Positions 1 through 64,000 of a stretch of DNA of 64,000 nt are shown here, piece by piece. The stretch comes from Acidobacteriota bacterium (GTDB lineage Bacteria; Acidobacteriota; Terriglobia; Terriglobales; SCQP01): the NCBI GenBank assembly GCA_027459505.1, contig DAIDIE010000014.1, forward strand, positions 124,001-188,000, written 5' to 3'. How positions within the stretch are numbered: the first letter of the stretch is position 1; the number at the start of each line of letters is the position of its first letter. The position numbers and the translations under genes were made by a program. The notes below the pieces were generated by a model. The model saw nothing but the letters and a program-made list of their open reading frames with translations, was not told the origin of the DNA and made no database searches.

Positions 1-278
1 TGGACAGCTTCTACGACCGGCTGCACTATCTGGCGCCGATTTCCACTATCGCCACGGTTTGTTTGTTTGCCGCCATTTTCCTGCGTGAACTGCTTTCCCA
101 GGCCGGCGTCAAATCGCTGCTCATCGCCGCAGTGATCCTGTTCATGAGCCCGGCGCTCAGCCAGTCCATCGCCCGGGCGGGGCGCATCCGTGAATTTGGC
201 GGCTGGAATCCCGACCCGCAGGCGCATCCCGGCGGCCAAGAGCATCCGCGCCAACACCCCAGGCGGGGGCAGTCGTGA
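1..278 (+). CDS. mnhG: Mrp/Mnh-type Na+/H+ antiporter subunit G (5' truncated)
   Basis: The reading frame is open from base 3 and ends with TGA at 276-278; the true start lies left of the window. The visible protein begins with an Asp-x-x-x-x-Arg-Leu-His segment typical of the MnhG/PhaG family. Two hydrophobic segments follow, and the second ends in a Ser-Pro-Ala-x-Ser-x-x-Ile-Ala-Arg-Ala stretch, matching the family's usual last helix. The tail after that is polar and proline-rich. MnhG is a small membrane subunit of the multisubunit cation/proton antiporter. The stop codon overlaps the next start (TGATG), so the subunits are probably translationally coupled. Subunits E and F, which usually precede G, would be outside the window. 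Confidence 0.8.
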   Translation, partial: DSFYDRLHYLAPISTIATVCLFAAIFLRELLSQAGVKSLLIAAVILFMSPALSQSIARAGRIREFGGWNPDPQAHPGGQEHPRQHPRRGQS

Positions 279-601
279 TGCTCGTACTGCAGGTCGCAAG
301 CCTGGTGCTCGTGGCGATGGGCGCTACCGCGGTGATCCTCACGCGCAACCCGTTGCGCCAGTCGCTGAGCATGAGCCTCTACGGCTTGCTGCTGACGCTG
401 ATGTTTTTCCTGTTCCAGGCGCCCGACGTGGCGCTGGCCCAAATCGCTGTGGGCGCGGTGGCGCTCCCGCTCATGATTTTGCTGGCTCTCAGCAAGGTGA
501 AACAAAACGAGCGCGACGCCGCTTACGCGCGGCAACGCGATGAAAAGGCCAGCCAGGGTGAGCGGCGGGACAAGCCCTCGTCGCGAAAGGGGCAAGAATG
601 A
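278..601 (+). CDS. MbhD-like (DUF4040) antiporter/hydrogenase subunit
   Basis: A 107-residue protein with three predicted membrane helices. It carries the MbhD-type segment with Phe-Phe-Leu-x-x-Ala-Pro-Asp-Val-Ala-Leu-Ala-x-x-Ala-Val-Gly (about residues 43-60). In Mrp antiporters this domain is part of the C-terminal end of MrpA; in Mbh-type complexes it is a separate subunit, as here. ATG 278 overlaps the mnhG stop; a GTG one codon earlier (275) is possible. The C-terminal 35 residues are highly charged and probably cytoplasmic. It overlaps the next gene by 4 bp (ATGA). The family assignment is firm from the motif; its exact role in this complex is inferred from context. Confidence 0.8.
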   Translation: MLVLQVASLVLVAMGATAVILTRNPLRQSLSMSLYGLLLTLMFFLFQAPDVALAQIAVGAVALPLMILLALSKVKQNERDAAYARQRDEKASQGERRDKPSSRKGQE

Positions 602-1350
602 ACGCGCGCGCGCGTCTGCTGGTATTCGCTTTGGGAGCGCTGCTGCTGGGCGGCGCCTACATGGCAGCCTTGTCGCAATTGGCGCCGCTGGGTCGAGGGG
701 CCAGCGCCTATGCCGATATTCTCAACCGCGTCTGCGTCAGAGAGCGCCACATCACTGACGTGGTCACTGCCGTGAACTTCGACTACCGCGGCTTCGACAC
801 CCTGGGCGAGGAATTCATCATGTTCACCGCGGTGATGGGAGCGGTATTGCTTTTGCGCCGCGGTAAAGATGAGGTCCAGGCGCCCCAGGAAGACGAGCTC
901 ACCAGCCGCCGCGGCCGCAGGCGCAGCGACGCGGTGGCCCTGGCGGGCGTGGTTTTTACCGCGGTTTTGCTGCTGTTCGGCAGCTACGTCATCACCCACG
1001 GACAGCTCACACCGGGGGGCGGTTTTCAAGGCGGCGTGATTGCCTCCACGGCGCTATGGCTGGTTTACCTCAGCGGCAGTTACAAAGTCATGCGGCAGGT
1101 TGGCCCCAAGCCGCTGGTGGAAGCGGCCGAAGCGCTGGGAGCCGCCGGTTACGCCCTGGTGGGCCTGATCGGCCTTTTTCAAGGCGCGGCTTTCCTGCAA
1201 AACACCCTGCCGCCCGGCTCCATCGGCAGCCCGTTTTCGGGCGGCACGGTGCCCTTGATCGACATCGCTGTCGGCCTGGAAGTCAGTGGAGGATTCGTCC
1301 TGCTGCTGCTGACGTTTATGGAGGAAGTGCTGGAAATCCGCTTGCACTGA
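598..1350 (+). CDS. mnhB: MbhE-MnhB fusion subunit of cation/proton antiporter
   Basis: A 250-residue membrane protein with two parts. Residues about 1-90 resemble MbhE, with the Val-Asn-Phe-Asp-Tyr-Arg-Gly-Phe-Asp-Thr-Leu-Gly-Glu segment. Residues about 110-250 are an MnhB domain with the His-Gly-x-Leu-Thr-Pro-Gly-Gly-Gly-Phe-Gln-Gly-Gly signature and a final helix rich in Leu. In Mbh complexes these are often two genes, whereas in MrpA/MrpB the MbhE-like part is at the end of MrpA. The junction here is a charged linker near residues 90-106. The start ATG overlaps the upstream stop and the next gene follows after 6 bp, so this is one operon. Confidence 0.85.
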   Translation: MNARARLLVFALGALLLGGAYMAALSQLAPLGRGASAYADILNRVCVRERHITDVVTAVNFDYRGFDTLGEEFIMFTAVMGAVLLLRRGKDEVQAPQEDELTSRRGRRRSDAVALAGVVFTAVLLLFGSYVITHGQLTPGGGFQGGVIASTALWLVYLSGSYKVMRQVGPKPLVEAAEALGAAGYALVGLIGLFQGAAFLQNTLPPGSIGSPFSGGTVPLIDIAVGLEVSGGFVLLLLTFMEEVLEIRLH

Positions 1351-1356
1351 AACACT

Positions 1357-1704
1357 ATGCTCAACATTTTCTGCTACAGCATTGCCGCCTGGGTCCTGTT
1401 GATCGGACTCTACGGCGTGGTGACCAGCCGCAACTTGATTCATCTGGTGCTGTGCCTTTCCGTGATGGAAACCTCCACCTATGTGCTGCTCACCCTCATT
1501 GGCTACCGCGTCGGAGGGACCGCTCCGGTATTTGCCGACATCCCGGTGGGCACCAAGGCCGTCGATCCGGTCGTCCAGGCCTTGATGTTGACGGACGTTG
1601 TCGTGGAGGCCACCGTTATGGCGCTCCTGCTGGCACTGGCCGTCCAGGCACATAAGCGCACCGGCTCGCTGGACCCACACGATCTGCGCGCCCTGCAGGG
1701 CTAA
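1357..1704 (+). CDS. mnhC: Antiporter subunit C (NuoK-like)
   Basis: A 115-residue protein with three predicted membrane helices, the usual size for MnhC and its complex I relative NuoK. The conserved pattern is visible: Gly-Val-x-x-Ser-Arg-Asn-Leu-Ile at about residues 20-28, then Glu in the second helix (Val-Met-Glu-Thr), then Val-Asp-Pro-Val-Val-Gln-Ala-Leu-Met-Leu-Thr-Asp-Val-Val-Val before the last helix. The intramembrane acidic residues are thought to take part in proton transfer. It lies 6 bp after the MnhB gene and 12 bp before the large D subunit, in the standard C-D order. Confidence 0.9.
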   Translation: MLNIFCYSIAAWVLLIGLYGVVTSRNLIHLVLCLSVMETSTYVLLTLIGYRVGGTAPVFADIPVGTKAVDPVVQALMLTDVVVEATVMALLLALAVQAHKRTGSLDPHDLRALQG

Positions 1705-1716
1705 AGGCAAACCCTT

Positions 1717-3531
1717 ATGTGGATCATTCCACTCACGGTTGTTCTTCCCCTGCTGGGAGCTGCGGCGCTGGCGGTCGCGGGCTCAATCACACCCCGCCGC
1801 TGGGGTGACGCGGTTGCGCTTTTGATGGCCGCGCTGTGCTGCGGTTTTTGCCTTTACCTGTGCCGCGCTTCGGCCGGACACGAGCTGACTTACTGGTTTG
1901 GCGGGTGGCGGCCACGCCACTTTCCCACCACCGGCCTCGTTCCCACCCATCTGCAGGCGATTGGCATCGCCTTCGACGTCGACCCCATCGGCGCCGCGCT
2001 GGCCGCGCTCGGTTCGCTGCTGGTGTGCGCCGCCGTGCTGTTTGGCTGGAGTTATTTCGATAGCGTTGGCGTGCAGTTTCAGGTGCTGCTGCTGGCGTTT
2101 CTGGCGGCGACCTGCGGTTTTTGCCTGACTGGAGATCTGTTTAACCTGTTCGTCTTTTTCGAGCTGATGAGCGTTTCCGCCTTTGCCCTTTGCGGCTACA
2201 AGGTTGAAGAAAAAGGGCCCCTGCAAGGAGCGATGAATTTCGCGGTCACCAACACGGCCGGCGCGGTTTTCATTCTGACCGGCATCGCGTTGATCTACGC
2301 CCGCACCGGCGCGCTGAACATGGCGCAGGTGGGCGCGCAACTGCGCGCCAACCTGGCTGTTCAGCCCCGCCCCGGCGCGCTGGTGCTGGCCGCCTTTGCG
2401 CTGATCGCCTGCGGATTTGCGGTCAAGGCGGCAGTGGTTCCGTTTCACTTCTGGCTCGCCGACGCCCATGCGGTCGCCCCAACCCCGATTTGTATCCTGT
2501 TTTCCGGCGTGATGGTGGAATTGGGGCTGTACGGCATCGTCCGCGTTTATTGGAGTTGCTTCGCTGACGCCCTGACTCCCGAGCGGCAGCGGCTACGCTC
2601 GCTGCTGCTGGGGGCCGCCGTCCTTACCGCCTTGCTGGGGGCGCTCATGGCATGGCTGCAAAGCCATCTCAAGCGGCTATTAGCGTTTTCCACGATCAGC
2701 CATATGGGACTCATGCTGATGGGTGTCGCCCTGCTGACACCGCGCGGCCTTGCCGCAACGGCGCTTTATGTACTTGGCCACGGGGCGGTCAAGGGATCGC
2801 TTTTCCTGGGCGCCGGCATTGTGCTGCACCGCCTGCGCGGAGTCGATGTGGCGCGCCTGCACGGCCGCGGCCGTCCGTTGGTTTGGACGGGCGCGGTGTT
2901 TGCCCTGGGGGGATTGGCTCTGGCCGGCTTGCCACCCTTCGCCACCGCTACCGGCGATGACCAGCTCAGTCACGCGCTCAACCAATTGCATCTCGGCGGC
3001 CTTTGGCTGGTGTCTTTGATCGCCGCCGCCGTCACCGGAGGCGCGGTGCTGCGCAGCTATTTGCGCCTGTTTTGGGGCTTCGGCAAGCCTTCGCCCGCCG
3101 CCGCGCACCAGGAAAAAGAGGAGCCGGAAACCAAGCCAGGACGCATTCCTGCGGTAATGTTTGCTCCCTATGCGGGTTTGCTGCTCCTGGGCATCGCCCT
3201 CACTTTCTGGCCGGGTCTGCCCGAGGGTGCCTTGCATGCCGCGCAGCAGTTCACCTCTTCGGCAAGCTATCGCACCCAGCTTCTGCGGCAGTCTCCGCCG
3301 CTGCCCCAACCCCTATCCACCCCAGGACCACAGGAGCCCTGGAGGGGAGTGCTGAGCGCCGGACTGGCGCTGGCGCTCGCCACGTTATCGGTGCGCTTCT
3401 CTTCGCTGCGCGGCCGCGATTGGGGACGCCCCTTCCATCGGCTGCACAGCGGGCATGTCGGCGATTACGTGAGCTGGCTGGTGCTCGGGGTTGGGGTGTT
3501 TGCGGGGCTGCTGTTGTGGCTGCCGCATTAA
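1717..3531 (+). CDS. mnhD: Antiporter subunit D (proton-translocating, NuoN/MrpD-like)
   Basis: A 604-residue polytopic membrane protein of the complex I antiporter-like family. Both expected charged intramembrane residues are visible: Glu in Phe-Phe-Glu-Leu-Met-Ser (helix 5, about residue 149) and Lys in Phe-Ala-Val-Lys-Ala-Ala-Val-Val-Pro-Phe-His-Phe-Trp-Leu-x-Asp-Ala-His (about residues 236-253). These form the proton channel in characterised homologues. It is about 100 residues longer than a typical MrpD, the excess lying in a C-terminal Pro-rich loop near residues 470-560 and extra hydrophobic segments. It is the last clear gene of the operon. No MrpA-type large subunit is visible, but it could lie upstream. 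Confidence 0.88.
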   Translation: MWIIPLTVVLPLLGAAALAVAGSITPRRWGDAVALLMAALCCGFCLYLCRASAGHELTYWFGGWRPRHFPTTGLVPTHLQAIGIAFDVDPIGAALAALGSLLVCAAVLFGWSYFDSVGVQFQVLLLAFLAATCGFCLTGDLFNLFVFFELMSVSAFALCGYKVEEKGPLQGAMNFAVTNTAGAVFILTGIALIYARTGALNMAQVGAQLRANLAVQPRPGALVLAAFALIACGFAVKAAVVPFHFWLADAHAVAPTPICILFSGVMVELGLYGIVRVYWSCFADALTPERQRLRSLLLGAAVLTALLGALMAWLQSHLKRLLAFSTISHMGLMLMGVALLTPRGLAATALYVLGHGAVKGSLFLGAGIVLHRLRGVDVARLHGRGRPLVWTGAVFALGGLALAGLPPFATATGDDQLSHALNQLHLGGLWLVSLIAAAVTGGAVLRSYLRLFWGFGKPSPAAAHQEKEEPETKPGRIPAVMFAPYAGLLLLGIALTFWPGLPEGALHAAQQFTSSASYRTQLLRQSPPLPQPLSTPGPQEPWRGVLSAGLALALATLSVRFSSLRGRDWGRPFHRLHSGHVGDYVSWLVLGVGVFAGLLLWLPH

Positions 3532-3559
3532 TGCGGTTCCCTGGGTGTAGAGTTGGCTT

Positions 3560-3754
3560 ATGTTGTGGCTCTGCTTTGCCGTGCTGGCCGCTGTTTGGCT
3601 CATGACGGGCAGCTCCTTTTTCGCCTTTGCGGCGGCTTTCGCGCTCGCGCTCTGCTGGCGGGGATACTGCGCTCTCGTTAGCGATGGCGGCCAACCTCAG
3701 AGCGACACCACTGCCCGTCACCGCCACCCTGACCAGCCCGCTTGCGGCAAGTAA
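3560..3754 (+). CDS. Possible small membrane protein
   Basis: A 64-codon ORF starting 28 bp after mnhD. Residues 1-41 are strongly hydrophobic and could form one or two membrane helices; the rest is polar with several His. No family is recognised. It fills the gap before ispH and ends 10 bp before the ispH start. It could be a real small gene of the antiporter operon or a chance frame in GC-rich DNA. Confidence 0.3.
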   Translation: MLWLCFAVLAAVWLMTGSSFFAFAAAFALALCWRGYCALVSDGGQPQSDTTARHRHPDQPACGK

Positions 3755-3764
3755 GACTGATAAA

Positions 3765-4751
3765 ATGGACAGGTACCCTGTTTTTCCGGGAAGGTGCCCG
3801 CTGTCAGCCAAACGCATTGTCATCCTGAAACCACGCGGCTTCTGCGCCGGCGTGGTCCGCGCCGTCGAGGCCGTGGAACGCGCCCTGGATACCTTTGGGC
3901 CGCCGATCTACGTGCTCAAGGAGATCGTCCACAACCGCACCGTCATCCGCAGCCTGGAAGAGCGCGGCGCCATCTTTGTGCGCAACCTGGCGGAGGCGCC
4001 CACCGGCGCGCGCGTGTTTTTCAGCGCTCACGGCGTTTCGCCCCAGATGTGGGAACAGGCGCGCGAGCGCGGTTTGCAGGTCATCGACGCCACCTGTCCT
4101 CTGGTCAGTAAGGTTCACTTCGAGGCCCAGGATTACACCCGCCGCGGTTACAGCATCGTCATCATCGGACATCATGAGCACGACGAAATCGTCGGCCTGC
4201 TCGGCGAAGTGCCGGCGGGGACACCCGTAGTGGAAAACGTGCAGCAGGTCGACGAGTTGCGGATTCCCGACCCCAACAAGGTCGCCTACCTGACCCAGAC
4301 CACGCTGAGCCTCGACGAGGCCGCCGCCATCATTCAACGGCTCCGCGAACGCTTTCCCAACATCTCCGCGCCCAAGGCGCAGGATATCTGCTATGCCACC
4401 CAGAACCGCCAGACGGCGCTCAAGCTGGTGGCGCCCAAGGTGGATCTGGTGTTAGTGGTTGGGTCGGAAAACAGCTCCAACTCCCTGCGCCTGGTGGAGG
4501 TCGCCCAGAACGCCGGCGCGCCAGCCTACCGCATTGACGGCGTCGCAGAGATCGATTCGCGCTGGCTGACCGACGTGCACACGCTCGGCTTGACCGCCGG
4601 CGCCTCGGCCCCCGAGTCGCTGGTGCAACAGGTGGTCCAGGTCTTGCGCACACGCTTCGGCTTCGAATCCGTGGAGGAGGCGGGCGACATTATCGAAAAT
4701 GTCCGCTTTGTCCTTCCTGAAGAAGTGTTGCGCGCGCAACCCACCGTCTAG
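3765..4751 (+). CDS. ispH: 4-hydroxy-3-methylbut-2-enyl diphosphate reductase
   Basis: IspH reduces HMBPP to IPP and DMAPP, the last step of the MEP isoprenoid pathway. All three cysteines that hold the [4Fe-4S] cluster are in their expected settings: Gly-Phe-Cys-Ala-Gly-Val near the N-terminus, Asp-Ala-Thr-Cys-Pro-Leu-Val in the middle, and Asp-Ile-Cys-Tyr-Ala-Thr-Gln-Asn-Arg-Gln. The Ser-Ala-His-Gly-Val-Ser and Gly-His-His-Glu-His-Asp-Glu histidine motifs and the Ser-Ser-Asn-Ser substrate loop are also present. The frame is open from 3627, but ATG 3765 gives 328 residues, close to the family length, so it is preferred. The gene stands alone between the antiporter operon and the aromatic genes. 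Confidence 0.93.
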   Translation: MDRYPVFPGRCPLSAKRIVILKPRGFCAGVVRAVEAVERALDTFGPPIYVLKEIVHNRTVIRSLEERGAIFVRNLAEAPTGARVFFSAHGVSPQMWEQARERGLQVIDATCPLVSKVHFEAQDYTRRGYSIVIIGHHEHDEIVGLLGEVPAGTPVVENVQQVDELRIPDPNKVAYLTQTTLSLDEAAAIIQRLRERFPNISAPKAQDICYATQNRQTALKLVAPKVDLVLVVGSENSSNSLRLVEVAQNAGAPAYRIDGVAEIDSRWLTDVHTLGLTAGASAPESLVQQVVQVLRTRFGFESVEEAGDIIENVRFVLPEEVLRAQPTV

Positions 4752-4874
4752 ATTGCGCTCTCGCCATGCGGACGTGGGGCGTGTTCTAATAGAACCCTAT
4801 TCCCTGACCGCTAGGTAAGGGCCGGCCCGCGCCCCGTTTACGCCGGCTGGACTCGCTTACGCGCGGTTCAAAGG

Positions 4875-5177
4875 ATGACGATGGACATCGGAGACTGGCG
4901 CGTAAAGATAGATGAGCTCGACCAGCAGTTGGTGAAACTGCTCAACGAGCGCTGCCGCTGCGCGGTGGAAATTGGCAAGCTGAAACGCGAAAAGCAACTC
5001 CCGGTCTACGAGCCGGAGCGTGAGCTGGCGGTTTTCGAGCGTGTTGCCCAAGCCAATCACGGGCCCTTGACCGATCAGGCCGTGCGCCACATTTTTGAGC
5101 GGATTATCGATGAAATGCGCGCCGTGCAGCGCGTGGAAATTATCGAGAAGCACGGCGCCGGCGCTCAGCATTCCTGA
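4875..5177 (+). CDS. aroQ: Chorismate mutase, AroQ type
   Basis: A 100-residue all-helical chorismate mutase. The AroQ layout is visible: an N-terminal Arg in Trp-Arg-Val-Lys-Ile-Asp-Glu-Leu-Asp, then Leu-Leu-Asn-Glu-Arg, Ile-Gly-Lys-Leu-Lys and Tyr-Glu-Pro-Glu-Arg-Glu. These supply the arginines, lysine and glutamate that surround chorismate. The enzyme converts chorismate to prephenate on the way to Phe and Tyr. It lies 60 bp before a DAHP synthase; AroQ and this type of DAHP synthase often interact or are fused, allowing prephenate-sensitive control, so a complex of the two products is plausible. An ATG two codons downstream (4881) is an alternative start. Confidence 0.9.
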   Translation: MTMDIGDWRVKIDELDQQLVKLLNERCRCAVEIGKLKREKQLPVYEPERELAVFERVAQANHGPLTDQAVRHIFERIIDEMRAVQRVEIIEKHGAGAQHS

Positions 5178-5237
5178 GCCGGCGCGAGCGGATGGAAGCG
5201 CCGCCCGGAGGCGGCCGCGAGTTTAGGAGCATTTTTC

Positions 5238-6284
5238 ATGATCGTCGTTATGCAGCCGGAGGCCAGCGAGGCGCAGATTCAGAGCGTCATCGACCACCTC
5301 GTAAACCTGGGGTTTGATATTCACCGCTCGACCGGGGTGGAGCGCACCGTGTTGGGTTGCGTGGGCGCCACCGCGAACATCGACGTTCGCGATGTGGAGG
5401 TGCTGGAAGGCGTCGCCGAGGCGCATCGCATCTCCTCCCCCTACAAGTTGGCCGGCCGTTCTTTCCGGCCGGAAGGAACCATCATCAAGGCGGGGCCGCT
5501 CACCATCGGGGGAGACGAAATTCCCATCATTGCCGGGCCCTGCTCGATTGAGAGCCGGGAACAGTTGTTCGCGGTGGCCGAGCAGGTGGCCGCGGCCGGC
5601 GCGCGCGGACTGCGCGGCGGAGCCTTCAAACCCCGCTCCTCTCCCTACAGCTTCCAGGGCATGGGCGAGGAGGGCCTCAAACTGCTGCGCGAAGCCTGCG
5701 ATCACTATGAAATGGCCGCCGTCAGCGAAGTCATGTCGGAAACGCAGATCCCGCTGATGCTGCAATACGTCGACATCCTGCAGGTGGGCGCGCGCAACAT
5801 GCAGAATTTCAACCTGCTGCGCGAACTGGGCAAGATCCGCAAGCCGATCCTGTTGAAGCGCGGCATCGCCGCCACCATCGAAGAGCTGCTGCTCTCCGCC
5901 GAATACATCATGGCCGGGGGCAACTACGAAGTGATCCTGTGCGAGCGCGGCATTCGCACCTTCGAGACCTACACGCGCAACACCCTCGATCTGTCGGCGA
6001 TTCCGGTGGTGCACAAGCTCTCGCACTTGCCCATCATTGCCGATCCGTCCCATGGCACCGGACGGCGCGACAAGGTGCCCCCCATGGCGCGCGCCGCGGT
6101 CGCCGCCGGCGGCGACGGCGTGATCATGGAAGTGCACTGCAATCCGGAAAAGGCGCTCAGCGACGGCGCCCAGTCCCTCTATCCGCAACAGTTCACCAAA
6201 CTGATGGAGGAACTGCGCCTGATCGCCACCGCGGTGAATAAGCGGGTCGCTCCCGCCCGCGCCTTTGCGGCACAACAGCGCTAA
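5238..6284 (+). CDS. aroF: 3-deoxy-7-phosphoheptulonate (DAHP) synthase with N-terminal regulatory domain
   Basis: DAHP synthase condenses PEP and erythrose 4-phosphate, the first step of the shikimate pathway. Residues about 1-70 form a ferredoxin-like domain, as in Thermotoga-type enzymes where it binds aromatic amino acids. The catalytic barrel follows with Ala-Gly-Pro-Cys-Ser-Ile-Glu-Ser (metal-binding Cys), Gly-Gly-Ala-Phe-Lys-Pro-Arg-Ser-Ser-Pro-Tyr, Gln-Val-Gly-Ala-Arg-Asn-Met-Gln-Asn and Ala-Asp-Pro-Ser-His-Gly-Thr-Gly-Arg. Length (348) is normal for this subtype. A GGAG sits just upstream of ATG 5238. The gene is followed at once by a strong terminator, so it is the last gene of the aroQ-aroF unit. 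Confidence 0.95.
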   Translation: MIVVMQPEASEAQIQSVIDHLVNLGFDIHRSTGVERTVLGCVGATANIDVRDVEVLEGVAEAHRISSPYKLAGRSFRPEGTIIKAGPLTIGGDEIPIIAGPCSIESREQLFAVAEQVAAAGARGLRGGAFKPRSSPYSFQGMGEEGLKLLREACDHYEMAAVSEVMSETQIPLMLQYVDILQVGARNMQNFNLLRELGKIRKPILLKRGIAATIEELLLSAEYIMAGGNYEVILCERGIRTFETYTRNTLDLSAIPVVHKLSHLPIIADPSHGTGRRDKVPPMARAAVAAGGDGVIMEVHCNPEKALSDGAQSLYPQQFTKLMEELRLIATAVNKRVAPARAFAAQQR

Positions 6285-6305
6285 AACGCCTCGACCCAAC
6301 TCGGA

Positions 6306-6343
6306 GCGGGCGCCCGGCCATCCTGCCGGGCGCCCGCTTTTTT
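6306..6343 (+). terminator. Rho-independent terminator after aroF
   Basis: A perfect 13-bp GC stem (GCGGGCGCCCGGC at 6306-6318 paired with 6325-6337), a 6-nt loop and a run of six T. It terminates aroF transcription just before the convergent permease gene. No matching T-run exists on the other strand. Confidence 0.95.
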
Positions 6344-6354
6344 CTTTTGGCGAT

Positions 6355-7917
6355 CTACTTCGAGAGTGCGGCGGCCTTGCGCGGCTGATAGAACTCACTG
6401 CGCTTGCGGCTGTAGGAGAAGTAGATCACCAGTCCGATCGCCAGCCAGCCCACAAAGCGAATCCAGGTCAGCACCGTCAGACCGGTCATCAGCACCACGC
6501 AGAAGGCAATCGAAATCAGCGGGAACCAGGGCACCAGCGGAACCCGGAAGCCGCGCGGACGCTCCGGCTGACGGCGGCGCAACAGGATCACGCCCAGCGA
6601 AACCAGCACAAACGCAAACAACGTCCCGATGTTGGAGAGATCGGCGGCGGTTCCAATGTCGATGATCCCCGCCGGAATGCCAACCGCCGCCCCCGCGATC
6701 CAGGTCGACCAGTGCGGCGTCTTGAAGCGCGGGTGAACTTTGGAAAACAGCTTGGGCAGCAGTCCATCGCGCGACATGGCAAACCAGATCCGCGTCTGCC
6801 CATACTGAAAGACCAGCAGCGACGAGAGCATCCCCATGATCGCGCCGATGATGATGATCGCCTGCAGGACATGATTGGCGTGCAAATGCCGCAGCGCGTA
6901 GCCCACCGGCGCGTCGCCCGCCGGCGTGCCGCTCATGAACGTGGTGTACTTCATCATCCCCAGCAGCACAATCGCCACGCCGACATACAGAACCGTGCAG
7001 ACCACCAGACTGGCGATGATGCCGAAGGGCAGGTCGCGCTGCGGGTTGGTGGATTCTTCCGCCGCCGTCGACACCGAATCGAAGCCGATATAAGTGAAGA
7101 AAATGATCGCTCCGCCGGTGACCACGCCCGCAAACCCATTGGGAGCGAATGGATGCCAATTGGCCGGATTGACCAGCATGCCGCCGGCCACGATGAAGGT
7201 GAGGATGGCGGCGATCTTGATCCCGACCATGACGTTGTTGGTCTCCGCCGATTCCCTGATTCCCTGAATCAGCAGCACGGTCAAGACAAACACCACCAGA
7301 AAGGCGGGGACATTGAACCAGGCGCCGGTGAGGTGTCCGTCGGCAATCACCGGAATGGACCAGCGGTCCGGCAGGTTGATGTGGAAGTTCTGCAGCGCGT
7401 CTTTAAAATAGCCGCCGAAGCCCACCGCTACGGCGATGTTGCTGACGGCATATTCCAGGATGAGGTCCCATCCGATGATCCAGGCAAAGATCTCGCCCAG
7501 CGTAGCGTAGGAGTACGTGTAAGCGCTGCCCGCAATGGGGATCATCGATGCTAGCTCGGCGTAACAGAGGCCGGCAAAACTGCAGGCCAGCGCCACCAGG
7601 ATGAACGACAACGCGATCGCGGGACCGGCCGCCGGACGTCCGTGCTCCAGCACGTGCGCAGTGCTGTGGTAACGGAGCAGGTTCACCAGGAGATCCATCA
7701 CCTGCGCGTTGAGAATGGACGGCGCCTTGTAGTATTCCCCCGCCGCCGCCGTTCCTGTTAGTACAAAAATGCCGGAGCCGATAATGGCGCCAATGCCCAG
7801 GGCGGTCAGGCTCCACGGCCCCAGCGTCTTCTTCAGGCGGCTTTGCGGATCCTCCGAATCGGCGATGAGCTTGTCGATGGACTTGGTGCGCAGCAGTTGC
7901 GATTCGCCGTTCGGCAT
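6355..7917 (-). CDS. APC-superfamily amino acid permease (cationic amino acid transporter type)
   Basis: A 520-residue permease with about 12-14 hydrophobic segments. The first helix has Gly-Ile-Gly-Ala-Ile-Ile-Gly-Ser-Gly-Ile-Phe-Val-Leu-Thr-Gly, the substrate and ion binding motif of the APC superfamily. Leu-Ala-Ser-Met-Ile-Pro-Ile-Ala-Gly-Ser-Ala-Tyr-Thr-Tyr is typical of the CAT/YfnA branch, as is Phe-Asp-Ser-Val-Ser-Thr-Ala-Ala-Glu-Glu-Ser-x-Asn-Pro-Gln-Arg-Asp-Leu-Pro. The substrate is probably an amino acid but cannot be read from sequence. The gene stands alone. A TACCCT box lies 6 nt before ATG on the minus strand, so its mRNA may be leaderless. Confidence 0.88.
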   Translation of the reverse strand: MPNGESQLLRTKSIDKLIADSEDPQSRLKKTLGPWSLTALGIGAIIGSGIFVLTGTAAAGEYYKAPSILNAQVMDLLVNLLRYHSTAHVLEHGRPAAGPAIALSFILVALACSFAGLCYAELASMIPIAGSAYTYSYATLGEIFAWIIGWDLILEYAVSNIAVAVGFGGYFKDALQNFHINLPDRWSIPVIADGHLTGAWFNVPAFLVVFVLTVLLIQGIRESAETNNVMVGIKIAAILTFIVAGGMLVNPANWHPFAPNGFAGVVTGGAIIFFTYIGFDSVSTAAEESTNPQRDLPFGIIASLVVCTVLYVGVAIVLLGMMKYTTFMSGTPAGDAPVGYALRHLHANHVLQAIIIIGAIMGMLSSLLVFQYGQTRIWFAMSRDGLLPKLFSKVHPRFKTPHWSTWIAGAAVGIPAGIIDIGTAADLSNIGTLFAFVLVSLGVILLRRRQPERPRGFRVPLVPWFPLISIAFCVVLMTGLTVLTWIRFVGWLAIGLVIYFSYSRKRSEFYQPRKAAALSK

Positions 7918-7981
7918 AGAAACAGGGTAGCAGGAGGGCGTTGCTTACGGGAGGCGGTGTTCGTACCCGGGCCCGGAGTGG

Positions 7982-8809
7982 CTAGGAGTGGGCTTCCGTC
8001 ACCGCCGGGGTGGGTTCCGGGGCGAGAGGCACGCCATGGCTGGTCAGCACGGCTTCGAAGTACTCGTGCACCCGGCGGCTCAACGCTTCACTGTCTTTCA
8101 CCGTCAGGCCCGCGGTTTCAATCGCGGGGCCTATGATGAGCCGTACCGGTCCCGGACGCAGGTGCAGCGAATCGGGTGGCAGCGCTTCGCGCGTTCCGAT
8201 GAGCACCATCGGAACCACCGGGGCCTGAGCCCGCAGAGCGATAAAGAAGGCGCCCGAGACGAACTCGCGCAGATAGCCGCTGGTGGAGCGCCCGCCCTCC
8301 GGAAACACAAATGCCGCCATCCCGTTCTTCACACTCTCTGCCGCTTTGCGCAGGCTCTGCAGCGAGGCGCGTACATTGGCGTGATCCACCGGCAGGTGGC
8401 CGCTGCGGCGCAAGTGCCAGCCCATGAAGGGAATGCTGAACAGGCCTTTGCGAGCCATGATGCGGAACTGCAGCGGCAGTTCGCTGAACAGCACCGGTAT
8501 ATCCATGTAGCTGAGGTGGTTGGCCACCATGACGGCGGGGCGGTCCAGGATGAGGTTCTCTCTCCCCTCCACGGTGACCCGCAGCTGGGCAATGCGGACC
8601 AGCCGCCGCGCCCAGGCCTGCGCTACCCGGTGCTGTTTCCGCCCCGTCGGATCAAATAGGGATAGCGTGAGCGAAACAGCCCCATAAAGCGCGGTCGCCA
8701 GAAAAATGAGCGGGGCGTACCACAGCACCGCGCGCAACCAGGTCAGGGCGCCGCGAACACCGCCGGACGGCGGCAAGGGAGCGCTCGGAATTGAGGAAGG
8801 GTCAGGCAT
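7982..8809 (-). CDS. plsC: 1-acyl-sn-glycerol-3-phosphate acyltransferase
   Basis: PlsC acylates lysophosphatidic acid to phosphatidic acid at the inner membrane. The catalytic His-x4-Asp motif (Asn-His-Leu-Ser-Tyr-Met-Asp) lies near residue 96. Phe-Pro-Glu-Gly-Gly-Arg-Ser-Thr, which binds the phosphate of the acceptor, lies near residue 168, and a Val-Pro-Met-Val-Leu-Ile-Gly block follows. An N-terminal membrane segment (about residues 25-50) is normal. The gene is read in the same direction as folC and accD and follows folC after 30 bp. A TAAACT box lies 9 nt before ATG, so it may also have its own promoter. Confidence 0.9.
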   Translation of the reverse strand: MPDPSSIPSAPLPPSGGVRGALTWLRAVLWYAPLIFLATALYGAVSLTLSLFDPTGRKQHRVAQAWARRLVRIAQLRVTVEGRENLILDRPAVMVANHLSYMDIPVLFSELPLQFRIMARKGLFSIPFMGWHLRRSGHLPVDHANVRASLQSLRKAAESVKNGMAAFVFPEGGRSTSGYLREFVSGAFFIALRAQAPVVPMVLIGTREALPPDSLHLRPGPVRLIIGPAIETAGLTVKDSEALSRRVHEYFEAVLTSHGVPLAPEPTPAVTEAHS

Positions 8810-8839
8810 CCGTTTCGTAGTTTAGCGAGTGGCGGAAAG

Positions 8840-10162
<1,323 letters not shown>

Positions 10163-10188
10163 GAAAGCCACCACTGTCTGGCTCGCCC

Positions 10189-11103
10189 TCAAGCGCCCGC
10201 GGGCGCTGGCGCCGCGCCGCCAGCGACCGCGCCGGCCTGCTGCTCCGCCTTGCCGGCGGTCTGGGTGGAGAAAAAGCTGAGCGTGCGGGCCAGATAGTCC
10301 TTCATCTGTTTGCGATGCACGATGGCGTCCAGCATGCCGTGTTCCAGCAGAAATTCGCTGCGCTGAAACCCTTCCGGCAACTTCTGGCGGATGGTCTGCT
10401 CGATGACGCGGGGCCCCGCAAATCCGATCAGAGCACCGGGCTCGGCAATATTCACGTCGCCCAACATGGCATAGCTGGCCGTCACACCCCCGGTGGTGGG
10501 ATCGGTCAATATCGATATGTAGGGCAGCCCCGCCTCATCCAATTGCGCCAGTGCGGCGGCAATCTTGCCCATCTGCATCAGGCTCACCGCCCCTTCCATC
10601 ATGCGCGCCCCACCCGAGGCGGAGACCACAATCAGCGGCAGCCGCTCCCGCAAAGCGCGTTCGCAGGCCCGCGTGATCTTCTCTCCAACCACCGCGCCCA
10701 GGCTGCCGCCAATAAACCCGTACTCCATCACACAGAGAATCACCGGCTGCCCATGGATTTTGCCGCGGACGCTGACCAGCGCGTCCTTTAAGCCGGTGCT
10801 CTGCTGCGCCTTCGCCAACCGGTCGCGATAGCTCTTGATATCGCTGAACTGCAGCGGGTCGGTGGACTGCAGGTTGGCGTCCAACTCCTCCCACGGGCCG
10901 CCGTCCAGCAGCATCTCCAGGCGCTTGGCGCTGCCAATGCGGAAATGGTGCTCACAGCGAGGGCAGACGTTGTCGTTCTCCTCTAGATCCTTCTTCCAGA
11001 TGATGTTGCGGCAACTCTCGCATTTGACCCACAGGCCCTCAGTGCGGACGTGCTTGTCCGGCAAACTGGGCAGGGGCTTTTTTTCACGGCGAAACCAACT
11101 CAT
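10189..11103 (-). CDS. accD: Acetyl-CoA carboxylase carboxyltransferase subunit beta
   Basis: AccD forms the carboxyltransferase of acetyl-CoA carboxylase with AccA (not in the window), making malonyl-CoA for fatty acids. The N-terminal zinc ribbon has four cysteines in a Cys-x2-Cys ... Cys-x2-Cys arrangement (about residues 28-50). The crotonase-fold domain shows Ser-Ala-Ser-Gly-Gly-Ala-Arg-Met-Met-Glu-Gly, Ser-Ile-Leu-Thr-Asp-Pro-Thr-Thr-Gly-Gly-Val-Thr-Ala-Ser and Pro-Gly-Ala-Leu-Ile-Gly-Phe-Ala-Gly-Pro-Arg-Val. Length (304) is normal. The tail is an Ala/Gly/Pro-rich extension after about residue 285. It is followed directly by folC and plsC. Confidence 0.96.
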   Translation of the reverse strand: MSWFRREKKPLPSLPDKHVRTEGLWVKCESCRNIIWKKDLEENDNVCPRCEHHFRIGSAKRLEMLLDGGPWEELDANLQSTDPLQFSDIKSYRDRLAKAQQSTGLKDALVSVRGKIHGQPVILCVMEYGFIGGSLGAVVGEKITRACERALRERLPLIVVSASGGARMMEGAVSLMQMGKIAAALAQLDEAGLPYISILTDPTTGGVTASYAMLGDVNIAEPGALIGFAGPRVIEQTIRQKLPEGFQRSEFLLEHGMLDAIVHRKQMKDYLARTLSFFSTQTAGKAEQQAGAVAGGAAPAPAGA

Positions 11104-11135
11104 AGGGCAGCTTCCACGGGAGGAATTCAGGCCAA

Positions 11136-11711
11136 CTAATATTCTATGCCGCGTTGAGCCAGAATGCCCTTCTGGTAGGCGTGCTTGACTTCCCGCATTT
11201 CCGTCACCGTATCGGCCAGCTCCACGATCCCCGGGTGCGCGTTGCGCCCGGTGAGGATCACGTGCACGGCTTCCGGCTTGCTCTTCAGAAAATCGATGAC
11301 CAGTTGCGCATCCAGCATGTGATACGTGATGGCGTAGTTGATCTCGTCCAGAATGACCAGATCCCAGCGCTCACTGGCGATCTCCCGCACCGCTTCCCCC
11401 CAGGCCTCTTCCACCAGCCGCACGTCTTCCGGGTCCGGCTTCTCCTGCCCGACCTTGACGAAACCGCGGCCCATCTGCCGCATCACGAAGTTGTCACCGA
11501 ATGCCTTCACCGCATCGAGCTCGCCATAGTGCCAGGAGCCCTTCAGAAACTGCAGCATCAGCACCCGCAGCCCCTGCCCCACAGCGCGCAGCGCAGTTCC
11601 CATGGCCGCAGTGGTCTTGCCCTTGCCGGGACCGGTGGTGACGATAATGAGACCGCGTTGGGTTTCGTTCATGCGGGAGTGTGCCAAGGGCGCCAGGTTA
11701 GTCTCGATCAT
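11136..11711 (-). CDS. cobO: Corrinoid adenosyltransferase CobO/BtuR type
   Basis: The enzyme transfers adenosyl from ATP to Co(I) corrinoid, giving the coenzyme B12 form. The N-terminal P-loop Gly-Pro-Gly-Lys-Gly-Lys-Thr-Thr-Ala-Ala is the unusual P-loop of this family. Leu-Gln-Phe-Leu-Lys-Gly, Trp-Asp-Leu-Val-Ile-Leu-Asp-Glu-Ile-Asn-Tyr-Ala and Leu-Thr-Gly-Arg-Asn-Ala-His are all present. Length (191, or 178 from the second ATG at 11672) is normal. No other cobalamin biosynthesis gene is in the window, so it may serve corrinoid salvage. It lies upstream of accD on the same strand with a 32-bp gap. Confidence 0.93.
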   Translation of the reverse strand: MIETNLAPLAHSRMNETQRGLIIVTTGPGKGKTTAAMGTALRAVGQGLRVLMLQFLKGSWHYGELDAVKAFGDNFVMRQMGRGFVKVGQEKPDPEDVRLVEEAWGEAVREIASERWDLVILDEINYAITYHMLDAQLVIDFLKSKPEAVHVILTGRNAHPGIVELADTVTEMREVKHAYQKGILAQRGIEY

Positions 11712-11771
11712 GATCCGGGCGGCCGCTTCCTAATGCTACCGCAGCACTGGAGAATGCCTGCCACAACCCCG

Positions 11772-12203
11772 CTACCCGCGATGGTAGGGGTGGTGGTTCA
11801 GGATCGTGCAGGCGCGGTAGAGCTGTTCCAGCAGCATGACCCGCGCCAACTCGTGCGAGAAGGTCAGCGGTGACAATGAAAGAGCCACGTGACGCGTGCG
11901 GCGCAGCTCCGCGCCGAAGCCATCCGCCCCCCCAATGGCAAACACCATTTCCCGCGTGTCGTGCGTGAACTGCTCTTGGAGGAACTGCGCGAGCTGGTTT
12001 GAATCCATCGACTTGCCGCCCGGCTCCAGCAACACCAGTCGCGCATCTTCGGTGCGCCGCAATAACTGCTGCTCGGGATCTTTGCCCGCTAGCTCCTCGT
12101 GGCTGATCTGGGCGTAGCGGCCAATTCGGCGCAAATACTCCTGCGTCCACTCCGCCGTGGCGGCGGACTTGGTTTTCCCGATCCAGATCACGCGCAGTCG
12201 CAT
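11772..12203 (-). CDS. rlmH: 23S rRNA pseudouridine-1915 N3-methyltransferase
   Basis: RlmH is a small SPOUT methyltransferase acting on assembled ribosomes. The diagnostic parts are present: Ile-Gly-Gly-Ala-Asp-Gly-Phe-Gly (SAM-binding knot) and a C-terminus running Leu-Ser-Pro-Leu-Thr-Phe-Ser-His-Glu-Leu-Ala-Arg and ending in Asn-His-His-Pro-Tyr-His-Arg. Length is 143 residues, close to the usual 155. A TACACT box lies 8 nt before ATG on the minus strand, so the transcript may start at or just before the start codon. Confidence 0.95.
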   Translation of the reverse strand: MRLRVIWIGKTKSAATAEWTQEYLRRIGRYAQISHEELAGKDPEQQLLRRTEDARLVLLEPGGKSMDSNQLAQFLQEQFTHDTREMVFAIGGADGFGAELRRTRHVALSLSPLTFSHELARVMLLEQLYRACTILNHHPYHRG

Positions 12204-12267
12204 AGCGATTTAGTGTAACGAAGTCGCCGGCAGCCTGCTGCGCTGCGGGGCTGGATGTGGCGGTCCT

Positions 12268-13047
12268 CTAGGCTCCGGCTGGCCGCACCCGCCCCTGATC
12301 AATGCAATAGAGCGGTTCGACACCTTGAATGTCGCTGCGGCGATGTCCGCTCTGCAGCACGGTCATGCCCCACTGCCGGTGCAGGTTACGCAGTAGCTCC
12401 AACATCTGTGCCGCCGCCTCGTCATCCAAAGCGGAAATGGGCTCGTCAAGCAGAAGAATGCGTGGCCGCCGCCAAAGCGCGCGGCCCAGTGCAACCCGCT
12501 GCCGCTGCCCCCCGCTGAGCGAGCCTACCCGACGCGAAAGGATGCCGCTGATGCCCAGCGCCTCGGCGAGTTCATGCAGCTCCTCTCCCTCAAAATGGGG
12601 GCCTCCGCGCGTGCCCGGCTTGACGCCGGCTGCCCCGCCAGACCGGGCCCGCGGGGCAAAACCCAGGTTGGCGGCGACATCCAGGTGCGGAAACAGAAGC
12701 GGCTCCTGAAAAACCATGCTGATTCCACGCTGCTGCGGCGGTACATAGGTTACGTCCCGCCCGTCAACCCGGATCGCGCCGGAGTGGGCCGGATGTAGCC
12801 CGGCGATGGTTTCCAGCAGCTTACTTTTACCGGCGCCGCTGGGACCGAGCACGCCCGCAAAACTTCCGGCGGGCAGATCCATATCCAGCGGCCCCAATTG
12901 AAAGCCTCGTGGGGGAGCGGTGCGGAGAAAAGTCTGCCGGCTGCGGTATTGCGGCTGCTCGGGATCGGGATGGGTGCCACCCGCATAGGCCATCAGCTCC
13001 CTCAGTTCCAGTCGCGCCGCGCGCGCAGGCCCCCCCTCAACGCTCAC
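12268..13047 (-). CDS. wtpC: Tungstate/molybdate ABC transporter ATP-binding protein
   Basis: The nucleotide-binding subunit of an oxyanion importer. Walker A is Gly-Pro-Ser-Gly-Ala-Gly-Lys-Ser, the signature is Leu-Ser-Gly-Gly-Gln-Arg-Gln-Arg-Val-Ala, and Walker B is Ile-Leu-Leu-Leu-Asp-Glu-Pro. The switch His occurs in Gln-Ser-Gly-His rather than the usual Val-Thr-His. The frame extends far upstream, but GTG 13047 overlaps the permease stop (GTGA) and gives 259 residues, so it is chosen. A basic Arg/Gly-rich stretch of about 20 residues interrupts the helical domain just before the signature. No TOBE domain follows the NBD; that function may be supplied by the regulator at 14853. Confidence 0.85.
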   Translation of the reverse strand: MSVEGGPARAARLELRELMAYAGGTHPDPEQPQYRSRQTFLRTAPPRGFQLGPLDMDLPAGSFAGVLGPSGAGKSKLLETIAGLHPAHSGAIRVDGRDVTYVPPQQRGISMVFQEPLLFPHLDVAANLGFAPRARSGGAAGVKPGTRGGPHFEGEELHELAEALGISGILSRRVGSLSGGQRQRVALGRALWRRPRILLLDEPISALDDEAAAQMLELLRNLHRQWGMTVLQSGHRRSDIQGVEPLYCIDQGRVRPAGA

Positions 13048-13856
13048 TCCGGCACTCCTTCCAGGGTGCTCACCCCCCAGATGATCAGAAATCCGAACAC
13101 CACCAGCAATCCCGCCACCGGCAACGCATAACTCACGCCATAGGTCGAAAAACGGTCGTAGATCAGGATAGAGATGACACGCGGGTTGTAGGTCAGAATG
13201 ACCAGCGAGCCGAACTCGGCAACGGCGCGCGCAAAGGTCAAAATCGCGCCGCTCAAAATCTGCGGCCACGCCAGGGGCAGGCTGACGCGCCGGAAGGCCT
13301 GCCAGCCGCTGCAGCCCAGCGACTGCGCCACTTGTTCAAAACGCGGGTCGACGGCGCGAAAGCCATCGCGGCAGCTATGCACCAGAAAGGGGCAGGAGAC
13401 AAACAGCATGGCCGCCGCAATGCCCGCGGGATTGTCCACAAACGTCAGGCGCAGGTGCGCCGCCAGCCCCCCCACCCAGCCATCGCGGCCCAGCAGGAGC
13501 AACAGCGCGATGCCCGCCACCGGGTGCGGCAAAATCAGCGGCATGTCCACCAGTGCCATCCAGACGCGGGCCAGCAGCAGACGGCGGCGGGCGATCGCAT
13601 AACCCAGCGGAACGGCAAAGAAAATGCCAACCAGCGTGGCGCCCCCCGCACAGGCGAAGGTGAGCAGCAGGGAGTGCCGCACTTGCCGGTCGAGCACGGC
13701 TTGCGCCACCGCCACCGGACGATTCAGCAGCGTCCCCAGTGGCAGCGCAAAATAGAGCACCAGCGGAAGCCCCGGCACCAGATACCAGCGGCGTGCGGCC
13801 ACGCGCCAGGGAGTCTTGTGATTGAGAGCGTCGCGGTTCAAACTCTCTGGCCTCAA
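13044..13856 (-). CDS. wtpB: Tungstate/molybdate ABC transporter permease
   Basis: A 270-residue permease with about six membrane helices. The cytoplasmic EAA loop (Glu-Gln-Val-Ala-Gln-Ser-Leu-Gly-Cys-Ser-Gly-Trp-Gln-Ala-Phe then Val-Ser-Leu-Pro-Leu-Ala) is clear near residues 175-195. It is followed by Phe-Ala-Arg-Ala-Val-Ala-Glu-Phe-Gly, the hallmark of ModB/WtpB/CysT permeases. It overlaps the binding-protein gene by 4 bp upstream and the ATPase gene by 4 bp downstream, so the three are translationally coupled. Confidence 0.9.
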   Translation of the reverse strand: MRPESLNRDALNHKTPWRVAARRWYLVPGLPLVLYFALPLGTLLNRPVAVAQAVLDRQVRHSLLLTFACAGGATLVGIFFAVPLGYAIARRRLLLARVWMALVDMPLILPHPVAGIALLLLLGRDGWVGGLAAHLRLTFVDNPAGIAAAMLFVSCPFLVHSCRDGFRAVDPRFEQVAQSLGCSGWQAFRRVSLPLAWPQILSGAILTFARAVAEFGSLVILTYNPRVISILIYDRFSTYGVSYALPVAGLLVVFGFLIIWGVSTLEGVPE

Positions 13857-14827
13857 CGGATGGCTTGCTTAGACCTTTTGCGCAGCGCCTGGACGGCTTG
13901 CACCAGCCGGGCTGGCGCGCCGCTGCCCTGAATGAAGGGTGGGGCAAGCGGTTGCTGGCTGTTGGCGCGCAGGATCGCCGCGCCCGCTGGCGAAAGCAGC
14001 TTCAGGATAAATCCCACCGCCCCGGCATGGTTGGTGCTGGTTTGCGGAATGGTGATCGCGTAGAGGATCGGGCTTGCGTGAATCGTGGTCCGTGTCCCGG
14101 GTCGCGCCCCCGCCACTTGAATGCTGGCTTGCCGGTACCAGCTGGCCAGCCTGGGGTCACTCAGATTGATCTGCTTGGGCAGCCGCACGTAGCGCAGACC
14201 ATGCTGTTTTGCCACCGCCAGGTACTGCCAGGCGTAGTCGATCTGCCCCGACTCCAGCAGCGCCAGCAGCGCCACCGAATGGGCGCGCATGTAGCGCTTG
14301 CCGCTCGCTTGGCGCAGCTCTTGCGCCAACCCGGGGCGGTGATAGTAGCGCTCTGCAAGTTGCCACGCCAGTAGCGTGTTGTAGCCCTCCGGATCCATAT
14401 TGGGATTGGCGTACGCGCTACGCACGCCCGGACGCAACAGAATGTCCGCCCAATTACTGGCATTGATCTGTTGGGCAAAGCGGGATTGCGGCGTATAGGC
14501 CAGCACCAGTTCCCCGTTGGCGAAACCGATCCACCAGGGTGGCAGCGGCGGCTTGGGGTTGGCGAAAAGCGACGCGTCGGCTACCGCCAACACATCCACT
14601 GGCGGCCGCAGCCCCTGCAGTTTCCGCAGCAACATGGTGCTGCCCCCACTCTCCTGTTCGATGTTCCAGGCGGAAAGCTTGCCCGCCAGTTGGTCAAAGC
14701 TGGAGCTCAGAGTGGCCGCACGGTAAACCAGAAGCCGGGGTCCGGAGGCGTTTGCGCTCAGGGTTGCGGCCAAAACAACGAGCGCCGCTGTGAGGGCGCC
14801 TGCCAATCTCCGTCTGCTTCGGTTCAT
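13853..14827 (-). CDS. wtpA: Tungstate/molybdate-binding periplasmic protein (WtpA-like)
   Basis: The substrate-binding protein of the transporter, 324 residues. An N-terminal basic region and hydrophobic core ending near Ala-Asn-Ala (residue 27) is a secretion signal. The WtpA-type core is visible: Asp-Val-Leu-Ala-Val-Ala-Asp, Asn-Gly-Glu-Leu-Val-Leu-Ala-Tyr-Thr, Asp-Pro-Glu-Gly-Tyr, Gly-Gln-Ile-Asp-Tyr-Ala-Trp-Gln-Tyr and Leu-Pro-x-x-Ile-Asn-Leu-Ser-Asp-Pro. The family binds tungstate very tightly; tungstate versus molybdate cannot be separated here. It follows the regulator gene after 25 bp, so all four genes form one operon. Confidence 0.88.
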   Translation of the reverse strand: MNRSRRRLAGALTAALVVLAATLSANASGPRLLVYRAATLSSSFDQLAGKLSAWNIEQESGGSTMLLRKLQGLRPPVDVLAVADASLFANPKPPLPPWWIGFANGELVLAYTPQSRFAQQINASNWADILLRPGVRSAYANPNMDPEGYNTLLAWQLAERYYHRPGLAQELRQASGKRYMRAHSVALLALLESGQIDYAWQYLAVAKQHGLRYVRLPKQINLSDPRLASWYRQASIQVAGARPGTRTTIHASPILYAITIPQTSTNHAGAVGFILKLLSPAGAAILRANSQQPLAPPFIQGSGAPARLVQAVQALRKRSKQAIR

Positions 14828-14852
14828 GTCTGGGTTCCATCCAGCGCCGGGC

Positions 14853-15263
14853 TTAGCGCATCAGCATCACTTCCGTTGCTTTGATCAGAGCGATCGCCGG
14901 TTGACCGACTTCCAGGCCGAGTTCTTCGACCGCCTCCGCCGTGACCACCGCCTGCACGTACTGATCGCCGATGCGCAGCCGTACCGCGGCCAGCAAGCCA
15001 TCGCGGCGAATCGAGGCCACAACTCCTCGCAGTTGATTGCGTCCACTAACCCGTAGACCTTCCGCCGCACTGGAGCCCGCCGCGCTTGAGAGCGGCACAG
15101 CCGCCAGCTCCGGGCGCAGACGTGTGAGCTCCTGTTCGGCAATACGGTAATGACCTCCCGGAGTTCTGGAAGCCATCAACTTGCCTTGATAAATCCACTG
15201 CTTGAGCGTGGGATAGGACACCCCAAGAAGCTCCGCTGCATCCTTTGGCTTGAGCCACCGCAC
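14853..15263 (-). CDS. HTH (excisionase/MerR-like) - TOBE oxyanion-responsive regulator
   Basis: A 136-residue two-domain protein. Residues 1-55 are a winged HTH of the excisionase/MerR type: Lys-Asp-Ala-Ala-Glu-Leu-Leu-Gly-Val-Ser, then Gly-Gly-His-Tyr-Arg-Ile. Residues about 72-136 are a single TOBE/Mop domain with Ser-Gly-Arg-Asn-Gln-Leu-Arg-Gly-Val-Val, which binds molybdate or tungstate in ModE and Mop proteins. It heads the wtpABC operon and is divergent from dnaK. The natural inference is that it senses the transported oxyanion and controls this operon, doing ModE's job with a different DNA-binding domain. GTG 15263 is the start; the predicted -10 lies only 6 nt upstream. Confidence 0.88.
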   Translation of the reverse strand: MRWLKPKDAAELLGVSYPTLKQWIYQGKLMASRTPGGHYRIAEQELTRLRPELAAVPLSSAAGSSAAEGLRVSGRNQLRGVVASIRRDGLLAAVRLRIGDQYVQAVVTAEAVEELGLEVGQPAIALIKATEVMLMR

Positions 15264-15269
15264 GGGGCC

Positions 15270-15309
15270 AGTATAGCGCGCTCATGACTAATTTCTACGG
15301 ATTTAGTCA
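15270..15309 (-). promoter_or_regulatory. Promoter and candidate operator of the wtp operon
   Basis: On the minus strand a TATACT box (15275-15270) ends 6 nt before the GTG start of the regulator. A perfect 7-bp inverted repeat TGACTAA-N11-TTAGTCA (15285-15309) covers the expected -35 area. A dyad over the -35 upstream of an autoregulated oxyanion operon is a likely operator for the HTH-TOBE protein. This is inferred; no such site is known to me for this protein type. Confidence 0.55.
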
Positions 15310-15428
15310 AATCGAGCGTAAAAAAGCGTCAGAATTCATCGTGCTTACAGCGCCCAACCCCAGCTGCGACAACGGAAATCAGCAGCTCGAGCCAGGGTTG
15401 CAGTTGACAGCATAAGACTAAGATCGAG

Positions 15429-15459
15429 GTTGACAAGAACGCACTCAATGTACTAGATT
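15429..15459 (+). promoter_or_regulatory. dnaK promoter with HAIR-like (HspR) box
   Basis: TTGACA (15430-15435), an 18-nt spacer and TAGATT (15454-15459) form a good sigma-70 promoter 37 bp upstream of dnaK. Within it, GTTGACA-N7-ACTCAAT (15429-15449) matches the HAIR consensus CTTGAGT-N7-ACTCAAG at 4 of 7 and 6 of 7 positions. An hspR gene lies in the same cluster, so repression of dnaK by HspR is likely. Another TTGACA occurs at 15404. Confidence 0.65.
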
Positions 15460-15495
15460 TGATGATGCGAGCAGAATTTGCGAGGAGCGGTGCAC

Positions 15496-17427
15496 ATGGG
15501 AAAAATTATTGGTATTGATTTGGGAACCACCAATAGCGTGGTGGCCGTGATGGAGAACGGCGAGCCCAAGGTGATTCCCAACGCGGAGGGGTCGCGCACA
15601 ACGCCTTCAGTGGTGGCCTTCACCAAAAGCGGCGAGCGGTTGGTTGGCCAAGTGGCCAAACGGCAGGCGATTACTAACCCGGAAAACACGATTTACTCTA
15701 TCAAGCGCTTCATGGGGCGGCGCTATGAAGAGGTCAACGAAGAGATGAAGATGGTCCCCTACAAGGTCGAGCGCCAGGGGGATCACGTGGTGGTTGCCGC
15801 CGGCGGTAAAACCTACACCCCGCCGGAGATTTCCGCCTTCATCCTGCAGAAGCTCAAGCAGGCGGCCGAGGACTACCTCGGCTCCAAGGTTACCGAAGCG
15901 GTCATCACCGTGCCGGCCTACTTCAACGATAGTCAGCGGCAGGCCACCAAAGATGCGGGCCGCATTGCCGGTCTCGACGTCAAGCGCATCGTCAACGAGC
16001 CCACCGCGGCCGCCTTGGCCTATGGCCTGGACAAGAAAAAGGAACAGACCATCGCGGTCTACGACTTCGGCGGCGGCACCTTCGATATTTCCATTCTGGA
16101 AGTCGGCGAAGGCGTGGTCGAAGTCAAGTCGACCAACGGCGATACCCACCTGGGCGGCGATAACATCGACCAGCGCCTGGTCGACTGGCTGGTGGATGAG
16201 TTCAAAAAGGAAGAGGGCATTGACCTGCGCTCGCGCGGCAACGAAATGGCCCTGCAGCGCCTCAAAGACGCCGCGGAAAAGGCCAAAATCGAGCTTTCCA
16301 GCGCGATGGAAACCGAGATCAACCTGCCCTTCATCACCGCCGATGCCAGCGGGCCCAAGCACTTGGTGAAAAAGCTGACTCGGGCGCAGTTTGAGCGCAT
16401 GGTGGAAGACATCCTGCAGCGCTCGGCCGGACCCTGCAAACAGGCGCTCAGCGACGCCGGCCTGACCGCCAGCCAGATCCACGAGGTGGTTCTGGTGGGC
16501 GGCAGCACCCGTATCCCGCGCGTCCAGCAGATCGTCAAAGATCTGTTTGGCAAAGAGCCCAACAAGAGCGTCAACCCCGACGAGGTGGTCGCGGTCGGCG
16601 CGGCGGTGCAGGCCGGCGTGCTGGCGGGCGAGGTGAAAGACCTGCTGCTGCTCGACGTGACCCCGCTTTCGCTGGGCATTGAGACGCTGGGGGGAGTCAA
16701 CACCGTCCTGATTCCGCGCAATACCACCATCCCCACCCGCAAGAGCGAGACCTTCTCGACCGCCGCCGACAACCAGACCTCGGTCGAGGTCCATGTGCTG
16801 CAGGGCGAGCGCCCCATGGCGGCGCAGAACCGCACCCTGGGCAAATTCCATCTGATCGGAATTCCGCCCGCGCCGCGCGGCATTCCTCAAGTCGAGGTGA
16901 CCTTCGACATTGACGCCAACGGCATCGTCAATGTCAGCGCCAAGGATCTCGGCACCGGTAAGGAGCAGAAGATCACCATCACCGCCTCCAGCGGACTTTC
17001 CAAGGACGAAGTCGAGCGCATGACCAAGGACGCCGACGCCCATGCGGATGAAGACCGCCGCAAGCGTGAGGAGATCGAGGCCCGTAATCAGCTCGACTCG
17101 ATGGTCTACAACACCGATAAGACGCTGCGCGAAAACCGCGACAAGGTCGAGGAAGCCGACGCCAAGGCCATTGAAGAGGCGCTGGAGGAGGCCAAAAAGG
17201 CCCTCGAGGGCAGCGACGCGGCGGCCATGAACGCGGCTCGCGAGCGGCTCAGCCAGGCGGCTCACAAGCTGGCCGAAGCGATGTACAAGAAGGCCAGTGA
17301 ACAGGCCGCCGGCGCTCAGCCCGGGCAGCCCGGCGGCGATGGCGCCGGAGCCGCTCCCGGCGGTGAAGCCAAACCCGGCGACGTCATCGACGCCGAATAC
17401 GTTGACGTTGACAGTGAAAAGAAGTGA
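15496..17427 (+). CDS. dnaK: Molecular chaperone DnaK (Hsp70)
   Basis: A full-length Hsp70 of 643 residues. [10 protein letters not shown] begins the ATPase domain, with [13 protein letters not shown] and Val-Gly-Gly-Ser-Thr-Arg-Ile-Pro later. [13 protein letters not shown] is the interdomain linker and start of the substrate domain. The lid ends in a Gly/Ala/Pro-rich tail with acidic residues. ATG 15496 is preceded at 8 nt by GAGGAG and is used rather than an in-frame GTG at 15478. dnaJ and hspR follow; grpE is not in the cluster. Confidence 0.98.
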
Positions 17428-17445
17428 ACTAAGCAAGTAAAACGC

Positions 17446-17473
17446 GCTGGCGGCGCGGCAGCGCGCCGCCAGC
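17446..17473 (+). terminator. Hairpin between dnaK and dnaJ
   Basis: A perfect 12-bp stem GCTGGCGGCGCG / CGCGCCGCCAGC with a 4-nt loop, 19 bp after the dnaK stop. Only a weak T-rich stretch (ATTTTGTTTG) follows, so it may act as a partial terminator or an mRNA-stabilising hairpin that makes dnaK more abundant than dnaJ. Confidence 0.6.
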
Positions 17474-17585
17474 CATGAATTTTGTTTGCAGAAGACAGGC
17501 CCGGGCTTCCCCGGGCTTCCTTCTATGCCCCGGACTCGGTATGCTCCAGACGGTGCGCCTCTGGATTCGCGAGCGCTTTTAACCT

Positions 17586-18788
17586 ATGCCCAGCACGGCC
17601 AGCAAAGACTACTACGGCGTCCTTGGCGTCAAGCGCGATGCCTCCGCTGACGACATCCGCAAGGCCTACCGCCGGCTGGCGCGTAAACTGCACCCCGACG
17701 TCAACCCCAACAATAAGGCCGCCGAAGATCGCTTCAAAGAAGTTCAGGAAGCCTATGACATCCTGGGCGACCCGAAAAAACGCGAGTTCTACGACCGCGT
17801 CGGTTTCTACTCCGACCAGGCTTTCCAGCAGGGCGCGGCCAATTTTACTGGCGGCGCACCCGGAGCCGGCCCGGCCGGACCACAGGCCGGCGGCGCTCCC
17901 TTCGGCAACGCCAGCGGCTTTGATTTCTCCGGTTTTGACTTTAACGAGTTTGCCAATGCCGCCAGTCAGGCCAATCGCCGCGGCACCAACTTTCGCGATA
18001 TCTTCTCCGGCATCTTCAGCCGCCAGACTCCCGGCGCGGCCGAGGCCGAACCCAGCGACCTCGAGTATCAGGTCAACGTCAATTTCTGGGACGCCATTAA
18101 GGGCACCGTGCTCAAGCTGACCGTGCCCCGCCAGGACCGCTGCCCCAACTGCAATGGCAGCGGCGCCACCGCCGGCCGCGGCCCCTGCCCGGAATGCCAC
18201 GGCAAAGGCCAGGTCACCCAAACCGCGGGTGGGATGAAGTTCAACCTGCGCTGCAATACCTGCGGCGGCAGCGGCCGCTCCGGTTCCGTCTGCCCGCGCT
18301 GCCATGGCGAGGGCCGCCTCCCGGTGCAGGAGAGTATGGAAGTGCGCATCAAGGCCGGCACCCGCGATGGCGCGCGCCTCCGTATTCCCAGCAAGGGCAA
18401 TTGGGGCGCCAGCGGCGTGGGCGACCTCTACGTGATCGTGCGCATTCAGCCGCACCCGCTCTTCAGCCGCTCCGGCGACGATATCACCGTCAAGGTGCCC
18501 ATCACGGTTACCGAAGCCGCCTTGGGCGCCACCATCGCCGTCCCCACCATTGAGGGACGTGCTCTGCTGAAAATTCCACCCGGTACTCAGTCCGGGCAAC
18601 GCTTCCGTATGCGCGACCGCGGCGTCACCTCCGCACAGCATGAAAACGTGCACGGAGATCAGTACGTCGAGGTGCAATTGGTGGTGCCGCAACTGCAAGA
18701 CGAGCGCAGCCGCGAGTTGCTGCGCGAGTTGGAAAAGCTCCATCCGCAGGATGTGCGGGCGGAGGTCCTGAAACAGGCGACGCGCTGA
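17586..18788 (+). CDS. dnaJ: Co-chaperone DnaJ (Hsp40)
   Basis: A 400-residue type I DnaJ. The J domain (residues about 8-72) has the His-Pro-Asp motif in Lys-Leu-His-Pro-Asp-Val-Asn. A Gly/Phe/Ala-rich linker (75-155) follows. The zinc domain has four Cys-x2-Cys-x-Gly-x-Gly repeats (Cys-Pro-Asn-Cys, Cys-Pro-Glu-Cys, Cys-Asn-Thr-Cys, Cys-Pro-Arg-Cys) at about 186-245. The C-terminal client-binding domains follow. DnaJ stimulates DnaK ATPase and delivers clients. It lies between dnaK and hspR, with 12 bp to hspR. Confidence 0.96.
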
Positions 18789-18800
18789 GGTAATGAGCCT

Positions 18801-19223
18801 ATGGTGAAGAAGAAAGGGCGTGCCGCCTACATGATTTCGGCGGTCGCCGAACAGTACGGCATCCATCCTCAAACCCTTCGTTTATACGAACGTGAAGGGT
18901 TGCTGAAACCCTCGCGCACCGAGGGCAACACCCGTTTGTACACCGACGAAGACCTCAAACGCCTGGAGGTCATCCTGGTGCTGACCCGCGACATGGGCGT
19001 CAACCTGGCCGGAGTCGAAATCGTGCTCGGCCTGCGTGCAAAAGTAGACGATTTGCAACGCGAGATGATGGAGCGCGAGCGCCACATGCAGCAGCAGATG
19101 CAGGCCTTCTTGGAATACATGCAACGCGAGCTCATCCGCCGTCCCAGCCCCCGCGGTGAGACGGTCGAGGCCCTGGTCCCGATTTCGCGTACCCTGAACC
19201 ACCCCCGGAAACCTCGTGCCTGA
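18801..19223 (+). CDS. hspR: Heat-shock repressor HspR (MerR family)
   Basis: A 140-residue MerR-type regulator. The helix-turn-helix and wing are visible as Ser-Ala-Val-Ala-Glu-x-x-Gly-Ile-His-Pro-Gln-Thr-Leu-Arg-Leu-Tyr-Glu-Arg-Glu, then Thr-Arg-Leu-Tyr-Thr-Asp-Glu-Asp-Leu. Asn-Leu-Ala-Gly-Val-Glu-Ile-Val-Leu is typical of HspR. The second half is a Met/Gln-rich coiled coil for dimerisation. HspR represses dnaK operons through HAIR boxes and uses DnaK as co-repressor. Its place after dnaK and dnaJ and the HAIR-like box before dnaK fit this. The stop overlaps the start of pgpA. Confidence 0.9.
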   Translation: MVKKKGRAAYMISAVAEQYGIHPQTLRLYEREGLLKPSRTEGNTRLYTDEDLKRLEVILVLTRDMGVNLAGVEIVLGLRAKVDDLQREMMERERHMQQQMQAFLEYMQRELIRRPSPRGETVEALVPISRTLNHPRKPRA

Positions 19224-19779
19224 CGGTCCCGCCCAGCCCCGGTCCTCCGCCTATGCACGCTCGCCCCGCCACACGTTGCGCGTGCCAGTGAGCTTTCCAC
19301 GCGACGCCTCCTGGCGGGAGCGGATCGAATACGCCATCGCAATTTGCGCGCCGGTGGGGCTCATACCCTGGGTTCCCGCCACCTGGACCTCGTTGCTCGT
19401 TGCCCTCGCATGCTGGGGCTTGCGCGATTGGCTTAGCTCGTTTTGGGTCCTGGCGCTTACAGCGCTGATTACGCTCCTTGGCGGCCGGACCGCTTCCACT
19501 GCCGAACGCCTCCTCGCCAGCGAAGATCCCCGCAACGTGGTCATCGATGAAGTCGCCGGCCAGCTTCTGACCTTTCTGCTGGTTCCCGCCGCCACGTTTT
19601 GGCTTGCCCTGCTCGGCTTCGCGCTCTTCCGGGCCTTTGACGTCACCAAGCCCTGGCCGGCACGGCGCTTGGAAGCACTGCATTCAGGATGGGGCATTAT
19701 GGCCGACGACCTCGCCGCCGGTCTCTATGCCGCACTCTCGCTCTGGCTGCTCGTTTTCGCCTTTTACCACTGGCGCTAA
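19216..19779 (+). CDS. pgpA: Phosphatidylglycerophosphatase A
   Basis: PgpA dephosphorylates phosphatidylglycerophosphate to phosphatidylglycerol. The family block Asp-Pro-Arg-Asn-Val-Val-Ile-Asp-Glu-Val-Ala-Gly-Gln (about residues 103-115) holds the catalytic acidic residues. Phe-Arg-Ala-Phe-Asp-Val-Thr-Lys-Pro-Trp-Pro and Gly-Ile-Met-Ala-Asp-Asp-Leu-Ala-Ala-Gly follow. Four membrane segments are visible. The N-terminal ~35 residues are polar and not typical, so the true start could be a little downstream; GTG 19216 overlaps the hspR stop. Cotranscription with heat-shock genes suggests a link to membrane stress, which is inference. Confidence 0.88.
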   Translation: MPDGPAQPRSSAYARSPRHTLRVPVSFPRDASWRERIEYAIAICAPVGLIPWVPATWTSLLVALACWGLRDWLSSFWVLALTALITLLGGRTASTAERLLASEDPRNVVIDEVAGQLLTFLLVPAATFWLALLGFALFRAFDVTKPWPARRLEALHSGWGIMADDLAAGLYAALSLWLLVFAFYHWR

Positions 19780-19890
19780 ACCAAATAGGCCAGCGCCCAC
19801 AGTCCTCTCCTCCCTGCCCCTGGCGTGCACTTACCTCCCGGTATTCTGGCCAACTGTGTTTGGGCGCACACTAATTACAGGAGGTGAACC

Positions 19891-21222
19891 ATGGTCCCAG
19901 ACAAACGTCCCCACACGCCCCACGTGGTTGTCTTAGGCGCGGGTTTCGGCGGGCTCAATGCCATCCGCGCGCTGCGCAATGCTCCGGTGGAGATTACCGT
20001 GGTCGACCAGCGCAATCATCACCTCTTCCAACCGCTGCTCTACCAGGTCGCCACCTCCGTGCTGTCGCCCGGAGATATTGCCTACCCAATTCGCGCCATT
20101 CTGAAAAAGCAATCCAACGCCCGGGTGTTACTGGGACGCGCCGAGGCGGTGGATCTTCCCGCACGGCAGGTCCGCCTGGCGGATGGCGAGGCACTCTCCT
20201 ATGACTACCTGGTGATCGCTACCGGCGCCAGTCATGCCTATTTCGGGCACGACGAGTGGGAGCGTTGGGCGCCGGGACTGAAGACGCTCGAAGACGCGCT
20301 GGAGATACGCCGCCGCATCCTGCTGGCTTTCGAGCACGCCGAGCGCGAGCCCGATGCGGCCCGGCGGGCCGCCTGGTTGACGTTTGTGGTTGTGGGCGGC
20401 GGCCCCACGGGGGTGGAACTGGCGGGCGCCATTGCCGAGATTGCCCGCGATGTCATGGTGCACGACTTCCGCCATATCGACCCGCGCGAAAGCCGCGTTC
20501 TATTAGTCGAAGCGGCGCCCCACCTGTTGACAGCGTTCCCGCCGGATCTCTCCGCCTACAGCGCCGGGGCCTTGAAGCGCATGGGGGTGGAGGTCCTCAC
20601 CGGCACCATGGTCACCTGCGTGGATGCGCGCGGCGTCGAACTGCGGAGCCCGGGCCCGGCTGGGGAGCTGACACAGCAGGTCCGCATTGACGCTGATACC
20701 GTGCTTTGGGCCGCTGGCGTAGCCGCCTCGTCGCTGGCGCGCACGCTCGCTGTGGAACTGGACCGTGTCGGCCGCGTCCCGGTATCACCAGAGCTGACGG
20801 TGGCCGGTCATCCTGAGGTGTTTGTTATCGGGGACCTCGCCCATCTGGAATGGAACGGGAAGCCGCTGCCGGGAGTCGCGCCGGTGGCCATCCAACAGGG
20901 CCGCCACGTCGCCGCGAACATCCGGCGCGCCTTGGCCGGGCGTCCCTATTCCGCCTTTCATTACTTCGATAAGGGCAGTCTGGCGGCCATCGGCAAGCTG
21001 AAAGCGGTGGGATTTCGCCATCGCGCCCACCTCCGCGGCCTGTTTGCCTGGCTCGTCTGGGCCGTGGTTCACATCATGTACCTGGTGGGCTTCCGCAACC
21101 GCATCGCGGTGGCGCTACAGTGGTCTTGGTCGTTTCTAACCGAACAACGTGCCGCACGGCTCATCACCGGCAATATCGATCAGATGCGGCAACCGTCGGA
21201 AGAAGTTATCGCGCGGCGGTAA
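19891..21222 (+). CDS. ndh: Type II NADH:quinone oxidoreductase
   Basis: A 443-residue single-subunit NADH dehydrogenase that passes electrons to quinone without pumping protons. The FAD-binding fold is Val-Val-Leu-Gly-Ala-Gly-Phe-Gly-Gly-Leu at residues 12-21. The NADH fold is Val-Val-Val-Gly-Gly-Gly-Pro-Thr-Gly-Val-Glu-Leu-Ala-Gly-Ala at about 167-181. Val-Ala-Pro-Val-Ala-Ile-Gln-Gln-Gly is the quinone-side motif. The C-terminus has a hydrophobic amphipathic segment (Trp-Leu-Val-Trp-Ala-Val-Val-His-Ile-Met-Tyr-Leu) for membrane attachment. A strong AGGAGGTGA ribosome site lies 5 nt before ATG. The gene stands alone. Confidence 0.93.
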   Translation: MVPDKRPHTPHVVVLGAGFGGLNAIRALRNAPVEITVVDQRNHHLFQPLLYQVATSVLSPGDIAYPIRAILKKQSNARVLLGRAEAVDLPARQVRLADGEALSYDYLVIATGASHAYFGHDEWERWAPGLKTLEDALEIRRRILLAFEHAEREPDAARRAAWLTFVVVGGGPTGVELAGAIAEIARDVMVHDFRHIDPRESRVLLVEAAPHLLTAFPPDLSAYSAGALKRMGVEVLTGTMVTCVDARGVELRSPGPAGELTQQVRIDADTVLWAAGVAASSLARTLAVELDRVGRVPVSPELTVAGHPEVFVIGDLAHLEWNGKPLPGVAPVAIQQGRHVAANIRRALAGRPYSAFHYFDKGSLAAIGKLKAVGFRHRAHLRGLFAWLVWAVVHIMYLVGFRNRIAVALQWSWSFLTEQRAARLITGNIDQMRQPSEEVIARR

Positions 21223-21521
21223 AGCCCCGCGCTAAAGCTCCGCGGTCCTGGCCGCCCTCGCCGCCTGCGTGCCGGCGCCCCTTTCGCGATCGCGAAGCGT
21301 CGGCCACGCGGGCCGCGCACCTGTCCAGCGGATCAGGTGTTCACCTTCTGGACACCTAAGTGAAATTTTCTTTGCCATTCGTGCTAAGTCGTGGCCGTAA
21401 CAGCGCTATGCTGTCGAAAGTCGTTGCGCGCCCGCGACGGCAATGGAAGCGGCACAGAAAAGAAAATTCAGCGGACATCAAAAACATCTCGCTCCAGGCT
21501 CCAACCTGATCTGGAGCGAGG
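21223..21521. other. Intergenic region after ndh
   Basis: No gene is supported in these 299 bp. It holds a short palindrome TCGCGATCGCGA near 21285 and an inverted pair AGGTGT-N11-ACACCT near 21333 followed by a T-rich stretch, which could be a weak terminator of ndh. A promoter for the small ORF at 21522 was not clear. Confidence 0.4.
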
Positions 21522-21737
21522 GTGATTCGCGGAAACAGTTACCACGTCATGTTTGCCTTCATCTTCATCTCGGTTACCGCCCTGTCGATCTCCGGCGCGG
21601 TGTTCTGTTCCTGGCTGCTTTTGCGGGCGGTGTTCTGGATGATAGAGCCCAAACGGGCCGCCGGACCGCCCCGCCGCCAGCCGGAGATTGCCGCCGAGGC
21701 GTTACCACTGGTCGCCAAGCCCGTGTTGGTGAAGTAA
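21522..21737 (+). CDS. Small single-pass membrane protein, unknown function
   Basis: A 71-residue ORF starting with GTG. Residues about 9-39 are a long hydrophobic stretch with aromatic residues, followed by a basic, proline-rich cytoplasmic-looking tail. GAGCGAGG-like purines precede the start. A bidirectional terminator lies 60 bp downstream, which supports a real transcription unit. No family is recognised. Confidence 0.5.
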   Translation: MIRGNSYHVMFAFIFISVTALSISGAVFCSWLLLRAVFWMIEPKRAAGPPRRQPEIAAEALPLVAKPVLVK

Positions 21738-21797
21738 TGGCGAAGAGACGCCGCCGTGCGCACGCCCACCCAAGTTACTGGTTGGGACAACCTTCTT

Positions 21798-21835
21798 AAA
21801 AGCCGCCTGACACCGGGCGGCTTTTGTCTTTTACG
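21798..21835. terminator. Bidirectional rho-independent terminator
   Basis: A 10-bp stem AAAAGCCGCC (21798-21807) / GGCGGCTTTT (21816-21825) with an 8-nt loop and T-rich flanks on both strands. It separates the small membrane protein gene from the convergent PHP phosphatase gene and can serve both. Confidence 0.9.
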
Positions 21836-21847
21836 AACGCGGCGGAG

Positions 21848-22777
21848 TCACAGCACGCGTGGTACAACCTCAATGCCGAGATCCGCCCAATCATTGAGGA
21901 CGCCGTCGGGAATGGCCACCCCGCCGGGCTGTTCGCCTTCCCGCCCGTGAAAATCGGAGCCCCCGCTGACGCGCAGTCCCAGTTGACGCGCGAGTCGCTG
22001 GTAAGCCTCGGCCTGTTCGGTTGTGTGCGAACTGTGCCAGCACTCAAGCCCATCCAGTCCCGCTCGCACCAGCTCGGGTAACGAGGGCTGCCAGGAGAAC
22101 TTGAAACGGCCGGGGTGAGCCAGACTGGCCCTTCCGCCGGCAGCATGGATAGCCTCGATTGCTTCTTCGGTGCGCGCTCCATCCAGCCGCACATAGGTAG
22201 GCGTACCCGGCAACAAATAGCGCTGAAATGCGTCAGCTACCGAATCGGCGTAGCCATGCTGAGTCAGCCAGCGGGCAATGTGCGGGCGCCCAAACTGCCG
22301 TGGCGCCTGACCGGGCGTCGCAGCGGCTGGGGTGCTGCTGGGAGGCTCGCCACTTCCCCCTGTCTGGCCGCTGCTCAGATACGAAGTCTGGAACGGAATG
22401 CCGTGCTTGCGCAGGCTCTCTGCCAGCATTTCGTTGCGGTTGTGGCGCCGCTCGCGCAGCCGCTGCAGCCATTGCAGAAAGTCGCGCGCCGGCGTGCCGT
22501 CCAGCCGCCAATCGCAGGGAAAGTAGCCCAGCAGATGTGTGGAATGGCCCTGCCACGTGGTGCTGAGCTCGGTGCCGGGAATAAAGCGCAGACCGGCCTC
22601 CCCGGCCAGAGTTCGCGTCCGCTCCAGCCCGTTGAGGGTGTCGTGATCGGTGAGCGCCAGCAGTTCCAGCCCCTGCTGCCTGGCGGCGTCTATCAACTGC
22701 TCGGGAGTGAAGTTCCCGTCCGAGCAGATGGTGTGGGTGTGAAGGTCGAAGCGCATGGGGTAAAGGCGAACCCCCAT
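21848..22777 (-). CDS. PHP-domain phosphoesterase (YciV/RNase AM-like)
   Basis: A 309-residue PHP metal-dependent phosphatase. The first motif Asp-Leu-His-Thr-His-Thr-x-x-Ser-Asp-Gly lies at residues about 11-21, Leu-Thr-Asp-His-Asp-Thr at 42-47, and Gly-Thr-Glu-Leu-Ser at 68-72. Ala-His-Pro-Gly and Gly-Ser-Asp-Phe-His-Gly supply the late ligands. Characterised relatives remove phosphate from 3',5'-nucleoside bisphosphates or degrade short RNA 5'-3'. A 27-residue Ser/Gly/Pro/Ala-rich insert (about 136-162) looks like a disordered linker before the lid domain. An ATG seven codons in (22756) is an equally good start. Confidence 0.88.
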   Translation of the reverse strand: MGVRLYPMRFDLHTHTICSDGNFTPEQLIDAARQQGLELLALTDHDTLNGLERTRTLAGEAGLRFIPGTELSTTWQGHSTHLLGYFPCDWRLDGTPARDFLQWLQRLRERRHNRNEMLAESLRKHGIPFQTSYLSSGQTGGSGEPPSSTPAAATPGQAPRQFGRPHIARWLTQHGYADSVADAFQRYLLPGTPTYVRLDGARTEEAIEAIHAAGGRASLAHPGRFKFSWQPSLPELVRAGLDGLECWHSSHTTEQAEAYQRLARQLGLRVSGGSDFHGREGEQPGGVAIPDGVLNDWADLGIEVVPRVL

Positions 22778-22852
22778 GATCGCACAGACACCGCAAAATC
22801 AGCCGCTCATTGCGCCCGCGCGTTCCCGTCGCTCCTGCTGGGCGGCTTCCCG

Positions 22853-23182
22853 CTAGCGCGATCCGGCCAAGCCGCGGACCATGGAGAGCACCTGGCGCCG
22901 GTCTTGCTCGCTGAGCACGGCCGCGTACTGCCGCAGTTGTCCCAGAAACGCCTGTTCCGCCTCGCTTAAGGCGCGCGGCTGGCGCCCCTCAACGAAAAAC
23001 TGCGACAACGGCACGTCCATGGCGCGGGCCAGTTTTGCCAGAGTCTGCAGTGAGGGCGTCGTGTGGCCGTTTTCAACCCGGGAGAGATAACAGCGTAGCA
23101 AGCCGGTGCGCTCTTCGATATCGCCTTGCGAAAGCCCACGCTGTTGCCGGAAATCACGGATTTTTTCTGCGATGTTTACCAT
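22853..23182 (-). CDS. XRE-family transcriptional regulator
   Basis: A 109-residue protein. Residues about 5-62 are a Cro/C1-type HTH: Arg-Gly-Leu-Ser-Gln-Gly-Asp-Ile-Glu, Leu-Ser-Arg-Val-Glu-Asn-Gly-His-Thr-Thr-Pro-Ser-Leu-Gln-Thr-Leu. Residues about 75-109 are a helical tail that probably dimerises. It is divergent from the ThDP enzyme at 23405. A palindrome at 23273 and a half-site next to its own start suggest that it binds in this gap. The effector is unknown. Confidence 0.85.
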   Translation of the reverse strand: MVNIAEKIRDFRQQRGLSQGDIEERTGLLRCYLSRVENGHTTPSLQTLAKLARAMDVPLSQFFVEGRQPRALSEAEQAFLGQLRQYAAVLSEQDRRQVLSMVRGLAGSR

Positions 23183-23185
23183 GGA

Positions 23186-23197
23186 GTAACCCTCGCG
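23186..23197. promoter_or_regulatory. Half-site adjoining the XRE gene start
   Basis: AGTAACCCTCGC directly upstream of the XRE start codon resembles GGTTACCCTCGC of the palindromic site at 23273-23292 and its flank. It would be well placed for autoregulation. Inferred from the similarity only. Confidence 0.4.
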
Positions 23198-23272
23198 GCC
23201 GCAACTCTGGCCATGAACTGCCCGTCAGCATGACAGTTGGCCGCCACAGGTTCAAGTGGAAATTTTGGGCAG

Positions 23273-23292
23273 GGGTAACCAGAAGGTTACCC
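23273..23292. promoter_or_regulatory. Palindromic candidate operator (XRE regulator)
   Basis: A perfect 8-bp inverted repeat GGGTAACC-AGAA-GGTTACCC in the gap between the divergent XRE regulator and the ThDP enzyme. Size and symmetry fit a dimeric Cro/C1-type protein. No convincing -10/-35 pair was fixed around it. Confidence 0.6.
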
Positions 23293-23404
23293 TCGCCCTC
23301 CCTCGCGCCGCAACCAGGTTGGCGAGGCGGGGAAAACACCGGCAATGGAGAAAGCGGGCCGTCGCTAAGCAACCTCTCGTTTGCCGAGGTATTCAAGACC
23401 GAGT

Positions 23405-25192
23405 ATGTCAGCAATACCCTCCTTCTTCCGGGGCCGCCCTGCCCGCACCGTTTCCGACGTCATCGCCGACACCCTCCTGGACTGGGGAGTGGACACCATC
23501 TTTGGCTTCCCTGGGGATGGCATTAACGGCTTTTTTGAGGCGCTGCGGGAGCGCCGGGAGCAGATCAAATTCGTTCAGGTGCGGCACGAGGAAGCTGCCG
23601 CTTTCATGGCCTGCGCCTACGCTAAATACACGCGCAAGCTGGGCGTCTGCGTGGCCACCTCCGGCCCGGGCGCCATTCACCTGCTCAATGGCCTCTACGA
23701 CGCCAAGATGGACGGCGCGCCGGTGTTGGCCATCACCGGGCAGACCTACAGCGACCTGCAGGGCTCGCGCTACCAGCAGGAGGTGAATCTGCTGCAACTG
23801 TTCAGCGACGTCGCCAGCGTCTACAACCAGCAGATCATCGCCGCCCGGCAGGCGGAGATGGCCACCGACGAGGCCTGCCGTGCGGCCTTGGCGCACCGCG
23901 CCGTGACCCACCTCAGTATCCCGATTGACATGCAGGTGGAGGCGCCCGACCAGAAGCCCTCCAAAATGAAGGTTCCTGGCCACACCGCCGCCACTCGTGC
24001 CCATGCGATTGCCGTCCCCTCCTATGCCGATCTGGACCGGGCCGTGAAATTGCTCGACAAAGGCAAGCGCATCGTGATGCTGGTGGGGCAAGGCGCCCTG
24101 CATGCCCGTTCACAGGTGCTGGCGCTGGCTGATAAGCTGCAAGCGCCGGTGGTGAAAGCTTTGCTGGGCAAGGCGGTCATCCCTGACGATCACCCCCTCA
24201 ATGCCGGCGGCATCGGCCTGCTTGGCACCGCGCCTGCCCAGCTGGCGCTGGAAGAGTGCGACACGCTTTTAATGGTTGGCACTTCGTTCCCCTATATGGA
24301 TTACCTCCCCAAGCACGACCAGGCGGTGGGCATCCAGATCGACCTGCATGCCGACCGTATTGGCCTGCGCTTCCCGGTGCAGGCCGGGCTGGTGGGCGAT
24401 GCCGCCGCCACTTGTCACCTGCTCACCGAGCGGGTGAAAAAGCACGACAGCTCGTTTCTGAAAAAGACTCAGAAACGCATGAAAGACTGGAACAGGTTGA
24501 TGGTAGAGCGCGGGACGCGAATGGATAAACCCATGAAGCCCCAGGTCGTCGCCCACCACCTGTCGGAACTGGCGCCGCGCGATGCCATTATTTCTTGCGA
24601 CAGTGGCACTATTACCACCTGGGCGGCACGCCACTTTACCATTCGCGACCGGCAGATGTTCTCGTTGGCCGGCAACCTGGCCACTATGGCTTGCGGCCTG
24701 CCCTATGCCAATGCCGCCGCCTTCGCCTATCCCAAGCGCCGTTCCATTGCCTTCGTTGGAGACGGCGGGTTCACCATGCTGATGGGCGAGTTCGCCACCG
24801 CCGTGAAGTACAACCTCCCTCTTACCGTGGTGGTCATCAAGAACAACACCCTCGGCCAAATCAAGTGGGAGCAGATGGTGTTTCTCGGCAATCCCGAGTA
24901 CGGCGTTGAGCTGCACCCCATTGACTTCGCCGCCTATGCCCGCGCCTGTGGCGGCATCGGACTCACCTGCGACGATCCAGGGCGGATTCGTGAGGTCTTG
25001 CAGCAGGCGCTGCACAGCAGCAAGCCAGCGCTAGTGGAGGCTATTGTGGATCCCTATGAACCACCCATGCCCGCCAAAATAAAAGCCGAGCAGGGAGTGA
25101 ATCTGGCCAAGTCCCTGGCCAAGGGAGAACCGCACCGTGGCCGCATCGGACTGACCATCTTCCGTGACAAAATCGAGGACCTGAAAGCCTAA
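23405..25192 (+). CDS. poxB: ThDP-dependent enzyme, pyruvate oxidase/dehydrogenase (quinone) type
   Basis: A 595-residue ThDP enzyme with the three usual domains. The PYR domain has Gly-Phe-Pro-Gly-Asp-Gly, then Arg-His-Glu-Glu-Ala-Ala-Ala-Phe-Met-Ala (the catalytic Glu) and Ser-Gly-Pro-Gly-Ala-Ile-His-Leu-Leu-Asn-Gly-Leu-Tyr-Asp-Ala. The middle FAD-like domain has Val-Gly-Gln-Gly-Ala. The PP domain has the metal motif Val-Gly-Asp-Gly-Gly-Phe ... Lys-Asn-Asn. Closest in layout to PoxB, which makes acetate and CO2 and feeds electrons to quinone; acetolactate synthase-like activity cannot be excluded. The frame begins at a TTG at 23381, but ATG 23405 is preferred. A strong terminator follows. 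Confidence 0.82.
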   Translation: MSAIPSFFRGRPARTVSDVIADTLLDWGVDTIFGFPGDGINGFFEALRERREQIKFVQVRHEEAAAFMACAYAKYTRKLGVCVATSGPGAIHLLNGLYDAKMDGAPVLAITGQTYSDLQGSRYQQEVNLLQLFSDVASVYNQQIIAARQAEMATDEACRAALAHRAVTHLSIPIDMQVEAPDQKPSKMKVPGHTAATRAHAIAVPSYADLDRAVKLLDKGKRIVMLVGQGALHARSQVLALADKLQAPVVKALLGKAVIPDDHPLNAGGIGLLGTAPAQLALEECDTLLMVGTSFPYMDYLPKHDQAVGIQIDLHADRIGLRFPVQAGLVGDAAATCHLLTERVKKHDSSFLKKTQKRMKDWNRLMVERGTRMDKPMKPQVVAHHLSELAPRDAIISCDSGTITTWAARHFTIRDRQMFSLAGNLATMACGLPYANAAAFAYPKRRSIAFVGDGGFTMLMGEFATAVKYNLPLTVVVIKNNTLGQIKWEQMVFLGNPEYGVELHPIDFAAYARACGGIGLTCDDPGRIREVLQQALHSSKPALVEAIVDPYEPPMPAKIKAEQGVNLAKSLAKGEPHRGRIGLTIFRDKIEDLKA

Positions 25193-25223
25193 GCGCCTGA
25201 AGGGCAAGCTGAGTCCCGCCACG

Positions 25224-25266
25224 CGAAAAGGCCCTGAGGATCCCCTCAGGGCCTTTTCGTTTGTGC
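25224..25266 (+). terminator. Rho-independent terminator after poxB-like gene
   Basis: A perfect 16-bp stem CGAAAAGGCCCTGAGG / CCTCAGGGCCTTTTCG (25224-25239 and 25244-25259) with a 4-nt loop, followed by GTTTGT. The A-run and T-run in the stem ends make it potentially active on both strands. Confidence 0.93.
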
Positions 25267-25399
25267 AACGATTGCGCCGCTTCGTAGTGCGCTGGCAGGC
25301 CAGCAAGGGCGATCACAAAGCTTGGCGCAACTACCCCCCGCTCGCGTCTAGGCGTATTCTGATTGCCTTACCGCATTTCCGATCCGAAAAAGGAAGCAC

Positions 25400-26704
25400 A
25401 TGCCCTGGTTTTCGCTGGAAAGCCCATCCCTGAACGAAGCTGAGATTCGCGGCGCCGTAGCAAGGCTGATCGCGGAAGCGCGCTCCCGGTCCGGGCGTGA
25501 GTTGAAACGGGTATTGCTCCTGCCTCCCGATTTGACCCGCGCGCATTCGGGCGCCGGCAAGATCACTGAAATGCTTTACCAGGCGCTGCCGGACGCCGAT
25601 GTAATGGTTATCCCAACCCTGGGTCAGCATCTTCCCCATACCGCCGAGGAAAACCGCTGGATGTTCGGATCAATTCCCAACCAGCGCATCTTGGCCCACG
25701 ATTGGCGCGGTGGTTGCACGCCGGTGGGAACCATTCCCGCCAGCCTGGTTGCGGAGACAACCGGGGGCGCGGCGGATTGGCCCATTCCGGTGCTGCTCAA
25801 TGCAACGCTGATGAACAACTCCTGGGATCTCATCGTCAACATCGGCCATGTGGTCCCGCATGAAGTGTTGGGCTTTGCCAACCACAACAAGAACTACTTC
25901 ATCGGCCTCGGCGGCAAAGACACCATTTGCGCCGCCCACATTGCCGCCGCGGTCTACGGCATCGAGAACAACCTGGGCTGCCTGCAGACGCCCCTGCGCG
26001 CCTGCTTCAATTGGGCGGAACGGGAAATGCTCGGGCATTTAAATGACGTCTACATGCAGATTGTCATGCGCCGTGATGAACAGAACCGGCTGGTGACCTG
26101 TGGAATATACGTTGGCGACGACCTGGAAACCTATCTGCAGGCGGCGCGGCGCTCGAGCCAGGAGAACATCTCGACCTTTGAACGCCCCATCAGGAAGGTC
26201 GTGGCCGTCATGCAGGGCGATGAATTCCACTCGACATGGGTGGCGAACAAAGCCGTCTATCGCACCCGTATGGTGATTGCCGATGGCGGCGAGTTGCTGA
26301 TCCTCGCGCCCGGCCTGAAACGCTTTGGCGAGCAGCCGGACGTCGATGCGCTGATTCGAAGGTACGGCTACCGCGGTACGCCCAATATCCTGGCCAATTA
26401 TCGAACCCAGGCGGACATGCAGGCCATTCCGCACGCGGTAGCGCACTTGATTCACGGCTCATCGGAAGGACGCTTTACCATCCGCTACGCGCCCGGCTAC
26501 TTGTCACGTCATGAGATCGAATCCGTTGGCTATGAATGGGCCGACCTGGGCGCCATGCAGGAGCGGTACCGGCACATGCGGGAGGGCTGGAACACGATGC
26601 CCGGCGGCGAAGAGGTGTTCTATATCAGCACACCGTCGGCCGGGCTATGGACGACCGAAGAAAAGCTCAACCATCGAAACAGGGCCCGCGTCTCGTTTGA
26701 GTAA
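25400..26704 (+). CDS. LarA-superfamily protein (nickel-pincer-dependent isomerase family)
   Basis: A 434-residue protein of the lactate racemase (LarA) superfamily. The N-terminal Pro-Pro-Asp-Leu-Thr-Arg corresponds to the family's Asp-x-Thr-Arg motif. A motif His-Val-Val-Pro-His-Glu-Val-Leu-Gly-Phe (about residues 152-161), then Asn-His-Asn-Lys, Gly-Leu-Gly-Gly-Lys-Asp-Thr and Ala-Ala-His, parallels the His/Lys/His set that holds the nickel-pincer nucleotide. In classical LarA the middle reads Gly-Phe-Ser-Gly-Gly-x-Lys; here it differs, so the substrate is probably another 2-hydroxy acid. LarB, LarC and LarE, which make the cofactor, are not in the window. AGGAAG precedes ATG. Confidence 0.75.
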   Translation: MPWFSLESPSLNEAEIRGAVARLIAEARSRSGRELKRVLLLPPDLTRAHSGAGKITEMLYQALPDADVMVIPTLGQHLPHTAEENRWMFGSIPNQRILAHDWRGGCTPVGTIPASLVAETTGGAADWPIPVLLNATLMNNSWDLIVNIGHVVPHEVLGFANHNKNYFIGLGGKDTICAAHIAAAVYGIENNLGCLQTPLRACFNWAEREMLGHLNDVYMQIVMRRDEQNRLVTCGIYVGDDLETYLQAARRSSQENISTFERPIRKVVAVMQGDEFHSTWVANKAVYRTRMVIADGGELLILAPGLKRFGEQPDVDALIRRYGYRGTPNILANYRTQADMQAIPHAVAHLIHGSSEGRFTIRYAPGYLSRHEIESVGYEWADLGAMQERYRHMREGWNTMPGGEEVFYISTPSAGLWTTEEKLNHRNRARVSFE

Positions 26705-26829
26705 TGCAGCGGATCTGGCCGCCAGCCTCGCATCTATCCGCCAGACTGAGTATGCGGCGCTCCAAGACCAGCCGCCTGGTTGCGAATCTCCGCCTGTTAT
26801 CCCGGGTGATTTAGGATGCTCGCCCGATT

Positions 26830-27708
26830 TCAATACTTACGCGCCGCCGCGACGCTTGCCCCAGCCGCCTTTTCCCCTCGCGCCGCTTCCAGACCGCACA
26901 TCCATTCATCCAGATAAGCGGCCACTTCCTCCCAGCCCTCTTCGATAATGAGCATGTGTCCGCGATCGAATAGCCGAAGCGGACAGCCAAAATACTGCGC
27001 GATCCGGCGTTGCTCCTCGGCCCGGATGAGTCCGTCGGCTTCGCCCCCAACCACCAGGCAGGGAGAGGCAATATGGCGCTCATCCACCTTGACCAGGCCC
27101 AGAATCATCTGCAGGGTGGCGCGGCCCGAGTCCGGCACATCCCGTTTGGCAAGCTCAGCCCGCTCCTCGACCGGAATACGGTTGTTGACCAGCTTGGCCG
27201 CCATGCCGTCCGCCATCAGCACGGAATCGCGCCGCACCGGGGAAAACAGTTGCCGCAGCGGACCGCACAGCACATGCTTCCACATCGGCCAATAGGCCTT
27301 GCGGAACATGTGCCAGGGCGGCGCGCTGCACAGAAACACATAGCCGGGGTTGGGTATCGTCTCGGCGAGCTTCTGCGCGATCAGGCCGCCCATGCTGTGC
27401 CCAATCACAAAACAGGGGCCAATCTGCGCCACCGCGGCCGCGCAGTGTAGCGCGTAAGTTTCAACACTATAGCTTCCCAACCGGGGATCGACGCCCGCGC
27501 CTGGAGCATGCAGTGGCAGTTCCAGCGCATAACTGGCGCGCCCCTGCGCGGCGAAATAGTTCTGGAAGTTTTCCCACCCCCATGTGCCGCCACCCAGGCC
27601 GTGGATCAACACCACCGGCAGCCGCTGCTGATCAGTGTCATCTTCAGGCACAAGGCAGTTGCAATTCAGGTGGGCAAAACGCAAACGCTCGCAACGCGAG
27701 AACGCCAT
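26830..27708 (-). CDS. Alpha/beta-fold hydrolase
   Basis: A 292-residue hydrolase. The oxyanion-hole region is Leu-Ile-His-Gly-Leu-Gly-Gly-Gly-Thr-Trp-Gly-Trp, the nucleophile elbow Gly-His-Ser-Met-Gly-Gly, the acid probably Asp in Gly-Gly-Glu-Ala-Asp-Gly, and the general base His in Asp-Arg-Gly-His-Met-Leu. All fall in order and spacing. The substrate is unknown; esterase, lipase or thioesterase activity is possible. The frame extends to 27825, but ATG 27708 puts the first strand at the normal distance. Divergent from the peptidyl-prolyl isomerase. Confidence 0.85.
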   Translation of the reverse strand: MAFSRCERLRFAHLNCNCLVPEDDTDQQRLPVVLIHGLGGGTWGWENFQNYFAAQGRASYALELPLHAPGAGVDPRLGSYSVETYALHCAAAVAQIGPCFVIGHSMGGLIAQKLAETIPNPGYVFLCSAPPWHMFRKAYWPMWKHVLCGPLRQLFSPVRRDSVLMADGMAAKLVNNRIPVEERAELAKRDVPDSGRATLQMILGLVKVDERHIASPCLVVGGEADGLIRAEEQRRIAQYFGCPLRLFDRGHMLIIEEGWEEVAAYLDEWMCGLEAARGEKAAGASVAAARKY

Positions 27709-27855
27709 AGCTGATTGAAACACATGCACGAGCGCTCTTCCAGCTCCTCTCCGCAAATCCTCCGCTGGATCAGCGCCGCCCGCCAGCTTACAATGGTGCG
27801 GAGAGAAGCGGCGCCGGCCGTACACAGGTCGCTATTGCAGCCGCCTGCTCTCCTT

Positions 27856-27881
27856 GTAGGTGTGCTTCGTAGGTGTGCTTC
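27856..27881. repeat. Perfect 13-bp tandem duplication
   Basis: GTAGGTGTGCTTC occurs twice head to tail in the divergent gap between the hydrolase and the isomerase genes, about 40 bp before the isomerase start. A TACAAT box lies upstream at 27789-27794. It may be a slippage product or a repeated regulator site. Confidence 0.8.
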
Positions 27882-27920
27882 CGGCCGCCGGGAAGCGACT
27901 CCGGGGCTCCGTTCCAACTC

Positions 27921-28610
27921 ATGACCCGTAAATCCACAATTCTTTTCTCGCTGTTGCTGATCGGACTGCTTGGCGCGGCCGCATGCAGGCACTCCGGCAA
28001 CAGCGACTACCTCATGGACGGGCCGCTGGCGCCCAAGCCCGCCAACGCCAACCTGAACTATACGGCGCGCATTGTCACCACCATGGGAACGATTACCGCT
28101 CAGCTCTTTCCCAGGCAAGCGCCGCTGGCGGTGGGGAACTTCGTCGGCCTGGCGACGGGAACACAACCCTGGTTTGACCTGAAGACGGGGCGCGTCTCCC
28201 ATCAGCCTCTCTACAACGGAACGATTTTTCATCGCGTCATTCCCGGCTTCATGATCCAGGGCGGCGACCCGCTGGGAACCGGAAACGGAACCCCAGGTTA
28301 CATGTTTCCCGACGAGCAGTCCTCGCTGCAATACGACCGCCCAGGGCGTTTGGGAATGGCCAACGCCGGCCCCAACACCAACGGCTCGCAATTCTTCATA
28401 ACCGTCGCCCCGCGCCCCAATCTGAACGGGCATTACACCATCTTTGGGCAGGTCACCGCCGGCCAGCAGGTGGTCGATGCTATTTCCAAGGTGCCGCGTA
28501 ACAGCCATGATCGCCCGCTCCAGCCGGTCCAGATCCTGCGCATCGAGATTTCAGAAAGCCCTGCCACCCCAACGCCGGCTGCCACAGCGCCGGCTGCTCA
28601 CAAACCATGA
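27921..28610 (+). CDS. Cyclophilin-type peptidyl-prolyl cis-trans isomerase, exported
   Basis: A 229-residue exported cyclophilin. An N-terminal signal (residues 3-21) ends in Gly-Ala-Ala-Ala-Cys, which could be a lipoprotein site although Ala at -3 is unusual. The cyclophilin core has Phe-His-Arg-Val-Ile-Pro-Gly-Phe-Met-Ile-Gln-Gly-Gly-Asp-Pro (catalytic Arg), Met-Ala-Asn-Ala-Gly-Pro-Asn-Thr-Asn-Gly-Ser-Gln-Phe-Phe-Ile and a late Thr-Ile-Phe-Gly-Gln-Val. The tail is Pro/Ala/Thr-rich. It would assist folding in the periplasm. ATG 27921 is chosen because it starts the signal sequence. It overlaps the PIG-L gene by 4 bp. Confidence 0.9.
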   Translation: MTRKSTILFSLLLIGLLGAAACRHSGNSDYLMDGPLAPKPANANLNYTARIVTTMGTITAQLFPRQAPLAVGNFVGLATGTQPWFDLKTGRVSHQPLYNGTIFHRVIPGFMIQGGDPLGTGNGTPGYMFPDEQSSLQYDRPGRLGMANAGPNTNGSQFFITVAPRPNLNGHYTIFGQVTAGQQVVDAISKVPRNSHDRPLQPVQILRIEISESPATPTPAATAPAAHKP

Positions 28611-29335
28611 CTACTTTCCTCTGCGTAACCGCGCACCCCGACGATGAGGCCGGCAACTTTGGCGGTGCCATTCTGAAGTACCATGCCTTGGGAAAAGCGA
28701 CTGCGCTGGTGTGCCTGACCGGCGGCGGCGCCGCCCGCAATCGCGGCGGTGCACAAAGCGATGAGGAGTTGATTCGTATGCGCACCGCTGAACTGGGGCG
28801 CGCCTGCGAGCTGCTGAATGTGGCCAACTGGCAGGTCTGGGATTTGCCCGACAGCGCCGTCCGCAAGGCGCCGTTCTACGAGACTGCCGGACGTCTGGTC
28901 AAGGTCATGCGCGAACTGCGGCCCGCCGTGGTCCTGACCTTTGGGCCGGAGGGCGGCGCCACCGCTCATACCGACCACGGCGCCACCGGCCTGCTGGCGA
29001 CCGCCGCCTTCCACTGGGCGGCGCGCGCCGAACAGTTTCCTGAGCACGGCGCTCCCCATCAGGCGCAACGCCTGTTCTACTCCACCGCCGCCGTCCAGCC
29101 GCCTCACGCCTTGCCTGTAAAAATGCCGCCGGTTGACGTGGAATTGGATATCGCCGCCTACCTCGATCGCAAGCTGGCCGCCTTTGAAGCGCATCTCAGC
29201 CAGGCGCCGCTGTTTCCCCGCATCCGGGACTTCTTCCACCATCAGCGCGCCATCGAGAGATTTCACCTGGCCGCGGCCGCTCCCGGTTTTGACAAGAGCG
29301 TCCTCGGCCGCGGCGATTTGCTGGCCGGTTTGTAA
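28607..29335 (+). CDS. PIG-L family LmbE-like deacetylase
   Basis: A 242-residue zinc-dependent N-acetylglucosaminyl-type deacetylase. Thr-Ala-His-Pro-Asp-Asp-Glu at residues 8-14 gives the zinc ligands and catalytic Asp, and Ala-His-Thr-Asp-His near residue 122 gives the third ligand. Relatives act in bacillithiol or mycothiol synthesis, in glycan modification, or on small conjugates; the substrate here is not known. It is translationally coupled (ATGA) to the cyclophilin gene, which hints at a shared envelope role but no more. Confidence 0.88.
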   Translation: MTTFLCVTAHPDDEAGNFGGAILKYHALGKATALVCLTGGGAARNRGGAQSDEELIRMRTAELGRACELLNVANWQVWDLPDSAVRKAPFYETAGRLVKVMRELRPAVVLTFGPEGGATAHTDHGATGLLATAAFHWAARAEQFPEHGAPHQAQRLFYSTAAVQPPHALPVKMPPVDVELDIAAYLDRKLAAFEAHLSQAPLFPRIRDFFHHQRAIERFHLAAAAPGFDKSVLGRGDLLAGL

Positions 29336-29343
29336 ACGCCCTG

Positions 29344-30183
29344 TCAGCGCGCGGCGCTTAGCTCCGGACGCGGCACACCCAGCAGTTCCAGCAGCAGCGC
29401 TCCCACCTCGCGCGGATTCAGAACCCAGCACTGCGCGGCGGTCGACCGCGTCTGCGGATTGCCCACAAACACGCCTAGTATGCGCGGATCACGCAGCGCG
29501 AAGACGTCCTCATCGGTGGTGTCGTCGCCGAGAAACATCGCCCAGTCGCATTGCAATTCGTTGATGAGTTGTTGCAACGCGGTGCCTTTGTTGTAGTAGC
29601 TGCGGTGCATCAATTCCACCAGACACTTCCCTTCCAGCAGCCGCACCGGGGCGCCCTGCGCCGCCTCCCGCGCCAGCGCTTGCACCTGCGGCTCCAACTC
29701 CGGCCTCCGGCGATAATGCACCGCCACAGACCACGGCTTTTCTTCCACGAAAATTTCCGGCCACCCCGCCACCTGTTGCCGGATGCGCTGCGCCAAAACG
29801 GAAATCTCCGCAGCCGTTGCGGGCATCTCCCCCCACGCTTGCGGCACCCCGCTCCCCATCGGAGGCTGCACCTCGCTTCCATGCCCTCCCAGATACCAGG
29901 CGCGATCCAGTGGACACATGCGCACCAGATCCACCAGACTGCGACCGCTCACCACCGCTACCGAAACGCCCGGTAACTTCGCCAGCCGCTGCAGCGCGGC
30001 GCGGCTCTGCGGCAGGGCGCGCGCCTGATCGGGCTGCGCGACGATCGGCGCCAGCGTGCCATCGAAGTCGGTGGCAATGAGCACCCGTGCAGCGCGCTGA
30101 AACGGCTCGCGCCACAGCTGGCGCCCCTGCGCCGTAAGAAGGTGCGGAAGCGAGGGCGGCTGATTGGCGCTGTCGGCTGGCAT
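29344..30183 (-). CDS. otsB: Trehalose-6-phosphate phosphatase
   Basis: OtsB removes phosphate from trehalose 6-phosphate. The HAD motif I Asp-Phe-Asp-Gly-Thr-Leu-Ala-Pro-Ile is at about residues 39-47 of the chosen start. Motif II is Val-Val-Ser-Gly-Arg-Ser. Gly-Gly-His-Gly-Ser-Glu and Val-Glu-Leu-Met are cap residues, and Gly-Asp-Asp-Thr-Thr-Asp-Glu-Asp-Val-Phe is motif IV. The frame is open to ATG 30249; ATG 30183 gives 279 residues, near the family size. No otsA is present, but the neighbouring glgE-treS operon works on the same sugar, so this is a trehalose locus. Confidence 0.9.
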   Translation of the reverse strand: MPADSANQPPSLPHLLTAQGRQLWREPFQRAARVLIATDFDGTLAPIVAQPDQARALPQSRAALQRLAKLPGVSVAVVSGRSLVDLVRMCPLDRAWYLGGHGSEVQPPMGSGVPQAWGEMPATAAEISVLAQRIRQQVAGWPEIFVEEKPWSVAVHYRRRPELEPQVQALAREAAQGAPVRLLEGKCLVELMHRSYYNKGTALQQLINELQCDWAMFLGDDTTDEDVFALRDPRILGVFVGNPQTRSTAAQCWVLNPREVGALLLELLGVPRPELSAAR

Positions 30184-30516
30184 GGGAGCGGAAAGTCCGC
30201 GCCGGAAAGTGGGCGGATGCCGCATCCATAATCGCCTGTTGGACCGCATTAGGGCAAGTACGGCCGCGCTCCGAAATGCTGCTGTTCGGGCTGGCCGGCG
30301 CCGCCATCACGCGCCGCCCGGAAAATCCACACTCCCTGAGACTGCACTAGCGCTTTGCGCTCACGCGCTGGCCTGTACAATGAGGGTTAGGCGCGGGAGT
30401 TCCCCTTCATGAGCTGCCCGGCGCTTTCTCGCCCGTGATGCCCTGCCCGGGGCTGCGGCGCACAAGGCAGGCTTCACTCCGCTCCACCGTTTCAATAATC
30501 ATTTTCAAAAACACCC
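30184..30516. promoter_or_regulatory. Divergent gap between otsB and glgE with promoter candidate
   Basis: No gene is supported here. On the plus strand TACAAT (30376-30381) preceded at 16 bp by TTTGCG is the best promoter candidate for glgE, about 135 bp before its start. The long leader between it and glgE shows no strong hairpin. If otsB starts at ATG 30249, part of this gap is coding. Confidence 0.45.
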
Positions 30517-32514
30517 ATGTCCCATCCCCTGCAAGGCAACAACATCATCATCGAGTCCCCCTGGCCGGAAATTGACGGCGGCTTGTTTCCCGTCAAGCGC
30601 GAGGTAGGCGACTCTTTCGACGTCTACGCTGACATTTTCAAAGAAGGCCATGATGTACTCAGCGCCGCTTTGCTGTACCGGGTCTCCGGCCGCCCAGAGT
30701 GGCAACGCGTGCCGATGAAGCCCATTGGCAACGACCGTTGGCTCGGCTGTTTCGAACTGCGGGAAAACGCGGTCTACGACTACACCATTGAAGCCTGGGT
30801 GGAAGAGTTTGAAACCTGGCGCCGCGACACCCTGCGCAAACAGCAGGCCTCGCAGGATATTGCCAGCGACCTGCTGGAGGGCCGCCAACTCATCGTCCGC
30901 CTCGCCGAACAGGCGCGCCGTGAAAACAATGGGAGCCGCGACCCCGAGCGCAGGACCGCACTGGCCAAACTGGAGGACTTCCGTGGCCGCCTGGAGTCCT
31001 CGTCCGCGCCCGATGCCGGCCTGCTGCTCTCCGATGAGATGGAGGAAGTTTCCCGGCAGTTCCCTGACCTGCGTTGGGCCTGCCGCTACCGCCGCGTCCT
31101 GCAGGTGATTTGCGACCGCGTCCGCGCCCGCTATGGCGCCTGGTACGAGATGTTTGCCCGTTCCCAGGGCACCGACCCCACCCGCAGCGCCACCTGGGCC
31201 GAGTGCGCGGCCCGTTTGCCGGAAATCGAGCGCATGGGTTTCGATGTGGTTTACCTGCCGCCCATTCACCCCATCGGCCGCACCAAGCGCAAAGGACCCA
31301 ATAACTCGCTCGTTTCCGCTCCCGGCGATCCCGGCAGCCCCTACGCGATTGGCGCGGCCGAAGGCGGCCATGACGCGGTCGAGCCTGGCTTGGGCACGCT
31401 GGCCGGCTTCGACCAGTTCGTCGCCGCCGCCCAGGCCCGCGGCCTCGAGATCGCCCTCGACTTTGCCATCAACTGTTCCCCCGATCACCCCTACGTGAAG
31501 CAGCACCCGGACTGGTTTTTTCACCGCCCCGACGGCAGCATCAAGTACGCCGAAAACCCTCCCAAGCGCTACGAGGATATTTACCCGCTGAACTTCTACA
31601 CCGAAGCGTGGGAATCGTTGTGGAACGAGTTGCAGCGCATCATCGAGTTCTGGATCAATCACGGCGTCAGCATCTTCCGTGTCGATAATCCCCACACCAA
31701 GCCCCTGCCGTTTTGGCACTGGGTACTGGATCGCGTCCGCGCCCGCTATCCGCAGGCGGTCTTCCTCTCCGAGGCCTTCACCCGCCCCAAGGTGATGAAA
31801 TATCTCGCCAAAGCCGGTTTCTCACAGTCCTACACCTACTTCACCTGGCGCAACACCAAGGCGGAATTGATCGAGTACATGACCGAGCTCAGTCAGAGCG
31901 AGTCGCGCGAGTATTTCCGGCCCAACTTTTTCACCTGCACGCCTGACATTCTCCCGGAAATTCTCCAGAAGGGCGGCCGCCCCGCCTTTGAAATGCGTTT
32001 CCTGCTGGCTGCCACCCTGGCCCCCAGCTATGGCATTTACAACGGCTTCGAGCTTTGCGAAAACCGCGCCGTGCCCGGCACCGAGGAGTACCTGGACTCG
32101 GAGAAGTATCAGTTCAAAGTTTGGGACTGGGATCGCCCCGGCAACATCAAACCCCTGATCACGCGTGTCAATCAAATCCGCAGAGAGCACCCCGCGCTGC
32201 ACCGCCTGACCAACATCCAATTCCTGCCCGCCGACAACGACCAGGTGCTGTTCTACTCCAAAACCACCCCGGACGGCGGCGACGTACTGCTCATAGCGGT
32301 CAACCTCGACCCCTATCATGCGCAGGAGGCCCATATCGAGATTCCCCTGCAACAACTCGGCATTCATTGGGAACAGTCCTACGACGCCGAGGACCTGTTG
32401 GGCTCTTTCCGGGCCACTTGGCGCGGCAGCCGGCAATGGCTTCGTCTTGATCCCTACGCCCAGCCGCAAAGCACCATGGCCAACATCATTCACATCAAAC
32501 GCTCTGGCGCTTGA
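30517..32514 (+). CDS. glgE: Alpha-1,4-glucan:maltose-1-phosphate maltosyltransferase
   Basis: GlgE extends alpha-1,4-glucans with maltose from maltose 1-phosphate (GH13_3), the polymerising step of the trehalose-to-glucan pathway. The long helical N-domain (to about residue 200) is typical. The catalytic barrel shows Pro-Pro-Ile-His-Pro-Ile-Gly, Phe-Arg-Val-Asp-Asn-Pro-His-Thr-Lys-Pro (nucleophile Asp) and Phe-Leu-Ser-Glu-Ala-Phe-Thr-Arg-Pro (acid/base Glu). Length (665) is normal. It heads a four-gene operon with a response regulator, a histidine kinase and treS. The maltokinase (Pep2/Mak) needed to make maltose 1-phosphate is not in the window. Confidence 0.95.
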   Translation: MSHPLQGNNIIIESPWPEIDGGLFPVKREVGDSFDVYADIFKEGHDVLSAALLYRVSGRPEWQRVPMKPIGNDRWLGCFELRENAVYDYTIEAWVEEFETWRRDTLRKQQASQDIASDLLEGRQLIVRLAEQARRENNGSRDPERRTALAKLEDFRGRLESSSAPDAGLLLSDEMEEVSRQFPDLRWACRYRRVLQVICDRVRARYGAWYEMFARSQGTDPTRSATWAECAARLPEIERMGFDVVYLPPIHPIGRTKRKGPNNSLVSAPGDPGSPYAIGAAEGGHDAVEPGLGTLAGFDQFVAAAQARGLEIALDFAINCSPDHPYVKQHPDWFFHRPDGSIKYAENPPKRYEDIYPLNFYTEAWESLWNELQRIIEFWINHGVSIFRVDNPHTKPLPFWHWVLDRVRARYPQAVFLSEAFTRPKVMKYLAKAGFSQSYTYFTWRNTKAELIEYMTELSQSESREYFRPNFFTCTPDILPEILQKGGRPAFEMRFLLAATLAPSYGIYNGFELCENRAVPGTEEYLDSEKYQFKVWDWDRPGNIKPLITRVNQIRREHPALHRLTNIQFLPADNDQVLFYSKTTPDGGDVLLIAVNLDPYHAQEAHIEIPLQQLGIHWEQSYDAEDLLGSFRATWRGSRQWLRLDPYAQPQSTMANIIHIKRSGA

Positions 32515-32548
32515 GCGCGGCGCCGCCCGTGTCCACCGAGGAGGAGTT

Positions 32549-33136
32549 ATGGCTGAGCTGCCTTCCATTTTGATCGTCGAAGACGAGGACCTGATCCGCG
32601 ACACCTACGCGCGCCGCCTCAGCCACGAGGGCTACAACGTCGCCGAAGCGCGCAATGGCCGCGAAGCCCTCTCCCAGGCACGCCAGAAAGTCCCCCAACT
32701 CATCCTGCTGGATGTCATGCTGCCCGACATCACCGGCTTTGAGGTGCTGAAATCGCTGCGCTCCGACCAGCGTTTGATCAACATCCCGGTGGTGCTGTTC
32801 ACCAACCTCAGCCAGCATATGGATAAGCATCAGGCGGCGCGGCTGGGCGCCACCGATTACCTGGTCAAATCCGAGGTGTCGCCCGCGGATGTGGTCGAGA
32901 AGGTGCGCCGTCTGTTGGCCGACACCACCGGCCAGCGCCCCATCGCCAATTTTGCTTTACATGTTGACCCCAGCCAGGGTGACGCCTCGGCGTTGGCCGC
33001 GTTATTGGGTTACCCGCGCGACTACCGCTGCCCGCGCTGCTCCAATCGCATGATTGTGCAGCTCTATGGCGACTTCAGCGACCCCTGGTCGCGCAGCTTT
33101 CGCGTCCGCCTGCGCTGTCCGGCCTGCCAGACCTGA
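32549..33136 (+). CDS. Response regulator with C-terminal zinc-ribbon-like domain
   Basis: A 195-residue protein. Residues 6-127 are a receiver domain: acidic pair Glu11-Asp12, phospho-acceptor Asp55 in Leu-Leu-Asp-Val-Met-Leu-Pro-Asp, a Thr in Leu-Phe-Thr-Asn, and Lys in Tyr-Leu-Val-Lys. There is no recognisable DNA-binding output domain. Instead the last 40 residues carry Cys161-x2-Cys164 and Cys190-x2-Cys193, a probable zinc ribbon for protein or nucleic-acid contact. GAGGAG lies 2 nt before ATG after a purine-rich stretch. It sits 34 bp after glgE and 92 bp before a histidine kinase, its likely partner. Confidence 0.82.
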   Translation: MAELPSILIVEDEDLIRDTYARRLSHEGYNVAEARNGREALSQARQKVPQLILLDVMLPDITGFEVLKSLRSDQRLINIPVVLFTNLSQHMDKHQAARLGATDYLVKSEVSPADVVEKVRRLLADTTGQRPIANFALHVDPSQGDASALAALLGYPRDYRCPRCSNRMIVQLYGDFSDPWSRSFRVRLRCPACQT

Positions 33137-33228
33137 AACGGCGGCTGAAGGGCGGGGCAGCCAGTTCTCGGCCGCCCCGGCTCGGCCCGCCACCTACAAC
33201 GTTTCCGCTGCCACGCTGTCCCGCGAAA

Positions 33229-35430
33229 GTGAGTGAGAAAAACGGAATGAGAGGCGCCGCCGCACAATTACTTTCCCAACGACTGGAAGCGGCGCTGCGC
33301 TGGTTGACGCGCTCCACTTTCCGGTCGATGGCCCTGTTTCTGCTGCTGACATTCCTGCCCATCCTGCTGTTGACCTACTACATCATCAGCACCTCAATCA
33401 CCAATTCGGCCGCCGATGCGCTGCGCAGCGATCGTCAGGTGCGCGACTTTTCCGTCACCTTGCTCGACACCAGCATGCGCGCCGAAGTCGATGCCCTGGT
33501 GGGCCTCGCCGATGAGGCGCCGCTGCAGCGCGCCCTCCGCCGCCAGCAGTTCCATCCCGTCATGCTGGCGCTGCAGCGTATGCGCCACCGCCGCCCGGAG
33601 TTCATCTACCTCGCCTTCTACGATCTCGACGGGCTGCGGCAGGCCAGCTACCCCGCCAAGGTCGCCGCCACCCAGCCCTTCGTGCAGCCCGACGCGCCCC
33701 CCGGCAGTCCCGACGCGTGGCTGGGACGTGTGCTGCGCACGGAAAAGGCCTATATCTCCCCCGTATTGCCTGCCGCGAACGGCCGGCCCGCGCGCATTCA
33801 ATTGGCGGTGCTGGTCGAGCGCGGAGAGCTGGAAAGCGGCGTCCTCGTCGGCGAGCTGCCCGTCAGCGCCGAACGCGCTTGGGTTACGCACATCTTTCCC
33901 GGCGAAGGCCGCAGCCTCTACGTGGTCGATTCCCAGCGCCGCCTCATCGCCGGTCCCCCCAAAGGTCCGCTCAGCCCCGAGGACCTGGAACACATGCCGG
34001 AAATCGCCGCCGCCCTCAAAGGCGAACGCGGCACCGGCGAGTTCACCGCGCCCGCCCAGCTGGCCACCAATGTCGTCAGCTACGCGCCCCTTCCCGACGC
34101 CAACCAGGCTGTCCTCATCGTGCGCCCGGTGCGCTTCGGAACCTACCTGGTGCACGTTTTCTATGACAAGCTGGCCATGATTGCCGTCATCGTCTTCCTC
34201 ATGGCCATGGTGGGCGGCTTCCTGTTGCGCGCCGCCTTCCGCTATTACCTGCGCTACACCCAGGAGGTCGAACGCAGCCGCAAACAAACCGAGGTGCTGC
34301 TCAGCAGCATTGGCGACGGCGTCTTCGCCGTGGATGGCACGCTGCGCATTATCGAGTTCAATCGCGCCGCCGCCGCCCTCACCGGCTTCGCCCCCGCCGA
34401 GGCCTACGGCCACCAGTACGCCGAGGTGGTGCAGCTGGTCGACGAGAACTCCGCTCGCCTGCCCCTCGATCCCATCGAGCAGGCCATTCAGCAGCGCCGC
34501 CCCTTGCGCGTTCTGCACGAACTTTACCTGCGCCGCAAAGATGGCAGCCGCCTTCCCATCGCCATCAGCGCCGCTCCCCTGATGGCGCTCGTCGAGGGCG
34601 ATTCCGTCTTCAGCGTCACCGGCTGCGTGGTCGTCTTCAATGACGTCAGCCATGAGCGCGAGGTCGATCGCATGAAGACCGAGTTCATCAGCATCGCCAG
34701 TCACCAGCTCCGCACCCCCATGACCGGGGTGAAGGGCGCCTTGTCGCTGCTGATCGACGAGGTCCTCGGCCCGCTCAATGGCGAGCAAAAGCAGTACCTC
34801 TCCCGCGCGTATGAGGCCAACGAGCGCCTCATCGCGCTGGTCAACGATCTGCTCAACGTCAGCCGCATCGAGCAGGGCCGCCTCACCATGCAGTTTGAAG
34901 AGGTCGATCTGGAGCCCATGCTGCGCGCCGTCATCAGCGATCTGCAGGTCCGCGCCAGCCGCTATGGCCAGCAGATCTCGTTGGAATGTGAGAACCAGGG
35001 ACCCTTTCAGGTGCGTGGCGATCGCATGCGCCTCCGCGATGTGTTCAGCAATTTGGTGGATAACGCCATCAAGTACACCCCGGAAAAGGGCCATATCACC
35101 CTGCGCCTGGCCGGCGGCGCCAACTTGGTCAGCGTCGAGATCAGCGATACCGGCGTCGGCATCCCCGCCGACCAGTTGCCTGCCCTGTTTCAGAAATTTA
35201 CCCGCATTCCCAACCCACTCAGCAACCGCGAGTTTGGCACCGGGCTGGGCCTCTACTTTGTCAAAAGCGTCGTCGAGCTGCACCAGGGGCAAATCGACGT
35301 GGAGAGCCATCCCGGACAGGGCACCACGTTCCGCGTCCGCCTCCCCCGCTACCTCTCCGATGACTCCGGGAATGCGCGCGAGGATTTTTCCGCGTCTAAC
35401 CAGATGGAGACTGGAACCAGACCTGCATGA
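33229..35430 (+). CDS. Membrane-bound sensor histidine kinase (Cache-PAS-HisKA-HATPase)
   Basis: A 733-residue sensor kinase. A first membrane helix (about 32-54) and a second (about 316-337) bracket a ~260-residue extracytoplasmic domain of the double-Cache kind. A PAS domain (about 355-475) follows. The H-box is Ser-His-Gln-Leu-Arg-Thr-Pro (about 490), the N-box Asn-Leu-Val-Asp-Asn-Ala-Ile-Lys-Tyr, then Asp-Thr-Gly-Val-Gly-Ile-Pro and Gly-Thr-Gly-Leu-Gly-Leu-Tyr. GTG 33229 is the start used; ATG 33247 is possible. It overlaps treS by 4 bp (ATGA). The ligand is unknown; a sugar or osmotic cue would fit the operon. Confidence 0.9.
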   Translation: MSEKNGMRGAAAQLLSQRLEAALRWLTRSTFRSMALFLLLTFLPILLLTYYIISTSITNSAADALRSDRQVRDFSVTLLDTSMRAEVDALVGLADEAPLQRALRRQQFHPVMLALQRMRHRRPEFIYLAFYDLDGLRQASYPAKVAATQPFVQPDAPPGSPDAWLGRVLRTEKAYISPVLPAANGRPARIQLAVLVERGELESGVLVGELPVSAERAWVTHIFPGEGRSLYVVDSQRRLIAGPPKGPLSPEDLEHMPEIAAALKGERGTGEFTAPAQLATNVVSYAPLPDANQAVLIVRPVRFGTYLVHVFYDKLAMIAVIVFLMAMVGGFLLRAAFRYYLRYTQEVERSRKQTEVLLSSIGDGVFAVDGTLRIIEFNRAAAALTGFAPAEAYGHQYAEVVQLVDENSARLPLDPIEQAIQQRRPLRVLHELYLRRKDGSRLPIAISAAPLMALVEGDSVFSVTGCVVVFNDVSHEREVDRMKTEFISIASHQLRTPMTGVKGALSLLIDEVLGPLNGEQKQYLSRAYEANERLIALVNDLLNVSRIEQGRLTMQFEEVDLEPMLRAVISDLQVRASRYGQQISLECENQGPFQVRGDRMRLRDVFSNLVDNAIKYTPEKGHITLRLAGGANLVSVEISDTGVGIPADQLPALFQKFTRIPNPLSNREFGTGLGLYFVKSVVELHQGQIDVESHPGQGTTFRVRLPRYLSDDSGNAREDFSASNQMETGTRPA

Positions 35431-37073
35431 GCTCCTCCAACAATCTGTGGTTTAAAAATGCCGTCTTTTACGAAGTGCCGGTACGCGCCTTTTCCGATTG
35501 GAATGCCGACGGCATGGGCGATTTCCGCGGCCTCATCGACAAGCTCGACTACCTGCAATGGCTGGGTGTCGATTGCCTGTGGCTTTTGCCTTTCTTCCCT
35601 TCGCCGCTGCGGGACGACGGCTACGACATCGCCGACTACCACAACATCGACCCCATGTACGGCAACTTGGAGGACTTCAAGGAGTTGCTGCAGGAGGCGC
35701 ACTCGCGCGGCATCCGCGTCCTCTCCGACCTGGTGATGAACCATACCTCCGATCAACACCGCTGGTTTCAGCGGGCGCGCAGCTCCCCCGATAATCCTTA
35801 CCGCAACTGGTACGTCTGGAGCGACGATCCGCACCGCTACGCCGGCGCCCGTATCATCTTCGTCGACACCGAAAAGAGCAACTGGACCTGGGATCCGGTG
35901 GCCAACCAATACTTCTGGCACCGCTTTTACGGCCACCAGCCCGACTTGAACTTTGAAGAGCCCGCCGTTCGCAAGGCCATGATGGACGTGGTCTATTACT
36001 GGCTCGATATGGGCCTGGACGGGTTCCGCTGCGATGCCGTCCCCTATCTCTATGAGCAGGAGGGAACCAACTGCGAAAACCTCCCTGCCACCCACGCCTT
36101 TCTCCAGGAGCTGCGCCGCAACGTCGATGCCCGCTACGGCGGCGAACGCATCCTGCTCGCCGAGGCCAATCAGTGGCCCTCCGATGTCGTGCAGTACTTC
36201 GGCCAGGGCAACGAGTTTCACATGGCCTTTCACTTCCCCCTCATGCCCCGCCTGTTCATGTCCATCCGCCAGGAAAGCCGCAAGCCCATTGTCGAGATCT
36301 TGAATCAGACCCCCGCCATCCCCGCCAACTGCCAGTGGGGACTGTTCCTCCGCAACCACGACGAACTCACGCTGGAAATGGTCACCGACGAGGAGCGCGA
36401 TTATATGTATTACGAGTACGCCCGCGATCCCCGTATGAAGCTCAACATCGGGATCCGCCGCCGCCTCGCGCCCATCGTCGAAAACAGCCGCCGCGAAATC
36501 GAGCTGATGAACATCCTGCTCTTCTCCATGCCCGGCGCTCCGGTCATCTACTACGGCGACGAGATTGGGATGGGCGACAACATCTACCTGTCCGACCGCA
36601 ACGGCGTGCGCACCCCCATGCAATGGAATGTGGACCGCAATGCCGGCTTTTCCAAGGCGCCCCCGGAACGGCTCTACTCGCCGCTCATTCAAAATCCGCT
36701 TTACAGTTACCAGGCCATTAACGTCGAGCGGCAGTACCAGGATCCCAACTCGCTGCTGAACTGGATGCGCGCCCTCATCCAGATCCGCCACAAGTTCCCG
36801 GTCTTCGGCATGGGAGAGATCGAGTTCCTCAGCCCCGACAACCAGCGCGTGCTCGCCTACCTGCGCCGCGACCAGGAACACACCATGATGGTGGTCGCCA
36901 ATCTGTCCCGCAACTCGCAGGCGGTGGAACTCGACCTCAGCCGCTTTGAGGGCTGGACCCCCCGGGAAATTTTCGGCGATGTCGCCTTCCCCGTCATCCG
37001 TGGCCACGCTTACCAGCTCTCCCTGTCGCCCTATGGCTATTTCTGGTTTCGCCTGAACCGGCCGGGCGAGTGA
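35427..37073 (+). CDS. treS: Trehalose synthase (maltose alpha-D-glucosyltransferase)
   Basis: TreS interconverts trehalose and maltose (GH13_16). The motifs are Asp-Leu-Val-Met-Asn-His-Thr-Ser, Asp-Gly-Phe-Arg-Cys-Asp-Ala-Val-Pro-Tyr-Leu (nucleophile Asp), Leu-Leu-Ala-Glu-Ala-Asn-Gln-Trp-Pro (acid/base Glu) and Leu-Arg-Asn-His-Asp-Glu-Leu-Thr-Leu-Glu. Length (548) is that of stand-alone TreS without a fused Pep2 maltokinase. The start overlaps the histidine kinase stop. With GlgE it forms the ends of a route trehalose - maltose - maltose 1-phosphate - alpha-glucan; the kinase step must come from elsewhere. Confidence 0.95.
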   Translation: MSSSNNLWFKNAVFYEVPVRAFSDWNADGMGDFRGLIDKLDYLQWLGVDCLWLLPFFPSPLRDDGYDIADYHNIDPMYGNLEDFKELLQEAHSRGIRVLSDLVMNHTSDQHRWFQRARSSPDNPYRNWYVWSDDPHRYAGARIIFVDTEKSNWTWDPVANQYFWHRFYGHQPDLNFEEPAVRKAMMDVVYYWLDMGLDGFRCDAVPYLYEQEGTNCENLPATHAFLQELRRNVDARYGGERILLAEANQWPSDVVQYFGQGNEFHMAFHFPLMPRLFMSIRQESRKPIVEILNQTPAIPANCQWGLFLRNHDELTLEMVTDEERDYMYYEYARDPRMKLNIGIRRRLAPIVENSRREIELMNILLFSMPGAPVIYYGDEIGMGDNIYLSDRNGVRTPMQWNVDRNAGFSKAPPERLYSPLIQNPLYSYQAINVERQYQDPNSLLNWMRALIQIRHKFPVFGMGEIEFLSPDNQRVLAYLRRDQEHTMMVVANLSRNSQAVELDLSRFEGWTPREIFGDVAFPVIRGHAYQLSLSPYGYFWFRLNRPGE

Positions 37074-37237
37074 GAGCGCGATTGCGTGTCGCACAGGAAC
37101 CCGGATTTATCGCCCGTATTCTAGGCAAAGCCAGCTGACTTAAAAAGCTGCCGAGCGTTCAATGGCGCGATGTTTCCCGCCAAGCAGTTCCGCCGCTTCG
37201 CCGTCCACGGCATACTGGTACCTGTTGAGGACCGTCG

Positions 37238-37954
37238 ATGAAAAAAGTCGTTCAGCGCACCCGCAACAAGAACTATTACCGCGTTTTGCATGTCCCCATT
37301 TGGCTCTGGGTGTTTTGGGTGTTGCCGGGGCCCTTGACCTACCATCTGTTTACCCGCGGGCCGGGACGGGCCAATTGGATTTGGCTGGCGGTCGTCTTTG
37401 CCGTCTGCGCCTGGCGTGGGCTGGCTGGACGGCTTCCTGGCGTCGAGCGCCAGCCCTACATCATCTACTTCGGTGAAGATCGCCCCAATCTCGGTTACCG
37501 GGTCGTGTGTTACACCGCCGCCTGGATCGATCTGCTGGTTCCCTACGTCTTGAATTTTTTGGGCCTGCTGATCGCCACCCTGACCGGCGCTTGGCGCATG
37601 CGTTGGCTCTATTCCCACGTCTACTGGGTTTTGGCGCTGCTGGTTGTGCTCGCCACGGTGTTCAACCTGACGCCTCGGGCGCGCCGCGGCACTTTACAGG
37701 AAGGCGCCGAGCGGGCCTGGTTTTATGTGGCGATCTGGACCGTGGTTCCCACTCAGGTTGTCGCGTGGGCCATGTGGCGCCTCGGCGCCGCGCTGGGCTG
37801 GGCCTCTCATCCCCTGATGCTGGCTCGCTTGAGTGCGTTCCTGCTGGCCACTGCGCTGCTCTTTACGCTGGGAGCGGCCGGCATTCTCCCCCGCACGGCG
37901 CGTTACTACGCGCCACAGCCGGAGCGCGGCCCGCTGGAGCCGCTGCCGGATTAG
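37238..37954 (+). CDS. Conserved-looking polytopic membrane protein, unknown function
   Basis: A 238-residue protein with about six hydrophobic segments and a short basic N-terminus rich in Lys/Arg/Asn/Tyr. Between helices 2 and 3 it has a polar loop with Pro-Tyr-Ile-Ile-Tyr-Phe-Gly-Glu-Asp, and a Leu-Thr-Pro-Arg-Ala-Arg-Arg-Gly loop in the middle. I do not recognise the family. It lies 164 bp after treS and is not clearly part of that operon; it ends convergent with the marR gene. Confidence 0.75.
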   Translation: MKKVVQRTRNKNYYRVLHVPIWLWVFWVLPGPLTYHLFTRGPGRANWIWLAVVFAVCAWRGLAGRLPGVERQPYIIYFGEDRPNLGYRVVCYTAAWIDLLVPYVLNFLGLLIATLTGAWRMRWLYSHVYWVLALLVVLATVFNLTPRARRGTLQEGAERAWFYVAIWTVVPTQVVAWAMWRLGAALGWASHPLMLARLSAFLLATALLFTLGAAGILPRTARYYAPQPERGPLEPLPD

Positions 37955-37984
37955 CCTCGCCCGTCCGTTCGCAACCAGGTCGGT

Positions 37985-38449
37985 CTAGTCAGCGCGGGCT
38001 TCTTCCAGAAGCTGAATCAGCATCTCCAGCTTTTTCTCCCCAAGGTGCCCGAGCTGGCGGCGATGGATGTCGGCCATGGGCTGCTCCAGATCGCGCAGCA
38101 AGTTCAATCCCTCTCCGGTCACGCGTACCGTGATGACCCGCCGGTCGCGATTCTCGCGCGTGCGCGAGATGAAGCCACGTTGCTCCAATCGGTCCAACAA
38201 CCGTGTGACGTCGGGATCGCGTGTCACCATCCGCTCGGCAACCTCTCCGCAGGCAAGCCCCTGTTCACCCGCACCCCGCAGAATGCGCAGTACGTTGTAC
38301 TGGCTGGGCGAAAGGCCGGAGGGTTTCAGCGTCTCCTCAATGCCTTGTTCCAGGTGTTCACACGTGCGCACTAGGTTGAGATGGGTCTCCTGCTCCAGGC
38401 TGGAGAATGGCTTTGATTGCCGAAGCTCGGCTTGCAGGCGTCCTGACAT
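37985..38449 (-). CDS. MarR-family transcriptional regulator
   Basis: A 154-residue MarR winged-helix repressor. The DNA-binding part is Ser-Gln-Tyr-Asn-Val-Leu-Arg-Ile-Leu-Arg-Gly-Ala, then Thr-Arg-Asp-Pro-Asp-Val-Thr-Arg-Leu-Leu-Asp-Arg-Leu-Glu-Gln-Arg-Gly, and the wing Arg-Asp-Arg-Arg-Val. Flanking helices form the dimer. The ligand and targets are not known; the divergent tautomerase-like gene is a candidate target. Its promoter (TTGTCA-N17-TAATAT) is the best in the window and places transcription start at the ATG, so the mRNA is probably leaderless. Confidence 0.9.
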   Translation of the reverse strand: MSGRLQAELRQSKPFSSLEQETHLNLVRTCEHLEQGIEETLKPSGLSPSQYNVLRILRGAGEQGLACGEVAERMVTRDPDVTRLLDRLEQRGFISRTRENRDRRVITVRVTGEGLNLLRDLEQPMADIHRRQLGHLGEKKLEMLIQLLEEARAD

Positions 38450-38484
38450 GGCGTGATATTAATCGAAGCAACGATATTTGACAA
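38450..38484 (-). promoter_or_regulatory. marR promoter, leaderless configuration
   Basis: On the minus strand TTGTCA (38484-38479), a 17-nt spacer and TAATAT (38461-38456) form a near-consensus sigma-70 promoter. Only 6 nt (CACGCC) separate the -10 from ATG 38449, so the first transcribed base should be at or within 2 nt of the start codon. Confidence 0.8.
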
Positions 38485-38656
38485 TCCAAGCATTTAAAAC
38501 GGGCTTAATTTACGCATGAGGTGGAGTGCGCCCTTGCACTTGACCAGAGGACAACGCGCCACCCTCCGCAACGCTTCTATCCTCAGAACGCACACGGTGC
38601 AGCCTCGCCGAGCCACTCCTGGCGCGCGAGAGCTCGGAAAGTGGGCTGTTTAGACC

Positions 38657-39049
38657 ATGTACATTCGCGTTGACACGCCCGCACTCCGCATTGAGCAGAA
38701 GCGTGCCCTGGCCAGGGCGCTGACGGACACCGTCCTGCACGCCCTCAAAATGCCGGAGAGCAGACGCTCCTGGTGGACCGTCCAGTTCGTTTCCTTTGAC
38801 TTGCAGGACCTGGCGATTGGCGGAGTGCTGGGTGTGGATCCGGGCAAAGTGGATTATTACCTCACCGTGAGCGCTCCCGGCCTGCGCCGCGACCAGAAGG
38901 AGGCGTTGGCGCGCGAGCTCACCCATGCGATAGCTGCCCAGCTTGCGATTCCCAACGAACAGCTTTACAGAATTAATCTCCGTTTTTGCGACTACAACCA
39001 GGAAGACGTCGCCGTCGGTGGCCAGATCGTTAGCCATCTGGCGGCTTAG
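38657..39049 (+). CDS. Tautomerase-superfamily-like protein with internal duplication
   Basis: A 130-residue protein made of two similar halves of the beta-alpha-beta kind. Residues 1-60 and 63-125 share the pattern Arg-x-x-Gln-Lys-x-Ala-Leu-Ala-Arg-x-Leu-Thr, a helix, a beta strand, and an ending Asp-x-Ala-x-Gly-Gly. This is the architecture of 4-oxalocrotonate tautomerase-like proteins with two fused units. However the mature N-terminus is Met-Tyr-Ile, so the catalytic Pro1 is absent. It may be a non-catalytic or differently acting member. GTTTAGACC precedes ATG; no clear ribosome site. Confidence 0.65.
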   Translation: MYIRVDTPALRIEQKRALARALTDTVLHALKMPESRRSWWTVQFVSFDLQDLAIGGVLGVDPGKVDYYLTVSAPGLRRDQKEALARELTHAIAAQLAIPNEQLYRINLRFCDYNQEDVAVGGQIVSHLAA

Positions 39050-39066
39050 GCATTCCGGCGCGCACC

Positions 39067-39072
39067 TACAAT
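39067..39072 (+). promoter_or_regulatory. mltG -10 box, leaderless configuration
   Basis: TACAAT ends 7 nt before the GTG start of mltG. The -35 region is weak (GGCTTA at 18 bp). No ribosome-binding site lies between, so the transcript probably begins at the start codon. Confidence 0.5.
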
Positions 39073-39079
39073 AGAAAAC

Positions 39080-40183
39080 GTGAGTCGAAACCGGAAAAGC
39101 TCTGGGTGCCTGCTGTTGATGCTCCTGTTGTTGTTGACGGGAGCGACTGCCTACGTTTGGCTGTTCCCGTTCGGCCGCTTCCCCCAGCCTGTGCTGGTGC
39201 GCATTCCCCAACACAGCGGCAGTTGGACCGCTGCCACACGCCTTGCCGAAGCCGGAGTAGTTCGCTCCGCCGGTATGTTTGAGGCCTGGGTGCTGCTGCA
39301 TCCCGGGCAAACCCTTAAGGCGGGAACTTACCGCTTCTCCTCACCCGCTTCTATGCGAACGGTGGCGCAACGGCTGGTCCGCGGCGATGTGTACACCGTC
39401 AACATCACTATTCCGGAGGGATTCAATCGTTTCGACATCGCCAGGCTGGTTGAACAGCAGCACCTGGGCAGCGCAAGCGCATTTCTGCAATTAACGGCCT
39501 CTCCCGCCCTGGTGCGCAGGCTGGATCCCCAGGCGGTCAGTCTGGAAGGCTATTTGTTTCCGGACACCTACAAATTCGAGCCCGGCACTTCACTGCAAAC
39601 CGTCATCGAGACCATGGTGCGCCGCTTCGAGGTGCAGAGCGCGCGCCTCCATTTAAATGCTGTAGCGCCCCCGCAGAGCCCATCAGCCAGCCCAACCCCG
39701 GCGCCCGCGGTGGCCGCGCCGGACAAACCGGTAATTGCAAGCGCGGCCGCGCCGCCCCGCGACCTGCATACGATTCTCACCATCGCCTCAATGGTGGAGA
39801 AAGAGACCGCGGTTCCCGCCGAGCGCCCATTGATCGCAGGAGTCTTCTACGCGCGCTTGGCGGCGGGCCTGCCCTTGCAATGTGATCCCACCGTCATTTA
39901 TGCGGCGGAACTGGTGCACAGTTACACCGGCGAGCTCCACACCGTCGATCTGCAGCGGCCGTCCCCCTATAACACCTACGTCCACGCGGGGCTGCCGCCC
40001 GGGCCGATTGCAAATCCCGGTGCCGCCGCGCTGCAGGCGGCCGCGCATCCGCGCATCACCAACTATCTCTACTTCGTCAGCAACGGCCATGGCGGCCACC
40101 GCTTTGCCAGCACCCTGGAAGAGCAGAATCGCAATGTGCAGCGATACCTGCGCGCCGAGCGCGCCCAAAAGGCCACCCAATGA
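39080..40183 (+). CDS. mltG: Endolytic murein transglycosylase
   Basis: MltG cuts nascent glycan strands at the inner membrane and so sets their length. A signal-anchor helix lies at residues 9-27. Glu-Gly-Tyr-Leu-Phe-Pro-Asp-Thr-Tyr lies near 155-163. The catalytic Glu is in Ile-Ala-Ser-Met-Val-Glu-Lys-Glu-Thr, followed by Leu-Gln-Cys-Asp-Pro-Thr-Val-Ile-Tyr-Ala and Tyr-Asn-Thr-Tyr-x-x-x-Gly-Leu-Pro-Pro-Gly-Pro-Ile. An insert of about 35 Pro/Ala/Ser-rich residues (about 195-230) just before the catalytic motif is longer than usual. GTG 39080 is the only sensible start. Confidence 0.93.
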   Translation: MSRNRKSSGCLLLMLLLLLTGATAYVWLFPFGRFPQPVLVRIPQHSGSWTAATRLAEAGVVRSAGMFEAWVLLHPGQTLKAGTYRFSSPASMRTVAQRLVRGDVYTVNITIPEGFNRFDIARLVEQQHLGSASAFLQLTASPALVRRLDPQAVSLEGYLFPDTYKFEPGTSLQTVIETMVRRFEVQSARLHLNAVAPPQSPSASPTPAPAVAAPDKPVIASAAAPPRDLHTILTIASMVEKETAVPAERPLIAGVFYARLAAGLPLQCDPTVIYAAELVHSYTGELHTVDLQRPSPYNTYVHAGLPPGPIANPGAAALQAAAHPRITNYLYFVSNGHGGHRFASTLEEQNRNVQRYLRAERAQKATQ

Positions 40184-40365
40184 AGCCGTGATCTGATTTG
40201 TAACGAGCCGCAGCGGCAAGACTGCCGCCGGGGCGCTTCAGGAAAACTTCGCGGGTGCTGCGGCAACGCGGCATTCGACCGCACTCCGCTGCCGTGTTAC
40301 ACGGATCCTTCCCCGGAATCTTCCATCTCTCAGACGCGCGCAACACGTCGTGCCGGGAATGTGAG

Positions 40366-40836
40366 TTAGCCGCGGCTGGCGATTTTTCCAGGTAACTTTA
40401 CGATATCAATGCGCACCGGAGTCACACCAGCACCGGCAAAGCCCAACCGGCGTGCGGCGGCGCGCGAGAGGTCGATAATACGCCCGCGTACCACCGGGCC
40501 GCGATCGTTGATGCGCACAATTGCGGAATGATCGTTGCACAGATTGGTGACACGCACCAGCGTGTTGAAGGGCAACGTGGGATGCGCCGCGGTCATCGCG
40601 GTATCGTGAAAGGTCTCGCCGTCAGTGGTCTGACGACCGTTGAATTGCCCGCCATACCAGGAGGCCAGCCCAATCTGCAGCGGCACTCGTTGCGGGCACG
40701 GCAACTCCGCCGCCTTGCGGTGCGCGGACGGCAGAGCCCGCAGGGGAATCAATTCAAGTGGTTGCGTGAGCCCAAGCCCCGCCAGAGCCAGGCACACGGC
40801 CAGCCCCGAAACTAAAATATGGCAGGTTTGACGCAT
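40366..40836 (-). CDS. rlpA: Septal ring lytic transglycosylase RlpA family protein
   Basis: A 156-residue exported RlpA double-psi beta-barrel protein. A signal sequence lies at residues 7-25. The barrel shows Gly-Leu-Ala-Ser-Trp-Tyr-Gly-Gly-Gln-Phe-Asn-Gly-Arg-Gln-Thr, Glu-Thr-Phe near 74, Ala-His-Pro-Thr-Leu-Pro-Phe and Val-Arg-Ile-Asn-Asp-Arg-Gly-Pro with Ile-Asp-Leu-Ser. No SPOR domain follows, so this is the short form. RlpA acts on denuded peptidoglycan at the septum in Pseudomonas. The signal lacks a clear lipobox (Gly-Leu-Ala-Val-Cys occurs near residue 15, so a lipoprotein is possible). A structured leader lies upstream. Confidence 0.9.
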   Translation of the reverse strand: MRQTCHILVSGLAVCLALAGLGLTQPLELIPLRALPSAHRKAAELPCPQRVPLQIGLASWYGGQFNGRQTTDGETFHDTAMTAAHPTLPFNTLVRVTNLCNDHSAIVRINDRGPVVRGRIIDLSRAAARRLGFAGAGVTPVRIDIVKLPGKIASRG

Positions 40837-40870
40837 AGAGCTCTCCTGAAGCTTTTTAAGGAAATCGGCA

Positions 40871-41041
40871 ACTGCATTCGCAGTCAGGCGACGCGATGAG
40901 CCTGGCCGTTAGAAGACCAGCGGGGAATTTTCATCGCGGAGGCATCACCGCAATCCGGTCAACAGCGGTTGACTGGCTTGCATGCCTCAGCAGTCACTGA
41001 ACGGCTTAGATGCCGTCCATAACCCCTTCAGGTTAGCTGAA
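40871..41041 (-). ncRNA. Candidate structured RNA in the rlpA leader
   Basis: About 170 bp with seven Watson-Crick helices in series: ACTGC/GCAGT (40871-40884), CGCGATGA/TCATCGCG (40892-40899 with 40931-40938) enclosing CTGGCC/GACCAG (40902-40907 with 40915-40920), GAGGCAT/ATGCCTC (40939-40945 with 40982-40988) enclosing GTCAAC/GTTGAC (40958-40973), ACGGC/GCCGT (41001-41016), and TTCAG/CTGAA (41027-41041). The nested layout resembles a riboswitch or structured leader. The minus strand is assumed because rlpA follows at once; the plus strand is not excluded. I could not match it to a known family. Confidence 0.55.
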
Positions 41042-41162
41042 TGGAAGAAAAAAGACAAGCCACTACGAATCGCCCTGCGCCACTAACAAATCCGGCCACG
41101 CCACCAGTGTTCTAACACGCGGCGGCGTGCCCTGCGCGGCGATGGCCGCCTTCAGCAACGGC

Positions 41163-41375
41163 CTACGACGCCGGGCGCTCCTCAATCGGGCGCCGCGCAA
41201 TCCGCCACTCGCCCGAGCCGGTGGCCTCAATCGGAAACTGCTGCGCACATTTCATGCAGCGCACATGCCCGTAAATCGGCACCCCGAAACGGTGTTGGCA
41301 ACGCCGCAGCCGAATCCCGGCGAATGCGATAAGTGCGACGACTACTGCGGAGAAAATGGTGAGTGGGAACCCCAT
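41163..41375 (-). CDS. Small membrane-anchored zinc-ribbon protein
   Basis: A 70-residue protein starting Met-Gly-Phe-Pro-Leu-Thr. Residues 2-20 form one membrane helix. Then Arg-Cys-Gln-His, and Val-Arg-Cys-Met-Lys-Cys-Ala-Gln-Gln-Phe follow, a Cys/His set like a treble-clef or zinc ribbon (Cys-x2-Cys). The N-terminal half of the longer frame (to 41609) is antisense to dacB and looks non-coding. It is divergent from dacB, overlapping only its promoter area. ATG 41393 is an alternative start. Function unknown. Confidence 0.55.
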   Translation of the reverse strand: MGFPLTIFSAVVVALIAFAGIRLRRCQHRFGVPIYGHVRCMKCAQQFPIEATGSGEWRIARRPIEERPAS

Positions 41376-41380
41376 ACGAC

Positions 41381-41386
41381 TAGAAT
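41381..41386 (+). promoter_or_regulatory. dacB -10 box, leaderless configuration
   Basis: TAGAAT is followed by only 5 nt (CGAGC) before ATG 41392, with no ribosome site. The -35 is not convincing. This supports the start chosen for dacB. Confidence 0.5.
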
Positions 41387-41391
41387 CGAGC

Positions 41392-43068
41392 ATGCGGCAT
41401 TTGCCTCCGCCGGACCATCGGCAGTTCCCCTTACCTTTGCCGGGCGCAACGCCGCTGTCCCGAGCGCTGCTGTTTTTTTTGCTGGCTGTCGCACTGCTGC
41501 CGGCGGCAACCCCTCCGGCTTTCGCCGCCTCCGCTGCGCGCCATCGCCGGCCCATCCAACTCCGCCGCGCGCTGTTGCCGTTGCCAACACGGCGCGCCAT
41601 CCTGCGCATTCTCCGCCAACCGGCGCAGCGCGATGCGCACTGGGGACTCTATGTCACCGCCGCGCAGGGCTCCGCCAGCGCCTTCAGCTATCACGGCCAC
41701 GGCTACTTCCTGCCCGCCTCCAATCTCAAGCTGTTGACAACGGCAACCGCCCTGCAACGCCTCGGACCGCGCTTCACCGCCTCCACCGCCATCATGAGCC
41801 GCGCCGCGCCCGATGCGCAGGGCGTGTTGCGCGGCAACCTCTACCTCGTCGGCCACGGCGATTTCAGCCTCTCCTGGCGCAGCTACCCGCATCTGCACAG
41901 CCTCAATCGCCAACAGCAACTCGCCGCACGGGCCGCTCGCGCCCGCCAGGCGATGGACGCGCTCGCTCGCCAGGTGGCGGCGCACGGCGTGCACCTCGTG
42001 CGCGGCGCCATTATTGCCGACGCCAGCTATTTTCAAACCCGTCGCTACCGCCCCGGCTGGGAGTTCGACGACCTCACCTGGGGCTATGGTGCGCCAGTCT
42101 CCGCGCTCACCCTCAACGACAACGAAATGCTGCTGCACGTGCAGCCCGCGGCCCTGCCCGGCCAGCCCGCCCGTGTCACCATCTCTCCCGCCTGCCTGCT
42201 CTATCGCTTGTCTGCCAAGGTAACCACTGCCGCCGCTACCGATCCCAATGCCAAACTGCGCGTCGAGCATCGCCCCGGCAGCGGCTTGATCGAAGTTTCC
42301 GGAGCCATTCGCGCCGGCAGCCCGGATCGCTGGATCAACCTCGCGGTGACCCATCCCGCCGCCTTTGCCGCCGCTCAATTGCGGGCGGCCCTGTCGCGCC
42401 AGGGCATCGTCGTGCAAGGCGGCATACGCGTCCACCATCGTGCTCCCACCGCCGCTCCGGCGTTTGCCTTGGCTGAGCATCGTTCCGTACCGCTCTGGCA
42501 GGACTTGCAGCTCACCTTGAAAGTCAGTCAAAATCTGCACGCGGAGTTGGCGCTCCTGCAGTTGGGGCGCGTCGTGAGCCCCCCGGCCGCTCTCAACCCG
42601 GCCGCGGGGAGTGACTCCCCCAATCGCACCCTCGAGCAAGGGCTGGCAGTGGTGCGCGGGTTTCTCCAGGATGCCGGCATAGCGCCGGATGAGTACCACA
42701 TGGAAGACGGCAGCGGGCTCTCCCCCGTCGACTTGGTCCAGCCCGCCGCTCTGGCGCAACTGCTGCGCTATATGGCCGCCCAGCCCGACGCCCCGCTCTG
42801 GAAAAGCCTGTTGCCGGTGGGCGGCGTCGATGGCACGCTCTCGCATCGCTTTACGCTCGCCTTGCGCGGCCAGGTGATCGCCAAAACCGGCTACCTCACC
42901 CACGTCGCCGCCCTCAGTGGTTACGTGCATACGCGTTCCGGCCGCTGGCTGGTCTTCTCTCTGTTGGTGAACAACGATCCCCGTCCCGGAGCCCAGGTTC
43001 GCGACGTCATGGACAAAATTGTTGCCCTCTTGGCAGGCGCTCCCTCGCCATCCCACCAGCGTCCGTAA
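41392..43068 (+). CDS. dacB: D-alanyl-D-alanine carboxypeptidase/endopeptidase PBP4
   Basis: A class C penicillin-binding protein that trims or opens peptidoglycan cross-links in the periplasm. A signal sequence lies near residues 24-45. The three active-site motifs are Ser-Asn-Leu-Lys (in Pro-Ala-Ser-Asn-Leu-Lys-Leu-Leu), Ser-Gln-Asn (in Lys-Val-Ser-Gln-Asn-Leu-His) and Lys-Thr-Gly (in Ala-Lys-Thr-Gly-Tyr). Met-Glu-Asp-Gly-Ser-Gly-Leu-Ser lies in between. The long insert between motifs 1 and 2 is the PBP4 type. The frame opens at 41356; ATG 41392 is favoured by the -10 box and signal position. Together with mltG and rlpA it makes this a cell-wall region. Confidence 0.93.
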   Translation: MRHLPPPDHRQFPLPLPGATPLSRALLFFLLAVALLPAATPPAFAASAARHRRPIQLRRALLPLPTRRAILRILRQPAQRDAHWGLYVTAAQGSASAFSYHGHGYFLPASNLKLLTTATALQRLGPRFTASTAIMSRAAPDAQGVLRGNLYLVGHGDFSLSWRSYPHLHSLNRQQQLAARAARARQAMDALARQVAAHGVHLVRGAIIADASYFQTRRYRPGWEFDDLTWGYGAPVSALTLNDNEMLLHVQPAALPGQPARVTISPACLLYRLSAKVTTAAATDPNAKLRVEHRPGSGLIEVSGAIRAGSPDRWINLAVTHPAAFAAAQLRAALSRQGIVVQGGIRVHHRAPTAAPAFALAEHRSVPLWQDLQLTLKVSQNLHAELALLQLGRVVSPPAALNPAAGSDSPNRTLEQGLAVVRGFLQDAGIAPDEYHMEDGSGLSPVDLVQPAALAQLLRYMAAQPDAPLWKSLLPVGGVDGTLSHRFTLALRGQVIAKTGYLTHVAALSGYVHTRSGRWLVFSLLVNNDPRPGAQVRDVMDKIVALLAGAPSPSHQRP

Positions 43069-43161
43069 GCGCCTGTCTTTTTAGGGCTTTGTGTCTGCCC
43101 CCCGGGCGCCAGCTCGCCCGCTGGAGCGCTTCGCAAGCCGCTCTCCACCCCTTTGTGGGGA

Positions 43162-43190
43162 TTGTTTTCGCTGGGAATGTGTTATATTAC
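43162..43190 (+). promoter_or_regulatory. cspA promoter candidate
   Basis: TTGTTT (43162-43167) and the AT-rich TTATATTAC (43182-43190; TATTAC at 17-bp spacing) lie about 135 bp before the cold-shock gene. A long leader is normal for cold-shock mRNAs. Confidence 0.55.
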
Positions 43191-43326
43191 GCGCGTGTTT
43201 GAACGTCGCCGCTTCACTCTGGTAGTTCTGCTCGTCCGCCCGGCTTCCCCGGTCCGCTCCGCAGAATCCCCCGTAGTAAGCCAGTCGAGTTTTCAAACCT
43301 AATTCTCAACGACAGAGGTTTCGTTC

Positions 43327-43530
43327 GTGAAAGAACAAGGGACAGTCAAGTGGTTTAACAACGCTAAAGGCTACGGATTCATCACCCGCATGAGCGGCGA
43401 AGATGTCTTCGTGCATTACAGCGCGATTCAAGGCAACGGCTACCGTTCTTTGGTGGAAGGCCAAGCGGTGGAGTTTGAGGTGAAGCAGGGCCCCAAGGGG
43501 CTGCTGGCGGAGAACGTCAACGTCCTCTAA
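43327..43530 (+). CDS. cspA: Cold-shock protein (CspA family)
   Basis: A 67-residue single cold-shock domain. RNP1 is Lys-Gly-Tyr-Gly-Phe-Ile and RNP2 is Val-Phe-Val-His-Tyr; Gly-Thr-Val-Lys-Trp-Phe-Asn is the N-terminal mark. CSPs bind single-stranded RNA and DNA and melt secondary structure. GTG start 43327 follows AGAGG. The leader is about 130 nt and a strong terminator follows, so it is a single-gene unit. It is close to the domain's minimum length with no extra tail. Confidence 0.96.
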
Positions 43531-43553
43531 AACGCAAACACACATTTTCCTCG

Positions 43554-43586
43554 CGGCGCTGCTTCGGCAGCGCCGTTCGCTTTTTA
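43554..43586 (+). terminator. UUCG-capped terminator after cspA
   Basis: A 9-bp stem CGGCGCTGC / GCAGCGCCG (43554-43562 and 43567-43575) capped by TTCG and followed by GTTCGCTTTTT. The last bases overlap the stop of the convergent ABC gene. Confidence 0.93.
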
Positions 43587-44417
43587 GGCCAGATAACGCC
43601 GCAGATAAGGGTCCTGGCGCCTCAGCAGCTCTTCCGCTGTCCCGTCAAAGCAGACCCGCCCCTCGCAAAGCAGCAAAAACGTGGTGCGGCTCTGCCGCGG
43701 GTCCATCGCGACCAGCCTTTTCTGCTGCTCGTCCCAGCGCTGACTGGCCAGCAGATAGCCATCCTGCAGCCGGTGCGTCACCAGCAGCGCGGTGACCCGG
43801 CGCAGGTCGCGCAGTTGAATGATGGTCTGCATGATCTTGGCCGACGTTACCGGGTCGAGTCCTCCCGTGGGCGAGTCGTACAGCATGATTTCCGGCTCCG
43901 TGGCCAATGCGCGCGCAATCGAGACGCGGTGCTGCATTCCGCCTGACAGGTCCGCGGGCAGCTTGTCCAGCACATCGCCCAACTCCACCTCATCCAGGCA
44001 GCGGCGCACGCGCTGCTCAATCTCTCCCTCGCCAAGCTTGCCTTCTTCCTCCAGCCGGTACGCTACGTTTTCCCGCACGCTCAGCGAACTGAACAATGCG
44101 CTTTCCTGAAACGCCATGCCAATACTACGCCGCAACTCAAACAGTTCCCGCTCCGGCATGCGCGTGACGTCGTGACCCAGCACGCGAACCCTGCCGGAAA
44201 CCGGGCGCAGCAGACCCAGCACCAGCTTCAAAATCGTCGTTTTGCCGGTCGCCGCCTCGCCCAACAGCACCTTGGTGGCGCCGCGCTGCACCTGAAACGA
44301 GACATCCCGGAACAGCACCCGCGTCCCAAAGGCCATGGTCACGCGCTCAAATTCCAGCACCACTTGCCCGCCGGCTTCCCGGCTTTGGCTGGCGATGCTG
44401 CTAACCGTACTGGACAT
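43584..44417 (-). CDS. mlaF: MlaF-type ABC transporter ATP-binding protein
   Basis: The ATPase of an MCE-type lipid transporter. Walker A is Gly-Glu-Ala-Ala-Thr-Gly-Lys-Thr, unusual in sequence but fitting GxxxxGK[ST]. The signature is Leu-Ser-Gly-Gly-Met-Gln-His-Arg-Val, typical of MlaF, and Walker B is Ile-Met-Leu-Tyr-Asp-Ser-Pro-Thr-Gly-Gly-Leu-Asp, with Ser in the place of the usual catalytic Glu after Asp. The switch His is in Val-Thr-His. An insert after it (Trp-Asp-Glu-Gln-Gln-Lys-Arg) is longer than usual. It lies 2 bp after the permease gene. No MCE-domain (MlaD) gene follows. Confidence 0.88.
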   Translation of the reverse strand: MSSTVSSIASQSREAGGQVVLEFERVTMAFGTRVLFRDVSFQVQRGATKVLLGEAATGKTTILKLVLGLLRPVSGRVRVLGHDVTRMPERELFELRRSIGMAFQESALFSSLSVRENVAYRLEEEGKLGEGEIEQRVRRCLDEVELGDVLDKLPADLSGGMQHRVSIARALATEPEIMLYDSPTGGLDPVTSAKIMQTIIQLRDLRRVTALLVTHRLQDGYLLASQRWDEQQKRLVAMDPRQSRTTFLLLCEGRVCFDGTAEELLRRQDPYLRRYLA

Positions 44418-44419
44418 GA

Positions 44420-45223
44420 TCAGATTCCCGCGGAAAGGCCGCTGAACTTCTTCAATACACTGCTGATGATGAAATCCATCACAATAATAAAAACCGAGGC
44501 GACCACCACCGATTGCGTGGTGGCGCGCCCCACGCCCTGCGTTCCGCCGCGCGCCTTCATGCCGAAAAAACAGCCCACGGTGGCCACGATCATGCCAAAG
44601 AAGATTGGCTTGATCAGACCCTGGTTGAGATCGTCGAAACCCAGCGCCTCATACGCCGACGACCAGTAATGGGTGCCGTTCAGACCAAGCGCCATCACCG
44701 CGTAGACGTAGCCGCCCAGCAACCCGCAGACATCGGAGATAATCGTCAGAAAAAACGTCATCACCGTCGTGGCGATCAGCCGTGGTGTGACCAGCTTTTT
44801 CACCGGGTCGGTGCCCAGCGCCCGCATGGCGTCTACCTGCTCGGTCACCACCATCGAACCCAGTTCCGACGCCATCCCGGAGGCGTTGCGCCCGGAAATC
44901 ATCAGTGCCGTCAGCACCGGGCCCAGTTCGCGCACCAGCGAAAGCGAGACCAGTTGCCCGGTGCGGCTGATTTGCCCATATTGGGACAGAGTGCTGGCCA
45001 ATTGCAGCGACATCACCGCGCCGGTAAAAAACCCGGTCAGTATCACGATGGGCAGCGACCCCACTCCAATCAGGTCCGCCTGGATGATCGTGTCGGAAAT
45101 GTAAAACGGGCGCAGGAAGAGGTTCTTGAACGATTCGGCGGTCAGCAGCCAATATTCCTGCAGGGCGAAAATCCAGCCCTTGATAAAACCGCTGATGATG
45201 TCGCTAAAGGTCTGTTCGCTCAT
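44420..45223 (-). CDS. mlaE: MlaE-type ABC transporter permease
   Basis: A 267-residue MlaE-family permease. The family block Leu-Val-Arg-Glu-Leu-Gly-Pro-Val-Leu-Thr-Ala-Leu-Met-Ile-Ser-Gly-Arg is followed by Ala-Ser-Glu-Leu-Gly-Ser-Met-Val-Val-Thr-Glu-Gln-Val-Asp-Ala-Met-Arg-Ala-Leu-Gly. Later Phe-Phe-Gly-Met-Lys-Ala-Arg-Gly-Gly-Thr-Gln-Gly-Val-Gly is present. It would move phospholipids between membranes together with MlaF. The substrate-binding MCE protein is not in the window, so it is either elsewhere or the system is distributed. Confidence 0.92.
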   Translation of the reverse strand: MSEQTFSDIISGFIKGWIFALQEYWLLTAESFKNLFLRPFYISDTIIQADLIGVGSLPIVILTGFFTGAVMSLQLASTLSQYGQISRTGQLVSLSLVRELGPVLTALMISGRNASGMASELGSMVVTEQVDAMRALGTDPVKKLVTPRLIATTVMTFFLTIISDVCGLLGGYVYAVMALGLNGTHYWSSAYEALGFDDLNQGLIKPIFFGMIVATVGCFFGMKARGGTQGVGRATTQSVVVASVFIIVMDFIISSVLKKFSGLSAGI

Positions 45224-45367
45224 AGCGGAAAAGCGGGGCCGAATCCCCCTTGTCTTGTTGTCAACACCTTAGCATTTTTCCCTTCCCGGCCTGCCGGGAA
45301 TCGTCTCCCCTGCCCCGGTTCGAGGGCCGAAAAGGGGCGCCGCCCGCGAGCCCCCGCCTCCCTCGTT

Positions 45368-45373
45368 TAGAAT
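45368..45373 (+). promoter_or_regulatory. -10 box upstream of aroC
   Basis: TAGAAT with no strong -35. It lies 84 bp before the AroC ATG and 6 nt before a TTG that opens the same frame (45380). Transcription probably begins near 45380. Confidence 0.4.
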
Positions 45374-45457
45374 ATTGCTTTGCGCCTCGCCTGGCAGAGC
45401 CTGCCGTTTGGGCCTGCCGCGTTGGGCACTGGCGCGGAAAGAACGGCTGATTTTTCT

Positions 45458-46630
45458 ATGTTGCGTTTTAGCACCGCGGGCGAATCCCACGGCGAGGCCC
45501 TGATTGCGCTGCTCTCCGGACTCCCCGCCGGGGTCCCCATCGATTTTTCCTTTATCGATCGCGAGCTGTGGCGCCGTCAGCAGGGCTATGCCCGTGGCGG
45601 ACGCATGAAGATCGAGCGCGACCACGCCCACTTCCTTGCGGGTGTGCGCAACGGCATCAGTATTGGCGCCCCTATCGCCATTCAACTGCGCAATAACGAT
45701 TGGAAAAACTGGGAGCAAACCCTCTCGGTGGAAAGCCCCGCCGGGGAAACCGCCCGCCCGGTCAAAAGCCCCCGCCCTGGACATGCCGATTTGGCGGGAG
45801 CCATCAAGTACAACTTCCCCGAAGCGCGCTACATCCTGGAACGGGCCAGCGCACGCGAAACCACCGCCCGGGTCGCGGCTGGGGCGTTGGCGAAACTGTT
45901 ATTACGTCAGCTCGGCATCGAGATTGCCAGCCATGTGCTCGCTGTGGGAGAGGCCTGGCTGGCGCCGGATACGGAAGTCACCTGGGAAGCCCTGCGCGCC
46001 CTGGCCGCCAAAGATGACGTCATTTTGGGCTGCATCGATCCGGCCTCCGAGCAGCGCATGAAGGAACAGGTGGATTTGGCCCTCCGCTCCGGCGATTCCA
46101 TTGGCGGCGTCTTCGAAGTGCGCGCCCAGGGATTGCCCCCCGGCATTGGCAGTTTTGCCAATTGGGATGAGCGCCTGGACGCCCAACTCGTCCAGGCGCT
46201 GGTTTCTATTCAGGCCGTCAAGGCCGCCGAAGTCGGCGAGGGCGTCAGCGTCGCCAATGCGCTTGGCTCGCGCGCCCAGGACCCCATTGGCTATCAGCGC
46301 CAGGCGCGCCGCTTTACCCGGACCAGCAATCATGCCGGCGGCATTGAAGGCGGCATGACCAACGGCGAGGAGGTGGTGGTGCGCGGCTATTTGAAGCCCA
46401 TTTCCACCCTGCGCCGGCCCTTGGAATCAGTGAGCTTTGAAACCCGTGAACCCGTCAAGGCCGCCTATGAGCGCTCCGACGTCTGCGTGGTGCCGGCGGC
46501 GGCCGTGGTGGGCGAAGCAATGGTCGCCTTGACCCTGGCGCGGGCCGCCCTGGAGAAGTTCGGCGGCGATTCGCTGGCCGAAACCAAACGCAACCTGGAG
46601 GCCTACTGGGAGCAGGTCCGCAACTTTTGA
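45458..46630 (+). CDS. aroC: Chorismate synthase
   Basis: AroC converts EPSP to chorismate, the last shikimate step, with reduced FMN. The protein starts Met-Leu-Arg-Phe-Ser-Thr-Ala-Gly-Glu-Ser-His-Gly, the usual N-terminus. It contains Arg-Pro-Gly-His-Ala-Asp-Leu, Arg-Ala-Ser-Ala-Arg-Glu-Thr-Thr-Ala-Arg-Val-Ala and Gly-Gly-Ile-Glu-Gly-Gly-Met-Thr-Asn-Gly. Length is 390, normal. The frame opens at 45380, but ATG 45458 is certain from the conserved start. It supplies the substrate of the chorismate mutase at 4875, though the two are 40 kb apart. Confidence 0.97.
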   Translation: MLRFSTAGESHGEALIALLSGLPAGVPIDFSFIDRELWRRQQGYARGGRMKIERDHAHFLAGVRNGISIGAPIAIQLRNNDWKNWEQTLSVESPAGETARPVKSPRPGHADLAGAIKYNFPEARYILERASARETTARVAAGALAKLLLRQLGIEIASHVLAVGEAWLAPDTEVTWEALRALAAKDDVILGCIDPASEQRMKEQVDLALRSGDSIGGVFEVRAQGLPPGIGSFANWDERLDAQLVQALVSIQAVKAAEVGEGVSVANALGSRAQDPIGYQRQARRFTRTSNHAGGIEGGMTNGEEVVVRGYLKPISTLRRPLESVSFETREPVKAAYERSDVCVVPAAAVVGEAMVALTLARAALEKFGGDSLAETKRNLEAYWEQVRNF

Positions 46631-46661
46631 ACCGGCCTGGAATTGCGCCCCAGGCCTGACC

Positions 46662-46762
46662 AGCCAGGGCCGCGTCGAACTGCTGTCGAGTTCGCAATCG
46701 CAGGCCGGAGTCGTAGCGAAGGTCCGGGGTTGCCGTTAGGCCCCTCTAAAAGCGGCCGTGCC
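46662..46762 (+). repeat. Dispersed repeat, copy A
   Basis: This stretch between aroC and def matches 63901-63994. The first 42 bases agree at about 37 positions (both contain AGCCAGGGCCG and TCGAGTTCG), the middle is looser, and both end in AAAAGCGGCCGTGCC. A GGCCTGG/CCAGGCC hairpin lies just before it (46634-46656). It is non-coding in both places. Confidence 0.75.
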
Positions 46763-46907
46763 TCTTCCGGCGCCGGCTGCCGCTCCAGCTACAATGGTCT
46801 GCGTCGCGCAACAAGGTGGATCGGCTCCGGTGTCATTCCGCGGTCCATGCGCTGAATCGCCGTTTGCCGCCATTCATCTCATTAACGTGACCAGTACAAG
46901 CAGTGCC

Positions 46908-47420
46908 ATGAAGTACACCATCGTCAAATACCCCGATCCCATTCTCTCCACCCCCTGTGATCCGGTGAGCGAGTTTGACACCGCTGAGCTCCGGCAACTG
47001 GTGGACGATATGTTTGCCTGTATGTACGAAGCCAGCGGAGTGGGCTTAGCAGCGCCGCAAATCGGTATTTCTAGGCGGCTGACGGTTATTGATTGCAGCT
47101 GCGGCGAAGACCCCGCGCAAAAGCTGGTGCTGATCAATCCGGAAATCATCTCCCGTGATGGCAGCCAGACCGGCGAAGAGGGCTGCCTGAGCATCCCCGG
47201 CTTCCGCGCCAATGTCACGCGCGCTATGAACGCGACCGTCCGCGCTCAGGACGTCTCCGGTAAATGGTTTGATACCACTGGCCAGGAACTGCTGGCCCGC
47301 GCCATGCAGCATGAAATCGACCACCTCAACGGCATCCTCTTCCTGCAGCACCTCACCCCGCTCAAACGCGATCTGTTTAAACGCAAGATCCGCAAGCTGC
47401 AGCGCGATGGCGAGTGGTAG
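46908..47420 (+). CDS. def: Peptide deformylase
   Basis: Def removes the formyl group from new proteins. All three motifs are present: Gly-Val-Gly-Leu-Ala-Ala-Pro-Gln, Glu-Glu-Gly-Cys-Leu-Ser-Ile-Pro and Gln-His-Glu-Ile-Asp-His-Leu-Asn-Gly, which together hold the metal. Length is 170. The frame extends to 46758, but the conserved Met-Lys-Tyr-Thr-Ile-Val-Lys-Tyr-Pro-Asp start is ATG 46908. A TACAAT box at 46790-46795 would give a leader of about 105 nt. Formyltransferase (fmt), often next to def, is not here. Confidence 0.95.
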   Translation: MKYTIVKYPDPILSTPCDPVSEFDTAELRQLVDDMFACMYEASGVGLAAPQIGISRRLTVIDCSCGEDPAQKLVLINPEIISRDGSQTGEEGCLSIPGFRANVTRAMNATVRAQDVSGKWFDTTGQELLARAMQHEIDHLNGILFLQHLTPLKRDLFKRKIRKLQRDGEW

Positions 47421-47490
47421 AGTTGCGCGCTCCATGCGGCCTGCGGCCAGAAGCGTTGAAAAAGCGGTCGTGAGCGCCGTTGGCCCCTCT

Positions 47491-48519
47491 TCACCTGGGA
47501 AGCGCGTCTAAGTCCGGCTTGAACAGTTCCGCACCCGCCAACACGATCAAAGCCGAGCAGAAGGCCCAGATCAGCAGCGAAACGGAGATCGCAAACGGCC
47601 CGTAGACATCCCGGAAATTGAGTCGCGGCAGCAGCGCGATGTAGATGTAAATGGAGGCTTCCCACAGGCAGGCCGCAAACAACGCGGCGGGAAACACCTT
47701 GCGTGCCGGCACGTGCGCGTTCGGTAAGCGCCAGTAAACCAGGAAAAATACCGCCACCGTCAACGGCAAGGCGGTCAGCCGGATCAACAGCACGGAAAAC
47801 GCATGCACCCAGGGCAGCCATTGCTCCAGCGGCAAGGGCGCATGAATGAGCAGAAACCGCTGCAGGCGCAGCGAATAGGTTTCGGTGATCGCCGTGAACG
47901 AGGCCGATAGCATGCCCAACAGTCCACAACTGAAGGCCAAACCCAGCGAAACTGCCCAATTGCCCAGGTAAGAGCGGTCGCGCTCCGAACGCCAAATGCG
48001 GTTGAGGGCGACTTCCAAGGGAAGAAATATGCCAGTGCAGGTGGCCAGCAGAATCAGCAGTGAATATACCTGCGCGCGCTCGTGATGGTGCTCCACCACC
48101 AGGCGAAGGTTGTTCATCACAAAGCCGCGCGCGTTTGTTCCCGGTCCGTCATAAAGCGGCAGGTACGAAGCCAGCAAGGTCAATAGCCCGCGATAGAGAG
48201 CGCGCGAACGCAACACATAGCGCGTGAAGGTCAGCAAAAACACCACAAAGGGAAAAAACGAAAGCAGCGCGTGGGCGGCAATCGAAAACGCATAGGTGTG
48301 GGTTTCCGTTGCGGAGAGGTACCCGGCGGTGCGAATGAAGGCGCGGCGCTTGCGATGCTGTTCGGCGCTTTCCGCCGGTAAGGACACCAGCGCGTCCTCC
48401 GGCAAGCGGTGCTCCGGCGTCACCTCCGCCTGCGCTTCGGCCTTTGGCGCCTCCGCCCGAGGCTGCGCTCGCGAAATCTCACTCGATGATGCCAAATCCG
48501 GCGGGGAAGCCACACCCAA
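47491..48519 (-). CDS. YihY/virulence factor BrkB family membrane protein
   Basis: A 342-residue protein. The N-terminal 60 residues are Ala/Glu/Pro-rich and polar. The YihY core follows with six helices, Ala-Ala-His-Ala-Leu-Leu-Ser-Phe-Phe-Pro-Phe-Val-Val-Phe, Arg-Ile-Trp-Arg (here in Leu-Asn-Arg-Ile-Trp-Arg-Ser-Glu-Arg) and Tyr-Gly-Pro-Phe-Ala-Ile-Ser-Val-Ser-Leu-Leu-Ile-Trp. The family is widespread but its function is not settled. The extended acidic N-terminus is longer than usual. It ends near def, convergent with it. Confidence 0.88.
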   Translation of the reverse strand: MGVASPPDLASSSEISRAQPRAEAPKAEAQAEVTPEHRLPEDALVSLPAESAEQHRKRRAFIRTAGYLSATETHTYAFSIAAHALLSFFPFVVFLLTFTRYVLRSRALYRGLLTLLASYLPLYDGPGTNARGFVMNNLRLVVEHHHERAQVYSLLILLATCTGIFLPLEVALNRIWRSERDRSYLGNWAVSLGLAFSCGLLGMLSASFTAITETYSLRLQRFLLIHAPLPLEQWLPWVHAFSVLLIRLTALPLTVAVFFLVYWRLPNAHVPARKVFPAALFAACLWEASIYIYIALLPRLNFRDVYGPFAISVSLLIWAFCSALIVLAGAELFKPDLDALPR

Positions 48520-48579
48520 GTCTAACAGTCCGGGCGGCTACCGCTGCCCGGGGAAATACCCGGATCGGACAAAAAACCA

Positions 48580-50202
48580 TTAGCGCGTACTGAGCGGTAA
48601 CGCTGACTTGGGGTGGCCGCCGCTCGCCGTCGGATCGCTCGCCTCTACGGCTACCGCTTGCGGACGTGCCGTGAATGGCAAACGGCAATAGAAGGTGCTC
48701 CCCGCCCCCAATTTGCTGTCCACCCAGATTTCCCCGCCGTGCCGCTGCACGATTTCCTGACAAATGGCCAAGCCCAGCCCACTCCCCTGCGGCTTGCTGG
48801 TCAGACCGTTGCCCACCTGATGAAACTTCTCAAAAATGGCTAATTGTTCGTCCTTGGGAATGCCCGGGCCGGTGTCGGAAACGAACAGCAGTAGTTCCTC
48901 GTCAGCGCGGCTGGCCCCTACTCGTACCGACCCCTGATCGGTGAATTTCAGGCAGTTATTCAGCAAGTTCGTAAGCACCTGCATCATACGGTCGTAGTCG
49001 GCGGCAAAGGTCGGCAGTCCAGGCTCGATTTCCATTTCCAGGCGCAGCCCTTTCGCCTCTGCCATCCCCATCATGGCTTCCGTGGCATTGCGCACCAGCA
49101 CCGCCACGTCAAAGGACTCAATGCGCAGGTCCATGCGCCCCGCCTCAATCTTGGCCAGGTCCAGCACGTCGTTGATCAGCCGGGTGAGGCGATCGCTTTC
49201 GTTCTTGATGATTTCCAGAAACTCGGTCCGCGTCTCCGCTTTTTCATCGGGATAGCTCAACAGAATCTCCGAAAACGAGCGGATCGAGGTCAACGGAGTG
49301 CGCAGCTCGTGCGAAACATTCGACAGGAACTGACTCTTCAGCTCATTGAGCCGCTGCAGCTTCTCGTTGGCGGCGCGCAGTTCCTGATAGGCGCTTTCCA
49401 GCGCCCGGGTGCGGATCGAAACCAACTCCTCCAGATTGTTGCGGTGCCGCAGCAATTCCGCCCCGGTGGAGCGCAGTTCACTGTTGGCCGCCTGCAACGC
49501 CTGCGCCTTGCTGGTCAGCATGCGCGCGACTTGCGAGCTGCTGAAGCCGATCGAGTAATACAGCAGCGCCGCCATCAGCAGCGTCGCCACCAGAAATCCG
49601 GGCTCGTGCGTGTGATCTACGCCGAAGATCGCGTGGTGATTCAGCAAATCATGGAATTCCGCGGCCGCCAGCCCGCACATGGACGCAAACGCCAGCAAAG
49701 TGATCACTCGCCCCGGCGCCGGCGGCAGCGTGACGTTAGCGAACAGAATCGTGAAGGTCGGCAAGGCGATCGCCAGCCAGCCCAGGCCTCCACACAAGTG
49801 GACGATGATGGTGACGATCAGCAGTTCCCAAAGAAAGTAGATGAACTCGAAACGATGCAGCCGGCTTTCGCTGTTGAACTTGCCGCTGAGCTTGAAAAAA
49901 CCGATCGCGCTGATGACCCAAACCACCTGCAGCGTGATCACCCCGGGGGGAACATGAACCCCTAAAAGCGAAAACGCCACCGTGAGCAGCAACGCGGCCC
50001 CCAGCAGCAGCTCCCGGTGCTGGTTGAAATAGGCCAGCCGGCTCTGCGCGTCGCGCAAAGCGTAAAACCGCGCTGCCACCGCGGCCTGCTCGCGCTCGGC
50101 GGCGCTTTCGGGCACAGCGCTCCACAGTGGCGGCAACACTGGCGTAAACGGCGATGGCTGGCCCTGAACACTGGTTTTCGTGTTGTGCGGGAATAGCTCC
50201 AT
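48580..50202 (-). CDS. Membrane sensor histidine kinase
   Basis: A 540-residue kinase. Six membrane helices lie at about 66-215 with short loops and no large periplasmic domain, so the signal is probably sensed in or at the membrane. A coiled coil (about 225-285) leads to the H-box Ser-His-Glu-Leu-Arg-Thr-Pro-Leu. The ATPase has Asn-Leu-Leu-Asn-Asn-Cys-Leu-Lys-Phe, Asp-Thr-Gly-Pro-Gly-Ile-Pro and Gly-Ser-Gly-Leu-Gly-Leu-Ala-Ile. It is 41 bp downstream of the response regulator gene, its likely partner. Confidence 0.92.
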   Translation of the reverse strand: MELFPHNTKTSVQGQPSPFTPVLPPLWSAVPESAAEREQAAVAARFYALRDAQSRLAYFNQHRELLLGAALLLTVAFSLLGVHVPPGVITLQVVWVISAIGFFKLSGKFNSESRLHRFEFIYFLWELLIVTIIVHLCGGLGWLAIALPTFTILFANVTLPPAPGRVITLLAFASMCGLAAAEFHDLLNHHAIFGVDHTHEPGFLVATLLMAALLYYSIGFSSSQVARMLTSKAQALQAANSELRSTGAELLRHRNNLEELVSIRTRALESAYQELRAANEKLQRLNELKSQFLSNVSHELRTPLTSIRSFSEILLSYPDEKAETRTEFLEIIKNESDRLTRLINDVLDLAKIEAGRMDLRIESFDVAVLVRNATEAMMGMAEAKGLRLEMEIEPGLPTFAADYDRMMQVLTNLLNNCLKFTDQGSVRVGASRADEELLLFVSDTGPGIPKDEQLAIFEKFHQVGNGLTSKPQGSGLGLAICQEIVQRHGGEIWVDSKLGAGSTFYCRLPFTARPQAVAVEASDPTASGGHPKSALPLSTR

Positions 50203-50243
50203 GGTCCCGGCTCTTTGCGCCCGTCCGTCAACGCCCGCCTAGG

Positions 50244-51029
50244 CTACTCCGGCGTGACTCCCGGCACTCGGAAGCGGTAGCCCACCCCATAAATCGCCTC
50301 CACCAGTTCCGGCCGGTCGGGGGCGCACTCCATCAGCTTGGTCCGCAAACGGTGCAGATGCGCGTCCACTGCCCGGTTATACCCATCATAGGCATAGCCC
50401 CAGATTTGCGACAGCAGCGTTTCGCGGGTAAACACACGGCCCGGAGCCTGCATGAGCAGGCTCATCATTTCGAATTCTTTGGGCGTGAGATGGCAGGTCG
50501 TCTCGCCAATCTTGATTTGCCGCCGGTCGCAGTCAAGCACCACATCGCCAATGGCGAATTGCCGCCGCGCGCTATCCACCCCGTAGCCCAGACGGCGGCG
50601 AACGGCGCGGATGCGCGCTTCCAGTTCGGCCGGGCTGAATGGCTTTGCCAGGTAATCGTCGGCGCCAAACTCCAGCCCCGCAATCTTGTCCAGGTCCGTG
50701 CCCCGCGCCGAAGTGATGATCACCGGCAGATCGGGAAACGCCGCGCGCACGCGCTTGCAGATGCTCAGCCCGTCCAGCCGTGGCAGCATGATGTCCAGAA
50801 TGATGACCTGAAAGCGCCCCTGCAACGCCCGTTCCAGCGCCTCTTCCCCATCCTCGCAGCAGGTGACGTCGTAGCCTTGTCGCGTGAGCTGGTAGCTGAC
50901 ACTGCGCTGGATGTGCCGGTCATCTTCCACCAGCAACACCGTAACGGCGGGCGAGCTGCGGTTCTCCACCGCTGCCATGGCTGGAACGTTCTTCGACATG
51001 ATGCCCTCTCCGTGCGCGGATTCTAGCAT
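50244..51029 (-). CDS. OmpR/PhoB-family response regulator
   Basis: A DNA-binding response regulator of about 260 residues. The receiver has Leu-Val-Glu-Asp-Asp, the phospho-acceptor in Ile-Leu-Asp-Ile-Met-Leu-Pro, and Ala-Lys-Pro-Phe. The winged helix has Leu-Thr-Pro-Lys-Glu-Phe-Glu and Val-Asp-Ala-His-Leu-His-Arg-Leu-Arg. Two starts are good: ATG 51029 has AGGAGGG 7 nt upstream, and ATG 50999 has GGAGAGG 5 nt upstream. TAGAAT lies between them, so the shorter form is possible. The frame upstream to 51215 looks non-coding. Paired with the kinase that follows. Confidence 0.92.
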   Translation of the reverse strand: MLESAHGEGIMSKNVPAMAAVENRSSPAVTVLLVEDDRHIQRSVSYQLTRQGYDVTCCEDGEEALERALQGRFQVIILDIMLPRLDGLSICKRVRAAFPDLPVIITSARGTDLDKIAGLEFGADDYLAKPFSPAELEARIRAVRRRLGYGVDSARRQFAIGDVVLDCDRRQIKIGETTCHLTPKEFEMMSLLMQAPGRVFTRETLLSQIWGYAYDGYNRAVDAHLHRLRTKLMECAPDRPELVEAIYGVGYRFRVPGVTPE

Positions 51030-51221
51030 AACTACACCCTCCTCATTACTGTTAGTTCCTGAATATTCAAGCCTTCCCCGCTGCCACTTTACATTCCGGG
51101 CCGCCGGCCAGAAAATTCGCCTCTCTGTTGGAAATGCTGTGCCCTTTCCCCTGCCGTGTCTATCCCCACAGGAGGGGGCACAAGATTGGGGGAACATCAA
51201 TGGGTGGCGCTGCAACGGCTT

Positions 51222-52100
51222 CTACTTCTCGGCTGTCGCGGCGGCAATCACGTGACCCAGCAACGCCTCCAGCTGGCCGGCCATGCGCCGTCCCGTGGCC
51301 AGCACTTCTTCATGGTTGATCGTTCCAGCGCTCAGTCCGGCCGCCAGATTGGTCACCACCGAGATCGCCAGCACCCGCAGGCCCAGATGCCGCGCCGCCA
51401 AAACCTCGGGGACGGTAGACATCCCGACCAGATCGGCGCCCAGCATGCGGAAGGCGCGTATCTCCGCTGGCGTCTCGTAGCTGGGCCCCGGCACGGCAAT
51501 GTAAACGCCTTCGTGCAGGCGAAGTCCCAGCCCTTCCGCCTGTTCCCCAGCCAGCTTTCTCAGCCCCGCGTCATAAGCCGCGCTCAGGTCCGGAAAACGC
51601 GGGCCAAAACGTTCATCATTGGGCCCTGCCAGCGGGTTGGGAAGAAAGTTGATGTGATCCCGTACCAGCACCAGCGCGCCCTGTCCCCACTCGGGATGCA
51701 TTCCCCCCGCCGCATTGGTAAGAATCACCGTGCCAACGCCCAGCGCGGCCAATACCCGCACCGGGAATGCGACTTCGCGCGCCTGATAGCCCTCATAACC
51801 GTGCACCCGGCCGGCCATGATAAGCACCGGCGCACCCTGGCCCCGCAAACGCCCGCGCAGCAACAGCCCGGCATGACCCTCCGCGGTAGCTGCGGGAAAA
51901 TGAGGAATGCTGGAAAACGGGATGGAAGCAATCCCGGCCGCCGTTTCTTTTTCATTGCCCTGGAGCAGCGCTTCCGCAACCGGCGACAGACCCGAACCCA
52001 GCACCACCGCAATGCCCGCCAGGGCGCCCTCCGCTGCGCGGCACACGCGCCGCACATAAGCCGCCGCCTGCTGCACTTTTTCAAATTCAGAATGGTTCAT
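51222..52100 (-). CDS. punA: Purine-nucleoside phosphorylase
   Basis: PNP cleaves purine nucleosides with phosphate. This is the trimeric (guanosine/inosine) type: Val-Val-Leu-Gly-Ser-Gly-Leu, then Gly-Arg-Val-His-Gly-Tyr-Glu-Gly, Thr-Asn-Ala-Ala-Gly-Gly, Pro-Gly-Pro-Ser-Tyr-Glu-Thr-Pro-Ala-Glu and Met-Ser-Thr-Val-Pro-Glu. An Asn in Val-Val-Thr-Asn recognises the base. Length is 292, normal. It lies after nupC and the DeoA-like gene on the same strand, so together they would import and break down nucleosides. Confidence 0.94.
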   Translation of the reverse strand: MNHSEFEKVQQAAAYVRRVCRAAEGALAGIAVVLGSGLSPVAEALLQGNEKETAAGIASIPFSSIPHFPAATAEGHAGLLLRGRLRGQGAPVLIMAGRVHGYEGYQAREVAFPVRVLAALGVGTVILTNAAGGMHPEWGQGALVLVRDHINFLPNPLAGPNDERFGPRFPDLSAAYDAGLRKLAGEQAEGLGLRLHEGVYIAVPGPSYETPAEIRAFRMLGADLVGMSTVPEVLAARHLGLRVLAISVVTNLAAGLSAGTINHEEVLATGRRMAGQLEALLGHVIAAATAEK

Positions 52101-52224
52101 AGCTTCAGCAATATGGAATTCGCGTCATCTGGCCGTGCCTCCAGCCGCGTCCAACTGAAGTGCAGGCGCCGCGTGGCCCGGAACCGCGAAGCGGGGTGGA
52201 ATTGAAGCCGCCGCGCCGCACAGC

Positions 52225-53583
52225 CTAGCGCAGCAATAATCCCGCGATAGCGGCGCTCATGAAATTGGCCATGCTGCCCACAAACATCGCCAGCAGCCCC
52301 AGCCGCGCCAGATCATGCTTGCGCGTCGGCGCCAGCGCTCCGATGCCGCCGATTTGAATACCGATCGACGAGAGGTTGGCAAAACCACACAGGGCGAACG
52401 TGGCGATCACGAACGAGCGATGGCTCAGGCTCGCCTGCAACTGCCCCAGCCTGGCAAAGGCGACCAGTTCATTGAGCACCATGCGCGTCCCCAACAGTCC
52501 CCCCACCGCGTGAGCGTCGTGCCAGGGTACCCCCAGCAGCCACGCGACCGGCGCAAACGCGTAACCCAACACGCCTTCCAAACTGGCGTGCAGCGGGTGC
52601 AGCAGACCATTCACCAGCGCAATGAGCGCCAGAAAGGCGATCAGCATGGCGCCCACATTCAATGCCAGATGCAGTCCCTCCCCGGCGCCGCGCGCGGCTG
52701 CGTCGATCAGATTCACGTCCTGCTGCTCAATATGGACCTGAACGCTTCCCGCCGTCACCGGCTCGCCTGTTTCCGGAATCACCATCTTCGCCAGCATCAG
52801 CGTCGCGGGCGCCGTCATCACCACCGCGGTGAGAATGTGCTTCATCGAAACGTGCCCCACCAGCACATACGCGCCCATAATCGCACCCGACACGTGCGCC
52901 ATTCCGCTGACCATCACGGTAAAAAGTTCCGACTCGGTGAGCGCCTCCAGGTAGGGACGGATGGTGAGCGGCGCTTCCGTCTGACCCATCAGAATACTGG
53001 CCGCCAGGTTTAACGATTCGGCGCCGCTCGCGCCCATCAACCAGGTCATCAAACGCGCCATCGCACCGACCAGCAACGGCATGATGCGCAGGTAATACAG
53101 GATCGCGAACAGTGACGCGATGAAGATGATCAGCGGCAGCACCTGAAACGCAAAAATCACGCCCAGGTTGCTGCTGCCCCCCGAACGCGCGCCGAGCAGC
53201 CCAAAAACGAAGCTCGAGCCGGCGTAGGAAAAGTTGAGCAGCTTCTGCACCGCGGCGGCCAGCTCGCTAAACAGCCACGTCGTCCAGGGCACGCGCAAAA
53301 CCAGAACCGCGAAAACGAGCTGCAGCCCCAGTCCCCACGCCACCGTGCGGGCGGGAATGCGCCGGCGCTGCCGGGAGAGGCCCAGTGCCACCAACAGGAT
53401 GACCACAATGCCGAGCACGCTGGTCAGCGCCGCCAGCCTCTCCCCGGTCTTGGTCAGCGCATAACCCGCGCAGCCGAGCAGCAGCGCCAGCGTGACCAGC
53501 CACCCCGTCTTCCCTGATGTTCCGACCACCGCCGGCGCCGGAGCGACATCGGCGCCAGCGGCCGGAAGCTGACTTTCCGCCAT
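52225..53583 (-). CDS. nupC: NupC-family concentrative nucleoside transporter
   Basis: A 452-residue Na+ or H+ coupled nucleoside symporter. The family motifs are visible: Gly-Gln-Thr-Glu-Ala-Pro-Leu (substrate site), Met-Val-Ser-Gly-Met-Ala-His-Val-Ser-Gly-Ala, Gly-Thr-Arg-Met-Val-Leu-Asn-Glu-Leu-Val-Ala-Phe, and Gly-Phe-Ala-Asn-Leu-Ser-Ser-Ile-Gly-Ile-Gln. About ten helices. The N-terminus is Pro/Ala-rich for 25 residues. It brings in nucleosides for the neighbouring phosphorylases. Confidence 0.93.
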   Translation of the reverse strand: MAESQLPAAGADVAPAPAVVGTSGKTGWLVTLALLLGCAGYALTKTGERLAALTSVLGIVVILLVALGLSRQRRRIPARTVAWGLGLQLVFAVLVLRVPWTTWLFSELAAAVQKLLNFSYAGSSFVFGLLGARSGGSSNLGVIFAFQVLPLIIFIASLFAILYYLRIMPLLVGAMARLMTWLMGASGAESLNLAASILMGQTEAPLTIRPYLEALTESELFTVMVSGMAHVSGAIMGAYVLVGHVSMKHILTAVVMTAPATLMLAKMVIPETGEPVTAGSVQVHIEQQDVNLIDAAARGAGEGLHLALNVGAMLIAFLALIALVNGLLHPLHASLEGVLGYAFAPVAWLLGVPWHDAHAVGGLLGTRMVLNELVAFARLGQLQASLSHRSFVIATFALCGFANLSSIGIQIGGIGALAPTRKHDLARLGLLAMFVGSMANFMSAAIAGLLLR

Positions 53584-53737
53584 AAACCACGATCATAACG
53601 CGGCGGCCCCGGTACGAACCCGCCTCGCGTTGTCAGTGGTCGCCTTTTCTTGTCGTCTGTTCCAGCCGGCGGCTATCTACAGCAACCTACCAAGGAGATC
53701 TGGCGCGGCCTCTCCCGGGTCCCCTGTCAGCCGGACG

Positions 53738-55186
53738 TTACTTCGAGCCGCTAAATCTCTGCTCGGTGCTGACCACCCCACGTACCAGCGGCGCCTCCGC
53801 CGGCGGCTCCGGACCCAGCACAAAGGCCTGCTGCGCCAACTCCGCCGCCGCCCGCAAACACTCCGGATCGTTGGCGTGCAACACGCATAGCGGCTCCCCG
53901 GCGCCCGTGAACTGCCCGCGCTTGCGCGTCAGAACAATCCCCGCGGCGGGGTCGGCCTCTTCGCCGGCGCATTTACCCCGGGCCCCAAGGCGCGCGGCCG
54001 CCACCCCCAGTTGGCCAGCGTCGCAGACCTGCACATAGCCGCTGTGGCGAGCATAGATATTTTGCGCCAGCACCGCTCGCGGCAATCGCTCGGGCTCGCG
54101 CAAGGCGAGCGCTTCCGCGCCCTGCGCCTCCGCCATGGCCACAAAGCGCCGCCATGCGGCGCCGTCCGCTAAAATGCGGAGACATTGCAGCCGGAGCTCT
54201 TCCAGTTTGGTCGTCGCGCTCATCGGCGAGACCACCTGCGTGCGCCGCGCTAGCGCCACCATGCGCGCCGCCATTTCCACGCTTACATTGGTCAGGTCGG
54301 TGGGCCCGTCTCCCTGCAGTACCTGCAGCGCTTCACCTACCTCCAACGCATGACCAATGGTGCGGCCCAGCGGCTGGCTCATGTCTGTGAGCACGGCTTC
54401 GCTGCGTATTCCCAACCCGGCTGACACCTGCACCAGCTCTTCAGCACCCTCGGCGGACGCCATCTCAGCCCCACTGCCCGCTTCCGCTTTGAGGTTCACT
54501 ACAAGCGCGTCCAACCCCGCGCTCAACATTCCGCTCAGCAGAAAAGCCGCCCGCAGCGGCACTGTTTCCATCGTTTCAGTTTGCTGGCGTAAGCTCCCCA
54601 ACCGTCTGGCGGCGGCCGGCGGCTCCATCGACGTTGCCGCCATCGCGCAACCCCGCCCTAAGGCAATCTCCTCAAACTGCTCCCTGGAGAGGCAGGTGCG
54701 GAAGCCGGGAATGCTTTCCAGCTTTTCCAATACGCCGCCACCCTCTTCCCGGCTCAAGACCATCGGCACGAGCACATCAAAACAGGCGGCCAGCGGAACC
54801 ACAATCAAAGCTGTCTTGTCGCCTACCCCGCCCGTCGCCTGTATTCCCGCCACCGGCCTGCCGCCCGCGCCGCTCCATGCATGGCATGGCCCGGCGGCCG
54901 CCAGCGCGCGCGCCAGCGCGCAGGTCTCCTCGATGTCCAGGCCTTGCAGGTGCATCGCCATCAACAGCGCTGCCAGCGGCGCGTCGGCCGTCTCCCCCGA
55001 TGCGGCGCTGCGCAACAGCAGTTGCATATCGGCAGCCGTCAGCCGCTGCCCATCGCGCTTGCGCTGCACCAGACGGGAGACAGTATCTTCCGGCTTCTGC
55101 CCGCCCGCGGCGCAAACCGGCGTGGCCGCCGGCGCGGAACCCTCTTGCGGCGCTTCTCCGCTGCGGGGATTCCGTTCCGCGCTCAC
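53738..55186 (-). CDS. Thymidine/pyrimidine phosphorylase family protein, altered active site
   Basis: A 482-residue protein that aligns throughout with pyrimidine phosphorylase (DeoA/Pdp). Conserved parts include Lys-Arg-Asp-Gly, Ala-Thr-Gly-Gly-Val-Gly-Asp, Lys-Leu-Glu-Ser-Ile-Pro-Gly-Phe and Asp-Met-Ser-Gln-Pro-Leu-Gly. But the residues that bind phosphate and base differ: Asp-Lys-His-Ser-Thr-Gly-Gly reads Gly-Ile-Gln-Ala-Thr-Gly-Gly, Gly-His-Thr-Gly-Gly-Thr reads Arg-Glu-Glu-Gly-Gly-Gly, and the Ser/Lys of the thymine site read Phe and Gly. So activity on thymidine is doubtful. GTG 55186 overlaps the phosphoesterase stop (GTGA). Context: nupC and PNP. Confidence 0.8.
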   Translation of the reverse strand: MSAERNPRSGEAPQEGSAPAATPVCAAGGQKPEDTVSRLVQRKRDGQRLTAADMQLLLRSAASGETADAPLAALLMAMHLQGLDIEETCALARALAAAGPCHAWSGAGGRPVAGIQATGGVGDKTALIVVPLAACFDVLVPMVLSREEGGGVLEKLESIPGFRTCLSREQFEEIALGRGCAMAATSMEPPAAARRLGSLRQQTETMETVPLRAAFLLSGMLSAGLDALVVNLKAEAGSGAEMASAEGAEELVQVSAGLGIRSEAVLTDMSQPLGRTIGHALEVGEALQVLQGDGPTDLTNVSVEMAARMVALARRTQVVSPMSATTKLEELRLQCLRILADGAAWRRFVAMAEAQGAEALALREPERLPRAVLAQNIYARHSGYVQVCDAGQLGVAAARLGARGKCAGEEADPAAGIVLTRKRGQFTGAGEPLCVLHANDPECLRAAAELAQQAFVLGPEPPAEAPLVRGVVSTEQRFSGSK

Positions 55187-56058
55187 CTTCGCGCGTCCTC
55201 GGCGGTGGAGCTGACTTCCGGCGTTTTCTCCCACAGGGCGGTCATGGTCGATGCGGCGCGCACCAGCGTGAAGGAGGCTACTTCTGGAGGGCAGCCCAGC
55301 CGTACCGGAACAATGACCTTGCCCAACCCGCGGCTGATGTAAAGCTGTGTCCGGCCCTTGGCGAAAAACCCTTCCGGCAAAAAGCGCTGATAGAAATTTT
55401 CGGCAAAGCCCAGCCGGATCTGCCCCCCATGCGTATGTCCGGAGAGCACGAAATCAATCCCCTCGGCGGCGGCTTCTTCGAGCGCCACGGGATTATGCGC
55501 CAGCAATAACGTGAACAGTTCCGGATCGGACTGCCCAAGCGCGGCGTGCAGGTCGGGATTCTGTCGCGAGTCGTCGATGCCCACTAGCCGCAGCGTCGCT
55601 CCCCGCATCGGCAACAAATGCGTCGCGTTGCGCAGCACGGCAATGTTGCGGCGCTGCAAAGCGGCGGTAACCTGCTCCGCCCCGGCGCGAAAATCGTGGT
55701 TGCCCAATACCGCGAATACACCGTAGCGTGCGCGCAGATGGCTGAGCAACTCGCTCACCGGATCGATAAACTGCGTCGACGCGGTGACAAAGTCGCCGGT
55801 CAGGGCAATCAGATCGGGGTCGAGAGCGTTGGCCATCTCCACCGCCCGGCTGATGACCAGGCTGTTCTGATACAGGCTGTAATGAATGTCGGAGAGCTGC
55901 ACGATCCGCAAGCCCTCCAGTTCAACCGGCAGCCGCTCGCTGCCCACCACATAGTCGGAAACTTGCGCGTGCCGCAGCCGCCGCGTGGGCTGATGCAGCC
56001 ATTGATGCATGTGGCGCAGATAGCGGCGGCGCAACGGTATGGCCTGGGTGTGCCGCAT
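55183..56058 (-). CDS. Metallophosphoesterase (YkuE/YaeI-like)
   Basis: A 291-residue calcineurin-like phosphoesterase. The metal motifs are Leu-Ser-Asp-Ile-His, Leu-Thr-Gly-Asp-Phe, Leu-Gly-Asn-His-Asp, Ala-His-Asn-Pro and Ser-Gly-His-Thr-His-Gly-Gly-Gln-Ile, in order. This set is typical of the YkuE/YaeI group, which acts at the membrane (YaeI on lipid A precursors). A basic N-terminus precedes the core, with no clear membrane helix. ATG 56058 shares a base with the suhB stop (TGATG). The frame upstream is antisense-like and ignored. Confidence 0.9.
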   Translation of the reverse strand: MRHTQAIPLRRRYLRHMHQWLHQPTRRLRHAQVSDYVVGSERLPVELEGLRIVQLSDIHYSLYQNSLVISRAVEMANALDPDLIALTGDFVTASTQFIDPVSELLSHLRARYGVFAVLGNHDFRAGAEQVTAALQRRNIAVLRNATHLLPMRGATLRLVGIDDSRQNPDLHAALGQSDPELFTLLLAHNPVALEEAAAEGIDFVLSGHTHGGQIRLGFAENFYQRFLPEGFFAKGRTQLYISRGLGKVIVPVRLGCPPEVASFTLVRAASTMTALWEKTPEVSSTAEDARR

Positions 56059-56915
56059 CAGCGCCCCTGGCTTTGTGCGCGCAGCCGGCTGTAGTCCTGC
56101 GCCGATGGCAATTCGGGCACCTTGCCCGCGAAGATCTCCGCGAACAGGTCTTGCAACTCCTGATGTACCTTCCCGTTGCTGCCCAGCACCTCGGGCCCGT
56201 CCAGGTGGAACTCGCCGCCCATCATGTCGGTAATGCGCCCTCCGGCTTCGCGCAAAATCAGACTGCCGGCGGCCGTGTCCCACGGCTTGAGATTGAACTC
56301 CCAGAAGGCCTCAAAGCGCCCACAAGCCACAAAACAAAGATCCAGCGCCGCCGAACCCAACCGCCGCACCCCATGCGTCCGCATGGTCAGGCAATGATAA
56401 AAGTGGATGTTCGGATTGCTGTGGCGCTTCTGCGTGGGAAAACCCGTGGCCAGCAAACTGGCCAGCAATTCCGGCGTTTGCGAAACGTGAATCGCTTTCC
56501 CATTCAGGGTGGCGCCTTGCCCCTCCGCGGCGGCAAAGAGCTCGTTCATCACCGGGTTGTAAACCACCCCTGCAATCATGCGCCCGCGGTGTTCCACCCC
56601 CAGCGAAACGGCAAACAAGGGTAGCCCGTGGGCAAAGTTGGTGGTCCCATCCAGCGGATCGATGTACCAGCGGTACGGCGATCCCGTCTCGCTTCGGCTT
56701 CCTTCTTCCGCCACGAGATCGTGGCTCGGAAACTGCTCCCGTATTCGCGCGACCAGAAATGCTTCCGATTCGCGATCCGCGGCGGTGACCAGATCGGCCA
56801 CCGATTTGTACTCAATATGCACCTTGCCAAAATGGCCCAGCAAAATGTCGCCCGCTTGCCGGGCGAGATCCATCATGGCGGGCAGCAGTGCGCCCTGGTT
56901 TTCTGTGCTCAACAC
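56058..56915 (-). CDS. suhB: Inositol monophosphatase family protein
   Basis: A 285-residue Mg2+-dependent inositol phosphatase of the SuhB type. The signature Asp-Pro-Leu-Asp-Gly-Thr-Thr-Asn-Phe-Ala-His is at residues about 87-97 and the second motif Trp-Asp-Thr-Ala-Ala-Gly is near 215. Glu-Glu-Gly also contributes a metal ligand. Substrates of this family include inositol 1-phosphate and related sugar phosphates; SuhB also helps rRNA transcription in E. coli. The next gene starts inside its stop codon, so they are coupled. Confidence 0.92.
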   Translation of the reverse strand: MLSTENQGALLPAMMDLARQAGDILLGHFGKVHIEYKSVADLVTAADRESEAFLVARIREQFPSHDLVAEEGSRSETGSPYRWYIDPLDGTTNFAHGLPLFAVSLGVEHRGRMIAGVVYNPVMNELFAAAEGQGATLNGKAIHVSQTPELLASLLATGFPTQKRHSNPNIHFYHCLTMRTHGVRRLGSAALDLCFVACGRFEAFWEFNLKPWDTAAGSLILREAGGRITDMMGGEFHLDGPEVLGSNGKVHQELQDLFAEIFAGKVPELPSAQDYSRLRAQSQGR

Positions 56916-57067
56916 TCCCCCTGAGTCGCGCGCAACAACCTACGAACCCATCTTAGCGCGAGCCCGCTGCAAGGCCTAAAAAGACGCGGCAAGACACTAC
57001 GCCGTCCATGAGTTCGCGCTCATCCTGGGGAAGTATGACTTCGGTGGAGGTGAATCGGTGGTGGCCC

Positions 57068-60000
57068 TTACTGGCGCGGCTCTTTCTCCCACGCTTCATG
57101 CAACATGCGTTCGCGTTCCAACGCGCGCTGCAGCATGGTCACCAGAAGCGGGTCAAAACGCTTGCCGCTGAGGCGGTCCATTTCGCGCAAGGCTTCGTTC
57201 AGGTCGGTAAAGCTGGCGCGCGGACCCTGCGTCATCGACTCAAAGGCCTCCGCCACGGCGATAATGCGGCCACCCAGCGGAATCAGGTCTCCCTTGAGCC
57301 CCATGGGGTAGCCCGTGCCGTCGAAGTTTTCGTGATGGCTGGCAATGTACGAGGCTACCCGCTCGCCGCCCTTCAGCGACGACACCATTTCGGCGCCCAG
57401 GGAGGCATGACTGCGCAGGGTCCCCCAATCCTCCGGCGTCAGACCATCTTTCTTCAGCAACTCCGGACTGAAAGTGGATTTGCCGATATCGTGCAGACGG
57501 GCGGCGATACGGATTTCCTCGCTCTCCGTCCGCCCCAGCCCCAACTGCTCGCAAATCGCGTAGGCGTAATGCGCCACCCGCACGCTGTGGTCCGGGCTGA
57601 GTGCGTCCTTGGCGTCCAGCGCCGAAGCCAGTGCGAACAGTGCCGGTATCGCGGAAGCGAAGTCGGAAACCTCGCCAGTGTGGGAAGCCGGATGAGTGGA
57701 AACCGGCTCAGAGACGTCCAACGCGGCGCTGACCACCGCCGGATGCCCCACCTGATCCCCACCACTGCGCTTGGCGGCGTACATGCCAACGTCGGCGGCG
57801 CGCAGCACCTCCTCGGGCGAGGCGCCATGCTCCGGAAACCCGGCCACCCCAAAGCTGGCCACCAGATGACGCTCGCTCAATAGCGGATCGGAATTGATCC
57901 ACAGCCGCAGCCGCTCACACAATGTCCGCGCCTGCGTGGCGGTGGTCTCCGGCAGTAAAATCGTGAACTCGTCGCCCCCAAAGCGGGCCACGATGTTGCC
58001 CGCGCGGCACTTGCTCTGCAACAGCCGTGCGACACGCGTCAGCGCAAGGTCCCCTTCCAAATGGCCCATCGTGTCGTTAAGCTGCTTGAAGTTGTCCAGG
58101 TCTACCAGAATGATGGAAAAGCTGCGGTTGTTGCGGCTGGCCCGCTTCCACTCCGTTTGCAGCGCCTCCATAAAATAGCGCCGCGTCTTCAGCCCGGTCA
58201 GACCGTCGGTCACTGACTGGTGCTGCATCTGCTGGAACGACATGGCGTTGTTAAGCGCCGCCGCCAGTTGGTCTACCAGCATCTGCAGGACGCGCACATG
58301 CTCGGGCTGGAAACGGTTCGGGACCAGACTCTCGGCGCTCAGCACACCCATCGTCTGGCCGGCAAAAACAATGGGCAGCGCCAGGGCGGACTGCGCCTCC
58401 TGGTGCAGCGGCAGGGTCTGCGCATGCTGGCCGATTTCGTTCAGCAGCGTCACCTGCCCGGTGCGCGCCGCCGCCCCCATCAGTCCAACCCCCAGCGGCA
58501 TACTGCGCGGCTGACCGTTGCTGACCGCCAGCGGCCCGGCTTCCGCCCGGAATTCGAACTCTTTCGTCTGGTAGTTCACTACTCCTATGCCGACGTACTC
58601 GTATTGAAAGTACTGCTGCGTTTCCCGCGCCACCGAGCTCAGCATCTCACTCACGTCCAGCGTGGAAACGATTAGCCGCGCCACCCCGTTCAGGAACGCG
58701 AATTGCGCGGAAATGCGCGACTCGTCGGCAAATAGACGGGCGTTTTCCAGCGCCACCGCCGCTTGCCCGGCCACAATCTCCAACACCCGCAGATGATCCT
58801 CGTCGTAGGCGAACTCGCGCTCGAAATTCTGTACCGCCAGCACACCCGCCGCCTTGCCATAAATCGTGATGGGCACTCCCACCCAGCTCTTCGGGCTGCG
58901 CTGCCCTCCACTGCTGGTTCCAGCTCGCTTCACCAGCCGCGGTTCGGAGCTTTCCAGGATGATTTCCGCCAGGCAGAAGCCCGGCCCATGCACACCAGGC
59001 GCAAGTTCTATGCCGTCTTCCACCTCCAGCTCAAACCAGACGTTGCCCGTCGAGCTGCGGAACGCAATATAGAAGTTGCGCACATCCAGCAGCTTTTCCA
59101 GTTCGGCGTGGATCAGCCGCAGCAGACTCTCCAGGTCCAGCGAGGAGCTCAACGCCGTGCCTATGTGCGTCAGGATCTCGAACTCCTCCACGCGCCGCAG
59201 CGACTGGTTCACCAAGGCGATGTTTTCCAGCGCGATGCTGGTCTGGTTCGTGAAGGCCAGCAAAAATCGAAGCTGCGACGGTTGCAAGCCGCGGCGCCCG
59301 CCGTGGCCCAGAATCACCACCCCAAAAACCTGCTTCTGATTCTGCAGTGAGAGACAGGTAAAACCCTGGAAGCCTTCGCCTAACAGCCGGCTGCGCACCT
59401 CGATGAACGCGGCCTCCGATTCCAGCAACCCCGCCGGCGGCTGCTGCGCCAGCGTGCGGCCGATAATGAGCCCGCCAAAGCGTGGCGCCAATTCCGTCAG
59501 CGCCTTGCCTCCGCCTTGCTTCAGGTATTGTTGAAACGATTCCGAAAAGCCGAAGGCAAGCGCCACCTCGTTTCCATCCAGTTGCGGACCCGCCCACAAC
59601 GCGAGATGGTCGACGCGCAGAATCGAATGCAGACGCTCCAGCAGCGCCTGCAGCAGGTTCGCGTAGGAACCCTGCTGGCAGGGAACGGTGCGCAAATTGA
59701 GAGTGGTGAGCCCGACCAGGTGCTCCTCGCCCAGCGCGCGCTCCTGCCCCAATACCGAAAGCAGCACGGCGCACCCGAGCAGCAGCACGACGATACTGAA
59801 CGCCCCCGGCCGCGGTAAACCATGGAAGGCCAGCGCCACCGTGGCCGCCGCCGCGCACAGCAGCACCAGCGCCAGCACCCGTGCGCTCCACAGCCTGGTT
59901 TCGCTGCGCCACTGCAAAAACGCCGCCACCAGCAACAAAACGCAGAAGGGCGCACTGGCGATCAGCGGCTGCACCGCATGGGTGCCGTTCCACATCGCCC

Positions 60001-60298
60001 ACAACAAAGCCACTGGGGCGCCACCCATCAGAAACCGCACGGTGATCCGCGGCGAACAGCTATAAACAACCGCCAGACCCGCCAACGTCAGCACTGCCAG
60101 ACTCGCCGATGCCAATCCCGGAACTGAAAAGTGCGCTGAAAGCGTGCGGAGGATCACATACGTGGTCAGCAAACCCCACGCCATCGTCCAGGCGCGCAGC
60201 CGCTTCTCCGGCTTGCCGAGAGCCAAGCCGAGAAGCGCTGCCTGAACGCACAAAAGCGCCAAGCCTGGGAGGAGATCCCGCATAAGATTCACAACCAT
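57068..60298 (-). CDS. Membrane GAF-GGDEF-HD-GYP signalling protein
   Basis: A 1076-residue protein with, in order, about seven N-terminal membrane segments (to about 190), two or three GAF-like domains (about 205-680), a GGDEF domain with intact Gly-Gly-Asp-Glu-Phe, and a C-terminal HD-GYP domain with His-Asp-Ile-Gly-Lys, His-His-Glu-Asn-Phe-Asp-Gly-Thr-Gly-Tyr-Pro. The usual inhibitory RxxD before GGDEF reads Arg-Ala-Gly-Asn, so feedback inhibition may be lost. A late HD-GYP Asp is Glu here (Ala-Glu-Ala-Phe-Glu). It should make and/or break cyclic di-GMP; which dominates is not known. Confidence 0.88.
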   Translation of the reverse strand: MVVNLMRDLLPGLALLCVQAALLGLALGKPEKRLRAWTMAWGLLTTYVILRTLSAHFSVPGLASASLAVLTLAGLAVVYSCSPRITVRFLMGGAPVALLWAMWNGTHAVQPLIASAPFCVLLLVAAFLQWRSETRLWSARVLALVLLCAAAATVALAFHGLPRPGAFSIVVLLLGCAVLLSVLGQERALGEEHLVGLTTLNLRTVPCQQGSYANLLQALLERLHSILRVDHLALWAGPQLDGNEVALAFGFSESFQQYLKQGGGKALTELAPRFGGLIIGRTLAQQPPAGLLESEAAFIEVRSRLLGEGFQGFTCLSLQNQKQVFGVVILGHGGRRGLQPSQLRFLLAFTNQTSIALENIALVNQSLRRVEEFEILTHIGTALSSSLDLESLLRLIHAELEKLLDVRNFYIAFRSSTGNVWFELEVEDGIELAPGVHGPGFCLAEIILESSEPRLVKRAGTSSGGQRSPKSWVGVPITIYGKAAGVLAVQNFEREFAYDEDHLRVLEIVAGQAAVALENARLFADESRISAQFAFLNGVARLIVSTLDVSEMLSSVARETQQYFQYEYVGIGVVNYQTKEFEFRAEAGPLAVSNGQPRSMPLGVGLMGAAARTGQVTLLNEIGQHAQTLPLHQEAQSALALPIVFAGQTMGVLSAESLVPNRFQPEHVRVLQMLVDQLAAALNNAMSFQQMQHQSVTDGLTGLKTRRYFMEALQTEWKRASRNNRSFSIILVDLDNFKQLNDTMGHLEGDLALTRVARLLQSKCRAGNIVARFGGDEFTILLPETTATQARTLCERLRLWINSDPLLSERHLVASFGVAGFPEHGASPEEVLRAADVGMYAAKRSGGDQVGHPAVVSAALDVSEPVSTHPASHTGEVSDFASAIPALFALASALDAKDALSPDHSVRVAHYAYAICEQLGLGRTESEEIRIAARLHDIGKSTFSPELLKKDGLTPEDWGTLRSHASLGAEMVSSLKGGERVASYIASHHENFDGTGYPMGLKGDLIPLGGRIIAVAEAFESMTQGPRASFTDLNEALREMDRLSGKRFDPLLVTMLQRALERERMLHEAWEKEPRQ

Positions 60299-60737
60299 GC
60301 CGTGCTGAGCCGCAACCGCTGCTGTTGCAGGCCACTATAGTCCATTGCCGCAGTGCGGTAAAGACGCTTTTTGTCACCCGGGCATCGCCGAAACCCGCAA
60401 AAATCGCGCCTCCGCGCCAAACTCGCTGTGCCACAGACGATCTTTGTTGATCCTCTAAAACCCGGCCGGCCGTTAACTACCTGCGGAAAAGTCCCCTGGT
60501 GCGGCTCGGCTACAATTGCTAGAGGGGCCGCGCGCCACCGCGCCGCATTTTGGTTATGGCTTTATAACGATCACCCAACGAGGCTCGCCAGCCGTGCCCC
60601 AGTAGACATTTATAGGCGGTCCAGCGTTGCGCTCCGGACTGGCTGCAACTGCGGCTAGGCCCAGCAGCGCGGAAACGCGCCGCCTCATATAGGCAACAAT
60701 CGCCGCCCAGCGGCTCAGCAGTCCACCAAACTCAACC
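60299..60737. other. Intergenic region between the GGDEF/HD-GYP and MFS genes
   Basis: About 440 bp. A TATAGT box on the minus strand near 60336 may serve the signalling gene. On the plus strand TACAAT (60511-60516) is a promoter-like box far from the MFS gene. A hairpin GCGCG-GAAA-CGCGC lies near 60667-60680. A 61-codon minus-strand ORF (next entry) is the only coding candidate. No tRNA seen. Confidence 0.4.
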
Positions 60738-60739
60738 AT
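60554..60739 (-). CDS. Possible small exported protein
   Basis: A 61-codon ORF divergent from the MFS gene, overlapping its start by 2 bp. From its internal Met (residue 18) it reads like a signal sequence followed by a short tail ending Asn-Val-Tyr-Trp-Gly-Thr-Ala-Gly-Glu-Pro-Arg-Trp-Val-Ile-Val-Ile-Lys-Pro. No family recognised. The non-random C-terminal composition makes it worth keeping. Confidence 0.25.
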   Translation of the reverse strand: MVEFGGLLSRWAAIVAYMRRRVSALLGLAAVAASPERNAGPPINVYWGTAGEPRWVIVIKP

Positions 60740-61937
60740 GCGCCAGTCACGTCTGCTGCCTATTTATTTGGTTGCCCTGATCGACCTGATCGGGTTCGGC
60801 ATCGTCATTCCCATCCTGCCGTTTTATGCCGAGCGCTTTGGCGCCACCCCCTGGCAGGTCGGGTTGTTGTTCGGCTGCTATTCGTTTTTTCAGTTTTTCT
60901 TTGGACCGCTGCTGGGCTACTGGTCCGACCGCGTCGGCCGCCGTCCCGTGCTGATCCTGTCTTTGTTGGGAACCAGCTTTGCCTTTTTTCTGACCGGCTT
61001 TGCCGGCTCGCTCTTTGTCTTGTTCCTGGCGCGCAGCATTGACGGCGCCACCGGCGGAAACATCGGCACCGCTTATGCCTACCTGGCCGACGTGACCGAA
61101 CCCGAGGAACGCACGCGCGCCTTTGGCATGCTCGGCGCCGCCTTTGGCATTGGCTTTGTCATTGGACCCGCTATCGGCGGCTTACTCAGCCATTACAGCC
61201 TCTCCGCCCCCTTCATCTTTGCGGGTACCATGGCGCTGTTGAATTCCCTCGCGGTCACCTTGTTCCTGCGCGAACCCGAGCGCCATCGCAAGCTGCCCAT
61301 GAGCCCAATGCAGTTTCTCGAGTCCCCCTTGGGCGCCAAGCTGCGTGCCCTGTTTGCCGCCAGCTTCCTGTTTATCTTTTCCCTCTCGGTCTACCAGACC
61401 TCGTTGGCGCTGTTTACCGAACGCCGCTTCCATTACGGCGCCACTATGAACGGCTGGCTGTTTGCCTACATCGGAATTCTCGCCGCCCTCTTCCAGGGCG
61501 GATTGTTGCGCCGCATTCCCCCACGCATTGCCGGCTGGACACTGGTCATTACCGGCAGCGCCTTCTCCATAGCCGGCGTGCTCGGCCTGACCGTCACCCG
61601 CCCCGGCGACGGCGTGTTTGCCTCGCTGGCGGCCATTGCCTTGGGCATGAGCCTCACTACCCCAGTGCTGAGCTCAACCATTTCCACCAGCGCCGGCCCC
61701 CAATTGCAGGGCGTAACCTTCGGCATCTCTCAAAGCTTGGGCAGCGCGGCCCGCTTTTTCGCCCCCGCGATTGGCACCGCCATGTTTGCCCGCCAAAACA
61801 ACTCCCCGTTCTGGATCTCCGCCGTCTTTACCGTCCTGGGCTGCCTGGCCTTCCTCGCCTTCCGTTCCGGCAACCTGCACGCCCAACCCTCCACCGCCGA
61901 CCAGGCCAACGCCCTGCAACTGGAAGAACGCGACTAG
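60738..61937 (+). CDS. MFS transporter, TetA-like drug exporter type
   Basis: A 399-residue 12-helix major facilitator. Motif A Gly-Tyr-Trp-Ser-Asp-Arg-Val-Gly-Arg-Arg-Pro-Val lies between helices 2 and 3. Motif C Gly-Phe-Val-Ile-Gly-Pro-Ala-Ile-Gly-Gly in helix 5 is the antiporter mark, and the first helix has Asp-Leu-Ile-Gly-Phe-Gly-Ile-Val-Ile-Pro-Ile-Leu-Pro. This is the TetA/DHA1 pattern, so proton-coupled export is likely; the substrate is not predictable. It stands alone with no regulator gene beside it. Confidence 0.9.
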   Translation: MRQSRLLPIYLVALIDLIGFGIVIPILPFYAERFGATPWQVGLLFGCYSFFQFFFGPLLGYWSDRVGRRPVLILSLLGTSFAFFLTGFAGSLFVLFLARSIDGATGGNIGTAYAYLADVTEPEERTRAFGMLGAAFGIGFVIGPAIGGLLSHYSLSAPFIFAGTMALLNSLAVTLFLREPERHRKLPMSPMQFLESPLGAKLRALFAASFLFIFSLSVYQTSLALFTERRFHYGATMNGWLFAYIGILAALFQGGLLRRIPPRIAGWTLVITGSAFSIAGVLGLTVTRPGDGVFASLAAIALGMSLTTPVLSSTISTSAGPQLQGVTFGISQSLGSAARFFAPAIGTAMFARQNNSPFWISAVFTVLGCLAFLAFRSGNLHAQPSTADQANALQLEERD

Positions 61938-62011
61938 CTACCCACCTCAAGCGGTAAATCTCTCACCGCGGATTGTATCGGCCCGGCAAGAAATCAATGC
62001 TGCCCAAGCAA

Positions 62012-62476
62012 CTATCCCCGCTTATTGCCAGCGCGTCGAGGAGATGATCCGCTTTCCCGCCGTCCTCCAGCCGCCGTAGCGCGGCGAGATACATTTCGGG
62101 CGGCGCTCCCTCGGCGAGTGTTGCGCGACCGTCGAGCCACACGCCTGGGAAGAGACTGCAGACGCTCAATCGTGTCCGGGTATTTAGCAATGAGTTCAAC
62201 GAATGTTGCCGCAAGTGGGCTTACCTGCCCACCCTGCTCCCACTTCTCCACGGTACGCGGGCTGACGTGGAGCATATTCGCCCATACGGCGCGCGAAACG
62301 TTGAACTTTTTGCGAGCTGCAAGAAAGAATGCGGCCCCGGGTGCTCCTTCCACTTTCTTGTTCCCGTCGACTACGTGCGTGCGGAGAGTCACCTTCCCTT
62401 CGCGCCGCGCCCGCATTGCATCCACTCCCTCCATCAGCTCGTGGAATAGATCCCGCGTTGTCGCATCCCTGTTCAT
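62012..62476 (-). CDS. HigA/NadS-like antitoxin (XRE HTH) with abnormal tail
   Basis: A 154-residue protein. Residues about 1-109 are a NadS/HigA-type antitoxin: a segment beginning Thr-Arg-Asp-Leu-Phe-His-Glu-Leu-Met-Glu-Gly, then an HTH with Val-Ser-Arg-Ala-Val-Trp-Ala-Asn-Met-Leu-His-Val-Ser-Pro-Arg-Thr-Val-Glu-Lys-Trp-Glu-Gln-Gly. It normally ends near residue 110. The last 45 residues are Arg/Ser/Ala-rich and unlike any domain, so a frameshift may have removed the native stop. ATG 62476 overlaps the toxin stop (ATGA). It should bind the toxin and the operator at 62858. Confidence 0.75.
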   Translation of the reverse strand: MNRDATTRDLFHELMEGVDAMRARREGKVTLRTHVVDGNKKVEGAPGAAFFLAARKKFNVSRAVWANMLHVSPRTVEKWEQGGQVSPLAATFVELIAKYPDTIERLQSLPRRVARRSRNTRRGSAARNVSRRATAAGGRRESGSSPRRAGNKRG

Positions 62477-62847
62477 TTCCTGCTCCTGTTTTTTCGAGCG
62501 ACGCGCTCCGCTTCCAGTGCCCGCCTCAGTTGTTCCCTTTGGCCTCTTGTCAAATCAGCGGCTTCGTTCTTGTCATAGAGTGTCAGCAGCCATATCTCCC
62601 GTTCCGCCAGAAAGCAGTAGTAGATGATCCGCAACCCTCCGCGCCTGCCTTTACCTCGCCGTGGATCTTTCCATCGCAATTTGCGAATGCCGCCCGCTCC
62701 GGGTACCAGGTCTCCGGCCTCCCGGTTCTGCGCCAAATATCCCTGCACCTCCGCGAATCCATCATCATCCAGGTACTGGTCCCGGGAGCGCGCGAATGCG
62801 GGCGCTTCGACGAAGTGAAAGAGCCCAGCGCTTGCTTCTTCAGCCAC
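62473..62847 (-). CDS. RelE/HigB2-family toxin
   Basis: A 124-residue RelE-superfamily toxin. The recognisable core is Gly-Asp-Leu-Val-Pro-Gly-Ala-Gly-Gly-Ile-Arg-Lys-Leu-Arg-Trp, then Gly-Arg-Arg-Gly-Gly-Leu-Arg-Ile-Ile-Tyr-Tyr, then Trp-Leu-Leu-Thr-Leu-Tyr-Asp-Lys-Asn-Glu. These are the strands and catalytic basic residues of ribosome-dependent mRNA interferases. Toxin-before-antitoxin order is the HigBA type. Start is GTG 62847. TACAAT ends 6 nt before it, so the transcript may be leaderless. Confidence 0.85.
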   Translation of the reverse strand: MAEEASAGLFHFVEAPAFARSRDQYLDDDGFAEVQGYLAQNREAGDLVPGAGGIRKLRWKDPRRGKGRRGGLRIIYYCFLAEREIWLLTLYDKNEAADLTRGQREQLRRALEAERVARKNRSRK

Positions 62848-62853
62848 CTTCTA

Positions 62854-62872
62854 ATTGTACCCATTATGGGTA
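62854..62872 (-). promoter_or_regulatory. Promoter and palindromic operator of the toxin-antitoxin operon
   Basis: A perfect 15-bp palindrome TACCCATTATGGGTA (62858-62872) directly adjoins the TACAAT box (62859-62854 on the minus strand), sharing its first bases. An antitoxin dimer on it would block RNA polymerase, giving the usual autorepression. The -35 (GTCGCC) is weak. Confidence 0.7.
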
Positions 62873-63227
62873 TAGTGGCGACGCGGTGCCGTCTGTTCTG
62901 ACGGCGGGCTCAAGCGCCTACGGCTAGTTTGCCTTTGGCAAATCCTTTCGAAGTAACAATTCCGCTACATTTCCGTAACAGAAAAGTGAGCCCCTCTGCA
63001 GCGCGCACCGTCGCTTCACCCGCATCCAACCATGATTGGACTCGCGGGATTAGAGTCGCGGCTAGGGTGTATGGATAGATTCGCGCTGCGCCAGCACGGC
63101 AATGGATTTGCCGCCCCCGCCGTTCCTCATTTTGCGGCGCCATGACACGCGTTCTCGGAAGGTCGTTGGCGCAGTGAAGCCCAATGCTTCCGTCGTCCTC
63201 GTAGACACGCAAACACGCCGGGAATGC
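62873..63227. other. Non-coding stretch before the tandem array
   Basis: No gene is supported. Minus-strand frames run through it (62910-63281, 63062-63568) but have no family features. An inverted pair CCGTC-TGTTCT-GACGG lies near 62888-62903. No unit of the array could be found here at the expected 180-bp offset. Confidence 0.4.
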
Positions 63228-63895
63228 GTGAGCGAGATCAACCAATGAGACACCTGCCACAGCGGCTTTCGACGCCAACACCGCGACAGATTCCCGGCGC
63301 CGCAGGCGAACTCAGCTTCCACAGGAGCGTGTTGAACGAAAACAGGTGTCTCACCTGTCCTGCCTGGCGATTCTTCCCTGAAGCCTCCCCACACCCAATC
63401 CTCAAACGTGATCACCATCAACCAATGAGACACCTGCAAAATCCGCTTTCGCGCCGGCGGCCGAGCCAGATCCCTTGGGCTACAGTCGAAGTCTGTCATC
63501 GTGCAGTCGCCCGGCGCCAAAACACCTGTCTCATCGGTTTGATTACGTGTCTCGCAAAGGGCGATCATCGGCCCGGACAGCCGCTGGCGTGCGAGTCGTC
63601 ACCCAATGAGACACCTGCCGCGGCCGTTTTCAATTCGCCTCTCCCCCCACATTGCCAGCGCCACAAACGGAATCGGGCAGCGCCCTCGCAAATGTTGCGG
63701 ATTCAGTTGTCTCACTGTCCTGGCAAGGATGGCGGCGCCTTGAACCCAGAGGTGGGAAGCGCAACAAAGGTGAGCACGATCAATGAATGAGACACTCGCG
63801 GCCGCATTTTTAAGCCCCGGGGATGGTCCAGTTCCCCCGCGCGGCAAGCGAAGACGAACACACCGCCAGCCCATGCGGCGAATACAGTTGTCTCA
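63228..63895. repeat. Tandem array of four ~181-bp degenerate units with inverted end boxes
   Basis: Four units, with left boxes starting at 63228, 63408, 63589 and 63770 (period 180, 181, 181). Each left box ends in CAATGAGACACCTG (last unit GAATGAGACACTCG). Each unit then has TGTCTCA at 63347, 63527, 63708 and 63889. The distance from first base of TGAGACA to last base of TGTCTCA is exactly 108 bp in all four. The inner sequence is mostly unlike between units, except small blocks in fixed register (TTT, CA-GAT, CA--CG-A; in unit 1 at 63267, 63287 and 63303). No gene, cas gene or IS is adjacent. Confidence 0.85.
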
Positions 63896-63900
63896 TCGCG

Positions 63901-63994
63901 AGCCAGGGCCGAGTCGAACCGCTTTCGAGTTCGAGATCGCAGATCCGTCAGCTTCGGCCGGACGACGAAGCTGTGGAATAAAAGCGGCCGTGCC
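63901..63994 (+). repeat. Dispersed repeat, copy B
   Basis: It starts 6 bp after the last array box and reaches nearly to the window end. It matches 46662-46762 (AGCCAGGGCCG at the start, TCGAGTTCG inside, AAAAGCGGCCGTGCC at the end). The gap between the two blocks is 7 bp shorter than in copy A. It may run past the window. Confidence 0.75.
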
Positions 63995-64000
63995 GCCTGC

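Follow-up and report, generated by a model that had tools for sequence, protein, structure and literature searches.

Does the 171-nt region at positions 40871-41041, which lies upstream of an rlpA-like gene and is made up largely of complementary segments, correspond to a structured leader RNA, and if so, does that RNA belong to a known class, to a new one, or to neither? The window, i.e. the whole stretch of DNA that was analysed, comprises 64,000 nt from an Acidobacteriota bacterium (SCQP01; assembly GCA_027459505.1, contig DAIDIE010000014.1, positions 124,001-188,000 of the forward strand). The rlpA-like gene occupies 40366..40836 on the minus strand and encodes 156 aa with a DPBB_1 lytic transglycosylase-type domain (Pfam PF03330, E 1.5e-23); its start codon, an ATG at 40836, is preceded at a distance of 6 nt by the Shine-Dalgarno sequence AGGAG (40843..40847), as read from the sequence. 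A gene for a small conserved membrane protein of 70 aa (HRFG...VxCxxC...GEW), which matched no Pfam family, precedes rlpA on the minus strand at approximately 41163..41375; a divergent gene on the plus strand encodes a D-Ala-D-Ala carboxypeptidase (Peptidase_S13). Homologues of rlpA were present in all 60 relatives; the small membrane protein gene was found in 10 of these 60 genomes, all of one family, and immediately precedes rlpA in several genera, the order small protein gene then rlpA recurring in genomes G002, G005, G007, G010, G011 and G013.

A sequence-only reading had described the region as a set of helices ending about 35 nt before the rlpA start; the distance was measured as 35 nt, and every helix was found where it had been placed, including the 8-bp and 7-bp helices that enclose inner hairpins. 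Read as minus-strand RNA, both the sequence and its fold contain hairpin B (40939..40988), composed of a 7-bp GAGGCAU/AUGCCUC helix, a 4-bp GCAA/UUGC helix and an inner GUCAAC/GUUGAC stem; hairpin C (40892..40938), in which an 8-bp CGCGAUGA/UCAUCGCG helix surrounds CUGGUC/GGCCAG; and hairpin D (40871..40884), ACUGC-GAAU-GCAGU. As DNA, hairpin C corresponds to CGCGATGA/TCATCGCG (40892-40899 with 40931-40938) with CTGGTC/GGCCAG inside, and hairpin B to GAGGCAT/ATGCCTC (40939-40945 with 40982-40988) with a GTCAAC/GTTGAC hairpin inside. Hairpin A lies at 40992..41024 (GGUUAUGGACGGC/GCCGUUCA-UGACU), and 3 of its 13 minus-strand pairs are G-U. The outermost helix of the region is TTCAG/CTGAA, at 41027-41041.

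In order to gauge how unusual this fold is, the 171 nt were compared with 200 dinucleotide shuffles on each strand; the plus strand folded at -72.3 kcal/mol (z -4.62) and the minus strand, which is that of rlpA, at -70.8 kcal/mol (z -3.33), and none of the 200 shuffles folded as well on either strand. The earlier judgement that these helices exceed what GC-rich DNA yields by chance was thus clearly borne out. A background was also drawn from the same assembly, using composition-corrected energies for 8080 windows of 171 nt on both strands of 464 kb. On the plus strand the region ranked 54th of all 16160 strands and 14th of the 862 intergenic ones, and on the minus strand 124th and 27th respectively, placing it among the best 1.6-3% or so of intergenic strands; several of the loci ranking above it look less like branched leaders than like dispersed repeats or long stem-loops, the latter probably terminators. 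When 160 intergenic windows were sampled, z <= -3.33 was reached by 3.75% of strands and z <= -4.62 by 1.9%. The fold is above chance, yet neither unique in this genome nor extraordinary.

The evidence from this one sequence favours the minus strand as the one transcribed, because of its G-U pairs, the gene order and a candidate promoter. By our reading of the fold, the minus-strand helices include about five G-U pairs whose plus-strand counterparts are C-A mismatches, and one case runs the other way. The promoter candidate, TTGTCT-N17-TAACCT (41058-41030, minus), is sigma70-like and weak, at 7/12 matches; it consists of a predicted -35 box TTGTCT (41053..41058), recognised by eye, a 17-nt spacer and a predicted -10 box TAACCT (41030..41035), and in a promoter scan it fell under the threshold and was not listed. 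The same scan found nothing promoter-like on the plus strand. Across genera, relatives carry a promoter-like TTG-N17/18-TANNCT at the same position, and the predicted -10 box is in register with theirs: TATCCT at locus L003, TATTCT at L010, L011 and L013, and TATAAT or TATACT in another genus.

From such a promoter, transcription would begin at about 41024 on the minus strand, close to the start of hairpin A, giving a leader of about 187 nt that would run 5' to 3' through hairpins A, B, C and D, a spacer, AGGAG and the ATG. The transcript would thereby form three to four stable hairpins just 5' of the Shine-Dalgarno sequence, which is itself mostly paired in the predicted fold of a transcript from 41024 (probability of being unpaired <=0.1 for 4 of its 5 bases). 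The leader also contains small ORFs (MDGI, 12 aa and MKIPRWSSNGQAHRVA), none of which is preceded by an evident Shine-Dalgarno sequence. The earlier suggestion of a structured rlpA leader stands as the most plausible account of the region, given the promoter-like minus-strand site in register, the good Shine-Dalgarno sequence and the larger number of minus-strand G-U pairs; its extent does not, since the -10 box falls within the 171 nt and the helix at 41027-41041, which overlaps that box, would be left out of the transcript.

When a longer minus-strand sequence was folded, the structure was closed by a long-range helix of 7+4 bp between the leader's 5' end and the rlpA Shine-Dalgarno sequence, its 5' arm being AGCU-AA-CCUGAAG (41026..41038) and its 3' arm CUUCAGG-AG-AGCU (40839..40851). 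Most of its pairs had a probability of about 0.9, and the whole element including this helix gave z -5.07. Such an arrangement is what a translational switch would use, in which the 5'-end arm pairs over the Shine-Dalgarno sequence, like a riboswitch P1 helix or an RNA thermometer, and is released in response to a signal. The energy of the duplex, however, was not significant, as 375 of 2000 shuffled versions of the upstream sequence did as well; moreover, the 5' arm lies over the predicted -10 box and would be part of the transcript only if that began at a promoter farther upstream, and in relatives no conserved counterpart of the helix was established. With the duplex no better than chance and its 5' arm overlapping the predicted -10 box, we did not accept the helix as a Shine-Dalgarno-sequestering switch, which we regard as improbable. 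A fuller proposal would have a genus-specific RNA respond to a signal, be it a metabolite, temperature or stress on the wall, and control translation of RlpA, a peptidoglycan hydrolase, through a ribosome-binding-site helix that opens and closes; this is less probable still.

To determine whether the region belongs to a known RNA family, an Infernal search with Rfam 15 was carried out, as the earlier reading had proposed. At gathering scores there was no match across the whole window, and at E <= 10 there was nothing meaningful for the region; the best chance match, to Cis90_sRNA, scored 13 bits against the 50 needed and fell outside the element. The same search of 20 relative loci and the leader of G005 likewise gave no match. 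The c-di-AMP riboswitch (ydaO-yuaA, RF00379) was examined directly; it too is a structured 5' leader, with wall-related genes among its targets in other bacteria, which include a cell-wall peptidase in Corynebacterium (PMC9960051). The rlpA leader, however, matched RF00379 neither at the gathering score nor at E <= 10, so that the earlier failure to fit the sequence to this family was upheld and this identity was rejected, although a positive control from this genome scored 83.6 bits. That control is a genuine member of the family (G000:C33:74657-74797, i.e. L082 1501-1641), the only one among the 31 genomes searched, with none in 13 other family members; it sits between two reading frames resembling APC-type permeases. 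The genome also encodes a DAC (diadenylate cyclase) domain (PF02457, E 1.4e-39) at G000:C9:101054-101407, and by the presence of this domain the organism probably makes c-di-AMP. With both the riboswitch and the cyclase domain in the genome, the family is present and detectable here, and the rlpA leader is not a member of it. With structured 5' UTRs that act in cis more generally (orphan leaders, thermometer-like elements, translational attenuators), the leader shares stable hairpins between the predicted promoter and the Shine-Dalgarno sequence and a Shine-Dalgarno sequence that is predicted to be paired; unlike them, it has neither conservation nor a second instance. The open-access literature yielded nothing relevant on rlpA leaders or riboswitches, and no confirmation there of the earlier statement that rlpA-type wall genes are known c-di-AMP riboswitch targets.

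Relatives of the element were sought at the level of both sequence and structure. A BLAST search of the genome found a single copy. A covariance model (R1), built from the single sequence of the element and its fold, recovered in its own genome only the element and its opposite strand; the latter match, at the same place and with 29.8 bits, is the palindrome itself. Among 60 relatives, the window's own species being the only one of its genus in the genomes searched, the model found nothing convincing (best E 0.038), and in 396 genomes of the phylum it found no match. The two weak matches, in G023 (E 0.038) and G002 (E 0.52), are at chance level over 60 genomes and are not at the listed rlpA loci of those genomes. 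Applied with filters off to the relatives' rlpA loci, including the syntenic leaders of sister genera, the model gave nothing credible. The proposal of a new leader class is consequently unsupported, there being no second instance in its own genome, the 60 relatives or the 396 phylum genomes, and the syntenic leaders of sister genera failing to fit.

The rlpA leaders of other family members, whether read or searched, shared no common sequence or structure, and those of sister genera differ in length and sequence. Five of the relatives' leaders nevertheless fold above chance (z -3.8, -3.2, -3.0, -3.1 and -2.5), differently from the one studied here, whereas four others gave z -0.15 to -1.65. 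In a neighbouring genus, loci L010, L011 and L013 (genomes G002, G007 and G010) have a strongly folded rlpA leader of about 245 nt with different helices (z -1.7 to -3.8), and an unrelated rlpA-like leader at L057 is also highly structured (z -2.5). Among three near species of the neighbouring genus, leader identity was 94.8-97.4%, and fourfold sites in the genes nearby gave 85-97.5%; this leader thus diverges about as fast as nearby sequence, with no sign of special constraint.

Together, these results bear on what the region is. We favour, with about even confidence, the explanation that the 171-nt stretch corresponds approximately to a 187-nt rlpA 5' UTR that is structured, lineage-specific and of generic effect on stability or translation. 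This structured 5' UTR is suggested by the significance of the fold, the gene order common to six genomes and the promoter-like sites in register; by the lack of a plus-strand promoter, the minus-strand G-U pairs and the predicted pairing of the Shine-Dalgarno sequence; and by the observation that several relatives' rlpA leaders also fold above chance, though differently. Against it stand the syntenic sister-genus leaders, which lack conserved structure, the leader of the neighbouring genus, which shows no sign of special constraint, the weak promoter match and the stronger fold of the plus strand (z -4.6). Ranking close behind, and possible if rather doubtful, is that the folding has no regulatory role, the region being a GC-rich intergenic spacer or 5' UTR whose helices arose incidentally. 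That 3.75% of sampled intergenic strands fold as strongly as the minus strand, that the structure occurs in no relative, and that the neighbouring-genus leader evolves no slower than its surroundings all agree with chance; the failure of any shuffle to match the fold on either strand argues otherwise, as does the form of the element, branched and with few unpaired stretches where several better-scoring loci are long stem-loops or repeats.

The remaining alternatives carry little weight. The good folds on both strands, the outer arms, which look like 13-nt inverted repeats, and the dispersed palindromic repeats that this genome carries would suit either the relic of a mobile or repeat element of palindromic form or operator palindromes acting at the DNA level; the element is single-copy, however, no target-site duplication was seen, and the outer repeat takes in the rlpA Shine-Dalgarno sequence, so that this origin is very unlikely, and a repeat or mobile element was rejected on the basis of one copy by both BLAST and covariance model. 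Riboswitch aptamers are normally conserved across genera. A conserved ligand-sensing class is unlikely, and that the leader represents a new ligand-binding riboswitch class is the least probable reading of all: it is branched, compact, upstream of a wall gene and has no Rfam match, but it is a single instance among the genomes searched, with nothing in 396 phylum genomes.

Under the favoured explanation, a structured 5' UTR, the effect of the hairpins would most likely be modest and generic, such as altering the stability of the transcript or partly occluding the ribosome-binding site, so that rlpA translation is set or tuned. To our knowledge, few cis-regulatory RNAs have been characterised in Acidobacteriota; if regulatory, this leader would be a case in which a septal wall hydrolase is controlled at the RNA level in the phylum. 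At present it stands as a single structured leader, an orphan lacking any conserved counterpart, and its main use is as a seed model for further genomes of the genus.

Two other structured elements were noted in the course of this work. One is a highly structured repeat of roughly 100 nt that is dispersed between genes; copies at 91-95% identity occur at 63950-63998 of the window and at L059 2920-3030, L076 5514-5616 and L071 7331-7405. At 25223-25259 of the window lies a long, near-perfect palindrome (CGCGAAAAGGCCCTGAGG...), which is probably a terminator.
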